Assembly (NCBI GenBank): GCA_025361085.1
Contig: JANYAX010000019.1
Location: forward strand, 1-44,872
Length of the DNA: 44,872 nt
DNA from: Candidatus Nomurabacteria bacterium
GTDB lineage: Bacteria; Patescibacteriota; Minisyncoccia; Phycocordibacterales; UBA9973
Direction: 5' to 3'
Part shown: piece after piece, positions 1 to 44,872 of the stretch
How the letters are laid out: each line of letters opens with the position of its first letter
How positions within the stretch are numbered: the first letter of the stretch is position 1
Translations under genes and position numbers: made by a program
The notes under the pieces: generated by a model
The model's input: only the letters and a program-made list of their open reading frames with translations
Told to the model about the DNA's origin: nothing
The model's database searches: none

Positions 1-35
1 CTGCGCCTTTTGTATTTTCATCTAGAATCTAGAAA

Positions 36-1160
36 TTAGTCCTTCTTTTGATCTTCTAGATATACGAGTGTCATTCTTTGATCTTTTGCTTCAAACAATG
101 TTACTTGGAAGTTATATGTCTTACCAAGTTCCAATGTTTTCTTTAATTTTTCTTCAGAACCGAATCCAGAATTGTGGACGAGTCCAGCAACTCCTTGTTT
201 GATAGAAACGAGAGCTCCGTGTTTGTTGAATTTGATGACAACTCCAGAAACGATATCTCCTTTCTTAAGTGTGTTTTCAAATTCATTCCATGGATTTTCT
301 TTCAAAGCTTTGATTGAAAGAGAGATTTTACCATCTTTGATTTCAATTATTTTTGCTTTGACTTTATCTCCAACTTTGAACATTGTTCGTGGGTCTTCAA
401 CAAGACCCCAATCAATTTCTGATATGTGGACAAGTCCTTCAAGTCCTTCTTCGAGTTTTAAGAATACTCCGAAGTCAACGATGCCGGCGACAACGCATTC
501 AAGTTCCGCACCAACTGTGTATTTACCGACGATTTCTTGTCTCTCTTCAGGATTGTTATCTTTTTCAGAGAAAATAAGTTTACCTTCTTTTGGAAGAGCA
601 GAAATCATAACTACATTTATACGTTTACCAATAAGGAGTTTCAATGCTTTCAAAATTTTATCTTTATCTGAATCTTCTACGCGAGGGTAGTGGTCACTCT
701 TGAGCTGAGAAGCTGGAAGAAATCCTGCGATGCCTTGCCATTCAAGGATAAGTCCGCCTTTATTTGCTTCTTTGATTGTAAGTTCAAGTGCCTGTTTTGA
801 TTTGATAATTTTTTCTGCTTCACTCCAAATGAGAGCTTGTTTAGCTTCTTTGAGTGACAATTCAACATAACCATCTTCATTATCAGTATCGACAACTTTT
901 GCTTTAACAACATCGCCGATGTTTACTTTTTTGATGATGTCCTTTGCATTTATAAATTCTTTTCCATAAATAATACCTGTTCCGAATGGAGCAAGATCAA
1001 TATACACAGAAGATTTTTGAATCGAAATAACCGGACCTTCAACAAGAGCATCTACTTGCGGTGGAAGCTCTGCTCTGTCTAACATTTTACCGACACTTGA
1101 TAGTTCTATTTTTGCATTTTCTGCAATACTATCTATAACATTTTTTTCATCGTTTTTCAT
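36..1160 (-). CDS. rpsA: 30S ribosomal protein S1 (four S1 RNA-binding repeats)
   Basis: ORF 374 aa with repeated S1 motifs (VGDKVKAKIIEIKDGKISLSIKAL; EGLEGLVHISEIDW). Confidence 0.93.
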   Translation of the reverse strand: MKNDEKNVIDSIAENAKIELSSVGKMLDRAELPPQVDALVEGPVISIQKSSVYIDLAPFGTGIIYGKEFINAKDIIKKVNIGDVVKAKVVDTDNEDGYVELSLKEAKQALIWSEAEKIIKSKQALELTIKEANKGGLILEWQGIAGFLPASQLKSDHYPRVEDSDKDKILKALKLLIGKRINVVMISALPKEGKLIFSEKDNNPEERQEIVGKYTVGAELECVVAGIVDFGVFLKLEEGLEGLVHISEIDWGLVEDPRTMFKVGDKVKAKIIEIKDGKISLSIKALKENPWNEFENTLKKGDIVSGVVIKFNKHGALVSIKQGVAGLVHNSGFGSEEKLKKTLELGKTYNFQVTLFEAKDQRMTLVYLEDQKKD

Positions 1161-1187
1161 AATAATTTTTCCAGTATGATTTAACTA

Positions 1188-1216
1188 ATCTTGCCGAAGC
1201 ATGGCTTCGGTAGATT
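1188..1216. repeat. Near-perfect palindrome in rpsA leader
   Basis: AATCTTGCCGAAGC-ATG-GCTTCGGTAGATT, single-base indel between arms. Confidence 0.6.
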
Positions 1217-1235
1217 GGCCATATCCCTTCTGGCA

Positions 1236-1257
1236 CTAAAAAAACCGCGTTTCGCGG
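1236..1257 (-). terminator. Intrinsic-terminator-like hairpin in the 5' leader of rpsA (possible attenuator)
   Basis: Minus strand reads CCGCG-AAA-CGCGG followed by TTTTTTT, 76 nt upstream of the rpsA start codon; no minus-strand ORF upstream that it would terminate. Confidence 0.6.
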
Positions 1258-1338
1258 CGCAGTTTGAATCTCTTTATATTGTTTGGCTTTCCAAATCAAA
1301 ACAAAGTGTTAAATTCAAACCGAGCTTATAATACACTT

Positions 1339-1367
1339 AATATACTACAAAAGGGTATCTTTTGCAA
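1339..1367 (-). promoter_or_regulatory. Candidate sigma70-type promoter for rpsA
   Basis: Minus strand TTGCAA (1367-1362), 17-nt spacer, TATATT (1344-1339). Confidence 0.5.
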
Positions 1368-1385
1368 CCCCTCCCCATGAATCCA

Positions 1386-1418
1386 CCCCCAGATAGTGGC
1401 CTTGCCACTATCTGGGGG
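1386..1418. repeat. REP-like palindrome upstream of RAYT (copy 1)
   Basis: CCCCCAGATAGTGGC-CTT-GCCACTATCTGGGGG, perfect 15-bp arms, 3-nt loop. Confidence 0.9.
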
Positions 1419-1443
1419 AATTAGCTTGTGATATGATATAAAT

Positions 1444-2169
1444 ATGAGTATAAGAAGACAACCTTTGGTAACAGGGGAAATGTATCATGTATATAACCGT
1501 GGAGTTGATAAAAGAGATATTTTCTCAGACAAGAAGGATATTTATCGTTTTGTCGAAAGTATTAAAGAGTTCAATCGAGAAGATAATATTAAAAGTCTCT
1601 CAAATTTAAGAAAATCAAAAAATATTTCAGAAAATTCCCAGATAGTGGCCTTGCCACTATCTGGAGAGAAGCTAGTTGAAGTTATTGGTTATTGTCTTAA
1701 TCCTAATCATTTTCATTTCATTTTAAAACAAGTCACAGATAACGGTATTTCGAAGTTTATGCACAAACTACAGGGTGGATATTCTTATTATTATAATATA
1801 AAAAATGCTAGATCTGGTTCCTTGTTTCAGGGTAAATTTAAATCACAAATAATTATTGATGAAAATTACTTTAATAAGTTGATAGGATATGTAAATAAAA
1901 ATTATCTAATTCATAATATTCCTCCGAATAAAAACGATTTAGTTTTTTCTGGAGATTTCGAATACGAAAATAATAAATTTAATATTATTTCTAAAAAAGA
2001 AGGCTCGAATATTTTAGAAATTCTAGGTGGTGTTAATAAATTTAAAAAACATTGTGATGAAATAGTCTCGATAGTTAGGGAAGAAAGGGGTTTAAAATCT
2101 CTACTTGAAGATGAGGATTTAAGTGTAATAATTGAAAGTCTTCCAGATAGTGGCAAGGCCTCTATCTGA
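1444..2169 (+). CDS. REP-associated tyrosine transposase (Y1/IS200-like, RAYT)
   Basis: N-terminus RRQPLVTGEMYHVYNRGVDKRDIF; HUH motif NPNHFHFIL; GGYSYYYN..RSGSLFQGKFKS, typical of Y1_Tnp RAYTs. Confidence 0.88.
   Translation: MSIRRQPLVTGEMYHVYNRGVDKRDIFSDKKDIYRFVESIKEFNREDNIKSLSNLRKSKNISENSQIVALPLSGEKLVEVIGYCLNPNHFHFILKQVTDNGISKFMHKLQGGYSYYYNIKNARSGSLFQGKFKSQIIIDENYFNKLIGYVNKNYLIHNIPPNKNDLVFSGDFEYENNKFNIISKKEGSNILEILGGVNKFKKHCDEIVSIVREERGLKSLLEDEDLSVIIESLPDSGKASI
1638..1664. repeat. REP-like palindrome inside RAYT coding sequence (copy 2, in-frame)
   Basis: CCAGATAGTGGC-CTT-GCCACTATCTGG, perfect 12-bp arms; encodes (S)QIVALPLSG. Confidence 0.9.
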
Positions 2170-2172
2170 GGG
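2143..2172. repeat. REP-like palindrome at RAYT 3' end, inverted orientation (copy 3)
   Basis: CAGATAGTGGC-AAG-GCCTCTATCTG, one arm mismatch; loop AAG instead of CTT; contains the RAYT TGA stop. Confidence 0.85.
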
Positions 2173-2252
2173 GTTTGTGGATTTTGGGGGTTTTATTGCG
2201 TTTTTGGGTTATTTTCCTTTCTTTTTTATTATAGATTTGATATAATATATGT

Positions 2253-2879
2253 ATGATTATCACATATTTAGGTAAGCAATTCTTTAAGATTGGACAGGGA
2301 AGTTTAACTATCGCATTTAACCCTATAAGTAAGGACTCAAAATTCGCTTCTTTAGCATCAAAATTCGGTTCCGATATTGCTTTCTCCACCATTAATCATC
2401 CTGATTACAACGGCTTTGATAATGTCTCACATGGCGACAATATTCCTTTTGAGATTAATGGTCCGGGTGATTATGAAATCAAAGATGTTTTTATAAAAGG
2501 AATAATGACAGAAACAACTCTGTCTGGTAAAAAATATATCAACACAATTTATTCTCTTTCGATAGAAAATATTTCACTTTGTTTTTTGGGTGCAATAAAA
2601 GAAGAGAAATTAAGCTCGGCTGTTCGTAGCCAGATTGAGTCACCAGATATTTTATTTGTTCCAATCGGCAATAACGAATTGTTGGGTCCAAGTGAAGCAT
2701 ATAAACTCGCAGTGACGCTTGAGCCTAAAATAATTATTCCGATGGATTACGACGAGAAAACTTTGAAATCTTTTTTGAAAGAAGCAGGACAAGAAAAAGT
2801 AATACCAGTTGAGAAACTTACTATTAAAGCAAAAGAATTAATAGGCAGAGAGGGCGAAATCGTCGTATTATCATCATAA
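2253..2879 (+). CDS. MBL-fold (UlaG-like) metal-dependent hydrolase
   Basis: MIITYLGKQFFKI, TINHPDYN, GPGDYEI, FVPIGNNELLGPSEA, IIPMDYDE pattern. Confidence 0.75.
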   Translation: MIITYLGKQFFKIGQGSLTIAFNPISKDSKFASLASKFGSDIAFSTINHPDYNGFDNVSHGDNIPFEINGPGDYEIKDVFIKGIMTETTLSGKKYINTIYSLSIENISLCFLGAIKEEKLSSAVRSQIESPDILFVPIGNNELLGPSEAYKLAVTLEPKIIIPMDYDEKTLKSFLKEAGQEKVIPVEKLTIKAKELIGREGEIVVLSS

Positions 2880-2893
2880 TTTTATAAATTTAT

Positions 2894-3220
2894 ATGCGTG
2901 CATATATAAAAAAAATGCAAGATAAGCCGGAACATATTCGTAAACAAATATTAGTAATAACTCTTATTATTTCAATGTCTGTGGTGGTATTAATATGGAT
3001 AGGAAGTATTGGATACAGTTTCGGTCATAAAAAAGATGTGGCAAAGGGGAAAGAAGCAGCCCAACCATTTGCACTTCTCGGTCAGTCGATCACAGATACA
3101 GTAAAAAGCATCAGTGCGAGTGTTGGAAGCATCTCATCACCAACAGTAGAACCAAAAGAAGAAGCAGTAGCCACAAAAGAACAACAAATAGATTTAACAC
3201 CAGTAGAACAGCGACAATAA
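2894..3220 (+). CDS. Hypothetical single-TM protein
   Basis: 108 aa ORF with one TM helix, directly upstream of gyrA. Confidence 0.65.
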
Positions 3221-3221
3221 T

Positions 3222-5678
3222 ATGGCAAAAGAAAAACCAGAATCAATAGAAATAAAAGAACATATAAACGTAGTGAGTGTAGATATCAGTTCAGAAATGA
3301 AAGAATCGTTCATAGATTATGCGATGTCGGTTATTACTGATCGTGCACTTCCCGATGTTCGTGATGGGTTAAAACCAGTTCATCGAAGAATTTTGTTTGG
3401 CATGTATGAAATGGGTCTCACTTCGACAGCTCGTTTTAGGAAATCTGCTGCTATCGTCGGAGACGTACTCGGAAAATATCACCCACATGGTGATGTTGCG
3501 GTTTATGATTCTATGGTAAACATGGCGCAAGATTTTTCGTATCGATATCCGCTTATTCATGGCCAAGGTAACTTCGGTTCTATTGATGGTGATGGAGCGG
3601 CTGCTATGCGTTATACAGAAGCTAAAATGTCTAAAGTCTCATCACTTTTACTTCTCAATTTAGAAAAAGAAACTGTAGATTTCCGACCAAACTATGACCA
3701 GACAAGAAAAGAGCCAGTGGTTTTGCCTACAGCAGTTCCGAGTCTTATTTTAAACGGAACGCTTGGAATTGCAGTTGGAATGGCCACAAATATTCCACCT
3801 CACAATCTTGCTGAAGTTATCGATGCCACGATTCATCTTATTGATAACAAAGATGCTACGACAGAAGATCTTATGGAATTTATAAAAGGTCCAGACTTTC
3901 CAGTTGGCGGAATTGTGTATGGTCAAGCCGATTTGCTTCATGCGTACTCGACTGGACGTGGAGGAGTTGTGACTCGCGGGGAAGCAGAGATTATTGAGCA
4001 AAAATCTGGAACTTTTCAAATAATAATTACCTCGATACCTTATCGTGTCAATAAATCTGTCCTCATAGAATCAATTGCCTCACTTGTCCAAGAGAAAAAA
4101 CTTGAAGGAGTAAAGGGCTTACGTGATGAATCAACAAAAGATATCCGTGTTGTTATTGACCTAAAGAGTGGAGTCTTCCCGCAAAAAGTTTTGAATTATA
4201 TTTACAAACATACCCAGCTTGAGCAATCTTTCAACTTTAACATTGTTGCACTTGTGGATGGTGTTCCGCAAACTTTGTCGCTCAAGAGCTTACTTTCGGA
4301 ATTCATAGATCATCGAGTTGTAGTTGTTCGTCGCAGAACAGAATACGATTTGCGTAAAGCAAAAGAGCGTGAGCATATTCTTCTAGGACTCAAGAAAGCC
4401 CTTGATCATATCGATAGAGTTATATCGGTTATTCGTGGTTCCAAAGATACAGCTGTTGCCAAGACGAACTTGATGAAAGAATTCAAATTCTCTGAATTGC
4501 AAGCTATCGCTATTCTTGAAATGAAATTGCAAAAGTTGGCTGGCCTCGAACGCAAAAATGTTGAGCTTGAATTAAAAGAAAAACAAGAATTAATCAAAGC
4601 ACTAGAAGCTCTACTTGCAAGCCCAAAGAAAATGATGGCGGTTATTTCAAGCGAACTTATAGATATTAAAGAAAAATACAGTGATGTTCGTCGAACTCGC
4701 ATAATTAAAGGTGGTGCAAAAGCTATAAATGAAGAAGATTTAATTCCTGAAAAAGAATCGGTACTTGTGTTCACAAAAGGTGGCTATGTGAAGCGTACGG
4801 ATCCATCCGAGTATCATATACAGAAGCGTGGCGGTGTCGGAGTTATCGATATCGAGACAAAAGAAGAAGATTTCGTGACAATGCTCGTATCTGCGAATAC
4901 ACATTCTGATCTATTGTTCTTTACCAATTTGGGTAAAGCATATCAAATCAAAATGTATGATATTCCAGAAGGTAAACGTGCGACAAAGGGTAAATCAATC
5001 ATGAACTTCATTTCTCTAAGTGGAGACGAAAAAGTCACTTCTATTTTACCAATTGATAAAGAAACCAAAAAGACGCTTGAGAGTTTGATGATGGTTACTA
5101 AAATGGGGGTTACTAAGAAAGTTGGAGCAGAAAGTTTCAAAGATGTTCGCAGAAGTGGTCTCATCGCTATTAAACTCGATAAAGATGATGAATTACAAGC
5201 AGTTCTTGCTGTCGCAAAGGGTGATGATGTTATGCTTGCGACAACATTAGGACAGTCGATTAGGTTTAAAGAGTCAGACGTACGCGAAATGGGACGTGGT
5301 GCTGGCGGTGTTCGCGCTATCAAGCTCGGCAAGGGTGACTTTGTGATTGGAGTTGATTGTGTTCCTAAGGGTGAGACAAAACTTTCAATACTCACATTGA
5401 GCTCAAATGGTCTCGGCAAGAAAACAAACATCAAAGAATATAAAACTCAAAATCGTGGCGGTTCAGGAATTAAGACTGCGAAGGTTACCACAAAGACAGG
5501 TAAATTAATCGTTGCAAAGATAGTCGGAGAAGAAAATGAAATCATTGCGGTTTCTCAAAAGGGTCAGGTTATAAGGATCAGTCTTGGTTCTGTTCCTACT
5601 TCTGGCCGTCAGACTCAAGGTGTCACTATAATGAAACTTCGTGCGGGAGATAGCATTGCCTCGATAACTTGTCTGTAG
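3222..5678 (+). CDS. gyrA: DNA gyrase subunit A
   Basis: [77 protein letters not shown]-terminal beta-pinwheel repeats. Confidence 0.97.
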
Positions 5679-5740
5679 AATTTTGATTTTATAACTTATT
5701 AACTTTGTTCTTATACGAATTCGCGGTATAATATATAAAC

Positions 5741-6268
5741 ATGTTTACAAATCCAGAACAAAATATTTTACATTTAGGATTGACCGAAGGAATGCGTGTT
5801 GCTGACTTCGGAGCCGGAACCGGATTTTACTCTAAGGCTTGCAGTGAAAAAGTTGGATATACTGGTAAAGTATATGCAATAGAAGTTCAAAAAGAATTAA
5901 TAAAAAAACTCGAAAGTGAAATAAAGAGTTGGGGCATTTCAAATATCGAGTGTGTCTGGGGTAATATCGAGAAAAAACATGGTACCAAGATTTCTGACCG
6001 GAGCATGGACGCGGTTATAATTTCCAATGTTTTATTCCAAGCCGAAGATAAAATCGGCCTCATTGATGAAGCAAAACGTGTTTTGAAACCAGGTGGTCAA
6101 GTTTTGCTTATTGACTGGAGCGATTCTTTTGGTGGCATGGGTACAACTGCCATAAATGTAATTACAGAAAGTATGGCAAAGGAATTATTTGAGAAGAGAG
6201 GATTCAAAATATTAGAAAGTATTTCCACAAGTGAGCACCATTATGGTATAATATTCAAGTATGAGTAA
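5741..6268 (+). CDS. Class I SAM-dependent methyltransferase
   Basis: MRVADFGAGTGFYSKACSEKVG motif I; LKPGGQVLLIDW. Confidence 0.85.
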   Translation: MFTNPEQNILHLGLTEGMRVADFGAGTGFYSKACSEKVGYTGKVYAIEVQKELIKKLESEIKSWGISNIECVWGNIEKKHGTKISDRSMDAVIISNVLFQAEDKIGLIDEAKRVLKPGGQVLLIDWSDSFGGMGTTAINVITESMAKELFEKRGFKILESISTSEHHYGIIFKYE

Positions 6269-7562
6269 TTTCCAGACAATTTTAATCGCGATCTTTTTAT
6301 CATTTGCCGTTTTTGCAGTTCTTATATTCTCGGGAGCAATTAAAATAGGTCAGAAGAGTGATGCCGTTCAAGGCAAAGTTGTTATTTGGGGAACGTTTCC
6401 GAAATCTGTATTTTCACAAGTATTAGAAAATGTAAATTTTAATAATGATAATTTAAGTTTAACCTATGAACAAATAGATAAGTCTGTTTATCAACAAAAA
6501 CTTGTTGAAGCATTCGCGAATGGTGAAGCTCCAGATTTGTATATCGTTACTCCAGATATGCTTTTGAAGAATGATAATTTTATTTATAAAATCCCATATA
6601 CTAGTTATCCTTTGAAAACATTTACTGACGCATATATAGAAGGTGCAAATATTTATCTAGACGGCAAAAATGTTTTGGGTTTTCCACTAGTTGTTGATCC
6701 GATGGTTTTGTATTACAACAAAGATATTCTAATAAACTATGGTATTGTTTATCCTCCAAAAACATGGGATGAATTATATAATATAAATAATTCATTAACC
6801 AAAAGGGATAATGCTGGGACAATAAGTCAGAGCATGATCGCTCTTGGTCAATATGAAAATGTAAACAACGCCGAAGATATATTGGCAACATTACTTATTC
6901 AAAATGGTAATCCTATTGTGGAAAGAGGAAGCGAACCACTCTATTTATCTACGTTGGGTTCTGATCTCTCTAAGTCAAGTATTTCTTCTCTAGAATCTGT
7001 TGCAAGATTTTATATTCAGTTTTCAAATCCATCAAATTCTGCATACTCTTGGAACCGTTCACTTCCAAATTCTTTAGATATGTTTACGAGTGGAAAGCTT
7101 GCTTTTTATTTGGGTAAAGCAAGCGAATTATTTAAAATACAATCCATAAATCCAAACTTAAGTTTTGATGTAACCCAAATTCCACAAATTAAAGATTCTC
7201 CAACAAAACGAACGTTTGGAGATATATATGCTATTGTTTTAAATAAAAAATCAGGTAATTTAAGTTCAGCTTCTAGTGTGGCTAGTATGTTGAGTAAAGG
7301 TGATAATGCAAGTAATCTAAGTAAGGCACTGTCTCTTCCTCCAGCCTCGAAAGTTCTCTTGTCTGCTAAACCAGAAAGTAACGCATATCTATCTACGTTT
7401 TTTGATTCTGCTCTCGCCACACAGTCTTGGCTTGACCCAGATAAAAATAAAAGTGATTTGATATTTAAAGAGTTTATAGAGAATATGTTATCGAACAGCT
7501 TGTCAATTGGTGAGTTATTAAATAAGGCTCAGAATCAACTCCAATTATTATTAACCAAATAA
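6261..7562 (+). CDS. Extracellular solute-binding protein-like, membrane-anchored
   Basis: N-terminal TM; VVIWGTFP...LVEAFANGEAPDLYIV...VDPMVLYYNKDIL..YGI.YPPKTWDEL typical of ABC sugar-binding proteins. Confidence 0.8.
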   Translation: MSNFQTILIAIFLSFAVFAVLIFSGAIKIGQKSDAVQGKVVIWGTFPKSVFSQVLENVNFNNDNLSLTYEQIDKSVYQQKLVEAFANGEAPDLYIVTPDMLLKNDNFIYKIPYTSYPLKTFTDAYIEGANIYLDGKNVLGFPLVVDPMVLYYNKDILINYGIVYPPKTWDELYNINNSLTKRDNAGTISQSMIALGQYENVNNAEDILATLLIQNGNPIVERGSEPLYLSTLGSDLSKSSISSLESVARFYIQFSNPSNSAYSWNRSLPNSLDMFTSGKLAFYLGKASELFKIQSINPNLSFDVTQIPQIKDSPTKRTFGDIYAIVLNKKSGNLSSASSVASMLSKGDNASNLSKALSLPPASKVLLSAKPESNAYLSTFFDSALATQSWLDPDKNKSDLIFKEFIENMLSNSLSIGELLNKAQNQLQLLLTK

Positions 7563-7564
7563 TT

Positions 7565-8038
7565 ATGATGAAAAAAATATTATCAATTGTGTTTGGATTA
7601 ATGCTAGTTCTATCTCCTACTTTTCGCTTTGTAGAGGCGGTTAGTTTCTCGGGGTTGGTGCCAGAATGTAATACTGGAAAAATGCAAGTAGTACCTGCTC
7701 ATACCGAAACTCAAACTATAGATGGCAAGACAACAACCATAACTGTTCCAACGAGCTATCAATATGAACAGCCATGTGATTTTAATATGGTTATGTCTTT
7801 GATAAATAAAGTAATAAATTTTATCCTTGTTGATTTAGCTACTCCATTATTTGCACTTATTCTCATGTATGTTGGTTGGTTGTATCTTAGTGACATGGGT
7901 AGTGCTGAAAATGTCAAAAAAACAAAAAAAATACTCGGGAATGCTCTAACTGGGTATGTTATTGCCCTCGCAGCTTGGCTTATTGTGAAGACAATTCTAA
8001 GTACTTTGGGTTATAATGGACCATTATTTTTGGGTTAA
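7565..8038 (+). CDS. T4SS pilin-like protein (paralog 1)
   Basis: Signal peptide plus two hydrophobic helices; LATPLFALILMYVGWLYLSDMGSAENVKKTKKILGNALTGYVIALAAW. Confidence 0.7.
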   Translation: MMKKILSIVFGLMLVLSPTFRFVEAVSFSGLVPECNTGKMQVVPAHTETQTIDGKTTTITVPTSYQYEQPCDFNMVMSLINKVINFILVDLATPLFALILMYVGWLYLSDMGSAENVKKTKKILGNALTGYVIALAAWLIVKTILSTLGYNGPLFLG

Positions 8039-8059
8039 TTATTAATAATAATTTTAAAA

Positions 8060-8503
8060 ATGAAAATTTTAAAAACAAAAAAATACAGCATTTTATCAAA
8101 CATTCTTAAATATAGTTTCATGTTTATTTTGGTTGTTTCAGTTTCCTCACAGGTCTTTGCTGTGGAGCCAGATGTAAGTGGGTCAACCACTCCAGATGTT
8201 TCTGGTTCTGGTATGAATATTACTACCAAGATCGAAAACCCTTTAGGGGACAAAATAACTGACATCCCAAAGTTTATACAAGAAGCGATAAAAATCGTTC
8301 TTACCGTTGGTATACCATTAATCGCTCTTGCTATTATATACACTGGATTTTTGTTTGTAGAGGCTCAAGGTAATCCTGAAAAACTCAGTAAGGCTAAAAA
8401 AGCACTCATATACACTTTAATAGGAGGAGCATTATTACTTGGAGCTTTTGTTATTGCAAATGCAATTGGAGCAACGGTCGATGATATTAAAAAATCAGCA
8501 TAA
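8060..8503 (+). CDS. T4SS pilin-like protein (paralog 2)
   Basis: Signal peptide; VGIPLIALAIIYTGFLFVEAQGNPEKLSKAKKALIYTLIGGALLLGAFVIANAI. Confidence 0.75.
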   Translation: MKILKTKKYSILSNILKYSFMFILVVSVSSQVFAVEPDVSGSTTPDVSGSGMNITTKIENPLGDKITDIPKFIQEAIKIVLTVGIPLIALAIIYTGFLFVEAQGNPEKLSKAKKALIYTLIGGALLLGAFVIANAIGATVDDIKKSA

Positions 8504-8514
8504 TATATTATTAC

Positions 8515-8868
8515 ATGAATACAATGATTGCTTATGCAGCAGGGGAAGGTAGTGTTGGGGGTGTAACTTGTGGTCAAGGTATAACAAATTTAACTAGTCT
8601 TATAAACTGGGGCACCTGCACCATTATGCACGCAGTGATACCCTTGCTTGGGGCTTTAGCCTTGGCCGGATTTGTTTATGGAATTATTAAATATTTCCTA
8701 AATCCAGATAATGAAGAGAAAAGAAAAGATGGTAAGAGTTTTATGCTTTGGGGATTAATTACTCTGTTTGTAATTGTAAGTATTTGGGGGTTGGTGAGAA
8801 TATTTTCTAATACATTCCTAGGTACTGAAAATATAGCCCTTCCAAAGCTTCCTGAGCCGAAACAGTAG
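8515..8868 (+). CDS. T4SS pilin-like protein (paralog 3)
   Basis: YGIIKYFLNPDNEEKRKDGKSFMLWGLITLFVIVSIWGLV. Confidence 0.75.
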   Translation: MNTMIAYAAGEGSVGGVTCGQGITNLTSLINWGTCTIMHAVIPLLGALALAGFVYGIIKYFLNPDNEEKRKDGKSFMLWGLITLFVIVSIWGLVRIFSNTFLGTENIALPKLPEPKQ

Positions 8869-8989
8869 CGTATTATATATTTAATTGATATAATAAAGTA
8901 AGTATGTTTATGTTAATTTATTTCCTACGGTCGGTGGGATATAAAAAATTATTATTAGGTCGTTAATTAAGAAAGTTATAATTTAGAAT

Positions 8990-9331
8990 ATGAAAAAAAT
9001 TATTTCGTTAGGTTTAGTTTTGGGAGCTTTCCCAATGTTGGCTTTAGCATCAGGAACTGTAGATAGTATCTTGTTGCAGGTGATTCGTTATGTAAATTTG
9101 ATTGTTCCTGTATTGATAACAGTAGCAGTCGGTTACTTTATTTGGGGTGTTATCCAATTCATTTCTTCTTCTGATGAAGAATCAAAGAAGATGGCTCGTA
9201 CCAAGATTATAAATGGTTTAATCGGTTTGTTTGTTATTGTAGCGTTCTGGGGAATTATTGCCGTTGTTAAAAATACTTTTGGTATAACTGGTGGAGGGGC
9301 TATTGATAATAGAGATATGATAATTCAGTAG
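8990..9331 (+). CDS. T4SS pilin-like protein (paralog 4)
   Basis: Signal peptide; VGYFIWGVIQFISSSDEESKKMARTKIINGLIGLFVIVAFWGII. Confidence 0.75.
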   Translation: MKKIISLGLVLGAFPMLALASGTVDSILLQVIRYVNLIVPVLITVAVGYFIWGVIQFISSSDEESKKMARTKIINGLIGLFVIVAFWGIIAVVKNTFGITGGGAIDNRDMIIQ

Positions 9332-9353
9332 AATTTTTATACTCTAAAAACAT

Positions 9354-9677
9354 ATGATTTTTCAAATGATTCCTGTTGCAGAGGCAAGTATAAATACACT
9401 AATGAAAAGTATTGATAAAGTTATTATCAATCCTATTATTGTGTTGTTGTTTGCTCTCGCTGTCGCTTTCTTTATTTATGGGTTGGCCGAATATTTGTTG
9501 TCACCTGATAATGAAGAGAAAAGAAAAGCAAGCAAAGATCATATGCTTTGGGGAGTATTTGGAATGTTTATTATGGTTTCAGTTTTTGGGATTATGAGTT
9601 TACTACTAAACACTGTTGGTGAAGATAGAATAAAATTACAGTCAACAGGGGATTATGAAATTGGCAATCTCAAATAG
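9354..9677 (+). CDS. T4SS pilin-like protein (paralog 5)
   Basis: YGLAEYLLSPDNEEKRKASKDHMLWGVFGMFIMVSVFGIM, close to paralog 3. Confidence 0.75.
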   Translation: MIFQMIPVAEASINTLMKSIDKVIINPIIVLLFALAVAFFIYGLAEYLLSPDNEEKRKASKDHMLWGVFGMFIMVSVFGIMSLLLNTVGEDRIKLQSTGDYEIGNLK

Positions 9678-9700
9678 AATTTATTGAATCATAGTAAAAA

Positions 9701-9730
9701 AACGCGTCCCTAGGGGCGCGTTTTTTTTGT
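9701..9730 (+). terminator. Intrinsic terminator after pilin array
   Basis: AACGCGTCCC-TA-GGGGCGCGTT followed by T-run; A-run on the other side, may be bidirectional. Confidence 0.85.
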
Positions 9731-9734
9731 GAGA

Positions 9735-10208
9735 TTACTCACTGTTTTGTTTTGGTGGGAATTTGCATACGACGGTAATCTCTTCGTCGTAGCAAGAAAG
9801 ATCAAAATATGCAATGCCAGAGCCTCTTTTATTGTTTGGTTTACCACCTCCGACAATAATTTTTTCTCCATTTTGCTCTTGGTAATAATACTCCTTACCA
9901 CCACCATAACAAGCGAAATCATACCCGCTATGTGTGTATACCCTTATAGGTTTTTCGCCTTTTTTTAAGATATACGTTGTATCTGAGGGTGGTTTGGGCG
10001 GTTCTACTACGATGTATTGCTGAGTTCGTTTAGTAGCCCTGTCGGCTTTTTGAGTTTCCTCAACTTGGGCTTGTTTTTTCTCTTCTTTTTTCCTTTTACA
10101 AGATTTTACAGCAGAAGAAAGAAAAAACACCAGAAGCACCATAGCTAAGATAAAATAGAGAGAGGATGATGCTCTTCCTACCTTTTTTTCGGAGGAATCT
10201 TTTTCCAT
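9735..10208 (-). CDS. Hypothetical membrane-anchored protein
   Basis: 157 aa; one N-terminal TM helix then charged linker. Confidence 0.6.
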   Translation of the reverse strand: MEKDSSEKKVGRASSSLYFILAMVLLVFFLSSAVKSCKRKKEEKKQAQVEETQKADRATKRTQQYIVVEPPKPPSDTTYILKKGEKPIRVYTHSGYDFACYGGGKEYYYQEQNGEKIIVGGGKPNNKRGSGIAYFDLSCYDEEITVVCKFPPKQNSE

Positions 10209-10216
10209 AACGTGAT

Positions 10217-11248
10217 TTATTTTTCATTTTTGTTTAAAAATCCACCTAGAATATTGATGATTGAACCTGTCTCTTCAGACAATGAAATTTTTTTCTCATC
10301 AATTGTCTTTGAGACCTTGCCCCTTTCGGTTTGCACGATTTCGCGTGCTTCATTTCTTGAATACCCCATGTCCATGAATTTTTTGATTTGATTTTCGACA
10401 TGTTGTAATTCGAGCTCCTCAGCCTTACGCTCTTCTTCTTCTTTGGCTTTTTGCTCAGCTTGTTTCCCCGTCTCTCCGAGAACATCGATATCACCGATAT
10501 TAAGACGTTTGATTTTTATACCAAGGTCTTTCATTTCGATGTTACCGGTTCCATTCATAAGAGATTGAATTTCTTTTCTCCTTGCAGCCACACTCTCTTC
10601 TAGATCAGAAATTTGTTGTGGTGTTAGAGTTAAAAGAAAATCTTTAACCTTTTTCCAGTCATCTTTAGCCCATTCCTCCTCATTCTTTTTAGGTTTTTCA
10701 GGTCTTGGTTTTTTGAAATAAATTAACCAAATCCAAGTAGGAATGTCTTGAGCGAAATCTGGGATTTCTCTATCTTTGATAGAATCTTGTGCTAGTCTTG
10801 TGACCAGCACGCTGACTCCTTCAAGGCGAGATTGATTTAATTCCCACCAGTTGGATGGACCTCCTTCCTCATCAGAACACCATTCACGTACTCTCTCAAT
10901 TACTTTTCCCGTGAATTGTTTTATGACCCCATCTCTTCCGCCAGAATTTGTGTATTCTATAAGGTGGTCTCTCATAGGTTCAAAGACAATTTCTACCGGA
11001 ACCTTGGAAGAAGCTCTGTCTGGAGTTGTCGCTTTTTCAGTTACAACTTCAAACTGAACTTTACCGATGTCAATAATCTCTACCCCATATACAAATGGGT
11101 AAAAGGGTAGAAAATTCCACCCTTCAGAAACAAATTGACCTTCTTTCCTTTTCCCAAAAAGGGTAATTTGCCCCGCATGACGAATAGGGACTTTTACAAA
11201 TGAGCTTATCCCTAAGGATACACTCACGAAGATAATTAAATAAATCAT
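10217..11248 (-). CDS. SPFH/band-7-like membrane-anchored protein
   Basis: N-terminal TM; VPIRHAGQITLFGKRKEGQFVSEGWNFLPFYPFV resembles an SPFH start; charged helical C-terminal half. Confidence 0.6.
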   Translation of the reverse strand: MIYLIIFVSVSLGISSFVKVPIRHAGQITLFGKRKEGQFVSEGWNFLPFYPFVYGVEIIDIGKVQFEVVTEKATTPDRASSKVPVEIVFEPMRDHLIEYTNSGGRDGVIKQFTGKVIERVREWCSDEEGGPSNWWELNQSRLEGVSVLVTRLAQDSIKDREIPDFAQDIPTWIWLIYFKKPRPEKPKKNEEEWAKDDWKKVKDFLLTLTPQQISDLEESVAARRKEIQSLMNGTGNIEMKDLGIKIKRLNIGDIDVLGETGKQAEQKAKEEEERKAEELELQHVENQIKKFMDMGYSRNEAREIVQTERGKVSKTIDEKKISLSEETGSIINILGGFLNKNEK

Positions 11249-11411
11249 TTTATGGCCCTCCTTCGGCCTTATTTTTTATTTTAGTTATTTGATTTTCAAT
11301 TTTCTTGTATTATATCACATTATAACCCTGTTTGTCAAGTTAGACTTATGAGCTCAATATAATCGAATTATCTGAGGAATATCATTGATTTATTCCATAT
11401 TTTGACAAATG

Positions 11412-11446
11412 AAAAACCCGATACTGTTAGTATCGGGCTTTTTTTC
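11412..11446 (-). terminator. Intrinsic terminator (bidirectional features)
   Basis: CCCGATACT-GTT-AGTATCGGG flanked by A-run and T-run. Confidence 0.8.
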
Positions 11447-11456
11447 TTTTGGGTAA

Positions 11457-11855
11457 TTACTTGTGAATTGTTTCTCCGGTTTTACAATTACCGGCAGAAA
11501 CTAATACTGCCCCAGTCCACGGAGCGAATGGTGGATAAAAGGTTAGCCACACATAAATGCTCCAGTTGCATCCTCCACCATCGTTGGCTGTGCACCAAGA
11601 GGCGGCAAAAGCCTCGGCTTCTCCTTCTGTGTTGAAGTAGTAAGCTGCCTGGTATTTTGTCTCGTTTCCACAGGCTGTGGCAACTACCCAGGGCTTGGAC
11701 GGTCCGGCCGGGATCATGATTGGACTGACGATTGCCACATTGGTCGCCGTTGTTGGCTGGGTTTTGTCGTCAATAGGACTCTTTTTTCCACTCTCAGCGA
11801 ATGTCATGGAACTTACTGCTATAAGCAGTAATGCAAAAAATAACACTTTTTTCAT
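11457..11855 (-). CDS. Hypothetical secreted protein
   Basis: Signal peptide MKKVLFFALLLIAVSSMTFA; four Cys in the mature part. Confidence 0.6.
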   Translation of the reverse strand: MKKVLFFALLLIAVSSMTFAESGKKSPIDDKTQPTTATNVAIVSPIMIPAGPSKPWVVATACGNETKYQAAYYFNTEGEAEAFAASWCTANDGGGCNWSIYVWLTFYPPFAPWTGAVLVSAGNCKTGETIHK

Positions 11856-11946
11856 AAAGGTAAAAATTTGATTTAGTTAAATGAAAATAATCTCGCCACC
11901 ATCCTAATATAAAAGGATGATTTTGTCAAGTAAATAAATGGGGGGA

Positions 11947-12001
11947 GGTCACAAACACTAAAAATGCCTTATAATATAAGGCATTTTTAGTGTTTGTGAC
12001 C
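11947..12001. repeat. 27-bp perfect inverted repeat with 1-nt centre, overlapping the tRNA-Glu 3' end
   Basis: GGTCACAAACACTAAAAATGCCTTATA-A-TATAAGGCATTTTTAGTGTTTGTGACC. Confidence 0.95.
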
Positions 12002-12068
12002 CTACCGGGAATCGAACCCGAATTACCGGCTTGAAAAGCCGATGTCCTAACCGTTAGACGATAGGGCC
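11997..12068 (-). tRNA. tRNA-Glu (anticodon TTC)
   Basis: GGCCCTA acceptor / TAGGGTC, anticodon loop CTTTTCA, T-arm GGGTTCGATTCCC; CCA not encoded. Confidence 0.93.
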
Positions 12069-12148
12069 AAAAAATAACGCATACATTGTAACATTATTTT
12101 ATTAAAAATACAAAATCTATAAAAAATATTTTGTGATATAATTGTAAT

Positions 12149-12778
12149 ATGGAAACACAAAAAATAGGAAGACTTGTTATAGCAAGACATCATGAATCTG
12201 AGTGGAATAAACTTGGTAAATGGACAGGGGTAACAGAAGTGCATCTTTCTCCTTTTGGTTTTGAACAATCAAAGAAAATGGGTGAATTAATCAAAGATAT
12301 TAATTTTGATTATATTTTTGATTCAACACAAATAAGATCTCAAGAAACCTTGCAAGGAATGCTGGAAGTTAGTAAAAATAATGCTAATGTTCCAATTGAA
12401 AAAGCTAAAGAACTAAATGAACGTGATTATGGGGATTATACTGGTAAAAATAAATGGGAGATGAAAGAAATATTGGGGAACGAAGAATTTATGAAGATAA
12501 GAAGAAGCTGGGATCATCCAATACCAAATGGTGAAAGTTTGAAAATGGTATATGAAAGAGTTCTGCCTTTTTTCTTGAATCGTATCCTTCCAATTCTAGT
12601 GGAGGATAAAAACGTATTAATAGTAGCACACGGTAACTCGATGAGGGCGCTCATCAAATATATAGAAAATATATCTGATGAGGAAATCCCAAAATTAGAA
12701 TTTGAATTTGGTGAGATTATATTTTATGATCTAGATAAAGAAGGTCGTATGGTAGATAAGGAAATAAAAAAAGTTTAG
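12149..12778 (+). CDS. Phosphoglycerate mutase-like histidine phosphatase
   Basis: LVIARHHESEWNKLGKWTG.TEVHLSPFG; RDYGDYTGKNKWE; VAHGNSMRALIKY (canonical RHGE reads RHHE). Confidence 0.85.
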   Translation: METQKIGRLVIARHHESEWNKLGKWTGVTEVHLSPFGFEQSKKMGELIKDINFDYIFDSTQIRSQETLQGMLEVSKNNANVPIEKAKELNERDYGDYTGKNKWEMKEILGNEEFMKIRRSWDHPIPNGESLKMVYERVLPFFLNRILPILVEDKNVLIVAHGNSMRALIKYIENISDEEIPKLEFEFGEIIFYDLDKEGRMVDKEIKKV

Positions 12779-12826
12779 TCGGCTTGAAAAATATAGTTTT
12801 ATTCTGTATAATCAGAAAGTTCTTAA

Positions 12827-12913
12827 GGAAGCGTGGCTGAGAGGTTGAAGGCATCACTTTCGAAAAGTGACATGCGGGAAACCGTATCGTGAGTTCGAAT
12901 CTCACCGCTTCCG
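12827..12913 (+). tRNA. tRNA-Ser (anticodon CGA)
   Basis: GGAAGCG acceptor / CGCTTCC, loop TTCGAAA, long variable arm, T-arm GAGTTCGAATCTC; CCA not encoded. Confidence 0.93.
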
Positions 12914-14422
12914 CAACAAATCGGAATTCAAATTTCCGCAAAAAATATGGTCGGCACGAAGTGCCGTCTGTTCTGAATTCCCCCCAAAAAGTCCTGAATC
13001 CAAAAGGGTTCGCCACGCAGAACGTGGCTCAAAAAGTACGGTTCGATCTTTAATTAAAAAGTTCGAACCTACTTTTTTAAACAAATGAAGATTTTCTTCA
13101 TTTTTTTTCTCGTTAGCCAATTCCACCATATGAATACTGGCTTTTAGAAAATTTTCGGTAAGTTCGAACCGATTATTGGATTTTTTCTCAAAAGCCGATA
13201 ATTTCTCTTTTAAAAGTTGTTTTTGATTAACTAACTTATTTTTAGAATCACGATATTCTTCCAAAGACAAAATGTTTTCTAAATATAAGTTCATCAACTT
13301 TTCAACTTTTGAATCCAAAAGAGAAATTTCATCTTTTGTCTTTTGAGAAAAAATCTCACTCGATTGATTTTCTGATTGCCGATCTTTGGTATTCTCGGCA
13401 ATCATCCAATTTGCCCAATCGAGTGGCAAAGAAACTTTTTTGATTTCTTCCTTAATTTGAGAAGTGATGAGTTCCTCACGGACATATTTTTGCAAACAAG
13501 GATTTTTCCGTTTGGTACAGCGGAGATAGTTATGACCTTTTTGTGTTTCGGTAGTTATAAAACATCCACATTCTCCACAACGGAAAAATCCTCTATATAG
13601 ATATTCTTTCAAACCTTTACCTTTCGGCTTAGATTTTCTCATCATCACTTCTTGAACGGAATCAAAAAGTTTCTTTGTGATAATCGGTTTGTGCTTTCCT
13701 TCGTAGATTTCACCGCCATATCTCATCAATCCCGTGAATATCGGATTTCTCAAAATTTGTTGATAATTAGAAACGGAAAGCACCTTTCCATTCTTTCTAC
13801 TCAATCCAAGAGCATTAAACTTATCGTGCAATTGTCGCAAAGTGAAATTTCCAGTTGCATAGGTCTCAAATGTTTTCTTTATTAACGGAGCAATATTCTC
13901 ATCGGGTACTATTCCCGCACCTTTCACATTTACATACCCCAAAGGCGACATTTGAGGCCATATACCGTCTTTCACTTTATTTCTGTGTCCACGCTTAATA
14001 TTTTCCGATAAGTTATCAACATAGTATTTGGATTGTGAGAAAGCAATGGAAAGCATGAACTTGCCTTGCGGTGTCGTATCACACCAGAAAGTTGGAAATT
14101 TTAGCTCGGCAATCTTTCCCGTATCGAGCAAATATATTATTTTTCCACCATCAACACTATTTCTCGCTAACCTATCGGGATGCCATGCTAAAATTCCCGA
14201 AGCCTCATTTGCTTCGATACGGAGAAGCATTTCGTTAAATACTGGCCGGCCCGGAGCTTTGGCGGTTTGTTTTTCCACGAAAATATCAATAACCTCAATT
14301 TGCTCTTTCGCTGCTAACTCTTTGAGTTCGGCCAGTTGATCCGAAATGCTTCTAACTTGCCGATCTTCTGTGTCGGTTGATTTTCTGGTGTAGATAAAAA
14401 ATTTTCTAGTTTGATTATTCAT
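12902..14422 (-). CDS. Serine recombinase (resolvase N-terminus, recombinase and zinc-ribbon domains)
   Basis: FFIYTRKSTDTEDRQVRSISDQ; ASGILAWHPDRLARNSVDGG; FFRCGECGCFITTETQKGHNYLRCTKRKNPC; the last codons lie in the tRNA-Ser 3' end. Confidence 0.93.
   Translation of the reverse strand: MNNQTRKFFIYTRKSTDTEDRQVRSISDQLAELKELAAKEQIEVIDIFVEKQTAKAPGRPVFNEMLLRIEANEASGILAWHPDRLARNSVDGGKIIYLLDTGKIAELKFPTFWCDTTPQGKFMLSIAFSQSKYYVDNLSENIKRGHRNKVKDGIWPQMSPLGYVNVKGAGIVPDENIAPLIKKTFETYATGNFTLRQLHDKFNALGLSRKNGKVLSVSNYQQILRNPIFTGLMRYGGEIYEGKHKPIITKKLFDSVQEVMMRKSKPKGKGLKEYLYRGFFRCGECGCFITTETQKGHNYLRCTKRKNPCLQKYVREELITSQIKEEIKKVSLPLDWANWMIAENTKDRQSENQSSEIFSQKTKDEISLLDSKVEKLMNLYLENILSLEEYRDSKNKLVNQKQLLKEKLSAFEKKSNNRFELTENFLKASIHMVELANEKKNEENLHLFKKVGSNFLIKDRTVLFEPRSAWRTLLDSGLFGGNSEQTALRADHIFCGNLNSDLLRKR
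12911..13030. repeat. Inverted repeat A, left copy (120 bp)
   Basis: Reverse complement of 14444-14563 with about 3 mismatches. Confidence 0.95.
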
Positions 14423-14443
14423 ATTGTTGCATTGACTAACGAG

Positions 14444-14563
14444 GAGCCACGCTCTGCGTGGCGAACCCTTTTGGATTCAGGCTTTTTTGGGGGGAATTCA
14501 GAACAGACGGCACTTCGTGCCGACCATATTTTTTGCGGAAATTTGAATTCCGATTTGTTGCGG
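14444..14563. repeat. Inverted repeat A, right copy (120 bp)
   Basis: Reverse complement of 12911-13030. Confidence 0.95.
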
Positions 14564-14788
14564 TATGCTCTGGACAAAATTCGAACCTTTTTTGAAAGCA
14601 ATCCTGAAGAACAAATCTGAAACAATGCGGACGAAGTTTTACGGAAACAATTTTCTGGGGAAAGGATTTCGCAAAACTTCGGCTGATTCCTTTTTTCTGA
14701 ATTCGGATGTCGCAAGCGGAGGAGGAGGGGTCTGGGGAGGAATCCTCCGCTTGCTCCTCTTTTTGTTTTGGCGAAATTCGAGCGGGCT
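14561..14788. repeat. Inverted repeat B, left copy (228 bp)
   Basis: Reverse complement of 16793-17020 with about 2 mismatches; abuts/overlaps repeat A. Confidence 0.95.
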
Positions 14789-14860
14789 TTCATAAATACA
14801 TACTATCATATTATTCTAAGTTTGAATATCCTTGTTGTGAATATACACTTATGATACAAT

Positions 14861-15082
14861 ATGGGTAAATCAATTAGAACAAAAGAATACGGAGTATTCG
14901 TCAAAAGTCTTCGCCAAGCTCGTGAAGAAATGGGTTTAACACAAGTTGAGATCGCCAAGAAACTTAAAAGACCACAATCATACATTTCTAAATGTGAAGC
15001 TGGCGAACAAAGAATTGATGTTGTTGAGTTGAACAAGTTTGCAAAGTTATATAAAAAGTCGTTAGATTATTTTATTAAATAA
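14861..15082 (+). CDS. XRE-family HTH regulator
   Basis: LRQAREEMGLTQVEIAKKLKRPQSYISKCEAGEQRIDVVELNKFAKLY. Confidence 0.9.
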   Translation: MGKSIRTKEYGVFVKSLRQAREEMGLTQVEIAKKLKRPQSYISKCEAGEQRIDVVELNKFAKLYKKSLDYFIK

Positions 15083-15086
15083 AACT

Positions 15087-15650
15087 ATGAAAAATAAAAA
15101 TATTATTATATTGTGTGTATTGGTTGGTATTTTAATAATTGTCGTTTTATACACGACATCAAAATCTTCTAAAAAGGAAGACGTAATTCCCAACACCACT
15201 ACTCCACAGACACAAACAAAACCTAAAGATACATCTACAAAAACATATCCTGTAGGTTCATATAGTGTATTTATTACGCAAACAGGAGGGATAGGTTCAG
15301 TAGTTCAACCAAAAGTAAAAGTTTATAATGCAAGTACTGGTTCAGAATTAAAACCAGCAGATAATTATATTTACTATATGTTTTTTGCTAAAAAAACTTC
15401 GGGCGATACTTTATCTAGTTACTGTTCATTAAATTCCTTGTCTTCATTCCACCCTGTTGATATTAAAAGCACTTCTGGTAATAGCATTTCTTATATTTCC
15501 AAAGATTTGATTGTTGAGTTTCCAGCAGTTAAAGATCAAGTCTCGTCTGTTCCAAATCCTCAGCAGAGTAACCCAAAATCAGACAATAGTATAAACATGT
15601 TTTTAGATAAAGATGAGAATGATCTTTCTTTTGTCTGTATTCCTTGGTAA
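15087..15650 (+). CDS. Hypothetical single-TM anchored protein (element cargo)
   Basis: N-terminal TM followed by Thr/Pro-rich linker and extracytoplasmic domain. Confidence 0.6.
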   Translation: MKNKNIIILCVLVGILIIVVLYTTSKSSKKEDVIPNTTTPQTQTKPKDTSTKTYPVGSYSVFITQTGGIGSVVQPKVKVYNASTGSELKPADNYIYYMFFAKKTSGDTLSSYCSLNSLSSFHPVDIKSTSGNSISYISKDLIVEFPAVKDQVSSVPNPQQSNPKSDNSINMFLDKDENDLSFVCIPW

Positions 15651-16201
15651 TTAATATTATGGAAAAATTTATAAAACAAAATTGGTTTAAAGTAGGCGTT
15701 CTCATTGTTGGAATTTTAGTAATTATCTTCTTGTTTAATTCACAAAAATCTAATAGAACAGAAACAAGTATCACTCCTAATAGCAATATTTTAGATTCTA
15801 CTGAAAAAACTCAACCTCAACAAAAAACAGTAAGTGATAACACTATTGTTTCTAAAACACAAAATCAATGCACACAAAAAGCTAATGTCTTTTTACTATC
15901 TCTCAAAATGCCTGACTACTCTGTTAAGAGTCATTACAGTGAAGAATTGAACAGATGTTTCTTTGTTGTTCAAAATGAAAGTAACGATGACATTGTAATG
16001 CGAACATTATATTCAGAGAGCGGTGAAATTCTTGGTACATATAATGAAATTCTTATAACTGGTGATGCTACATTGTGTAATGCACTGATACCACATAAAG
16101 AACCCGCAAAATTTGGTTGTACAGCAGGTGCTTCAGATTTAAGCTCCAATATTTCTTATAAGGATTGGCAGAATTTTATAAAACCATATATGGAAAATTA
16201 A
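15644..16201 (+). CDS. Hypothetical single-TM anchored protein (element cargo)
   Basis: N-terminal TM, polar linker, Cys-containing C-terminal domain; overlaps previous ORF by 7 nt. Confidence 0.6.
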   Translation: MVINIMEKFIKQNWFKVGVLIVGILVIIFLFNSQKSNRTETSITPNSNILDSTEKTQPQQKTVSDNTIVSKTQNQCTQKANVFLLSLKMPDYSVKSHYSEELNRCFFVVQNESNDDIVMRTLYSESGEILGTYNEILITGDATLCNALIPHKEPAKFGCTAGASDLSSNISYKDWQNFIKPYMEN

Positions 16202-16207
16202 GTAATT

Positions 16208-16771
16208 ATGAAAGAGGAAATAATATCAAAATTAACTAAAATTTTATCTATTGGAAAATATGATGAAGCCGCAGTTACATACATATTTGTTGAAATTAGA
16301 AAAATATTTGAAAAAGAAAACCTTTATGATAAATTTCCACTAATTTCTTTTTATTCTGACTGGGTTGCTCATAGTTATCTGGACCGAAAACAAGCCAACG
16401 AATATTTAAAAAGGATTGAGGTTATGTTTAATGGTGAAAGAGAACATGATTCAGAGGTGCAGGTTGGTGAAAATATGAAATCCTCATCGCCAATTCATTT
16501 TAATAATCTTAAACTAGAATTACATAGTTTCTTAAAAGAACAACTGTCCTTAGAAGGAAATATCTTGGATAAGAATTGGAATGAATTTCTAAATAGTTTG
16601 ATTGGTATTATTGCTAATAGTCCGCTGATAATGAAAGACGAAACTTCATTTATTGAAAAATTTGTATTTATACCGCAATTTTCAAAAAATGATGTAATTT
16701 TTGAGATTACACTAAGAAGTGGAATTGTCCACTGTGTAACAAATAATTTTACTTATTTAGAGTTAAATTAG
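16208..16771 (+). CDS. Hypothetical protein (element cargo)
   Basis: 187 aa, helical N-terminal half; close spacing with upstream ORFs suggests an operon. Confidence 0.55.
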   Translation: MKEEIISKLTKILSIGKYDEAAVTYIFVEIRKIFEKENLYDKFPLISFYSDWVAHSYLDRKQANEYLKRIEVMFNGEREHDSEVQVGENMKSSSPIHFNNLKLELHSFLKEQLSLEGNILDKNWNEFLNSLIGIIANSPLIMKDETSFIEKFVFIPQFSKNDVIFEITLRSGIVHCVTNNFTYLELN

Positions 16772-16792
16772 TTCCAATAATTTATTAGTTTT

Positions 16793-17020
16793 AGCCCGCT
16801 CGAATTTCGCCAAAACAAAAGGAGGAGCAAGCGGAGGATTCCTCCCCAGACCCCTCCTCCTCCGCTTGCGACATCCGAATTCAGAAAAAAGGAATCAGCC
16901 GAAGTTTTGCGGAATCCTTTCCCCAGAAAATTGTTTCCGTAAAACTTCGTCCGCATTGTTTCAGATTTGTTCTTCAGGATTGCTTTCAAAAAAGGTTCGA
17001 ATTTTGTCCAGAGCATACCG
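16793..17020. repeat. Inverted repeat B, right copy (228 bp)
   Basis: Reverse complement of 14561-14788. Confidence 0.95.
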
Positions 17021-17048
17021 CTTTGAACAGCAAAAAAGAAAGAATAAT

Positions 17049-17121
17049 GCGCGGTTAGCTCAGTTGGTAGAGCGACCCCTTGACGTGGGGTAGGCCAGGG
17101 GTTCGAATCCCTTATCGCGCA
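17049..17121 (+). tRNA. tRNA-Val (anticodon GAC)
   Basis: GCGCGGT / ATCGCGC acceptor, anticodon loop TTGACGT, T-arm GGGGTTCGAATCCC; CCA not encoded. Confidence 0.93.
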
Positions 17122-17123
17122 CT

Positions 17124-17885
17124 ATGCAAAATACACAAATAATAATTTTAGCAGCAGGGAAAGGAAAAAGAATGGAGTCAGATGATCCAAAAGCCCTTGC
17201 GATGCTTCATGGCAAACCATTTTTACAGCATATACTCGACACTGTATCGCATCTAAATATTCCAATGGATCCAGTCATTGTGGTTGGTCACAAGAAAGAA
17301 AGAATTTTCGATGTATTTGGTAAAGATCGAAATTACGCCGTGCAAGAAGAACAGCTTGGAACTGGCCATGCGGTGATGTCTGCAAAAGGGGCTACACACC
17401 CAGATCATAAAATAGTTTTTGTATTATCAAATGATCAACCATTAATCTCAAAAGATACAATTGAAAGTATTATAGAGCATCATAAAAAAAGTAATGCAAT
17501 TATTACTATGGGGACTGTCATCGTTCCTGATTTTAAAGAATGGCGAGCAGGGGCATATTTTTTGGGAAGAATTATGAGAAATGAAAAAGGAGAAGTTGTG
17601 GGAGTTACTGAATACAAAGATGCGACCGAAGAAGAACGAGAAATCAAAGAAATAAATCCAGCGATATATGCTTTTGATGCAGAATGGATTTGGAAAAATA
17701 TAGACAGAATAAAAAATGACAATGCCGCGCAGGAATATTATTTACCTGATCTTATCAAGCTTGCATTCAAAGAGGGGAAAAAGGTAGAAGCAATACCACT
17801 CAAAAATATCATGGAACTTTTTCAACCAAACTCAAAACAAGAACTTGAAATACTCGAAGGAATACTCGCAAATCAAAATTTATAA
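17124..17885 (+). CDS. Nucleotidyltransferase, GlmU-N-like (sugar-nucleotide pyrophosphorylase)
   Basis: [56 protein letters not shown]. Confidence 0.85.
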
Positions 17886-17897
17886 AAAAAAGCATTC

Positions 17898-17990
17898 ACA
17901 AAATACTCTTTTTAAAAGCCCTTATCCCTTTCCGTCTCTCGTGATTACACTGCGCGCCCACACCTAGGCATTTTTAAAAGAGTATTTTGT
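17898..17990. repeat. Long inverted repeat between convergent genes
   Basis: ACAAAATACTCTTTTTAAAA (17898-17917) pairs with TTTTTAAAAGAGTATTTTGT (17971-17990), one mismatch; 53-nt GC-richer centre. Confidence 0.8.
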
Positions 17991-18004
17991 TTCTGCTTTA
18001 TTTT

Positions 18005-18931
18005 TTATTTATTCTTATGTATCCAAATATATGCATCTTCGAGAGCTTTGACGGCGTCGCCGACGGCGATGTTGTTCTGGTGGTATTTGCCATTTGTACA
18101 ATCACCGGCAGCCCAGATACCAGGAACGGAAGACATTTGAGTCATTGGGTCAACAACTATCTTTCCTATTTTGTCTATCTCAACGACATTTTTTACAAAT
18201 TCAACATTTGGCGTCTGGCCGATTTCGACAAAAATTCCCGTAGTTTGGATAGTGTTTTCATTGCCAGTAATTTTATCTTTGTAAGTAAGTGAATTTACAA
18301 ATTTATCTCCATCTACTCTTATAATTTCAGCATTTGTGATTGCTTTAAACTTTGGATTTTCCAGAGTTTTTTTGACAGTAATTTGATCAGCCTTAAACTC
18401 GGCACTTCGATGTATCAGAGTTACGCTCTTGCAATATGCAAGTAACTGAATTGATGTTTCAAATGCGGCATTACCGCCACCGATAACGATTACATCCATG
18501 TCGGCAAACATTGGGCCATCGCATGAAGCGCAATAGGTAATACCCTTATGTTCAAATTTATCAGCATTGATAGCTTCAAGTTTCCGTCTTCCACTCCCTG
18601 TTGCGATTATAAGAGCTAGACTCTCATATGTTTTTCCAGATTCGGACTTAATCAAAATCTTGTTGTCATTTTTAATAACACTTGTAATCTTTTCTCCTTC
18701 GATAACGTCTAAAAATGGTCCTTTGTAATAAAGGATATGTTTTTTAAGATTTTCACCAAGCTCCATTCCGCCTATTTCTGGAGTGCCTATCCAATTGTAA
18801 ATAGTTTCAGACACTGTTGATTGCCCGCCGAACTCTGTGGTTATAATCGCTGTCTTAAGTTGTTTACGAGCGGCGTAGACAGCGGCACTTGTACCAGCTG
18901 GTCCTCCACCGATAATTATTAAATCGTACAT
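18005..18931 (-). CDS. trxB: Thioredoxin reductase
   Basis: DLIIIGGGPAGTSAAVYAARK; CASCDGPMFADMDVIVIGGGNAAFE; GIWAAGDCTNG. Confidence 0.92.
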   Translation of the reverse strand: MYDLIIIGGGPAGTSAAVYAARKQLKTAIITTEFGGQSTVSETIYNWIGTPEIGGMELGENLKKHILYYKGPFLDVIEGEKITSVIKNDNKILIKSESGKTYESLALIIATGSGRRKLEAINADKFEHKGITYCASCDGPMFADMDVIVIGGGNAAFETSIQLLAYCKSVTLIHRSAEFKADQITVKKTLENPKFKAITNAEIIRVDGDKFVNSLTYKDKITGNENTIQTTGIFVEIGQTPNVEFVKNVVEIDKIGKIVVDPMTQMSSVPGIWAAGDCTNGKYHQNNIAVGDAVKALEDAYIWIHKNK

Positions 18932-18948
18932 AAATTTATATTAACATA

Positions 18949-19075
18949 AAAAGGGAGTACATAAAATAGATCTTCTCAGAGGGTACGAAAATTTTTTGCT
19001 AAAAATTTTCTCAGTTCTCGCTCCGTCGAGCTCCAAAGCCCCTCTGATAAGACTATTTTATTTCCTCCCTTTTTT
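18949..19075. repeat. Large imperfect inverted repeat between ftsZ and trxB with nested hairpin
   Basis: AAAGGGAGTACATAAAATAGATCTTCTCAGAGGG pairs with CCCTCTGATAAGACTATTTTATTTCCTCCCTTT; inner GAAAATTTTT-TGCT-AAAAATTTTC. Confidence 0.75.
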
Positions 19076-19079
19076 TCTT

Positions 19080-20258
19080 TTATTTTTTTCTTCTTAAGAA
19101 TGCTGGAACTGTACTCCAATCATCTGTGTCATCTATAAATAAATCGTCTTCTATTTTTTCTGGTTTTTTTATGTAATCAGAACTACCATTTTTAGGTTCT
19201 TCTTTTTTTATAGCTTGAACGATTTCTTCTTTGGTTGAATTTTCAACTGTTTTTTCTACTGCTCGTGATTGACCCATTTGGAAGAGTGAACGCTTTGGCA
19301 TATCGGTAGGGAAGCCAGTAGCGATGACTGTGACTTTCATTTCGCCCTTCTTGAGTTTCTCATCGCGAATTGTTCCAAATATTACTTTTGCATCTTTATC
19401 TATTGATTCAGTTATAACTTTTGCGGCTTCTTGGATTTCATGGATGGTTAGGTCTTCTCCACCTGAAATTGCAAAGAGAACTCCACGTGCTCCCGAAATA
19501 GAAAGATCAAGAAGAGGTGAGTTGATAGCTTGCATAGCAGCTTTTTCTGCTCGTCCTTCTCCTGCGGCAATTCCAACACCCATAAGTGCCGATCCTGCAT
19601 CGAACATTACAGCTTTGATATCGGCGAAGTCGACGTTAATCATTCCTGGTGTCGTGATTAATTCTGAAATCCCTTCTACTGCTTGCTTGAGAACTTCATC
19701 ACACATTGCGAATGCTTGTCTGAACCCGACATCTTTTCCTGAAATAACTATTAGCCTATCATTTGGAATAATTAAAATTGCGTCAACTTCTTTTTCAAGT
19801 TCTGAAAGACCTATGTCGGCAAGTCTCATTCTTTGGTTTCCTTCAAAAGAAAATGGCTTTGTCACAACTGCAACGGTTAGTATTCCTTGTTCTTTTGCAG
19901 CTTGAGCAACTATTGGAGCAGCTCCTGTACCAGTACCACCACCCATTCCACACGCAATGAAAACCATATCAGCACCTTTGATGACATCTTGTATCTCAGC
20001 TTTTGTTTCTTCTGCGGCACGACGTCCTACCTCGGGGTTCATCCCTGCTCCGAGACCATGGGTAAGATTCTTTCCTAAGTGAACTTTCTTTTCGGCCAAT
20101 GAATTATGTAAGTCTTGGGTGTCTGTATTCATTACGATAAACTCAACTCCTTTAACTTTCGAATTAATCATGTGATTTAAGGCGTTTTTACCTGAACCAC
20201 CAATTCCGATGACTTTAATCCTAGCGAATGACTCAATTTCTGGGTTTATTTTAGGCAT
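19080..20258 (-). CDS. ftsZ: Cell division protein FtsZ
   Basis: IKVIGIGGSGKNALNHMI; FIACGMGGGTGTGAAPIVAQAAKE; TVAVVTKPFSFEG. Confidence 0.97.
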   Translation of the reverse strand: MPKINPEIESFARIKVIGIGGSGKNALNHMINSKVKGVEFIVMNTDTQDLHNSLAEKKVHLGKNLTHGLGAGMNPEVGRRAAEETKAEIQDVIKGADMVFIACGMGGGTGTGAAPIVAQAAKEQGILTVAVVTKPFSFEGNQRMRLADIGLSELEKEVDAILIIPNDRLIVISGKDVGFRQAFAMCDEVLKQAVEGISELITTPGMINVDFADIKAVMFDAGSALMGVGIAAGEGRAEKAAMQAINSPLLDLSISGARGVLFAISGGEDLTIHEIQEAAKVITESIDKDAKVIFGTIRDEKLKKGEMKVTVIATGFPTDMPKRSLFQMGQSRAVEKTVENSTKEEIVQAIKKEEPKNGSSDYIKKPEKIEDDLFIDDTDDWSTVPAFLRRKK

Positions 20259-20371
20259 ATATTTTTAAGACATAAGTCTTTCATTAATAATAAGTTTGTG
20301 TATGTACATGATAGCAGAAATACAGAAAAAGGGAACATTTGACAAAAACAATGTTTTATATTCACATATTG

Positions 20372-21568
20372 CTATGGTAACAATTGAGAAAAGATAGATT
20401 TGAAAAAACTCTTAACTTCTTTTATATTTTCTCCAACACCACTTCCAGATTGATCTAGAGAATATTCATCATTAGATGAAAGTGCAAGTCCTAGTGCTGT
20501 ATACCACGAACCATCACGAATTTTGAATTTATTATTTAATGAATAGTCAGCTGGACCAACTCTTGTCGGAAGTTTCAACTGAGTTTTTGCAATATTCTCT
20601 ATGTTGTTGATAGCAGAACCACCTCCAGTGATTATTACTCCTGCAGGGAGAAGCTCATTACGTTTGAGACGCTTCAGATTATTTTCGACAAGTTCAAATA
20701 TATCGTCTAGACGTGCCTCAATTATCTCATCAACTTTTTTCTTTGAATAATCTCCACCTGTTACACTTCCGAGTTTGATACTTTCTGCCTCTTCGAGTGA
20801 TATTTTCAATCCTAGGGCGATATCTTTTGTAATGTCCATACTACCGATAGGAGAGACCAGTACTGATATTGGTAAGTTATTTTCAAACACCGCGACTGAT
20901 ACTGTCTCAGCTCCGATATCGACAAGAACACAACCAGCGACCTTTTGTTTGTTACTTAAAAGAAGGTTGCCTGTAACTAAAGGAGAAGCTGTTATTTCCT
21001 CGATGTCTATTTTTGCGAGGCCGAAAGCGGTTATTAAATCTTCAACATTTTGCTTTAGACATGTTACAAAAAGTGTTCTGACTTCGAGCTTTATACCACG
21101 CAAACCTTCTGGTCGAGCAAAAATATCTTTACCATCGAGTTTATAAGAAAGGGGAATAGTATGAATTATTTTTTTGTTTAAGATATCGAGATTTTCTTCG
21201 CTGTTGGCGATTACTTTTGATACATCTAGATTTGTTATTTCTTGATCAGCTTTCGATATGATTACTGACCCTGTCGAAATTGTAGAAGCCAAACTGATAC
21301 CGCCGATAGATATGTAAGCTTTACGAATTTTAATTCCTAAAATATTCTCGGCTTGTTTTACAGCCTTTTTTATACTTTGTGCGACCGCGTCAACATTTGT
21401 GACATAATCAAAACGCATTCCGTTCGTCTCAGATGTTCCTGTTGCAAGTATCATTGGTTCATTTTTGCTTTTATCAAAACCAACGACTACAACTTTTGTA
21501 GAATATGTCCCGATATCTATGCCGACAGTGATGTTATTTTTGTTCATGAGTTTTAAAAAAGAAAACAA
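20372..21568 (-). CDS. ftsA: Cell division protein FtsA
   Basis: TVGIDIGTYSTKVVV; GCVLVDIGAETVSVAVF; GVIITGGGSAINNIE. Confidence 0.92.
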   Translation of the reverse strand: MFSFLKLMNKNNITVGIDIGTYSTKVVVVGFDKSKNEPMILATGTSETNGMRFDYVTNVDAVAQSIKKAVKQAENILGIKIRKAYISIGGISLASTISTGSVIISKADQEITNLDVSKVIANSEENLDILNKKIIHTIPLSYKLDGKDIFARPEGLRGIKLEVRTLFVTCLKQNVEDLITAFGLAKIDIEEITASPLVTGNLLLSNKQKVAGCVLVDIGAETVSVAVFENNLPISVLVSPIGSMDITKDIALGLKISLEEAESIKLGSVTGGDYSKKKVDEIIEARLDDIFELVENNLKRLKRNELLPAGVIITGGGSAINNIENIAKTQLKLPTRVGPADYSLNNKFKIRDGSWYTALGLALSSNDEYSLDQSGSGVGENIKEVKSFFKSIFSQLLP

Positions 21569-21569
21569 T

Positions 21570-21956
21570 CTAAGATAATATTTTGAGATATTTCTTTTCT
21601 TGTCTTTCCATTGTACTACTATGTTCGAAACCTTTCAAATGCAAGCACCCGTGGATAACTAAATACTTTAAAAATTGCGGATATGACATGTCAAAAAGAG
21701 GAGCATCTCTTCTTACTTTTGAAGGGTCAAGGGTTATTTCACCAGAATTTTTTGAAAGTGGAAAAGATAAAATATTGGTGGTTTCATTTTTCCCCCGATA
21801 TTTTTTATTTATTTCTTTTTGTTTTTGTGGAGTTAAAAAGGTAATTCCGAGTTCGTATTGTTCGCCTAAGATTTTATTTTTTATAGAGACAAAAGGCAAG
21901 CTTGGTAGCTTGCCTTTTGTGTTGTTTTTAATGATGCAGAAACCTTTGTCTACCAT
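21570..21956 (-). CDS. ybeY: Endoribonuclease YbeY
   Basis: YRGKNETTNILSFPL; VIHGCLHLKGFEHSS metal-binding His motif. Confidence 0.88.
   Translation of the reverse strand: MVDKGFCIIKNNTKGKLPSLPFVSIKNKILGEQYELGITFLTPQKQKEINKKYRGKNETTNILSFPLSKNSGEITLDPSKVRRDAPLFDMSYPQFLKYLVIHGCLHLKGFEHSSTMERQEKKYLKILS
21889..21920. repeat. Perfect 13-bp inverted repeat in the 5' part of ybeY
   Basis: ACAAAAGGCAAGC-TTGGTA-GCTTGCCTTTTGT. Confidence 0.9.
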
Positions 21957-21960
21957 AAAA

Positions 21961-22212
21961 TTATTTGTGGCCTCGTTTCTTTGTGAACTTTGTTGCCTTA
22001 CCCAATTTTATAAGTTTTGCTTGGTTTTTCTGACGAGCAATTCTTTTCAAAGTAGCGGCCTTAACTTTTATCTTAGAAAGAGATCTTTCGTTGTAGCGCT
22101 TACTTTTAACTTTTTGAATAATGCCGGACTCTTGTACCTTGCGGGTGAATCTGCGGACCAAATTCATATTGCTTTCATTTGCGTTTTTCTTTACTTCTAT
22201 AACTGTTATCAT
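21961..22212 (-). CDS. rpsU: 30S ribosomal protein S21
   Basis: NMNLVRRFTRKVQESGIIQKVKSKRYNERSLSKIKVKAATLKRIAR. Confidence 0.85.
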   Translation of the reverse strand: MITVIEVKKNANESNMNLVRRFTRKVQESGIIQKVKSKRYNERSLSKIKVKAATLKRIARQKNQAKLIKLGKATKFTKKRGHK

Positions 22213-22268
22213 GTTTGATATATTATCATGTTTTATGAATCAAGGCAAGCCCCTGTTCAGTTAACACT

Positions 22269-22616
22269 ATGCTCGTGGGTTTCTTGGAACGTATATATGA
22301 GGTTGGTATTTTGAAATCTCTTGGAGCAACTGACTATGATGTTCGTAATTTATTTCTAGTTGAAGCATCCATAATGGGTCTTTTGGGTGGGTTAGGAGGA
22401 ATTATTATAGGTGTCGGAGGAGGAGAAATATTGAATGTCTTATTGAGTGCACTGGCGAAAAGATTTGGAGGAGATTCTATAAGACTATTTCTAACTCCAT
22501 GGTGGTTTATTTTCTTGATATTAGGTTTTTCTATTGTTATAGGATTTGTCTCTGGCTGGTGGCCAGCACATCGTGCCGCAGGCCTTTCTCCTAAAGAAGC
22601 ATTTACCAAGAAATAA
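22269..22616 (+). pseudogene. C-terminal fragment of FtsX/MacB-type ABC permease
   Basis: Only the C-terminal part of the family: YEVGILKSLGATDYDVRNLFLVEASIMGLLGG...GWWPAHRAAGLSPKEAF; no N-terminal half upstream. Confidence 0.75.
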
Positions 22617-22650
22617 ATAAGGTAAGATTTTAATCTACTTATTATTTCTT

Positions 22651-24621
22651 TTAAAGTAAATCTTCGGGATCGACATTTACCGAAAAAGCTGGAGGTAGAT
22701 TTGAAAGAACTCCATATAGCTTATCATCAATAATTTTTTTATCGGTTTCTATAAGTGGCCAAAGAATCGGGTCAACTTTTATGACGGTATTTGTGATATA
22801 TTTACCTTTTATTTTACTTATGAATGCACTGAATATTTGTGGTTCATGGTCTCCTAAAACTTTTTCGATAAAACCTCTTGCTTTTTCTGTTTCAATCGCG
22901 GTTCCTTCAAAAGTAATTTTTATCAATCGTTTGAATGGTGGGTATCCGAAATCACGTCGTTCTTTTAAATCTTCGCGACAAAGTGGTAGGACGTTGCCAC
23001 TTAGTATGTATTGTAAAATTTTATTCTCTGGCATGCGAGTTTGAATGATGAGATTGTTTGTTGTTATGTTATGCAATTTTTCTATCGTGTGTAATATTTT
23101 TTGTGTGATATTAAAACTAGGTATTGAGAAAAGTCCATCAAGTGAAATCACTGCGCTTGAATATACCTGATTGCGAAGATGCGAGAAAACCATTTCTGTC
23201 CCGATTAGAATGCTTCCTGGATTCTTTATAAATTGCGCCATTGCTTCCCCCGCTTCTTTTTGGGTTCCTGTTGCTTCTTTGTCCATCTGAATTATCTTTA
23301 CTTTTGGATACAAATTCTTTATCTCTTCATATACTCTGTCTGTGCCGATTCCAAGTGGAGTTAGATTCCAACTAGAACATATAGGGCAACGCACCTCAGT
23401 TTTTTCTTTACGCCCACATTTATTGCACATAAAGATTCTAGGCGTGGTTGATTTGGTTGCGGTAATTTGTCTGGTTCCATACAGAACCATTGGGTTTGAA
23501 CAATTGGGACACAAGAGAGTATTACCACAGTCATTACAAACTGTTATTGGAGCCAATCCTTTTCTGACTGAAAAAAGAAAAACAGATTTGTTCTCTGAAA
23601 TCGCGGTATCAATCATTTGTCTTGTTTTTTTAGAAATTGTTGTAAAAACTTTTTTCCCTTTTTCATCCGTCTCTTCTTTCATGTCTATCACAACTTGACG
23701 TTCTGTTTGAGGGAGGCGATACAAAGGTGATGATATTTCTCCTAGTTCGCCTTTTTCGTGTTTATACAATGTCTCTGGACGAAGCAGGGTGTCACCAAAG
23801 ATTAATTTTGTTTTTTGAATTTCTGATAATATCTCGGCAAAACTTCGAACGTCAATATATGGTCTTCTTATTTGTTTGTATGTATCTGAACTCTCGTGTT
23901 CCAAAATAACCGTTTTTATATCATGTCGTGGAATCGACATAAATATCCCTGTTCCAATGATTAGGATTGGGTGAATTTCTTTTATCGCTTTATTATACAT
24001 ATTTATCAAGCCCTTTTTTGTTATATCAGAATGAAAAGTGAATACATATTGTTCTATTCCGCGAGCCAGTTCTTTGTTGAAATAATCAATATCATAATGG
24101 TTCGGTACACACATAAAGACCGATTCTTTTTTTGCAAACGCTTCACGAATAAGTGTACGATAAAATGCCAGTCTATCAGATGGTGTTGCTTGGAAGATTA
24201 ATTTTTCATGTCTATTATTATTTTCATTATAAGTATTATCGATGTCTTTAATTTTTTCAAGATTATTTATATTTTCAATAAATGGAGCAGGTAAAAGAGA
24301 CTTGATTACTGAACCAGTACTGCTTACGGTATATTTTTTCATTTTCTGACAGGCCACAAAAAAACTTTTATTAAAAGGGGAATCACCTTTCACTTTTATT
24401 ATTTTTTTAAGTTGATAGTCGGCATTCTTAATATCAGATTTTATATCTCTCGCTTCTTCGGAATTAATCACAATAGCATCGATTATTCTCGATCTGATAG
24501 GAATTGAAACAATATTACCAACAGGTATATCGATAGCAGAAAAATATGAGAGATATTCTTTCTGTGCACCCTTTGCAAGTGGTATTACAGTAGCGATAAA
24601 CATATTTATATCGTAGCACAT
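22651..24621 (-). CDS. priA: PriA-like primosomal protein N' (apparently ATPase-motif deficient)
   Basis: Paired zinc motifs CNDCGNTLLCPNCSNPM / CNKCGRKEKTEVRCPICSSWNLTPLGIGTDRVYEEI; ILIGTEM; Walker A and DEAH not recognisable. Confidence 0.8.
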   Translation of the reverse strand: MCYDINMFIATVIPLAKGAQKEYLSYFSAIDIPVGNIVSIPIRSRIIDAIVINSEEARDIKSDIKNADYQLKKIIKVKGDSPFNKSFFVACQKMKKYTVSSTGSVIKSLLPAPFIENINNLEKIKDIDNTYNENNNRHEKLIFQATPSDRLAFYRTLIREAFAKKESVFMCVPNHYDIDYFNKELARGIEQYVFTFHSDITKKGLINMYNKAIKEIHPILIIGTGIFMSIPRHDIKTVILEHESSDTYKQIRRPYIDVRSFAEILSEIQKTKLIFGDTLLRPETLYKHEKGELGEISSPLYRLPQTERQVVIDMKEETDEKGKKVFTTISKKTRQMIDTAISENKSVFLFSVRKGLAPITVCNDCGNTLLCPNCSNPMVLYGTRQITATKSTTPRIFMCNKCGRKEKTEVRCPICSSWNLTPLGIGTDRVYEEIKNLYPKVKIIQMDKEATGTQKEAGEAMAQFIKNPGSILIGTEMVFSHLRNQVYSSAVISLDGLFSIPSFNITQKILHTIEKLHNITTNNLIIQTRMPENKILQYILSGNVLPLCREDLKERRDFGYPPFKRLIKITFEGTAIETEKARGFIEKVLGDHEPQIFSAFISKIKGKYITNTVIKVDPILWPLIETDKKIIDDKLYGVLSNLPPAFSVNVDPEDLL

Positions 24622-24691
24622 CGTGGTGATTTTGGCATGATTTTAATATTGAATATTTTGTGCTACAATCACGATGTAATTTATACATTTT

Positions 24692-25705
24692 ATGGCATTT
24701 TTTTCTAAAAAATTAGGGATAGATTTAGGGACAGCAAATACACTCGTATACCTTCCAGGTAAAGGTATTTTTCTCAACGAGCCATCTGTGGTTGCCGTTT
24801 CAGAGCAAGACAACACTATTTTGGCTATCGGCATTGAAGCTAAAGAAATGATAGGTAAAACTCCGGAGAATATTATTGTGTATCGTCCAATGAAAGATGG
24901 AGTTATTGCTGACTATCGAGTAACAGAAGCCATGCTCAGGTATTTTATTTCCAAAACTCTCGGTAAATATAATTTATTTAAACCAGATGTAATGGTATCA
25001 GTTCCAGCGGGGATTACTTCGACAGAACGTCGTGCTGTTATTGAGGCGGCAATCAGAGCTGGGGCAAAGAACGCCTATGTTGTGAAAGAGCCGATACTTG
25101 CTGCTATAGGTGCTGGAATTCCAATTCAAGAATCAAAAGGTTACATGGTTATGGATATAGGTGGAGGAACTACAGACGTCGCGGTGATTGCCCTTGGCGG
25201 AATTGTGGCATCGACGTCAGTTAAATGTGCTGGTGATAAGATAGACCAAGCTATAACTGATTATATTAAAAAAACTTTCAATCTTGCAGTTGGAGATAAA
25301 ACGGCAGAAGCGATTAAAATAAAGATCGGTGCGGCTGTTCCACTCGAAGAAGAACTTACTATTACAATCAAAGGGCGTGACTATATCCAAGGGCTTCCTC
25401 GTACGGCGCAAATTTCTACAAATGAAATAGTCAGAGCTATCGACAAAGAACTTCGTATAATGATTGGGGCGATTAAAGATGTTCTTTCTTTGACTCCACC
25501 TGAGCTCGCAGCAGATATTATTGATGATGGTATAATTATGACTGGTGGATCAGCACAATTAAGAAACTTGGCGGATTTGGTTTATCGCCGTACTGGAGTT
25601 AAAGCGCGCGTTGCTGACGAACCATTACTTTGTGTTGCAAAAGGAACAGGTGAAGCGCTCAATCACCTAGAGACTTACAAGAAAAGTATTTTAAGTAAAA
25701 AATAA
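24692..25705 (+). CDS. mreB: Rod shape-determining protein MreB
   Basis: KKLGIDLGTANTLVYLPGKGIFLNEPSVVA; MVMDIGGGTTDVAVIALGGIV. Confidence 0.96.
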   Translation: MAFFSKKLGIDLGTANTLVYLPGKGIFLNEPSVVAVSEQDNTILAIGIEAKEMIGKTPENIIVYRPMKDGVIADYRVTEAMLRYFISKTLGKYNLFKPDVMVSVPAGITSTERRAVIEAAIRAGAKNAYVVKEPILAAIGAGIPIQESKGYMVMDIGGGTTDVAVIALGGIVASTSVKCAGDKIDQAITDYIKKTFNLAVGDKTAEAIKIKIGAAVPLEEELTITIKGRDYIQGLPRTAQISTNEIVRAIDKELRIMIGAIKDVLSLTPPELAADIIDDGIIMTGGSAQLRNLADLVYRRTGVKARVADEPLLCVAKGTGEALNHLETYKKSILSKK

Positions 25706-26787
25706 TGATAAAAGATATAAAAAAAATAAAACGAAATATTTTTCGCATATTTTTATTCGGATTCGCAATTGTTGGATTTGTGTTTTGTTTCGTATATATT
25801 GGGATGCAATTTGGTTGGTTTAATGTGAAAGGTTCTGTCTCAACAAGAAATTCATATTTCAATATCAATAAAAATACAAACAAAAACAATACTGTAAGCA
25901 ATAATCTACAAACCGTGTGTCAAATAAATGTTTTGAGTAAATACGCACCATTGACATCGGTGAGTATATATAAAAATTTGACGAGTGGCGCAAATGATGA
26001 ACTTCTAAGGATAATGATAGATTCTGCATCTCGACGTTTTAAAAATGATTATTTGTATAATCAAGATTTTGATAAATGTAATAATTTAAATTATAAGAAC
26101 ACCCAAGAACTCAATGTTCCTATCTCTGCTTATGCCTGGGCTGATACTGATCAGTGGAATTTAATGAAAGAAGTATTTACTCGTGATAAAGAGATAATCA
26201 AAAAAGCAGCTAGTGATGCTCATATTTCTCCACGATTGATTTTAAGTGGCGTGATTGGAGAACAATTTAGATTCTTCAATAACAGGCGTGAATCGTTTAA
26301 GAACTATTTTGAACCGTTGAAAATTTTAGCGTCACTTACCAATACCTCATTTGGTATCGCTGGACTTAAACCGAAAACGGTTGGGATTATTGAAGACAAT
26401 CTAAAAAATAAAAATTCGGCTTTTTATTTAGGTCCAGATATGGAGCATGTTGTTGATTACGGAAAAGATATTGTTGACCTTGAATCAGAAAGAATGAATA
26501 GAATTACTGACGCCAAGAATCCATATTATTCATATTTATATGTAGGTCTATATATGAAAGAAATAATTGCGCAGTGGCAAAAGGCCGGTTTTGATATAAG
26601 CAGTCGGCCAGATGTTCTTGCCACACTTTATAATCTCGGTTTCTATTATTCAGTACCAAAGGTAAACCCTGAGGCAGGCGGGACGATGATAAATATAAAT
26701 AATACAGATTATACTTTTGGTGATATTGGATACGAATTTTATTATTCTGGTGAGCTTTCCGATATTTACCCAATTGCGGTACAATAA
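25705..26787 (+). CDS. Hypothetical membrane-anchored protein, possibly lysozyme/transglycosylase-like
   Basis: N-terminal TM; AHISPRLILSGVIGEQFRFF...FGIAGLKPKTVGIIE resembles lysozyme-like folds. Confidence 0.5.
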   Translation: MIKDIKKIKRNIFRIFLFGFAIVGFVFCFVYIGMQFGWFNVKGSVSTRNSYFNINKNTNKNNTVSNNLQTVCQINVLSKYAPLTSVSIYKNLTSGANDELLRIMIDSASRRFKNDYLYNQDFDKCNNLNYKNTQELNVPISAYAWADTDQWNLMKEVFTRDKEIIKKAASDAHISPRLILSGVIGEQFRFFNNRRESFKNYFEPLKILASLTNTSFGIAGLKPKTVGIIEDNLKNKNSAFYLGPDMEHVVDYGKDIVDLESERMNRITDAKNPYYSYLYVGLYMKEIIAQWQKAGFDISSRPDVLATLYNLGFYYSVPKVNPEAGGTMININNTDYTFGDIGYEFYYSGELSDIYPIAVQ

Positions 26788-26794
26788 AAGGATT

Positions 26795-27496
26795 ATGACA
26801 TATCCATTTGAAAAATTATTTCCCGAAAATCTATATCATAGTTATGTTATTGAGGGTGACCCAGTTTCTACTGGTTTAGTGTTAATCGAATTTTTGGAAA
26901 AAAGGGGAGTTGTAGAAAAACAAAGTCCCAATCTCCTTTTCCAAATATATGAATCATTTACTATCGATGATAGCAGTGATATTAAAGATTGGCATAGTAA
27001 ACGAGGGATTGGTGAAGGTAAAAAGATTTGTATTATTGCAACAAAATTTATTAATCGTGAAGCTGAACAGACGCTTTTAAAGATAATAGAAGAACCTATG
27101 GCTGGTACCCATTTTTTCATCATCATTCCTGATTCATCGGTTCTTCTTGATACGATTATTTCAAGAACGCATGTTGTTAAAACAGCGGTGAGCGTCGATA
27201 TAGATTTACAAAAATTTGTAGTAAAGTTTATCGCATCGTCACCCAAAGATCGCATCGATAAAGTTGCGACGATAATAAAAGAAAATAAAGACGAAGAAAA
27301 TAGTGGCAAATTGCGATCGTATGCGACCAAATTTGTGAATGAACTTGAAAATATTTTTTATCAGAAATTTAAGAAAAATATAAATAACGAACAAATTAAA
27401 TTTGTGTTAAATGAATTACAAAAAGCACGCGACTATTTATCAACCTCTGGTGCATCGGTAAAAATGATTTTAGAACATTTGGCACTTGTGATATAA
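26795..27496 (+). CDS. DNA polymerase III delta'-like subunit
   Basis: ATG at 26795 preferred over track start 26717; KKICIIATKFINREAEQTLLKIIEEPMAGTHFFIIIPDSSVLLDTIISRTHVV. Confidence 0.75.
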   Translation: MTYPFEKLFPENLYHSYVIEGDPVSTGLVLIEFLEKRGVVEKQSPNLLFQIYESFTIDDSSDIKDWHSKRGIGEGKKICIIATKFINREAEQTLLKIIEEPMAGTHFFIIIPDSSVLLDTIISRTHVVKTAVSVDIDLQKFVVKFIASSPKDRIDKVATIIKENKDEENSGKLRSYATKFVNELENIFYQKFKKNINNEQIKFVLNELQKARDYLSTSGASVKMILEHLALVI

Positions 27497-27503
27497 TAAA
27501 ACC

Positions 27504-29078
27504 ATGAATTTAGTGACAATATCAGAAGCATCAAAATGGGCAACAAATTTTCTTGAAAAAGAAGTTTTGCCAACCAATATTTCATATCTTGTTCAGTATG
27601 GAAAAGTAAAAAAACATGGTGAGAATGGCTCTACGATGGTTGATTTGAGTGATTTAAAAAAATATTATGATTCGTATAATGGTAAAAGAGAGATAAATTG
27701 GAAAAAGAATTTAGGATATGATTTAAACTGGACACTTTCGTTTGATAATTTAAGAGAAGTAGATACCACAAAACATGTGCACAGACTCCATCCTTATAAG
27801 GGGAAATATATACCTCAATTAGTTGAGTATTTTATAGATGGCCATACCGATGATTTTAAAAAAGAAGTTTATTTTAAAAAAGGTGATATAATACTCGACC
27901 CATTTTTAGGTTCTGGAACAACCATTATTCAGTCTATTGAAGCAGATATTCATTCTATTGGTATAGATGTTTCAGAATTTAATTGTATGATCTCAAGTTG
28001 TAAGGCAACTCATTATAATGATGAGTCTTTGCAAAAGGCTATAAAAAAGCTAATTTCATCTCTTGATTCGTTTGAATATGATAATAAGATTAAAGAATTT
28101 GAGACCGAACTTCTAGAGGAGTTAGCAAAATTTAATAATAAATACTTTTTTGGTTCTGATTTTAAATATAAAATAAATCAAGGCGATATTAACGAAAAGA
28201 AATTTTCTACAGATAAAGAGAAAGAATTTTTACCAATTTATCAAAAATTACTTAAAAAATATTCAATTAAAATTAAACAGGATAGATCCGATTCCTTTCT
28301 TGACATTTGGTTTATGAATAATGTCCGTCTTGAAATCAACCATGTGTTTGAAACAATAAAACAAGAAAAAGATGTTAAAACTCGAAGAATTCTTGCACTT
28401 ATTTTAAGTCGAACAATCAGGTCTTGTCGTGCAACAACACACAGTGATCTGGCTACATTGAAAGAACCGCAATTAACGACTTATTATTGTTACAAACATA
28501 AGAAAATTTGTAAACCACTTTTTTCGATAAAGACAATGCTTAATCGTTATGCTTTTGATACATTAAATCGTGTGCGAGAGTTCGATAAATTGCGTAAACC
28601 AGTTTATTATTCAGTTATAACTGGAGATTCAAGAATTGTTGATATTTTGGAAAAAGTAGAAAAACAAAATCCTGAATTATCTAAAATCTTACAAAAGCAA
28701 AAAATAGCTGGTATTTTCTGCTCACCTCCATATGTAGGACAAATTGATTATCATGAACAACACGCTTACGCTTATGATTTACTTGGTTTTAAAAGAAAAG
28801 ATGAACTAGAAATTGGGTCTCTTTATAAAGGTCAAGGGATAGAAGCAAGACGGTCATATATAGAAGGAATAACAAATGTGTTAAATAATTGTAAAAAATA
28901 CTTTAAAAAAGATTATAATGTATTTCTTGTTGCTAATGACAAATTTAATTTATATCCAGAAATTGCTGAAAAATCTGGGATGAAAATAGTAAATCAATTT
29001 AAGAGACCAGTTTTAAACAGAACGGAAAGAGATCGAAATCCGTATTCTGAAATTATTTTTCATTTTAAAGGAATATAA
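27504..29078 (+). CDS. DNA methyltransferase (SPPY-type, N4C/N6A class likely)
   Basis: ILDPFLGSGTTIIQSIEADIHSIGIDVSEFN (motif I) and GIFCSPPYVGQIDYHEQHAYAYDLLGF (motif IV); HTH-like N-terminus. Confidence 0.88.
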   Translation: MNLVTISEASKWATNFLEKEVLPTNISYLVQYGKVKKHGENGSTMVDLSDLKKYYDSYNGKREINWKKNLGYDLNWTLSFDNLREVDTTKHVHRLHPYKGKYIPQLVEYFIDGHTDDFKKEVYFKKGDIILDPFLGSGTTIIQSIEADIHSIGIDVSEFNCMISSCKATHYNDESLQKAIKKLISSLDSFEYDNKIKEFETELLEELAKFNNKYFFGSDFKYKINQGDINEKKFSTDKEKEFLPIYQKLLKKYSIKIKQDRSDSFLDIWFMNNVRLEINHVFETIKQEKDVKTRRILALILSRTIRSCRATTHSDLATLKEPQLTTYYCYKHKKICKPLFSIKTMLNRYAFDTLNRVREFDKLRKPVYYSVITGDSRIVDILEKVEKQNPELSKILQKQKIAGIFCSPPYVGQIDYHEQHAYAYDLLGFKRKDELEIGSLYKGQGIEARRSYIEGITNVLNNCKKYFKKDYNVFLVANDKFNLYPEIAEKSGMKIVNQFKRPVLNRTERDRNPYSEIIFHFKGI

Positions 29079-29087
29079 TGTAAGGTT

Positions 29088-29903
29088 ATGAAATTAAATC
29101 AACAGCAGAAAAATCGTATTCAAGAAGAGGTCAAGAAGATTTTAGAAAGCCGAATTGAGAGTTTCCCGGACGTGAGTTCAAAAAATAGAAATGCTCCATT
29201 CCATGATGCGATTTTAGAGTGTTTTAAAGAACAACTCAAAGAGTTTGATATTGAAACACCTCGTCTAATAGCTATAGCAAGTTGGATGCACGGACTAAGT
29301 ACCTCTCTTGGGTCTGGTTTTGAAAATATAGCCCATATTTTATCAGGTGGTTATAAAAGAAAATTTACCGGGCCATTTGTTTTAAAAATTAAAAGAAAAC
29401 AGTCTATAATTATTGAGGAAATAATAAGAAAACTTAAATCTGCTGAAATATATCCTTCAGTAGATAATGAAAATGCTCAAATTTTTAAGTATTCTAAATC
29501 AGATAAAAATATAGAATCTTTGGGATTTACAGCCGATGTTTTTATCGAAAAAAAAGATGAAATTATCGCAATTGAAATGAAATCAGTAAGGCCAAATTCA
29601 GGAGAAGGCAGGGGGGAAAAGCAAAAAATATTATATGGTAAAGCCGCATTAAAATTACTTTATCCTGATCATAAAATAAAGTTTTTTATTGGTTTTCCTT
29701 TTGACCCCACATCTAACATACCCACTGGATATAATAAGAAGATATTCTTTAATTATTTAATTGAATTTAAAAAATTTTTTGCAGAAGATGAAGTCCTTAT
29801 TGCTGGTGAATTGTGGGATTATCTAAGTGGAAGTAAAGACACAATGAATCAAATCCTTCAGATTATAAAAGAAACAATAAAAACTATTAATACTAAAAAA
29901 TAA
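29088..29903 (+). CDS. Type II restriction endonuclease, TdeIII-like
   Basis: Adjacent to methyltransferase; ASWMHGLSTSLGSGFENIAHILS; PD-(D/E)XK-like D..KKDEIIAIEMKSVRPNSGEGRGEKQ. Confidence 0.75.
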   Translation: MKLNQQQKNRIQEEVKKILESRIESFPDVSSKNRNAPFHDAILECFKEQLKEFDIETPRLIAIASWMHGLSTSLGSGFENIAHILSGGYKRKFTGPFVLKIKRKQSIIIEEIIRKLKSAEIYPSVDNENAQIFKYSKSDKNIESLGFTADVFIEKKDEIIAIEMKSVRPNSGEGRGEKQKILYGKAALKLLYPDHKIKFFIGFPFDPTSNIPTGYNKKIFFNYLIEFKKFFAEDEVLIAGELWDYLSGSKDTMNQILQIIKETIKTINTKK

Positions 29904-29906
29904 TAT

Positions 29907-30437
29907 ATGTACAATACACAAAATTTTAAAATTGAATTAAAAAAAATAGAAGAATGGTTAAGTAAAGAATATGGGCAAGTTCATACGGGTAGAGCAACTC
30001 CGATAGTTCTCGATAGTATTATGGTTGAGAGTTATGGAACTCGTATGCCGATTAAAAATGTAGCAGGGATTACGATCGAAGACCCTAAGACTCTTCGTGT
30101 TGCTCCTTGGGATAAGAATCAAATTAAAGAAATTGAAAACGCTGTAATGTCTGCCAACTTGGGACTTTCAGTTGTTTCAGATAGTGACGGTGTTCGCGTA
30201 ATATTTCCGATGCTTACAACCGAGAATCGCACCAAACTTGTAAAAGTCTTGAAAGAGAAACTTGAAGAAGCGCGTATCAGCGTCAGAAAAGAGCGTCAAA
30301 CTGAGATAGATAAAACAAACGATTTATCAGAAGATGAAAAAAAGAGAGCCAAAGATGACATTCAAAAATGTGTAGATGAATCAAACAATAATCTTGAAGC
30401 GATATTTAACAAAAAAGAAAAAGAAATTATGAATTAA
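29907..30437 (+). CDS. frr: Ribosome recycling factor
   Basis: VHTGRATPIVLDSIMVESYGTRMPIKNVAGITIEDPKTLRVAPWDK. Confidence 0.95.
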   Translation: MYNTQNFKIELKKIEEWLSKEYGQVHTGRATPIVLDSIMVESYGTRMPIKNVAGITIEDPKTLRVAPWDKNQIKEIENAVMSANLGLSVVSDSDGVRVIFPMLTTENRTKLVKVLKEKLEEARISVRKERQTEIDKTNDLSEDEKKRAKDDIQKCVDESNNNLEAIFNKKEKEIMN

Positions 30438-30440
30438 AAT

Positions 30441-31586
30441 ATGAGTATAATTATTTTTATTGTTATTTTATTAGTTCTTGTCGTCTCCCATGAATTTGGG
30501 CATTTTATTGTTGCGAAATTAAATAAAATACGAGTTGATGAATTTTCTTTTGGTTTCCCCCCCAAACTTTTTGGAAAGAAAATAGGGGAAACAACTTACA
30601 ATTTCAACCTGTTGCCACTTGGTGGATATGTAAAAATATATGGAGAAAATGTTGATGAAACAGATATGCTCGAAGTTGGATTTCTTGATAAAGATGCAGA
30701 TCCAGAAAAAGTAGAATTAGCCAAAAGAAGTATGGTCAATAAACCAAAATATATCCAAGCATTTGTTCTTGTTGCTGGTATTGTCATGAATTTGTTAGTT
30801 GCATGGTTGTTACTTTCTATTGGGTTTATGTCTGGTCTTCCTACTTCGGTAGGTAACGCGCCTAAAGGGGCAATAATAAAAAATCAGGCGCTCACGATCA
30901 CAAATGTGGCTCCTAATTCACCTGCACTGGCGAGTGGGATAAAAGTTGGAGATAAAATAATTGCTCTTAGTACTCCTACTGATTCGACTAGACTTCTTTC
31001 TTCAAATCTAGGACCTGAAAGTATCCAAAATTTCGTAAAAGCTCATGGTGGTGAAGTTGTCACTGCATCACTTGTGCGTGGGAAAGAGCCAATCAATATT
31101 GTAGTAACTCCAGAAGTAAATAAAACGAGCGGTGTTGCGGTAATAGGTATTTCTATGGATACGATTGGTACGCTCAAACTCCCAATTCATAGAGCAATAT
31201 GGGAAGGTTTAATATTAACGAAAGATGTGACAGTCGGAACGGTTGTAGGATTTTATAACTTGATTCATGGGGCGCTTATTGGTAAGGCCGATATGAATTC
31301 TCTAACTGGCCCAGTTGGGATTGTTGGAGTTGTCGGAGATGCTGCAAAATTTGGATTTGTTTATTTACTATCATTTACAGCACTTATCTCTATAAATCTG
31401 GCAGTTATAAACCTTGTTCCCTTCCCAGCGCTCGACGGAGGGCGACTGCTATTCTTGCTTATAGAAAAAATTAAAGGCTCGCGTATAAAACCAAAAGTTG
31501 CAAATACAGTAAACGCTATCGGTTTTGGTTTACTCATGCTTCTAATGGTCATCATAACTTATCCCGATATAGTAAAATTATTTTAA
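30441..31586 (+). CDS. rseP: Site-2 (M50/RseP-like) zinc metalloprotease
   Basis: VVSHEFGHFIVAK; PDZ region; NLVPFPALDGGRLLF. Confidence 0.92.
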   Translation: MSIIIFIVILLVLVVSHEFGHFIVAKLNKIRVDEFSFGFPPKLFGKKIGETTYNFNLLPLGGYVKIYGENVDETDMLEVGFLDKDADPEKVELAKRSMVNKPKYIQAFVLVAGIVMNLLVAWLLLSIGFMSGLPTSVGNAPKGAIIKNQALTITNVAPNSPALASGIKVGDKIIALSTPTDSTRLLSSNLGPESIQNFVKAHGGEVVTASLVRGKEPINIVVTPEVNKTSGVAVIGISMDTIGTLKLPIHRAIWEGLILTKDVTVGTVVGFYNLIHGALIGKADMNSLTGPVGIVGVVGDAAKFGFVYLLSFTALISINLAVINLVPFPALDGGRLLFLLIEKIKGSRIKPKVANTVNAIGFGLLMLLMVIITYPDIVKLF

Positions 31587-31632
31587 ATTTTACATTTTAT
31601 AAAATCTATGATATATTATCAGTATATCAAAA

Positions 31633-31656
31633 CGCCCTTGGGCGATTTTATTTTTT
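31633..31656 (+). terminator. Intrinsic terminator
   Basis: CGCCC-TT-GGGCG followed by ATTTTATTTTTT. Confidence 0.75.
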
Positions 31657-31697
31657 AAACACAATAGAAGCGAGAAGTGATAATTTAATTTATTTAT

Positions 31698-33506
31698 ATG
31701 GAAATTAGAAACATAGCGATAATAGCACACGTGGACCATGGGAAGACTACTTTGACCGACCAAATGATGAAGCAATGCGGAATGGTTGAGGAAGGAGTAA
31801 CTATGGATTCAAACGCTCTTGAACTTGAGCGTGGTATTACTATATATTCTAAGAATACTTCGGTTATTTATAAAGGTACAAAAATAAACATTGTAGACAC
31901 TCCGGGTCACGCGGACTTCGGTTCTGAGGTTGAACGTGTTCTTCGTGCTATTGACTCTGTACTTTTGCTCGTAGATGCGCAAGAAGGTCCTATGCCTCAA
32001 ACTCGATTCGTATTAAAAAAATCCCTCGAACTTGGTCTTAAACCAATAGTTGTTATAAACAAGATTGATAAACCCGCTTCTAATCCAGCACGCGTTCACG
32101 ATGAAATACTTGAACTTTTTTTGGAACTTGGCGCAACTGAAGAACAAATAGACTTTAAATATTTATATGCAATCAGCCGTCAAGGAGTTGCCAAGCTTCA
32201 TCTAGAAGATGAATCAAAAGACTTAACGCCGCTATTTGATCTGATACTCGAAGAAGTGAAAGAAGCTTCTGTTGATCTCGATAAACCATTTCGTGCTCAA
32301 GTTTTCAACCTAGGTTATGACAATTTCTTGGGGCGTTTAGCTATCGTTCGTGCATATTCGGGCTCGATAAAGACCAGTACTCCTATTTTCGTGAGAGATG
32401 ATTCAGGTAAAACTCGTAGTGCTAAAATTTCTAGAATGTTTACATTTGAAGGTATCAACAGAAAAGAAGTTAGCGTTTTAAATACAGGTGATATTGCTAT
32501 TATAGCTGGGATTCCAGATGTATATATTGGCGAAACAATATGTGACAATGTAAGCACCGAACCGTTGCCATCTATCGATATAGATGAACCAACTATTTCT
32601 CTAAATTTTTTAGTGAATGATTCTCCTTTCTGTGGACGTGAAGGAAAGTATGTTACAAGTAGACAAATACGAGAGCGTTTAGAGAAAGAACTTGAGATGA
32701 ACGTCGGGCTTCGTATTAACTTTGACGCGAAAGATGAAGAAGAAGTCCAAGAAGGTTTCCTTGTCTATGGGCGTGGCGAATTACACATCGCTGTTCTCTT
32801 GGAGAATATGCGACGTGAAGGATATGAACTTCAAGTGTCTCAACCTCACGTAATCATCAAAGAAGAGAATGGAGAAACACTAGAACCTTATGAAGAGGCA
32901 ACGATTGATGTTCGCAATGAATATTCTGGTGCTGTGATAGAGAAACTTACTGCACGTCGCGGAATGATTACGAGTATGCACGAGAAAGAAGGAATTGTAC
33001 GAATGTTGATCGAGATACCAACTCGTGGACTTCTCGGGTATCGAGGACAATTTGTTGTGGATACAAAAGGTGAAGGAATTCTTGCTTCGAGATTTATCGG
33101 TTTCAAATCCTACTCAGGTGATATTAAAAAACGTGACGTTGGTTCTATGACATCAATCGTCACTGGGAAAGTTATTGCGTTTTCACTTTGGACACTTCAA
33201 GAACGTGGAACTTTATATGTCGAACATGGTGATGAAGTATATGAGGGTATGGTCATCGGAAACGTTATAAAGGGTGATGAGCTTGCGGTGAACCCAACCA
33301 AGAGTAAACAACTATCGAATATGCGTTCGAGTGGTACCGACGAAGCTATAAATGTGAAGCCCCCATACAAACTCACAATTGAACGTGGTCTTGAGGTTAT
33401 GGCAGATGACGAATATCTCGAGATTACTCCCAAAAGTACACGCCTTCGAAAGAAGTTATTAACTGAAATGGCAAGATCAAAGGCAAGTGGAACGAAAAAG
33501 AAGTAG
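31698..33506 (+). CDS. typA: Translational GTPase TypA/BipA
   Basis: IRNIAIIAHVDHGKTTLTDQMMKQ; ERGITI; VDTPGHADFGSEVERVLRAIDSVLLLVDAQEGPMPQTRFVL. Confidence 0.96.
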   Translation: MEIRNIAIIAHVDHGKTTLTDQMMKQCGMVEEGVTMDSNALELERGITIYSKNTSVIYKGTKINIVDTPGHADFGSEVERVLRAIDSVLLLVDAQEGPMPQTRFVLKKSLELGLKPIVVINKIDKPASNPARVHDEILELFLELGATEEQIDFKYLYAISRQGVAKLHLEDESKDLTPLFDLILEEVKEASVDLDKPFRAQVFNLGYDNFLGRLAIVRAYSGSIKTSTPIFVRDDSGKTRSAKISRMFTFEGINRKEVSVLNTGDIAIIAGIPDVYIGETICDNVSTEPLPSIDIDEPTISLNFLVNDSPFCGREGKYVTSRQIRERLEKELEMNVGLRINFDAKDEEEVQEGFLVYGRGELHIAVLLENMRREGYELQVSQPHVIIKEENGETLEPYEEATIDVRNEYSGAVIEKLTARRGMITSMHEKEGIVRMLIEIPTRGLLGYRGQFVVDTKGEGILASRFIGFKSYSGDIKKRDVGSMTSIVTGKVIAFSLWTLQERGTLYVEHGDEVYEGMVIGNVIKGDELAVNPTKSKQLSNMRSSGTDEAINVKPPYKLTIERGLEVMADDEYLEITPKSTRLRKKLLTEMARSKASGTKKK

Positions 33507-33614
33507 TACTTATAATGGTTTTATAGGAATTAGATACATTAGTTGACTTTGTATGATAGTAATGATATTATGTTATTACGAAGTCAATTAATCAAATTAA
33601 TTTATTAAAATCAA

Positions 33615-34646
33615 ATGGCAAATACAGTTACGTTTAAACCAAAACAAGTTACAAAAAGAATGCTTTCGGGATTGTCTCCACGAGCCTATGAAGTTGTGGT
33701 CAATCGTTTCGGTATTACTGATGAAGCACAAAGAAAAACTCTTGAAGCTATCGGCCAAAAGTATGGCATTACTCGTGAACGTGTCAGACAGATTGAAAAC
33801 TCCGCACTTGCTTTCATCCGCAAATCTGATTCTTTTAAAAATGAAAAAGATGTTTTTGAAGAATTAAAAAAGTTGGTTCATTCTCTTGGAGCTATTGTTT
33901 CTGAACACGATCTGCTCAATCATTTGTCAAAAGATAAATTAACTCAGAACCACATGCATTTATATTTGACTCTCGGTGATGATTTTACAGAACACAAAGA
34001 AGATGAACATTTCAAAGCACGTTGGAGTGTAGACAAAGATGTAGCAGAACAAATTCATAAATCACTTAAAAATCTTTTTGAGAATCTTTCAGATGATGAA
34101 TTAATTTCTGAAGGTGAACTCATATCTCGTTTCCTTGATGAAGTTAAAGATTTAGCAGAACAGTACAAGAGTGAAGAAATTGCTCGTCGTTGGCTTTCAA
34201 TGTCAAAGAAAATTAGCAAGAATCCACTTGGTGAATGGGGTAAGTCGACGTCTTCTTCTATTAAGACTCGTGGAGTAAAAGATTATGCTTTTCTTATGAT
34301 GCGTAAGCATGGTTCGCCAATGCACTTCCGTGAAGTTGCTAAAGCAGTTGCAAATACTTTCGATAAGAAATGTCATGTTGCAACTTGTCACAATGAACTT
34401 ATAAAAGATCCAAGATTTGTGCTTGTAGGACGCGGGATTTACGCTTTATCTGAATGGGGTTATAAAACAGGTGTAGTTCGTGATGTCATAAAAGAATTAA
34501 TCAAGAAAAATGGTCCAATGACAAAAGAAGATATAATTGATCAGGTTATGAAAGAAAGATATCTAAAGAAAAATACAATTCTAGTTAATTTGCAGAACTC
34601 AAAATATTTTAAAAAGAATAAGGCAGGTCTATATGCTATAGCATAA
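33615..34646 (+). CDS. Sigma-70 region-4-like HTH fused to HARE-HTH domain
   Basis: LSPRAYEVVVNRFGI...TLEAIGQKYGITRERVRQIENSALAFIRK; C-terminal HGSPMHFREVAKAVANTFDKKCHVATCHNELIKDPRFVLVGRGIYALSEWGYKTG. Confidence 0.8.
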   Translation: MANTVTFKPKQVTKRMLSGLSPRAYEVVVNRFGITDEAQRKTLEAIGQKYGITRERVRQIENSALAFIRKSDSFKNEKDVFEELKKLVHSLGAIVSEHDLLNHLSKDKLTQNHMHLYLTLGDDFTEHKEDEHFKARWSVDKDVAEQIHKSLKNLFENLSDDELISEGELISRFLDEVKDLAEQYKSEEIARRWLSMSKKISKNPLGEWGKSTSSSIKTRGVKDYAFLMMRKHGSPMHFREVAKAVANTFDKKCHVATCHNELIKDPRFVLVGRGIYALSEWGYKTGVVRDVIKELIKKNGPMTKEDIIDQVMKERYLKKNTILVNLQNSKYFKKNKAGLYAIA

Positions 34647-34655
34647 ATAATATAA

Positions 34656-34695
34656 ATGAAAACCCTTTCAACGAAAGTTGAAGGGGTTTTCATTT
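34656..34695 (+). terminator. Intrinsic terminator
   Basis: AATGAAAACCCTTTCAAC-GAAA-GTTGAAGGGGTTTTCATT, 18-bp stem with one T.G pair and a GAAA tetraloop. Confidence 0.85.
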
Positions 34696-34725
34696 ATGAA
34701 TGTAGATATGATATAATATACGCGT

Positions 34726-34809
34726 ATGCAAAGAGGATTTATTGTGAATATTATTATAATTGTCATTGCTGTGATAATTATTGCGATACTAGTTGGATTT
34801 TGGAATTAA
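34726..34809 (+). CDS. Small single-TM protein (27 aa)
   Basis: ATG at 34726: MQRGFIVNIIIIVIAVIIIAILVGFWN, stop TAA; TATAAT box just upstream. Confidence 0.5.
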   Translation: MQRGFIVNIIIIVIAVIIIAILVGFWN

Positions 34810-34821
34810 TTCAAATTTTTT

Positions 34822-36120
34822 ATGATACAAGATTTTCTTACTTCACATCATTTTAATTTAATACAAGTATTAATTGTTGCAATCGGCTACCTAATGCCTT
34901 TACCGCTCGCGTTTATTGCTTTCCATCTTTGGCATCATTACAGGCAGGAGCGTTTTATCATGGGAATAAAGTGGGTTTTACTTGAAATTCATGTTCCTCG
35001 TGAAGTTATAAAAACTCCAGCAGCGATGGAACTTATATTTTCTAATGCGCTTTATCATAAAAGTATGAAAGGGTTTTGGGAAGAATTCATGATAGGTGCC
35101 CCTTGGCTTTGGTTCTCACTTGAAATAGTTTCTATTGATGGGAAAGTTCATTTCTTTATCCGTACGCCGTCCCGAATTCGTGACTTGGTAGAGACACAAA
35201 TCTATGCTCAATACCCGCAAGCCAAAGTTGTAGAAGTTGAAGATTACGTTTGGAATGTTCCGCAGTATAAGAAAGATGGAGGTTGGAATGTTTGGGGTTG
35301 TGAATTTAATAAATTGCAAGACAGCGTTAGACCAATAAAAACATACCGACAAGTAGAAGAGATGAAAAGTGGGACAAAAGAAGAGTACAAGGTTGACCCT
35401 ATTACTCCTACGATTGAATATCTTGGTTCACTTCCAAAAGGGCAACAAGTTTGGATGCAAATAGTTGTGCGACAAAGTATCACAAAATATCATTCTCATG
35501 AACATGGCAAACACGTAGGCATCGAAGCTTATGGGCAAGAAGCGATGAAAGAGATGTTGAAGCCGTACACGAAACTCGGTAAAGGTGGTGGTGTTGGTGG
35601 TATGGACTCACAAGAAGTTCGTGCTCCAAGTTTTCTTGATCCGCTCGTTAAAATAATCGTGGCCAATTTACAGCAGATTCACTTTGACTGCGGGATAAGA
35701 CTCGTTACTTTAGCTGATAAAAGATATTGTGATGATGATCAGTTCAATAGTTTGAGACGTTCATCTCGATTACTCTTTCGTCAGTTCGCACAACCATTTT
35801 CAAATGAATTAAATCGTATAAATGCTACACAATTCGATGCCCCTTGGTCTGATCCGACAGGGCTGGCTCTCACCAAACTTAAAAAGCGTATGCTTGATTT
35901 TTATCGATTAAGAACATTTTTTCATCCCCCTATTCAATATGCTTTTAAATATCCAGCTGTGCTCAATATGTTTTTCCCTTCCGGTAAACCAGATATTTTT
36001 GTTCTTTCAAATGAAGAGTTAGCGTCACTTTATCATTTCCCAGGTATGGTTTCTGAAACTCCAAGCTTCAAGAGAATCGAATCAAAGATTGCAAAACCAC
36101 CTTCAAATTTGCCTCTATAA
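34822..36120 (+). CDS. Conserved hypothetical membrane-anchored protein
   Basis: 432 aa with N-terminal TM and large soluble domain. Confidence 0.7.
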   Translation: MIQDFLTSHHFNLIQVLIVAIGYLMPLPLAFIAFHLWHHYRQERFIMGIKWVLLEIHVPREVIKTPAAMELIFSNALYHKSMKGFWEEFMIGAPWLWFSLEIVSIDGKVHFFIRTPSRIRDLVETQIYAQYPQAKVVEVEDYVWNVPQYKKDGGWNVWGCEFNKLQDSVRPIKTYRQVEEMKSGTKEEYKVDPITPTIEYLGSLPKGQQVWMQIVVRQSITKYHSHEHGKHVGIEAYGQEAMKEMLKPYTKLGKGGGVGGMDSQEVRAPSFLDPLVKIIVANLQQIHFDCGIRLVTLADKRYCDDDQFNSLRRSSRLLFRQFAQPFSNELNRINATQFDAPWSDPTGLALTKLKKRMLDFYRLRTFFHPPIQYAFKYPAVLNMFFPSGKPDIFVLSNEELASLYHFPGMVSETPSFKRIESKIAKPPSNLPL

Positions 36121-36126
36121 TTTTGT

Positions 36127-37047
36127 ATGGATTCAATCGATATAACTCCCGCAGTTGGGCAAAATAATAATAAACGTCGTAAATGGTTATTAAATATTCC
36201 GATTATTGTTGGCTTTTTGCTTATATTTGTCTATTATTTTTTATCGGCACCTTTCGGTAATAAAGATGTCATTATTCATATTTCGCCTGGTCAATCTATA
36301 ACTTCAGTTACAGAGAAATTAATTAGCGAAAATGCTGTGCGAAATGAATTTGCTCTAAAAGTTTTTATTAAAATTTTGAAAAAAAGTAATGGTATTATCA
36401 CAGGAGATTATCTGATCAAAAAAGGTTCACCTGTTTGGATTGTCGCTTGGCAAGTTAGTCGTGGGCACCACAATATCGAACCGATTAAAATAACAATTAG
36501 AGAAGGATTAACTAATGAAGAAATCGCGTTGTTGTTGGCCGACAAATTAGCTGGGTTTCGAAAAGATTTATTTTTGTCTGAAGTGAGCGGAAAGCAAGGA
36601 TATTTGTTTCCCGATACATATTTTTTCTATCCGCTTGATACGGCTCCAGAATTTATAGAAAAGCTATCAAATAATTTTGACAGTAGAATAAAAAGTTTAC
36701 AATCATCTATAAAACAAAGTGGTAAAAGTTTGAAAGAAATTATTACGATGGCTTCAATACTTGAAGGAGAAGCGGGGGGAGAAAAAGACATAGAAATGAT
36801 TTCTGGTATTTTATGGAAAAGAATTTCTATCGGTATGCCACTTCAAGTCGATATCGATAAGTCTACATATACAGTGAAAGGTTTACCTTCAAATCCTCTC
36901 AATAATCCTGGACTAATGTCTATAAAAGCTGCCATTAATCCTATAAATTCTTCATATCTCTATTATCTTCACGATAAAAATGGTAATGTACATTTTGCCA
37001 AGACATTTGAAGAGCACAAGAAAAATATAGCAATTTATCTTAAATAA
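36127..37047 (+). CDS. mltG: Endolytic transglycosylase MltG (YceG-like)
   Basis: GYLFPDTYFF; ITMASILEGEAGGEKDIEMISGILWKRISIGMPLQVD; NPINSSYLYYLHDKNGNVHFAKTFEEH. Confidence 0.93.
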   Translation: MDSIDITPAVGQNNNKRRKWLLNIPIIVGFLLIFVYYFLSAPFGNKDVIIHISPGQSITSVTEKLISENAVRNEFALKVFIKILKKSNGIITGDYLIKKGSPVWIVAWQVSRGHHNIEPIKITIREGLTNEEIALLLADKLAGFRKDLFLSEVSGKQGYLFPDTYFFYPLDTAPEFIEKLSNNFDSRIKSLQSSIKQSGKSLKEIITMASILEGEAGGEKDIEMISGILWKRISIGMPLQVDIDKSTYTVKGLPSNPLNNPGLMSIKAAINPINSSYLYYLHDKNGNVHFAKTFEEHKKNIAIYLK

Positions 37048-37049
37048 TT

Positions 37050-37961
37050 ATGATTTTAAAAACCGAAAAACAAAAAGAATATGAGTTGATAGATAGTGGT
37101 AATGGTGAAAAACTTGAAAGATATGATAAGTATATATTTAGGCGTCCTGATCCTGAAGCAATATGGGAGAAATCGAAAGAGCTCTCAATCTGGGAAAAAG
37201 CCGATTTGAAATTTGTTCGCAGTGGCACAAAAACAAAATGGATAGTTAAAGATGGTACATCTCGAAGTTGGGATATTAATTTTGGAGATTTAGTTTTTTC
37301 TATTCGTCCAACTTCGTTTAAACACACAGGACTTTTCCCAGAACAGTTGCCAAACTGGCAATGGATGGAGGAGATAATTACAAAAGCAAGCGGGGAAAGG
37401 CCTTGCCTTAAAGGAACCCAAGGCAAGGCCTTAAGGAGCGAGCCCGTAAAAGTTTTGAATTTGTTTGCCTATACAGGGGGTGCAACTTTGGCTTGCGCAA
37501 AAATTGGGGCAGAAGTTTGCCATGTTGATGGATCAAAAACTGCGGTTGAATGGGCACGTGAAAATGCCAAATTATCTGGATTAGAAAATGCGTCGATACG
37601 TTGGATTGTCGACGATGTGTTAGTTTTTCTAAAAAGAGAAATAAAAAGAGGAAGAAAATACGATGCCATTATAATGGATCCACCATCGTTTGGTCATGGG
37701 CCAAAAGATGAGCTTTGGAAAATAGAAGAGCATTTTCTTGAACTTATGAAGTTGTGCAAAGAAATACTTTCTGATGATCCTTTATTTATTCTTATTAATG
37801 GGTATACTGCCGGATATTCGGCTATTGCTTATGAAAATAATTTAAAATATTTTGTTAAAAAATATGGGGGGAAAATAGAATCAGGAGAATTAGTAATAAC
37901 AGAATCAAACAGTGACAGATTACTCCCTTGTGGTATATTTGCAAGATGGGAAAAAAGTTAA
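37050..37961 (+). CDS. RlmI-like class I SAM-dependent methyltransferase
   Basis: VLNLFAYTGGATLACAKIGAEVCHVDGSKTAVEWARENAKLSGL; DAIIMDPPSFGHGP. Confidence 0.88.
   Translation: MILKTEKQKEYELIDSGNGEKLERYDKYIFRRPDPEAIWEKSKELSIWEKADLKFVRSGTKTKWIVKDGTSRSWDINFGDLVFSIRPTSFKHTGLFPEQLPNWQWMEEIITKASGERPCLKGTQGKALRSEPVKVLNLFAYTGGATLACAKIGAEVCHVDGSKTAVEWARENAKLSGLENASIRWIVDDVLVFLKREIKRGRKYDAIIMDPPSFGHGPKDELWKIEEHFLELMKLCKEILSDDPLFILINGYTAGYSAIAYENNLKYFVKKYGGKIESGELVITESNSDRLLPCGIFARWEKS
37397..37432. repeat. In-frame palindrome in RlmI-like gene
   Basis: AAGGCCTTGCCTT-10 nt-AAGGCAAGGCCTT, perfect 13-bp arms; encodes RPCLKGTQGKAL just before VKVLNLFAYTGG. Confidence 0.9.
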
Positions 37962-39154
37962 CTGTATTTGTTGGTGTGTCGGGAGGGGTAGATAGCTCTG
38001 TCTCGGCAGCACTATTGAAAGATCAAGGCTACAATGTCGTTGGTGTTTTTATTCGTACTTGGACACCCGATTTTATAGAGTGCACTTGGCGCGATGAACG
38101 TCGTGACGCGATGCGCGTCTGTGCTCATCTTGGTATCCCATTTTTAGAGTGTGATGCTGAAGAAGAATATAAAAAGGGGGTGGCGGATTACATGATTGAA
38201 GAATATAAAAAGGGGAACACGCCCAATCCTGATGTGATGTGTAATCGTGAAGTGAAATTCGGAGTTTTTTGGAATTTTGCAAAAGCTCATGGTGCTGATT
38301 TTATCGCAACAGGGCACTATGCAGTGAAAGATTTGCTTTGCGCTGATAGCTCCTCTCGAAGCTCGAGTGAAAGCCCAAATAGTTTTAGAGAAGCGACGGG
38401 TGGGGGCGTGCCGTTTTTAGGTACTCCTAAAAATGGGGTTAAGGAGCTTCGAGAAAAGCTATTTGAGCTGAAACGATCACCTGATAAATCTAAAGACCAA
38501 GTATATTTTTTGTGGACTTTGACGCAAGATGACTTGGCTCATGTGTCGTTCCCGATTGGTCATTTAAAGAAAATTGAAGTTCGTAAACTTGCCGAAAAAT
38601 ACAAAATTCCTGTTGCTACAAAAAAAGATAGTCAGGGTGTTTGTTTCCTCGGGCCACTTGATATGAAAGATTTCCTCAGACATTATATTGAACCTAAAAA
38701 AGGCGAGGTACTCCTCGTCCCGAGCGAAGTCGAGGGAAAGAAAGATGAAGTTGTCGGAACTCATAACGGGGCAATGTTTTTTACTTTAGGAGAGCGTCAC
38801 GGTTTTGCATTAAATAATAATGTAAAAAGAGATGTTCCCTTGTATGTGGTAGCAAAAGACATAGAGAAAAATACAATAACCGTGGCTTCTACAGCCACCA
38901 GCCGGACTGGTGGCCCAATTGCTAGGCAAGGCCTAGCAATAATTAATACTAATTGGATTTCAAATACACCCTTATTCGATAAAACTTATCAAGCTCAAAT
39001 TAGATATCATGGAGAATTATTAAATTGTGAAGTAAAAGTAAAGATTATTGGGAAAGCTGAAATTATTTTTGAAAAAAATATTCTTGTAGATAAAGGTCAA
39101 TCGATTGTTATCTATGATGATGACGTCTGTCTTGGAGGTGGTGTTGTCGCGTAG
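37946..39154 (+). CDS. mnmA: tRNA-specific 2-thiouridylase MnmA
   Basis: VFVGVSGGVDSSVSAALLKDQGYNVVGVF; TPNPDVMCNREVKFG; ATGHYA; KDSQGVCFLG; ATG at 37946 preferred over track start 37928. Confidence 0.95.
   Translation: MGKKLTVFVGVSGGVDSSVSAALLKDQGYNVVGVFIRTWTPDFIECTWRDERRDAMRVCAHLGIPFLECDAEEEYKKGVADYMIEEYKKGNTPNPDVMCNREVKFGVFWNFAKAHGADFIATGHYAVKDLLCADSSSRSSSESPNSFREATGGGVPFLGTPKNGVKELREKLFELKRSPDKSKDQVYFLWTLTQDDLAHVSFPIGHLKKIEVRKLAEKYKIPVATKKDSQGVCFLGPLDMKDFLRHYIEPKKGEVLLVPSEVEGKKDEVVGTHNGAMFFTLGERHGFALNNNVKRDVPLYVVAKDIEKNTITVASTATSRTGGPIARQGLAIINTNWISNTPLFDKTYQAQIRYHGELLNCEVKVKIIGKAEIIFEKNILVDKGQSIVIYDDDVCLGGGVVA
38348..38460. repeat. Inverted repeat with nested hairpin in mnmA coding sequence
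   Basis: AGCTCCTCTCGAAGCTC / GAGCTTCGAGAAAAGCT (17 bp, 2 mismatches) enclosing TTTTTAGG-TACT-CCTAAAAA. Confidence 0.8.
38718..38737. repeat. Short REP-like element in mnmA
   Basis: TCCCGAGCGAAGTCGAGGGA, encodes VPSEVEGK. Confidence 0.75.
38894..38940. repeat. Two adjacent palindromes in mnmA
   Basis: GCCACCAG-CCGGA-CTGGTGGC and ATTGCTAGGC-AAG-GCCTAGCAAT. Confidence 0.85.
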
Positions 39155-39245
39155 CAAGTTATACTTTACTGGTTGAAACCCATGGGATTGGACAAGTAAA
39201 ATGCTTGGTGTTATTTTTTTTATTAAAATATGTTAAAATATAACT

Positions 39246-39728
39246 ATGGAAAATTTTATTGATATAACAACATTAGATATTGTGGTTCGTCTGTTTATTG
39301 CATTAATATTGGGTATGATTATCGGGACAGAACGTGTTTGGGCACACAAGACAGCTGGTATGCGTACATACGCGCTTGTCTCTATGGGGTCAGCATTGTT
39401 TGTCATTATTTCAAATGAGATGGTTAAATATTATACAGGTTTTTCGGGTCTAAACCCCTTAATGATAACGGCTCAAATTGTTGTCGGTGTTGGGTTCATC
39501 GGTTCAGGCCTAATTTTTTCTAAAGAATCAAAAATGATGGGGCTTACTACCGCTACTGGTTTGTGGGTATCTGCTGGTATTGGTATGGCAGCTGGTTTTA
39601 AACTTTTTAATATTGCAATAATTGCAACTGCTCTAACATTATTTATATTTATAGTCTTGTGGTTTGTAGAAGAGCAATTGAAAAAATCAAAATTTTTTCA
39701 AGAAAACATAAATCAAGATCAAAATTAG
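39246..39728 (+). CDS. MgtC/SapB family protein
   Basis: RLFIALILGMIIGTERVWAHKTAGMRTYALVSMGSALFVIIS; GVGFIGSGLIF; GLTTATGLWVSAGIGMAAGF. Confidence 0.92.
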   Translation: MENFIDITTLDIVVRLFIALILGMIIGTERVWAHKTAGMRTYALVSMGSALFVIISNEMVKYYTGFSGLNPLMITAQIVVGVGFIGSGLIFSKESKMMGLTTATGLWVSAGIGMAAGFKLFNIAIIATALTLFIFIVLWFVEEQLKKSKFFQENINQDQN

Positions 39729-39742
39729 ATTTTTATGAACGT

Positions 39743-39777
39743 GACCCCAGATAGCTGCCTTGCCGCTATCTGGGGTC
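39743..39777. repeat. REP-like palindrome downstream of mgtC-like gene (copy 4 of RAYT palindrome)
   Basis: GACCCCAGATAGCTGC-CTT-GCCGCTATCTGGGGTC, one arm mismatch; followed by TTTT. Confidence 0.88.
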
Positions 39778-39931
39778 TTTTCTAAAAGGGCGTTTTGTTG
39801 TATGATGAAAAAACACAGTCCCGTCTGAAGCCGTGGTCATGGTTTGTTACGGGAAAATAAAAATGGTTAATTATTCATAACTAAATAGCAATCAATGTTC
39901 ATAACTATTGACCACGATTGCTTCGAATGGG

Positions 39932-41779
39932 ATGCACTCAAGTGAAATTCGTAACAGATTTTTAAAGTTTTTTGAAAAAAGGGGACACGCCTTTGTTCCT
40001 TCTGCATCTTTAGTAACTACGACAGAAGCTGGAGCTATGGATGCTACACTTTTCAATACAGCTGGTATGCAACCATTTGTGCCATATCTTCTCGGCGAAC
40101 CACATCCAATGGGAATGCGTTTAGTAAATGTTCAAAAATGCTTGAGAACAATCGACTTGGGTGAAGTTGGTGATAATACACACAATACATTTTTTGAAAT
40201 GATGGGCAATTGGTCGCTTGGTGACTATTTTAAAAAAGACGCGATAACTTGGAGTTATGAATTTCTTACTTCAAAAGAAGAAGGTTTAGGCCTCGATGTC
40301 TCACGTTTGTATGTGACTGTCTTTGACGGCAATGAAAAAGTTGAACGCGATAATGAATCGGTTGGAATCTGGAAATCTCTAGGTATACCAGAACATCGTA
40401 TTTATTATAAAAGTTCAAAATCAAATTGGTGGAGTGCCGGGCTCAACTCTCCTGCAGGCCCAAGTACTGAAATGTTTTATGATATCACAGGGAATCTTGG
40501 AGATCTGACACCCGAAGAATTTGAGAAATATGAAGATACTCAAAAAATAGTAGAAATTTGGAATGATGTGTTTATGTCATACAAACTCGTGAACGGCGAA
40601 ATTGTGGGAGAACTTCCACAAAAGAATATCGATACAGGGGCAGGTCTTGAGCGTATCACTACAATGGTACAAGGCAAGAGAAGTGTCTATGAGACAGATT
40701 TATTTTTGCCTATTATAAGAAAGATAGAAGAGCTCTCTGGTCTTTCATATGGAGATAAGTCTGACGATGAATATATAAAAGATGGGGATAATTGCTGGGT
40801 GGATACTAGGAAAAATATAAGAATTGTTGCCGATCATGTTCGCACAGCGGTATTTATAATTGCCGACGGAGTAACACCATCAAATACTGGGCGGGGATAC
40901 ATTCTTCGTCGAATAATAAGACGGGCTGTTAGATATTCAGATCTTATAAAGCTTACGCATGGGTCGTTACTTTCACTCGCGGAAATAATTATTGAAGAGT
41001 ATAAAAATATTTATCCAGAGCTTTCAAAGAATATGGATATTATTAAGAAGGAAATTGAAGGTGAAGAAAATAAATTCCGCCACAATCTTGAGAAGGGTTT
41101 GAAAGAATTTGAAAAGGGAGTTGAACCTTTTGTGTTGTTTACTAGTTACGGTTTTCCTATTGAACTTACAGAAGAATTGGCTAGAGAGAAAGGAATAAAA
41201 ATAAATCGTGAAGATTTTGATAAAAAATTGAAAGAACACCAAAGCTTATCTAAAACATCCTCGGCTGGAATGTTTAAGGGTGGACTCGCAAATCACAATG
41301 AAGAGACAATCCGACTTCACACTGTCCATCATTTACTTCTCGCAGGGTTACAAGCTATTGTGAGTCCAGATATTAAACAACGTGGTAGTAATATAACCGA
41401 AGAACGTTTACGTATGGATTTTATATGTGATCACAAACTTACTGATGAAGAAAAGAAAAACGTTGAAGATTGGGTGAATGATAAAATTAAACAAAATCTA
41501 AATGTTGTTCGTCGTGAGATGTTGCTCTCTGAAGCAGAGAAAATCGGCGCACAAATGGAATTCGGAACGAAATATCCCGAAGTTGTATCTGTTTATTCCA
41601 TAGAGGATGAAGATGGTAATGCTATTTCAAAAGAATTTTGTGGTGGTCCACATGTGAACAACACAGCAGAGTTATGTTGTTCATCCCGAGAAGAATCGAG
41701 GGATCAAAGGTGTTTCAAAATCCAAAAAGAAGAAGCCGTCGCCCAAGGCACTAGACGCATAAAAGCCATTCTTGAATAA
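39932..41779 (+). CDS. alaS: Alanine--tRNA ligase (no C-Ala domain; ends after SAD domain)
   Basis: SSEIRNRFLKFFEKRGHAFVPSASLV; NTAGMQPFVPYLLGEPHP; CGGPHVNNTAEL; GTRRIKAI; ATG at 39932 preferred over TTG at 39908. Confidence 0.93.
   Translation: MHSSEIRNRFLKFFEKRGHAFVPSASLVTTTEAGAMDATLFNTAGMQPFVPYLLGEPHPMGMRLVNVQKCLRTIDLGEVGDNTHNTFFEMMGNWSLGDYFKKDAITWSYEFLTSKEEGLGLDVSRLYVTVFDGNEKVERDNESVGIWKSLGIPEHRIYYKSSKSNWWSAGLNSPAGPSTEMFYDITGNLGDLTPEEFEKYEDTQKIVEIWNDVFMSYKLVNGEIVGELPQKNIDTGAGLERITTMVQGKRSVYETDLFLPIIRKIEELSGLSYGDKSDDEYIKDGDNCWVDTRKNIRIVADHVRTAVFIIADGVTPSNTGRGYILRRIIRRAVRYSDLIKLTHGSLLSLAEIIIEEYKNIYPELSKNMDIIKKEIEGEENKFRHNLEKGLKEFEKGVEPFVLFTSYGFPIELTEELAREKGIKINREDFDKKLKEHQSLSKTSSAGMFKGGLANHNEETIRLHTVHHLLLAGLQAIVSPDIKQRGSNITEERLRMDFICDHKLTDEEKKNVEDWVNDKIKQNLNVVRREMLLSEAEKIGAQMEFGTKYPEVVSVYSIEDEDGNAISKEFCGGPHVNNTAELCCSSREESRDQRCFKIQKEEAVAQGTRRIKAILE
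41678..41705. repeat. Short REP-like insertion in alaS
   Basis: TTCATCCCGAGAAGAATCGAGGGATCAA, encodes SSREESRDQ between CGGPHVNNTAEL and FKIQKEEA. Confidence 0.7.
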
Positions 41780-41833
41780 TTTTCCACATTTTTAAAAGCT
41801 TTTTTCTTGATCCTGTAGTATAATATAGACACT

Positions 41834-43015
41834 ATGGGATTTTTGTTTAGATTAAATAAAAAAGAAAAATTAATTGCGATTTTTGATATTGGCTCTGGAA
41901 GTGTCGGCGGTGCGATTGTTCTTATTCCTTCAGATGGTAAGGGCATACCTGTCATACTAGGATCAGTAAGAACTGATATAAAATTTCATGAAAATTTTGA
42001 TTTCAATTTATTCATGAAAGATATGGTTTCGGCTCTACATTCGACTGCTAGTTCGCTTTATAACAATAAGTTCGGTGTACCAACCGAGATTTTTTGTATA
42101 CTTGCTTCCCCTTGGTATTTATCTGAAACAAGAACAATCAAAATGACTAGAGAGAAGCCATTTATCTTTACAAAACGTATAGCATCCGAATTAATTCAAA
42201 AGGAAGTATCTGGGTTAAATGAATCATATAAAAATAAATATTCAAACCTAGATAGTATTCCCGAGGTGATCGAGCAACATACCATGAATGTATTTTTGAA
42301 TGGTTATGAGGTAGAAGATCCACTCGGAAAGAAATGTGAGTCTATTGAAATGAATATGGTTATTTCGATGGTTCCTAAAGTATGTCTAGACAAAATAAAA
42401 GAGACATTATCGCAAACATTTCACCATATCAACGTTAATTTTTCTTCGTTTACTGTTGCGACTTATTTGGCTGTAAGAGGTAAATATGTCGCACCAGAAT
42501 CATATTTATTACTCGATATAAGTGGAGAAATAACTGACGTAGGTATTGTGACGAAGGGGGTTCTAAAATCAGTGTTATCATTCCCATTTGGGAAGAAAAC
42601 ATTTTTCAAATACATGTGTACAAAACTAGAAATTGAATTACGAGACGCCGAAGAACTTTTTAAGCTTTATAGTAGCGGTAATCTTTCGGAAAAATACAAG
42701 AAGAAAGTAATTCCGCTTTTCGCTTCAATCGAAAATTCATGGGGTGAAGCATTTAGATCTTGTATAAGTACACTGCCACGTACTCTTATTCTTCCAGGGA
42801 CTATATTTTTAACCGCAGATAATGATATCAAAAGTTGGTTTGCTGATGTCTTGCGTAGTGAAGAACACATCCAATCAATGGTCTCTGACAAAAAATGCAT
42901 GGTTGTAACTTTAGATGGACCTGAATTTATAAATATGTGCGATATCAAAAATGGAGCATGTGATCCGTTTTTGATGATCGAAGCAATTTCTATAATGAGA
43001 AAACTGTTCAAATAA
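41834..43015 (+). CDS. FtsA/PilM-like actin-fold ATPase
   Basis: IAIFDIGSGSVGGAIVLI; SYLLLDISGEITDVGIVTKG; RTLILPGTIFLTADND. Confidence 0.65.
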   Translation: MGFLFRLNKKEKLIAIFDIGSGSVGGAIVLIPSDGKGIPVILGSVRTDIKFHENFDFNLFMKDMVSALHSTASSLYNNKFGVPTEIFCILASPWYLSETRTIKMTREKPFIFTKRIASELIQKEVSGLNESYKNKYSNLDSIPEVIEQHTMNVFLNGYEVEDPLGKKCESIEMNMVISMVPKVCLDKIKETLSQTFHHINVNFSSFTVATYLAVRGKYVAPESYLLLDISGEITDVGIVTKGVLKSVLSFPFGKKTFFKYMCTKLEIELRDAEELFKLYSSGNLSEKYKKKVIPLFASIENSWGEAFRSCISTLPRTLILPGTIFLTADNDIKSWFADVLRSEEHIQSMVSDKKCMVVTLDGPEFINMCDIKNGACDPFLMIEAISIMRKLFK

Positions 43016-43017
43016 TT

Positions 43018-44481
43018 ATGGCAAAAATAATCTTAGAAGACATGAAGCCCAATAGAGGAAGAAAAATTCCCCAAAAAGAAACTGGGGTTGTTCCTTCTAA
43101 AAATTTAATTTCGGCTCTAGATAATTACAAAGATGAGAAAACTCCTATCAAAAATACAGTAAGTAAAGTAGATATAGATATCATCAAAACAAAAAAAGAA
43201 GAAACGCCAGTTTATTTAAATTCGCAAGAGCAATCATCTGATATCGACGAATCAAAAACTGATAGATATTTTAAAAGTAAATCTTCATATAATCCAAGAA
43301 TAGAAAGAACTCCTCAGGTCAAGAAAAAGCACGGTCTAATCAATAAATATATTTTTATTATTTTTATACTGGTTATTATCATTGGGGCAGTGTATTGGGG
43401 TGGAGATAAATTTCAAAAAGCCGATATTTTTCTAACCGCCAAACATCAAGATATCACTTATGTAAGTAAACAATTTTTAGCATCAAAAGACACCACTATT
43501 AGCGGGGTAGATTTTGAAATTATGATTATTAATGACAAGAAATTAAAAAATATTGTTTTAACTGAGCCCAAAGATGTATCGATAAAAGCAGTTGGTAGTG
43601 TAACCCTATATAATGTATTTGGGGCAACTCCCCAGAAATTACTAGCTGGAACTTTTCTTTCAGATGAAAATGGTAAGGCGTATAAAACAAATAGTATAGT
43701 GACGATTCCCGGATACAAATTGGATAGTAACAAAAAAATTATACCAAGTCAGATCGATGTAGATATTACAGCCTTTTTGCCAGGAGACACATACAATGGG
43801 TCACCGACAGACTTTTCTATAACTTCATTTAAAAATACTCCCAAATCAAGTAAAATATATGGTAAGTTAAAAACTCCTCTTACTGGTGGAGCATCAGGTT
43901 CGGTCTATACGCTTAATGATGAAGACATAAGTCATATAGATAGTATCGCTCAATCATCTTTCAAAAATGATTTGTTGAACAAAGCTAAAGCACAAGTCCC
44001 ACCAGGGTATATATTGTATCCCAATGCTATGACGTTTACATATAAGATAGACAGCAATGTTTCTTCCAAAACTCCTGAAGCCGAAGTAGGGATAGAAGGA
44101 GATGTTTCGGTTCTTTTGCTTAGTGAGAAAAGTCTAAAAGATAATATAACAAAGATTTCTCTTCCATCAATAAAAGGTGATGAGTTAAAAGAAATAAATA
44201 TTTTAAATTTAGAAAATCTTTCATTCAACTTTACAGATAAGGAGCAGCTAATAACAAAAGATATGACATCGGTAACATTTTATTTGACAGGGAAGCTTGA
44301 TGCTGCATGGTCACCAAACATTGATATATTAAAAACGAAATTGGTTGGGACAGAAAAAAGTAGCGTTTTGCCAATTTTCCGCCAAGATCCGGGTATTTCT
44401 TCTGCTCTTATTAAAATTTTCCCTCCTTGGCAGAGACATACCCCAGAAGATATAAACAAAATAAACATTATAGTTGACTAA
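43018..44481 (+). CDS. Hypothetical single-TM protein with large extracytoplasmic domain
   Basis: 487 aa; cytosolic N-terminus, TM HGLINKYIFIIFILVIIIGAVYWGG, beta-rich C-terminus; 2-nt gap after the PilM-like gene. Confidence 0.65.
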   Translation: MAKIILEDMKPNRGRKIPQKETGVVPSKNLISALDNYKDEKTPIKNTVSKVDIDIIKTKKEETPVYLNSQEQSSDIDESKTDRYFKSKSSYNPRIERTPQVKKKHGLINKYIFIIFILVIIIGAVYWGGDKFQKADIFLTAKHQDITYVSKQFLASKDTTISGVDFEIMIINDKKLKNIVLTEPKDVSIKAVGSVTLYNVFGATPQKLLAGTFLSDENGKAYKTNSIVTIPGYKLDSNKKIIPSQIDVDITAFLPGDTYNGSPTDFSITSFKNTPKSSKIYGKLKTPLTGGASGSVYTLNDEDISHIDSIAQSSFKNDLLNKAKAQVPPGYILYPNAMTFTYKIDSNVSSKTPEAEVGIEGDVSVLLLSEKSLKDNITKISLPSIKGDELKEINILNLENLSFNFTDKEQLITKDMTSVTFYLTGKLDAAWSPNIDILKTKLVGTEKSSVLPIFRQDPGISSALIKIFPPWQRHTPEDINKINIIVD

Positions 44482-44515
44482 AAATATATTTTTTGTTATA
44501 TTAGTAACAGCACTA

Positions 44516-44731
44516 ATGAATCAAACTGACGATAAAAACATTGTTTCCGGAATTATCACTGAGGCTCTTCCTAATACACTTTTTCGTGTAGATATAGGCG
44601 ATGGAAAGATAATCATCGCTTATCTTTCTGGCAAGATGCGCATGCATAGAATCAAGGTATTAGTCGGAGATAAAGTTGAAGTGCTTCTCGATCCTTATGG
44701 TGGCAAGGGCAGGATCGTTAAAAGAAGTTAA
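44516..44731 (+). CDS. infA: Translation initiation factor IF-1
   Basis: GIITEALPNTLFRVDIGDGKIIIAYLSGKMRMHRIKVLVGDKVEVLLDPYGGKGRIVKR; ATG at 44516 preferred over track start 44474. Confidence 0.93.
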   Translation: MNQTDDKNIVSGIITEALPNTLFRVDIGDGKIIIAYLSGKMRMHRIKVLVGDKVEVLLDPYGGKGRIVKRS

Positions 44732-44736
44732 CCTGT

Positions 44737-44872
44737 TCAGTTAACCTTTAGAGGTGACACTTTTAATTGATAATTCTGCCACTTCTCAATCGGAATCATA
44801 CCATTAAGATACTTTCCCAGATGTATTCTTTCGTAATTGTACCACATTAAATATTCATTCAAACTCTTCCAT
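44737..44872 (-). mobile_element. IS transposase, C-terminal end (integrase core), truncated by the window edge
   Basis: Minus-strand translation ...KSLNEYLMWYNYERIHLGKYLNGMIPIEKWQNYQLKVSPLKVN*, typical DDE integrase-core C-terminus. Confidence 0.75.

Follow-up and report, generated by a model that had tools for sequence, protein, structure and literature searches.

RAYT genes are flanked by REP sequences in inverted orientation and co-evolve with them (PMC2817692), and REP doublets are mobile units (PMC3116915). REPs and REP dimers have also been found inside ORFs of other phyla, where they encode 20–30 residues, and REPs occupy the same site in recB of two Xanthomonas (Di Nocera 2013, PMC3733652). 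The same study assigned its two REP super-families the tags GTAG and CGTC, and described TIRYTs, i.e. RAYT-like genes with self-complementary terminal inverted repeats (TIRs) and not GTAG REPs (PMC3733652). According to the portion of PMC3767692 available to us, the palindromic elements of Rickettsia (RPE) and Wolbachia (WPE) lie in pre-existing ORFs whose frame they do not destroy, with different elements at one gene site; the same portion puts RPEs at 100–150 bp and ties them to no transposase. The accessible part of a further report describes inverted repeats within protein-coding genes of Nematomorpha mitochondria (PMC6649704).

The window analysed here is a 44,872-nt stretch of a Patescibacteria genome of approximately 0.77 Mb; the methyltransferase, mnmA and RAYT-like genes and their palindromes, like the intergenic hairpin given below, lie on its forward (+) strand. 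An initial annotation had reported two related palindromes, one within an RlmI-like methyltransferase gene and one within mnmA. Both are present, at 37397–37432 and 38918–38940, in the open frames of their host genes and far above chance expectation. Their common core, GGCAAGGCC, was recovered six times in the window, compared with 0.05 expected from shuffled sequences. The 771-kb genome contains 22 copies, compared with two occurrences of a reversed control. The two palindromes are related through this core and its closing triplets but not in architecture, the first being a dimer of hairpins and the second a single hairpin.

The RlmI-like gene (37050–37961, an open frame) encodes a class I SAM-dependent methyltransferase whose nearest PDB chain is 2igt. 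Its palindrome, designated type B1, consists of two perfect 13-nt arms separated by 10 nt and is an inverted dimer of triloop hairpins, AAGGC-CTT-GCCTT N10 AAGGC-AAG-GCCTT, with spacer AAAGGAACCC and encoding about ERPCLKGTQGKAL. The full element probably extends over 37391–37438, with CGGGGA on the 5′ side and AAGGAG on the 3′ side of the dimer, which fits the conserved flanks CGGGAA ... GAGGAG in a comparison of 69 dimers. The main-type consensus derived from these 69 unique dimers with flanks was CGGGAA-RAGGCCTTGCCTY-aagggagccc-RAGGCAAGGCCTY-GAGGAG, and subtypes with other stems and loops (e.g. GAGGT-CCA-ACCTC) were also observed. The residues RPCLKGTQGKALRSE, previously described as ‘extra-looking’, are a genuine insert, corresponding to a 16-residue gap in 2igt and missing from many congeners. 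The dimer pattern was found in 15 of 24 congeners, with no matches to the reversed control. Across the order, 57 of 197 genomes contained it, in versions differing in triloop and stem, and reversed-control matches came from one genome only. A strict scan of 84,980 GTDB species genomes returned 45 stretches with the dimer, whose titles were mostly Nomurabacteria or other Patescibacteria, along with some uncultured bacteria, two labelled as Bacteroidetes bin and one as Pseudomonas.

The mnmA gene (tRNA 2-thiouridylase; 37949–39154 from a putative start codon) hosts several palindromes, all in frame and including inserts beyond the one already annotated. The single REP-like hairpin at 38918–38940 (ATTGCTAGGC-AAG-GCCTAGCAAT) places an AAG loop on a 10-bp stem. 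A second palindrome adjoins it at 38894–38914 (GCCACCAG-CCGGA-CTGGTGGC); the loop in which it lies differs from congener to congener. The larger nested insert at 38355–38453 (CTCGAAGCTC ... GAGCTTCGAG, with TTTTTAGG-TACT-CCTAAAAA inside) encodes the peptide NSFREATGGGVPFLGTPKNGVKELRE, which is common to genomes G010 and G012 and missing from most congeners, and a small palindrome at 38718–38737 (TCCCGAGCGAAGTCGAGGGA) encodes VPSEVEG at a site where only a few congeners have extra residues. Across the congeners, the MnmA loop following ATGHYA and two further loops displayed differing palindromic inserts in some species and none in others.

Comparison of orthologues revealed presence, absence and same-site replacement of these elements between species. 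Among 30 methyltransferase orthologues, those of G000, G015, G009, G012 and G041 share this dimer type and its position; the G009 copy is slightly decayed and G041 belongs to another genus. Other palindromes occupied the site in G014 and G004, and it was short or empty in many others. When the insert region was excluded from the methyltransferase tree, the main dimer required five changes on it and was unclustered, so that a single ancestral insertion is not supported. In nifS, one site contained the dimer in either orientation, palindromes of other families, or nothing. In dus, the dimer was present in G012 and G004 and as a decayed copy in G021, an example of element copies that were inherited and then decayed. 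The inserts in AtpG and Fmt were confined to single species. The palindromic codons were not conserved in relatives in the methyltransferase, MnmA or NifS/Dus, and the inserts in the orthologue sets examined left the frame intact, with no internal stops.

Hairpins within CDS were also far more frequent than expected. Counting perfect hairpins with a stem of at least 9 bp and a loop of 3–5 nt, we identified 19 within CDS in 334 kb of the source genome, compared with 1.35 (maximum 4) after codon shuffling, and 19 in 320 kb of G018, compared with 0.65 (maximum 2); these stretches represent about 43 % and 46 % of the respective genomes. Synonymous shuffles agreed with the codon shuffles on this excess. 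RAYT-type cores in CDS other than those of RAYT-like genes numbered 15 in the source genome (0.5 expected) and 13 in G018 (0.36 expected), although one of the 15 falls in a GTGKTLL motif and is apparently fortuitous. The initial proposal of palindromes tolerated inside coding genes, in the manner of Rickettsia, is thus borne out by the enrichment and by the variability of the inserts in relatives, the two checks that had been named as able to refute it. Its narrower forms fared less well. Short related palindromes are indeed involved, but they belong to several families and not to one, and tRNA/rRNA-modification genes are not special as hosts, given that AtpG, NifS, LeuS, PheT, Fmt, GatB, TsaD, Mur ligases and a DNA-alkylation repair enzyme are also affected.

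Several other repeats and inserts were noted during this analysis. A palindrome at 21889–21920 (ACAAAAGGCAAGCT-TGGT-AGCTTGCCTTTTGT) lies within a 128-aa ORF on the minus strand (21570–21956), and G018 and G015 have related palindromes in sequence resembling it. A 43-nt palindrome (GCAAGCGGAGGA...TCCTCCGCTTGC) occurs twice in opposite orientation about 2.1 kb apart (14712–14754 and 16827–16869), and a perfect inverted repeat with 27-nt arms at 11947–12001 touches a minus-strand tRNA gene (11997–12068) at its 3′ end. Elsewhere in the source genome, a locus on contig C34 (L223 1326–2277) carries the in-frame palindromic insert KPPLLTKERGQGVRSF (CCCCCTCTCCTT-ACT-...), which homologues lack and which represents another palindrome family that is not of RAYT type. 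By eye, a putative NUDIX-like domain was apparent inside LeuS of G018 (L130 98–2986) and a putative histidine-phosphatase-like domain inside its IleS (L131, minus strand, 1555–4911).

The window also contains a RAYT-like Y1 (HUH) transposase gene (Pfam Y1_Tnp; 1444–2169), whose product carries the sequence NPNHFH. Its flanking hairpins are inverted relative to one another, with a CTT loop upstream (1386–1418; CCCCCAGATAGTGGC-CTT-GCCACTATCTGGGGG) and an AAG loop downstream (2144–2168; CAGATAGTGGC-AAG-GCCTCTATCTG), the latter overlapping the stop codon. A copy of the same type lies in frame within the CDS (1638–1664, encoding SQIVALPLS) and another is intergenic (39743–39777; GACCCCAGATAGCTGCCTTGCCGCTATCTGGGGTC). 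Y1_Tnp genes were present in 19 of the 24 congeners. The source genome has at least six copies: a search listed six, and a further related gene lies on contig C2. Same-type hairpins were found on both flanks of 26 of 36 RAYT-like genes, compared with one of 559 other genes. These triloop hairpins are of one type per gene and usually lie approximately 30 nt or less from the gene ends. Hairpins and transposases have co-evolved: when hairpin types were mapped onto a tree of 35 RAYT-like proteins, nine changes were required, the minimum possible, compared with a mean of 18.2 for shuffled types. In thirteen of the 36 transposase genes, the gene's own hairpin type recurred in frame within the CDS, and internal hairpins fell around residues 58–66 or 88–91. 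In a separate observation, the hairpin type carried by a reverse-transcriptase-like gene of the source genome (contig C11, L210 1274–2348) was that of a RAYT-like gene roughly 1 kb distant.

At the protein level, the HUH motif was found in 35 of the 36 RAYT-like proteins, the exception being short and N-terminally cut. Close to the catalytic tyrosine, a strict NP(L/V)(R/K)xG motif was found in none of the 36, with 28 displaying Y..NP. The region 5′ of the hairpin foot lacked a GTAG, GTGG or CGTC tag in all 77 flanking or internal hairpins of RAYT-like genes. Because both the heads and this protein motif are absent, the canonical mode of RAYT recognition is not simply transferable to these genes.

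The association of the two cited palindromes with RAYT palindromes, as first suggested, was upheld in part. Hairpins of this general type flank RAYT-like genes, and the mnmA hairpin fits a subfamily other than that of the window: it is almost identical to the sequences flanking a G016 RAYT-like gene (AATTGCTAGGTCTTGCCTAGCAATT) and resembles, less closely, those of a copy on contig C30 of the source genome. The hairpin type of the window gene itself (TGGC-CTT-GCCA) is unlike either cited palindrome, and its role as their mobilizer is not supported. With respect to dimers, a RAYT-like gene in G014 has AAGGCAAGACCTT-GTAC-AAGGTCTTGCCTT dimers on either side, the arms of which recur in the methyltransferase insert of G041; no RAYT-like gene with exact B1 dimer flanks was found.

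We consider it likely, with a probability of roughly 70 % on the basis of comparative sequence analysis, that the palindromes are non-autonomous elements of RAYT/TIRYT type that derive from the hairpin ends of Y1 transposase genes, are moved in trans, and are tolerated and translated in protein loops. Under this reading they would be REP-like mobile elements of two forms, the single triloop hairpin and the inverted, REPIN-like dimer. A cognate Y1 transposase would recognize the single-stranded hairpin, copy or move it, and insert it elsewhere. Insertions into CDS would survive only where their length keeps the frame, the frame is free of stops and the site is a tolerant surface loop, and the host gene would then be translated straight through the insert as 10–20 extra residues, with a presumably near-neutral effect on the host. 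Different families would re-use such loops in different species, and old copies would decay.

Outside the core, the left and right flanks of the dimers were complementary above shuffled pairs over the first six positions (z 10.3) and over the next eight (z 7.8), although subtype may explain part of the signal in the first six. Simple insertion at random sites is insufficient to account for this, as the outer flanks of many dimers complement each other. The complementarity could reflect a choice of existing inverted repeats as targets or copying by template switch; alternatively, the element itself may include a variable outer stem. We regard as unlikely the alternative that the inserts, though real, owe their spread or growth not to RAYT-like transposases but either to quasi-palindrome copying, in which replication switches template at hairpins, or to some unrelated enzyme. 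Template-switching would yield just such flanks, which at positions 6–13 outside the core gave 3.59 complementary matches compared with 2.37, and two dimer-bearing genomes, G009 and G021, both drafts, yielded no Y1_Tnp match. Presence of RAYT and dimer among the 24 congeners showed only a weak trend (13 of 19 genomes with RAYT and two of five without). However, RAYT-like genes are flanked by the very cores that recur from genome to genome, core type follows the RAYT tree, and unrelated genes contain near-identical hairpins, all of which speaks against this alternative.

Selection for functional RNA hairpins, such as attenuators or stability or pausing elements, is considerably less probable. 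In keeping with such a role, numerous copies lie between genes, close to gene ends, and stem pairing is kept across species, but many congeners have nothing at the gene site concerned, unrelated genes are affected, and both orientations occur at one nifS site. Known RNA families were rejected at the palindromes, since Rfam identified just three tRNAs in the window and no match at these sites. Known translational bypass elements are hairpin-bearing inserts within conserved genes, a description that the present inserts share; even so, it is highly improbable that they are bypassed or spliced and their peptides never made, for bypass or splicing would need neither the preserved frame nor the lack of stops seen in the orthologue sets. 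That these are ordinary variable loops with codons palindromic by chance retains next to no credibility: the host positions are length-variable loops, but the excess over codon and synonymous shuffles refutes this idea, and identical DNA cores occur in unrelated genes and are read in different frames.

Beyond transposase-derived hairpins in general, the data may hint at a GTAG-less RAYT-like system in Patescibacteria. Here CDS would be a regular habitat of the palindromes, the conserved internal hairpin of the transposase gene would act as a third recognition site, for self-regulation or as an internal transposition end, and outer stems would be rewritten at each site to pair with one another. 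We put this forward tentatively. Its in-frame transposase hairpin offers a regulatory hypothesis that is directly testable. More broadly, in-gene palindromic elements now extend to very small Patescibacteria genomes, in which core enzymes have been repeatedly altered. A point of importance for annotation, phylogeny and structure prediction is that many ‘lineage-specific loops’ of these proteins are probably mobile DNA. The element families, the filled, altered and empty sites and the cognate transposases together provide a comparative set for studying the life of selfish hairpins in coding DNA. No description of such elements in Patescibacteria was found in the open-licence literature, which is weak evidence of novelty. 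Intragenic REPs have already been published for other phyla, and the Patescibacteria elements vary a known theme.

Compared with known systems, the elements resemble REP/REPIN sequences and their RAYTs in being short single or inverted-dimer hairpins, in their inverted placement around Y1 HUH genes, and in hairpin–transposase co-evolution. The union of two inverted hairpins in one unit, as at 37397–37432 and in the 69 unique dimers, is REPIN-like. In contrast to REP/RAYT systems, there is no GT(A/G)G head and no NP(L/V)(R/K)xG, and many transposase genes contain an in-frame hairpin copy; canonical REPs are also high in copy number and mostly extragenic, whereas the 22 copies of GGCAAGGCC in 771 kb lie in many cases within CDS. 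Like the intragenic REPs of PMC3733652, palindromes and dimers occupy ORFs and, in related species, can be found at one and the same site, although those elements come from another phylum, and ours have triloop cores with variable outer stems and neither GTAG nor CGTC. As far as the available portion of PMC3767692 describes RPE and WPE, they share with our elements the in-frame position in ORFs and the use of one gene site by different elements, but RPEs are larger (100–150 bp) than the types studied here (about 23–50 bp; 23 nt and about 48 nt at the two cited sites). The inverted repeats of Nematomorpha mitochondria likewise lie in coding genes but, in the part of that report accessible to us, are much longer, perfect and mitochondrial. 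As in TIRYT/TIRtron, RAYT-like genes are flanked by self-complementary TIRs without GTAG. Neither the tag (0/77) nor the NP(L/V)(R/K)xG motif (0/36) of canonical REP/RAYT is present, and the elements, REP-like in their working, are best filed as TIRYT-like.
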